Position numbers and translations under genes: made by a program
The notes under the pieces: generated by a model
Told to the model about the DNA's origin: nothing
The model's database searches: none
The model's input: the letters and a program-made list of their open reading frames with translations, nothing else
In this document: one piece after another, positions 1 through 5,906 of the stretch
How positions within the stretch are numbered: position 1 is the first letter of the stretch
Layout of the letters: every line of letters begins with the position of its first letter
From: Deltaproteobacteria bacterium RIFOXYA12_FULL_61_11
GTDB lineage: Bacteria > Bdellovibrionota_F > JAHFAK01 > YA12-FULL-61-11
Assembly (NCBI GenBank): GCA_001799195.1
Contig: MGSU01000282.1
Span: 1-5,906 of the forward strand
DNA length: 5,906 nt
Direction: 5' to 3'

Positions 1-2
1 CC

Positions 3-434
3 CTCTACCTTCCCGAACCCCAGGCCAAGGCGTGGTGCATGCTGCTCGGGTTCGATCCTCTCCGACCGAGCCGGACCCTGCAACCCAGGGAAATCTCGAC
101 CTTGTTGGCATCTCTCTATCGGCAGCGGCTCCGTTGCACGGGAACCCGCGGTCTGGCTGAGGCTCAGGTGAGTCGGGGCGGCGTGGCCCTGGAACAGGTC
201 GATCCGACAACCCTGGAGAGCTCGCTCCACCCCGGCTGCCATCTCCTTGGAGACTGCCTCGACCTGTGCGGCCGCAGCGGTGGGTTCAATCTGCATCTCG
301 CCTGGAGCACCGCCCTGCTCGCCGCTCGAACCATCGTCACGGATCTCAACGGGACAGGAAGTCCTGCATCACCGGAACGACCTCTGCCCCGAGGTCCTCG
401 AAGACGAGATTCCCGGCCTCGCGGTAACGGATAG
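3..434 (+). CDS. HI0933/BaiN-like flavoprotein (NAD(P)/FAD-dependent oxidoreductase), C-terminal part
   Basis: This is the last 143 residues of a gene whose 5' end lies outside the window; the frame is open from base 3 to the TAG at 432-434. The family signature is clear: a SRGGVALEQVDPTTLES segment (about 181-226) leads into PGCHLLGDCLDLCGRSGGFN and LAWSTALLAARTI. This matches the HI0933/YhiN/BaiN pattern in which T.GGV, TMESK, GE.LDV.G..GGYN and a final alpha helix close the FAD site. Here the usual GE is GD. Members are cytosolic flavoproteins; BaiN is implicated in bile-acid reduction, but most have no known substrate, so none is inferred. The conserved domain ends near base 345. The last ~28 residues (from about NGTGSPASPE) are Arg/Pro-rich, look non-homologous and are antisense to the convergent hydrolase gene, which suggests loss of an earlier stop codon. 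Family assignment is firm; function is not. Confidence 0.85.
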   Translation, partial: LYLPEPQAKAWCMLLGFDPLRPSRTLQPREISTLLASLYRQRLRCTGTRGLAEAQVSRGGVALEQVDPTTLESSLHPGCHLLGDCLDLCGRSGGFNLHLAWSTALLAARTIVTDLNGTGSPASPERPLPRGPRRRDSRPRGNG

Positions 435-1224
435 TCCTACAGTCGTCGAAGACCCCCAACCAGCGGCGCAGTTCTTTCTTCCTGAACAGACGATCGCGCA
501 TTCCCCAGAGGACCAGGGCAGGCTTGTCGCGCAGGGAGGCTCGAGTGGTCCAGAGGTCGGCCAGCCAGTCCGAGGAGGCCGTGAAGTGCTCAACCAGCAC
601 GGCCGCGGCCCGGCGGTCAAGGGTCTTTTTCAGGGGCTCGAGATAGTGGGAGAGCTCCTCGGAAGGGATGCGGCGGCAGAGACTCCTACTGAGGTACAGC
701 TTCATCGGCCACGGCAGCCGCGCCGTCGCTTGGCGGCCGAGCCAACCGCCGAGGAGGTGTCCGATGAATTCGAAGTGCAGGTCGTTCCAAACCGGCCACA
801 TCCAACTGTTGCTGATCACGAGCTTGCTTACCCGAGCGGGGTGGTTGAGGCAGAACCGCAGGCCGATGGGACCTCCCCAGTCGTGGAGGACGAGGGTCAG
901 GTCCTCGAGTTCGAGGTGCTCGAGCAGGGCGGCCAGGTTCCGCGCGTGCTCGGCTGGACTGCCCCGCAGGGTCGCAGGCCGGTCGGAGAGGCCGAACCCG
1001 AGGTGATCGAGGGCGATGCAGCGATATTGCTCGCGTAACCCTATGATGACGTGTCGAAAGAGATACGACCAGGTCGGGTTACCGTGGACGAACACCACCG
1101 GTCGTCCCTGCCCCTCGTCGACGTAGTGCAGGCGGCCGAGGGCTAGGTCGAGGTACCTCGACCTGAAAGGATACCGGCCGCGGTCCAGCCAAGCGGGATC
1201 AGGGGTTCGATGAGGTTCTGGCAT
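346..1224 (-). CDS. Haloalkane dehalogenase-like alpha/beta hydrolase with Asn at the catalytic His position
   Basis: A 292-aa protein of normal length for haloalkane dehalogenases, which hydrolyse carbon-halogen bonds through an aspartyl ester. Seen in the sequence: an N-terminal WLDRGRYPFRSRYLDL start typical of the family; oxyanion/halide motif HGNPTWSY (H48, N50); nucleophile elbow LVLHDWGGP (D115, W116); a cap domain after SNSWMWP; and acid-strand motif WGMRDRLF (D244), placed as in subfamilies I and III. The catalytic base is missing: where family members read AGHF-QED, this one reads EAGNLVFEDL, with N272 (codon AAT on the minus strand, 409-411). Hydrolysis of an ester intermediate is therefore doubtful. 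ATG 1224 is preferred over the upstream ATG at 1425 because homology begins there, it avoids overlap with the upstream gene, and GGAG lies 11 nt upstream (8 nt from an adjacent in-frame GTG at 1227). It probably shares a transcript with the glycosyltransferase gene upstream. A related ester or epoxide hydrolase is the alternative. Confidence 0.85.
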   Translation of the reverse strand: MPEPHRTPDPAWLDRGRYPFRSRYLDLALGRLHYVDEGQGRPVVFVHGNPTWSYLFRHVIIGLREQYRCIALDHLGFGLSDRPATLRGSPAEHARNLAALLEHLELEDLTLVLHDWGGPIGLRFCLNHPARVSKLVISNSWMWPVWNDLHFEFIGHLLGGWLGRQATARLPWPMKLYLSRSLCRRIPSEELSHYLEPLKKTLDRRAAAVLVEHFTASSDWLADLWTTRASLRDKPALVLWGMRDRLFRKKELRRWLGVFDDCRTIRYREAGNLVFEDLGAEVVPVMQDFLSR

Positions 1225-1268
1225 CACGAAGTCGTCTCCGCGGGTGAGGAACGTTCGGGTTGCACACT

Positions 1269-2882
1269 CTACTCGGGTGCTCGAGGGCTGTCCAGGTTCG
1301 GACCTTCGCGGTGGCAAGAGGGGAGCAGCCGATAGAGTTGGAAAGAGGGCCCGGGTCTCGAGACGGGACAATAGCCCGAGAACGGCAGGTACCAGGCATC
1401 TTGTTGGTCGTAAACCGTAGAACAATCTCCTGCGGGAACAGTGGCCGGGAAATCGCGTGCGAGGCGATAGCAGCGTTTCAACACTTCCTCAAGTCTCTCG
1501 GGTTGAGTGCTGTAGAGTCGGAGCGGCGAGCGCTCGATCAAAGCCCAATCGGGCAAAACAGGCAGGGGATGAGGGGTGGCGACCAAGGTTCTCAGGTCCA
1601 GGGAGCGCCTCGAGAGAAGAGGCTTGCCGTAATAACTGCTTCCCACTCCGAGATGGTTCGAGGCGGGCAGCAGTCGGTCCACCGCCCGTCCCACCAGGAC
1701 TCGGTTGTCCTCCCGGCCGAGCAAGGTCCCTGCACGGAACATGCTGACGAGGGTAGGGGTCAGGATCACGAGCAGGAGAAAGCCCAGGAGCGGTGGTCCG
1801 AGAGAACTGCCGGCAGCGGAACGCGGCCTTCGTCGGAACAGCCCGAGCGTCGTGGCTGCTGCAGCCAGGAGCAAGAAGGGGACGAGAGGCAGCGCGTGCC
1901 GGGTGAAGACCGTCTTGGCGGAAGCGGTGAAAACGTAGTAACCGACCGGGAAGACTTGGACCACCAGCCAAGGCCACGTGCGAGGGGCGAAGGTGGGACC
2001 GAGCCCGAGCAGGCCGAGCAGGAGGAGGGGCCAACCGCAGCCGTACCAGAGAGACGTCGTTACGTGGTAGAGCCAGGCCGGTTCGAGCAGAAGCCCCTGA
2101 TGACCCTCGCCGAGATGCTCGAGTTCGGCCCCGAGGTCGCCGAAGAACGTCTCGGGATCGAGGAGCCAATAGGGTGTGGTCAGGGTGAAGGCGAGGAGGG
2201 CAGTGCTTGCCGCAATAGACACATTGACGAGCATGGCTTGCCGCTCGCCTTTGTGCCGGGAACGACGCAGGAAGATGAAGACGAGGGGAAGGAATAACAG
2301 TCCGGCGTTGTATTTCGTGCCGGTTGCCAGACCGAGCAGGAGTCCTGAGAGCAGGGCATTGCGTTTGCTCGGCTCTGCATCGAGACGAAGGAATTGCCAG
2401 ACCGCGACGATCGCGAGGAAGATCATCAGAGAATCAGGGACCCCTGCCTGGGATTGCCGCACGTGGAGGTGGCAGACGCTGAGAAACAGGGCAGCGAGCA
2501 ATCCTCCGGAAGTGCCGAGGACCCTGCGTCCGAGCCCGTACAGGGCATAGACCGACCCCACCCCGGCTGTCAGGGAGACCACTCGGGCCGTGAGCACGAA
2601 CAGTGCGGGATCCTGTTGGACCCGTTCGAGTACCCCGAGGAGCCCGTCGTACCAGCCCAACCCGAGACCGAGGAGGACATGGAACCCGTAGAGCAGAAAC
2701 AGCAGGTAGGGATACAGGGTGGGCCAGTGGAAGTCGCGCGGATTGAGGTCGGCGGTACCGAAGCGCAAGGCCTCGAAGACGGCGATGGTCTCGTCCGGCC
2801 GAGCTTCCAGGCAAGGCAGGCCGAAGCCGATCCCGCGCAGGCGCAACCATGTTGCGAGGCCGAGGATCGCAAAGAGTACCAC
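1269..2882 (-). CDS. Polytopic membrane glycosyltransferase, ArnT/PMT (GT-C) type
   Basis: About 537 residues. GT-C enzymes of this kind move a sugar from a polyprenyl-phosphate donor to lipid, glycan or protein on the outer face of the inner membrane. Seen: a first hydrophobic segment (2-22), then a loop with the acidic pair PDE (D30-E31) and NPRDFHWPTLYPYLL, the usual place and look of the GT-C catalytic aspartate loop. About ten more hydrophobic segments follow (roughly 57-76, 95-117, 125-140, 150-165, 177-206, 218-236, 282-297, 304-320, 331-349, 364-381), with GLATGTKYNAG and RHALPLVPFLLL as typical conserved stretches. A soluble, probably periplasmic tail covers 385-537. The start is uncertain: GTG at 2882 is the nearest standard codon but has no clear ribosome site, while CTG at 2909 lies 6 nt after AGAGGT. 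Longer ATG starts would run antisense through the HD gene and are rejected. Donor and acceptor are unknown. Confidence 0.8.
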   Translation of the reverse strand: MVLFAILGLATWLRLRGIGFGLPCLEARPDETIAVFEALRFGTADLNPRDFHWPTLYPYLLFLLYGFHVLLGLGLGWYDGLLGVLERVQQDPALFVLTARVVSLTAGVGSVYALYGLGRRVLGTSGGLLAALFLSVCHLHVRQSQAGVPDSLMIFLAIVAVWQFLRLDAEPSKRNALLSGLLLGLATGTKYNAGLLFLPLVFIFLRRSRHKGERQAMLVNVSIAASTALLAFTLTTPYWLLDPETFFGDLGAELEHLGEGHQGLLLEPAWLYHVTTSLWYGCGWPLLLLGLLGLGPTFAPRTWPWLVVQVFPVGYYVFTASAKTVFTRHALPLVPFLLLAAAATTLGLFRRRPRSAAGSSLGPPLLGFLLLVILTPTLVSMFRAGTLLGREDNRVLVGRAVDRLLPASNHLGVGSSYYGKPLLSRRSLDLRTLVATPHPLPVLPDWALIERSPLRLYSTQPERLEEVLKRCYRLARDFPATVPAGDCSTVYDQQDAWYLPFSGYCPVSRPGPSFQLYRLLPSCHREGPNLDSPRAPE

Positions 2883-2915
2883 GCGATAGGGGAGTCGAGT
2901 TCCAGGCAGGACGGG

Positions 2916-2921
2916 ACCTCT
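2916..2921 (-). promoter_or_regulatory. Possible ribosome binding site for a CTG start of the glycosyltransferase
   Basis: On the minus strand AGAGGT lies 6 nt before an in-frame CTG (2909-2907). That codon would add nine residues (LPGTRLPYR) with two arginines ahead of the first membrane segment, as expected for a cytoplasmic N-terminus. GTG 2882 has no comparable site. CTG starts are rare, so this is only a suggestion. Confidence 0.3.
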
Positions 2922-2946
2922 GTGCCGGTTGTGACGCCGCCGACGA

Positions 2947-2954
2947 CAGTACTG
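2947..2954. repeat. 8-bp palindrome CAGTACTG in the divergent spacer
   Basis: A perfect 8-bp palindrome. Its core ACAGTACT (2946-2953) recurs inside the larger palindrome at 3033-3047, 93 bp downstream. Both copies also lie near a CTCCGGCTT string (2957-2965 and 3024-3032). The repeated core between two divergent genes could be a pair of operator half-sites, but an 8-bp palindrome alone is weak evidence. Confidence 0.35.
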
Positions 2955-2984
2955 CGCTCCGGCTTTGCAGACAAGTCGGAGGTG

Positions 2985-3001
2985 CGTCGTCAGGTACGAC
3001 G
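2985..3001. repeat. Inverted repeat CGTCGT-N5-ACGACG in the divergent spacer
   Basis: Two perfect 6-bp arms (2985-2990 and 2996-3001) flank a 5-nt loop. It lies between the start regions of the glycosyltransferase and HD genes, just before a short A/T-richer patch (3001-3020) where promoter elements might sit. It may be an operator or chance. Confidence 0.3.
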
Positions 3002-3032
3002 AGAAAATCGACTGTATTGTTGCCTCCGGCTT

Positions 3033-3047
3033 GGAGTACAGTACTCC
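3033..3047. promoter_or_regulatory. Perfect odd palindrome GGAGTACAGTACTCC, candidate operator
   Basis: Seven-base arms GGAGTAC and GTACTCC are perfectly complementary around a single central A. The site is 39 bases before the HD-domain gene and about 125-150 bases before the likely start of the divergent glycosyltransferase gene. A dimeric repressor site in a divergent promoter region would look like this. I do not recognise the motif as a known regulator's box, and I could not place confident -35/-10 elements beside it. Confidence 0.45.
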
Positions 3048-3086
3048 CAGGAAACGGTCGGGCGAAGCCCCGAGGTCGAGGTTACT

Positions 3087-3647
3087 ATGTCCGGCGAGAA
3101 CCCGATCCCAGGAGGCTCGCGCATACCTGACCGAGCCGAGGCCTTGGCTCTGCTCGAGCACCACGCTCCCGATCGGCGCAGGTTTCAACTTGTCCTCTCC
3201 CATTCCCTGGTCGTGGCTGACCTCGCCCTCGGTTTTGCCCACCGCTGCAAGGATATTCAACTCGCTCTGCTCGAGGCCGGGAGTCTCCTCCATGATATAG
3301 GCCGTTTCCAATTCCCCAAGGGACAGGGTCGCGCCGAGCACGGGTTCGTAGGAGCGGAACTCCTGAGGAGGGAAGGGTACCCCGAGGTCGCACTGATCGC
3401 CGAACGACACGTCGGCGCCGGTATTACCGCCGAGGACGTGGTGCGGCAGGGGTTGGCCCTGCCTGTGGCGGATTATGTGCCCTTGACGCCGGAACAGCGG
3501 CTCGTCGCCCACGCTGACAACCTGGTTTTCGGTACCCGGGTAGTTACCTTCGAAGAGGTTCTCGAACGATTTGCCAGGGAGCTTGGTCCCGATTACCCCC
3601 CCCGATTGATCGTTCTGCGCGAGGAAGTGGAAAAACTGTGGAAATAG
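3087..3647 (+). CDS. HD-domain protein, predicted metal-dependent phosphohydrolase (HDIG type)
   Basis: 186 aa, cytosolic. The start is ATG 3087 with GAGG at 3078-3081, 5 nt upstream. The same frame stays open back to ATG 2394, but that stretch is antisense to the glycosyltransferase and has no homology. The HD superfamily metal-site residues appear in order: H39 in LSHS, H69-D70 in LLHDIGRF, H85 in AEHG, H108 in AERHVGAGI, and D144 in VAHADNLV. The order HS, HDIGRF, HG, RHVGAGI, LPVADYVPLTPEQRLVAHAD resembles the small stand-alone HDIG proteins of the TIGR00295 type, known from archaea and some bacteria. HD proteins hydrolyse phosphate esters such as nucleotides or cyclic nucleotides; the substrate of this group is not known to me. 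It is transcribed divergently from the glycosyltransferase, and a downstream promoter separates it from the lipoprotein gene. Confidence 0.85.
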   Translation: MSGENPIPGGSRIPDRAEALALLEHHAPDRRRFQLVLSHSLVVADLALGFAHRCKDIQLALLEAGSLLHDIGRFQFPKGQGRAEHGFVGAELLRREGYPEVALIAERHVGAGITAEDVVRQGLALPVADYVPLTPEQRLVAHADNLVFGTRVVTFEEVLERFARELGPDYPPRLIVLREEVEKLWK

Positions 3648-3700
3648 TCTCATAGTGACATGTATTATCATTACGTTGGTTTGTTCTTGGCGAATTTCAT

Positions 3701-3729
3701 TTGACAACGTGCCCCTCAGTTCCTAGATC
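3701..3729 (+). promoter_or_regulatory. Sigma70-type promoter for the lipoprotein gene
   Basis: A perfect -35 box TTGACA (3701-3706) is followed after 17 bases by TAGATC (3724-3729), a weak -10 matching three of six consensus positions. The upstream 45 bases are notably A/T-richer than the rest of the window, as is common at promoters. Transcription would start near 3736 and leave a leader of about 85 nt before ATG 3820. Confidence 0.55.
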
Positions 3730-3744
3730 AAGCCCTGGGAAAAT

Positions 3745-3788
3745 CCGGTCGAGGGTCTTCTACCTCGAGGTTGGACCGCAAGACCGGG
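3745..3788 (+). other. Structured 5' leader with alternative stems
   Basis: In the predicted leader, CCGGTC (3745-3750) can pair with GACCGG (3782-3787), or CGGTC with GACCG (3774-3778), helped by GAGG (3751-3754) with CCTC (3763-3766). GGTCTT (3754-3759) can instead pair with AAGACC (3780-3785). The options exclude each other, so the leader may switch structure, stabilise the mRNA or do nothing. It matches no riboswitch class that I recognise. Confidence 0.3.
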
Positions 3789-3805
3789 TAAGAAAACGAA
3801 TGCAG

Positions 3806-3812
3806 AAGGAGG
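3806..3812 (+). promoter_or_regulatory. Strong ribosome binding site AAGGAGG
   Basis: A full anti-16S match, 7 nt before ATG 3820. It fixes the start of the lipoprotein and suggests high translation. Confidence 0.85.
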
Positions 3813-3819
3813 CGAACCG

Positions 3820-4521
3820 ATGAAAAGATTGTCGATCGCGCTGCTCGCGTTGTTGTTCGCGTGCAGCGGCGGCGACCAAGACCGTACTCGCGCCGTACAG
3901 GACGACATCGGCACTGCGATGTTCCTGGTCGCGGACGAGGACGCCGATGTCGCCGAGCAATTGGCCGCTGCGGGGGTAGACCTGGCGTCCTTGCAGCAAG
4001 GGGCCGCCGACAAATCGGCGGAGAATGAAGAGGCGGAAGCCGCCAAGGACGAGGACAACGGTGACAATGGCATGGCGAATGCCTTCGGGAACCTCGGTGG
4101 AAGCCCATCCTTTGGTTTCCGGCCCACCACCTTCAAGTCCCCGACGATCGGATCGACCATGAGTACTCCGGCGCTCGGTTCCATGCCTCAATTCGGCCTG
4201 GCGAGGTTCGGCAGCGTCTTTACGAAGCCATCCTTCGTGGTGACGGAAGGCCAGGTATCCGCCGCTCTTGAGAACATTTGCCTATCCGACTATGTGTCCG
4301 CAGAACAATTTCCCGATGGAGCAACCGTGACTTGCAAGAAGGTGTCCTATACGGTCGGCGGCCAAGTCAACATCTCCATGGAGGTCAAGGGCGATAAAAT
4401 CGAGATGGACGTCAACGGGCAGAAATGCACCGTGAGCGCCAGCGAACTCGCCACGATCATGGCCAACCCGACGGGGCAAAACCCTTGCGGGGGATCTGCC
4501 AACAACGACGAAGAAGAATGA
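3820..4521 (+). CDS. Predicted lipoprotein of unknown function
   Basis: 233 aa; I do not recognise the family. The N-terminus MKRLSIALLALLFAC-SGG has a short basic and hydrophobic signal and a lipobox ending LFA|C15, so lipid attachment at C15 is likely although Phe at -2 is unusual. Ser at +2 would favour the outer membrane in enterobacterial sorting rules. Residues 16-60 are polar and probably helical, 61-84 are highly acidic and alanine-rich and look disordered, 85-135 are Gly/Pro/Ser/Phe-rich, and 138-225 look like a small folded domain with beta strands (VTCKKVSYTVGGQVNISMEVKG region, 170-191). That domain carries C154, C172, C203 and C223, enough for two disulfides. The tail is NNDEEE. 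It follows a good promoter and ribosome site and probably shares its transcript with the next secreted protein. Confidence 0.8.
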   Translation: MKRLSIALLALLFACSGGDQDRTRAVQDDIGTAMFLVADEDADVAEQLAAAGVDLASLQQGAADKSAENEEAEAAKDEDNGDNGMANAFGNLGGSPSFGFRPTTFKSPTIGSTMSTPALGSMPQFGLARFGSVFTKPSFVVTEGQVSAALENICLSDYVSAEQFPDGATVTCKKVSYTVGGQVNISMEVKGDKIEMDVNGQKCTVSASELATIMANPTGQNPCGGSANNDEEE

Positions 4522-4527
4522 GCAGGA

Positions 4528-4547
4528 ACGACCCTGTGAAGGGTTGT
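4528..4547 (+). other. GNRA-capped hairpin between the lipoprotein and outer-membrane genes
   Basis: Seven bases after the lipoprotein stop, ACGACCCT and AGGGTTGT form an 8-bp stem (one G-T wobble) around GTGA, a GNRA tetraloop. No T-tract follows directly, so it is not a standard intrinsic terminator. It could be a partial terminator or an RNA-stability element that sets different levels of the two neighbouring messages. Confidence 0.5.
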
Positions 4548-4587
4548 ATAGGTTTCATTAGTGTAAACAGATAGTTACAACGCAACG

Positions 4588-4593
4588 AAGGAG
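4588..4593 (+). promoter_or_regulatory. Ribosome binding site AAGGAG
   Basis: It sits 8 nt before ATG 4602 and decides the start of the secreted beta-strand protein. Confidence 0.8.
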
Positions 4594-4601
4594 AAGGTAC
4601 G

Positions 4602-5081
4602 ATGAAGAAGCTTATGGTGGTGACGGTAATCGCGCTCTTTGCAATGGTGGGTGGTATGGCCCAGGCCAAGGATTTGGCCGTCGGCTATGACAGCGGTTTG
4701 AGCATGCTGACGGTGCGCAAGGCCCTCGGGGAGAATAACCTCGACCTCGGCCTCGGCCTCGACTTCGACAACAGCCTCGGCAGCGACAAGTTCGCCCTCG
4801 GGATGGCCGCGTTCTACCTGATGCCCTTCCCGATGCTCCAAGGGGACGACAAGTTCAAGTTGCATATGTACGGCGGCGGCATCGGCAACCTCGACCACGC
4901 TGGGGACTTCTACTTCGCCGTGGCCGGCGGTCTGCAGCCCGAGTACTTCATCCACGAGAAGGTTTCCTTCGAAACCCGCATCGGCGTGAACCTGAACCTC
5001 GTCGACGAGGTGAAGTTCCAGACCTTCGGCAACGGGATGAACATTGTTAGCTCCTTGGCCTTCAAGGTCTACCTCGACTGA
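4602..5081 (+). CDS. Small secreted beta-strand-rich protein, predicted outer-membrane barrel
   Basis: 159 aa; I do not recognise the family. A Sec signal peptide is clear: MKK, a hydrophobic stretch 4-18, then MAQA|KD with cleavage after A22. The mature ~137 residues are rich in Gly, Phe, Tyr, Leu and Asp with alternating polar and non-polar residues. About seven or eight short strands can be drawn (around 25-38, 46-56, 63-74, 84-92, 102-114, 119-131, 136-142, 148-158). The protein ends FKVYLD, roughly like a barrel's final strand but with Asp, not an aromatic, at the very end. The size would suit an eight-stranded barrel; a soluble periplasmic beta-sandwich is the alternative. It lies 80 bases after the lipoprotein gene, separated by a hairpin, so the two are likely co-expressed in the envelope. 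Confidence 0.8.
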   Translation: MKKLMVVTVIALFAMVGGMAQAKDLAVGYDSGLSMLTVRKALGENNLDLGLGLDFDNSLGSDKFALGMAAFYLMPFPMLQGDDKFKLHMYGGGIGNLDHAGDFYFAVAGGLQPEYFIHEKVSFETRIGVNLNLVDEVKFQTFGNGMNIVSSLAFKVYLD

Positions 5082-5119
5082 TACCCCCCAGATTCTCCCC
5101 TTCCTCCGATTTTTTCCTT
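5082..5119 (+). terminator. C-rich, G-poor stretch, possible Rho-dependent termination site
   Basis: Directly after the stop codon, 38 bases hold 17 C and only 2 G, ending near a run of six T (5110-5115). No stem precedes the T-run, so an intrinsic terminator is not supported. C-over-G bubbles are typical of Rho loading sites, but this is inference from composition alone. Confidence 0.3.
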
Positions 5120-5175
5120 GGCCTCGAAGCAGCCTCTGAGCTAGACAGCACCCAGTGCATCACACGAGGGTATCC

Positions 5176-5906
5176 GTGAGCGTCGACGACCCACGATCCA
5201 TCGCCGCGCGGTTCTTACCCGGTGCCGGACCCCTGGACTGCGAGTCGTATCCCCGGGGGCACATCAACCGCACCTATCTGGTCACCGATCGGAGCGACCG
5301 AGCCAGGTACCTCTTACAACGCATCAACGAACGCGTCTTCCCAGACCCGGTCGCGGTGGTCGAGAACGTAGCCACGGTCACGCGGCACCTGCGGTACAGC
5401 CGAGGAGCGGGTGAGCGGGGCCTCGAGTTGGTGCCACCGCTTCCCGGGACTCGGTATTGGATCCGTGACGAGCAAGGCGGAATCTGGAGGATGAGCCGCT
5501 TCGTCGAGAACACCGAAACGCACACCCGTCCCGCTGGTCCTGAGCAGACAGCCGAGGCAGGCAGGATCGTGGCCGAGTTCCATGCCGCTCTGGCTTCACT
5601 GCCGTGCGGGGCGGTGACCATCGTCCTTACGCATTTCCACGATCCTCCGTGGCGGCACCGGGAATTGCTCGAGGCCGTGGCCCTAGATCCTGTGGGCCGG
5701 GCCGTGGGGATCGCGACCGAACTCGAACTCGTCGCCCGATACAATGCCTTGCGTGAAGCCCTCACCGCCCCGCTCGCCTCGGGCCTCGTGCCGCGACGCC
5801 TTGTCCACAACGACACGAAGCTCGACAATATACTCTTCGATCGCACGACCAGCAGGGCGGTCTGCCTGATCGACCTCGACACCGTGATGCCGGGCACGGT
5901 CCTGTT
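5176..5906 (+). CDS. NahK/APH-type phosphotransferase, predicted sugar 1-kinase, 5' part
   Basis: 243 residues are present; the gene runs off the window, probably lacking about 100-130 residues. It starts at GTG 5176 with GAGGG at 5166-5170, 5 nt upstream. The family is that of N-acetylhexosamine 1-kinase and related aminoglycoside-phosphotransferase folds, which transfer phosphate from ATP to a small molecule. Motifs: GHINRTYLV (residues 29-37), RYLLQRINERVFPDPVAVVENV (about 48-69, nucleotide-binding lobe), the Brenner motif HNDTKLDN (H211, catalytic D213, N218), and LIDLDTVMPGTV (metal-binding D233/D235). GHINDTY, LQRIN..VF and HNDTKLNN are hallmarks of the NahK-like branch rather than of resistance enzymes. 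TTGGCC-N18-TAGACA (5118-5147) could be a weak promoter. The true substrate may be an amino sugar, but the neighbours do not settle it. Confidence 0.85.
   Translation, partial: MSVDDPRSIAARFLPGAGPLDCESYPRGHINRTYLVTDRSDRARYLLQRINERVFPDPVAVVENVATVTRHLRYSRGAGERGLELVPPLPGTRYWIRDEQGGIWRMSRFVENTETHTRPAGPEQTAEAGRIVAEFHAALASLPCGAVTIVLTHFHDPPWRHRELLEAVALDPVGRAVGIATELELVARYNALREALTAPLASGLVPRRLVHNDTKLDNILFDRTTSRAVCLIDLDTVMPGTVL

Follow-up and report, generated by a model that had tools for sequence, protein, structure and literature searches.

Can a homologue of the haloalkane dehalogenases lose its catalytic base and still be maintained? The question is raised by the window, i.e., the whole stretch of 5,906 nucleotides that was analysed, which is an entire contig. 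The draft genome to which it belongs is fragmented (342 contigs, 4.64 Mb in total, 87% complete) and, judged from its make-up, probably metagenome-assembled. Positions 346..1224 of the reverse strand encode a protein of 292 residues, hereafter P0001, which its translation, Pfam and NCBIfam matches and an AlphaFold match mark as an alpha/beta-hydrolase resembling subfamily III of the haloalkane dehalogenases (HLD-III). Where the catalytic His base would be expected, it carries Asn.

Fold and active site of P0001

P0001 was assigned to Abhydrolase_1 in Pfam (108 bits), and its top NCBIfam match was PRK03204, haloalkane dehalogenase, with 196 bits, which is under the cut-off of 466 for that family. 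Among solved proteins, the nearest is Haloferax mediterranei DhmeA (8ooh, E 1e-73). We compared an AlphaFold2 model based on 53 aligned homologues (mean pLDDT 95.2) with solved structures; it matched DhmeA 8ckp_I with a TM of 0.93, a Z of 43.8 and an rmsd of 1.7 over 287 aligned residues, followed by HaloTag and DhaA with Z of about 35. DhmeA (PDB 8ckp/8ooh; PMC10503415) is 39% identical to P0001 and shares with it the fold, the nucleophile, the acid, the Asn and Trp of the halide site and the layout of the cap domain. However, the base of DhmeA is H286, whereas P0001 has N272.

The motifs of P0001 read H47-G48-N49-P50-T51-W52, H114-D115-W116-G117, W240-G-M-R-D244 and A270-G271-N272-L273, and in the alignment N49, D115, W116, D244 and N272 fall on the five catalytic residues of DhmeA. 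All of the codons concerned lie on the reverse strand. The halide-binding Asn is codon 49 (1078..1080; N63 in DhmeA), the nucleophile Asp and the halide-binding Trp are codons 115-116 (877..882; W116 aligns with W130), and the acid Asp is codon 244 (493..495; D258). Codon 272 (409..411) is AAT and aligns with H286, and the adjoining codon 273 (406..408) encodes Leu. The original prediction had named D115, W116, D244 and N272, all of which agree with the translation, and had placed the Asn-for-His change within 400-420, where the AAT codon indeed lies (411-409). Its halide-binding N50 has to be corrected, as residue 50 is Pro and the Asn is N49. Its assignment to the haloalkane dehalogenases can be narrowed to subfamily III, with DhmeA as the closest protein and the whole pentad in place except for the base.

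In summary of its HLD-III features, P0001 is predicted to have an alpha/beta-hydrolase fold with a helical cap, its nearest structural match being a solved HLD-III protein, and it carries the Asp nucleophile in an HDWGG motif, the halide-binding Asn and Trp and the Asp acid, but N272 instead of the base His. By its modelled fold and four of the five catalytic residues, P0001 is thus an HLD-III homologue; because the base His is replaced, we do not class it as a complete haloalkane dehalogenase.

Position 272 among homologues

We surveyed position 272 in 135 aligned homologues, 65 of which keep N49, D115, W116 and D244 (N/D/W/D rows). His was found in 63 of these 65 rows, Thr in one and Asn in one, namely P0001 alone. 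Because His occupies 63/65 N/D/W/D rows, position 272 is not a noisy variable column. The remaining 70 rows comprised 43 with His, 15 with Arg, 5 with Asn, 2 each with Ala, Gly and Lys, and 1 that was unaligned at this position. A search of actinobacteria brought in two further N/D/W/D proteins that have Thr and 15 that have His. The enlarged tally, from which one duplicate locus is excluded, stands at 82 N/D/W/D rows (78 His, 3 Thr and 1 Asn); therefore, loss of the base His with the rest of the pentad intact is rare but real. In the open-access literature, we found no published natural haloalkane dehalogenase without this His.

The three Thr proteins are HLD-III-like and are encoded at three actinobacterial loci: L146 (2992-3870), L178 (3992-4870) and L182 (genome G761; 1480-2358 of the reverse complement). 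They resemble P0001 in that N, D, W and D are intact and the base His is replaced; they differ from it in having Thr rather than Asn, in their separate origin and in the divergent HxlR-type regulator gene that adjoins each of them on the opposite strand (identified by Pfam in two cases and by sequence similarity at L182). Two of the proteins, WP_064689802.1 and WP_058227821.1, are encoded on the Rhodococcus plasmids NZ_AP023173.1 and NZ_CP015203.1 and are 96.6% identical; the third, from L182, shows 71% identity. Between the two plasmid copies, dN was 0.020 and dS was 0.224 (dN/dS of about 0.09), indicating that purifying selection acts on the plasmid Thr protein even though its His is gone. 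For natural loss of the His, the Thr clade makes a stronger case than P0001 does. Other Rhodococcus plasmid proteins (L148, 2971-3882; L181, 1971-2882), which are 56% identical to the Thr proteins and also have a helix-turn-helix (HxlR) regulator nearby, show the reverse loss in the active site; they keep the His, and their nucleophile Asp is changed to Asn.

The base His is also replaced, by Arg, Asn, Lys, Gly or Ala, in HLD-like families of Armatimonadota, many of them from genome family f6. The phylum name was taken from L055 and L057, at which the encoded proteins are identical to ones from genomes sharing the family code. Asn is conserved at the base position in five genomes (L123, L172, L174, L175 and L177), and Arg or Lys occupies it in a larger group; one Arg pair gave a dN of 0.031 and a dS of 1.25 (dN/dS of about 0.025). 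Like P0001, these families keep D115 and D244, and one subgroup has the same replacement, Asn; unlike in P0001, their halide site lacks its Trp and usually its Asn too. Loss of the base His is thus natural and recurrent, and it is kept by selection in related families.

To count the losses, we used a maximum-likelihood tree of 86 rows that was built with column 272 left out. The minimum number of changes between His and non-His on this tree was five. A clade joining P0001 with the Thr protein was rejected by the AU test (p 0.0003), which supports an origin of the His loss in P0001 that is independent of the Thr clade. A clade of P0001 with the Asn subgroup of Armatimonadota was likewise rejected (p 0.015). 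Joining P0001 with the whole 12-row His-less group of Armatimonadota was not rejected (p 0.19), and the tree itself places P0001 apart from that group; going by the tree, the loss in P0001 is likely independent of this group as well. As the Thr proteins have a separate origin and the Armatimonadota proteins have lost halide residues, neither proves the function of P0001. The Thr clade and the Armatimonadota families establish that anomalies of this kind exist in nature, whereas Asn272 of P0001 rests on one sequence in one fragmented assembly; at the level of that sequence, the anomaly is real.

Integrity of the gene and its pocket

The original prediction had also allowed for a decaying gene. 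The ORF of P0001 is unbroken, and its stop codon (346-348) coincides with the C-terminal end of homologues. We called a column conserved if it was so to at least 90% across the 52 further sequences in the alignment used for modelling, and P0001 keeps 31 of the 32 such columns; column 272 is not among the 32 because other rows without His pull it under 90%. The codon score of the gene and its GC content by codon position are ordinary for its genome. The sequence thus lends no support to decay. A recent inactivation, in which hydrolysis was abolished by a single-base substitution (CAT to AAT, for example) and the gene now drifts with no function selected, would differ from this in that a very recent loss leaves no trace. 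We regard it as a rather improbable account. It would need one base, and it fits the position of P0001 as the sole Asn among the 65 N/D/W/D rows. In addition, the gene has six codons for Asn, of which five are AAC and codon 272 is the sole AAT, a pattern that fits a recent change without being diagnostic of one. In a sample of the genome, AAT accounts for 29% of the codons for Asn, and CAT for 34% of those for His; AAT at 272 thus does not separate an old Asn from a recent one. Against such an inactivation stand the intact ORF, the conserved columns and the normal codons, and also the pocket around N272, which appears remodelled, as though the base had not changed alone.

The remodelling was assessed against the 63 His-bearing relatives with the same four residues. 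L273 is Tyr or Phe in 60 of them, L210 is Phe or Tyr in 59, L246 is a smaller residue in 62, and none has Phe at the position of F214. With overall divergence allowed for, P0001 ranked second of 65 in pocket unusualness, a rank computed on positions picked post hoc. Leu or Met at 210 was also found together with His in actinobacterial relatives; hence, the change at position 210 was dropped as proof of a co-change with the base. Because the positions were chosen post hoc and some vary in lineages that bear His, the comparison is a hint, and not proof, that the pocket of P0001 may have been altered along with the base.

The pocket also bears on a plainer explanation, an assembly or sequencing error in which the real codon is CAT (His) and one base of the contig is wrong. 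The source is a single fragmented metagenome-assembled genome, as described above, and one base would suffice. However, L273 and the other pocket changes are not explicable by one wrong base, and the neighbouring genes have intact reading frames and catalytic motifs. Furthermore, about 1 to 4% of the sampled rows with the same residue background have lost the His naturally, and a base error at precisely this codon would presumably be expected less often than that. We therefore consider an error very improbable.

Upstream of the P0001 gene lies a PMT_2 glycosyltransferase gene on the same strand (1269..2963, reverse; ORF list and Pfam; stop codon 1269-1271, start not fixed). As the gap between the two genes is 44 bp, they are possibly carried on one transcript. 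The convergent neighbour is an HI0933-like gene (Pfam). Neither neighbour points to a substrate. No conserved gene neighbourhood was seen among the homologues inspected, the HxlR link being limited to the actinobacterial group. A homologue of P0001 was absent from the one other genome of the same phylum that was searched (G001), and a search of a phage collection for relatives gave no match; one partial relative was found in the viral contigs searched. The end of the HI0933-like flavoprotein ORF (3-434, forward strand) overlaps the P0001 gene tail to tail by 89 nt (346-434), a stretch that includes codon 272. The HI0933-like profile match stops near 330, and the remaining tail of this ORF may be a true overlap or the product of a frameshift. 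Elsewhere in the window, 3820-4521 and 4602-5081 (forward strand) encode two secreted-looking proteins with no Pfam match, the first of which has a lipoprotein-like start (LLALLFACSGG).

Likeness to HaloTag7 and proposed chemistry

In haloalkane dehalogenases, the Asp attacks the halogen-bearing carbon while Asn and Trp hold the leaving halide, and in a second step water activated by the His cleaves the resulting ester (PMC6100074). The original prediction had argued that substitution of this His traps the covalent intermediate, and published variants bear this out: H272N in HaloTag7 (PMC8388125) and H272F in DhaA (PMC13376172) both block ester hydrolysis and trap the intermediate. Focused evolution of DhaA H272F yielded the combination K175M+C176G+Y273L, which bound a fluorescent probe about 10,000 times faster (PMC3475669). 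At the base site, HaloTag7 reads PGLNLLQED (PDB chains) and P0001 reads EAGNLVFED; i.e., both have an Asn-Leu pair at the base position, with the Asp nucleophile and the Asn/Trp halide site intact. P0001 thus has the sequence features of a self-labelling haloalkane dehalogenase, in which the Asp is present, the base is absent and the N-L pair is in place. HaloTag7 differs in being an engineered DhaA of HLD-II, about 28% identical to P0001, with further changes that include tunnel mutations. In addition, the covalent reaction of HaloTag7 is proven, whereas that of P0001 is inferred by homology.

By this homology, D115 would still bind and, given a suitable electrophile, would carry out an SN2 attack, with N49 and W116 stabilising the leaving group. 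The ester-hydrolysis half of the cycle would be lost because N272 should be unable to activate water. P0001 would then perform the first half reaction and stall, which is the chemistry that H272N confers on HaloTag7, and its role would be to bind, covalently or otherwise, and not to turn over a substrate.

The ligand need not be the one that the family name suggests. Dehalogenase activity is reported to be weak in HLD-III proteins (PMC10503415); therefore, the natural ligand of P0001 may be something other than a haloalkane. The natural ligands of HLD-III proteins are mostly unknown, and OleB is a beta-lactone decarboxylase. OleB proteins are HLD-III homologues like P0001, and their residue set is N/D/W/D/H; however, they form a separate clade, keep the base His and are fused to OleC at L009 and L108. 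We considered whether P0001 is an OleB and rejected this, as P0001 falls outside the clade with the OleB-OleC fusions. No OleC above the cut-off was found in the window's own genome (87% complete).

These relatives leave some room for a changed chemistry, in which P0001 employs another base (another His, or assistance from the substrate) or a reaction that dispenses with water activation, just as relatives of OleB take beta-lactones in place of haloalkanes. Consistent with this are the low dehalogenase activity of HLD-III, the action of OleB on beta-lactones, the differing pocket residues and two His of P0001, H156 and H213, that are rare among relatives in column composition. However, each of the 63 sampled His-bearing relatives that share the four residues relies on His at 272, and the remaining His of P0001 are either frequent in these proteins or not known to point towards the site. 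The position of P0001 outside the OleB clade and the OleC result in its genome likewise argue against it. On balance, changed chemistry seems unlikely to us.

The reading that we favour, and hold to be somewhat more probable than all others together, is that P0001 is a true and probably maintained HLD-III homologue that does not hydrolyse, would still be able to bind and is perhaps alkylated at D115. It is favoured by the four intact pentad residues, the match to DhmeA, the conserved columns and the ordinary codons, and further by the recurrence of similar His loss elsewhere under selection, the diverged pocket and the precedent of HaloTag7. A more specific form of this reading would make P0001 a natural self-labelling protein, an HLD-III single-turnover alkyl trap serving as a sensor, scavenger or carrier; we advance this tentatively, as a minority view. 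Its proposed route, Asn at the base with Leu beside it, both of which HaloTag7 carries, is equally tentative.

If Asn272 is real and maintained, nature has made the substitution that underlies the HaloTag label. Proteins with N/D/W/D and no base, i.e., P0001 and the Thr clade, would allow a direct test of whether a stalled alkyl-enzyme ester can be a natural function. The survey also bears on annotation. Many proteins of this branch that could be annotated as haloalkane dehalogenases by similarity are without halide residues, nucleophile or base, which makes the name unsafe for them. Among the HLD-like proteins of L070, L129, L130 and L167, mostly from Armatimonadota, the nucleophile Asp is changed to Gly and the His is kept. 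In a TDF clade of 35 to 39 tree rows (support 100/98), which includes the Pontibacter loci L036, L038-L041, L043 and L045, Thr and Phe replace the halide-binding Asn and Trp and the Asp and His are mostly kept; the name haloalkane dehalogenase is doubtful for this clade.
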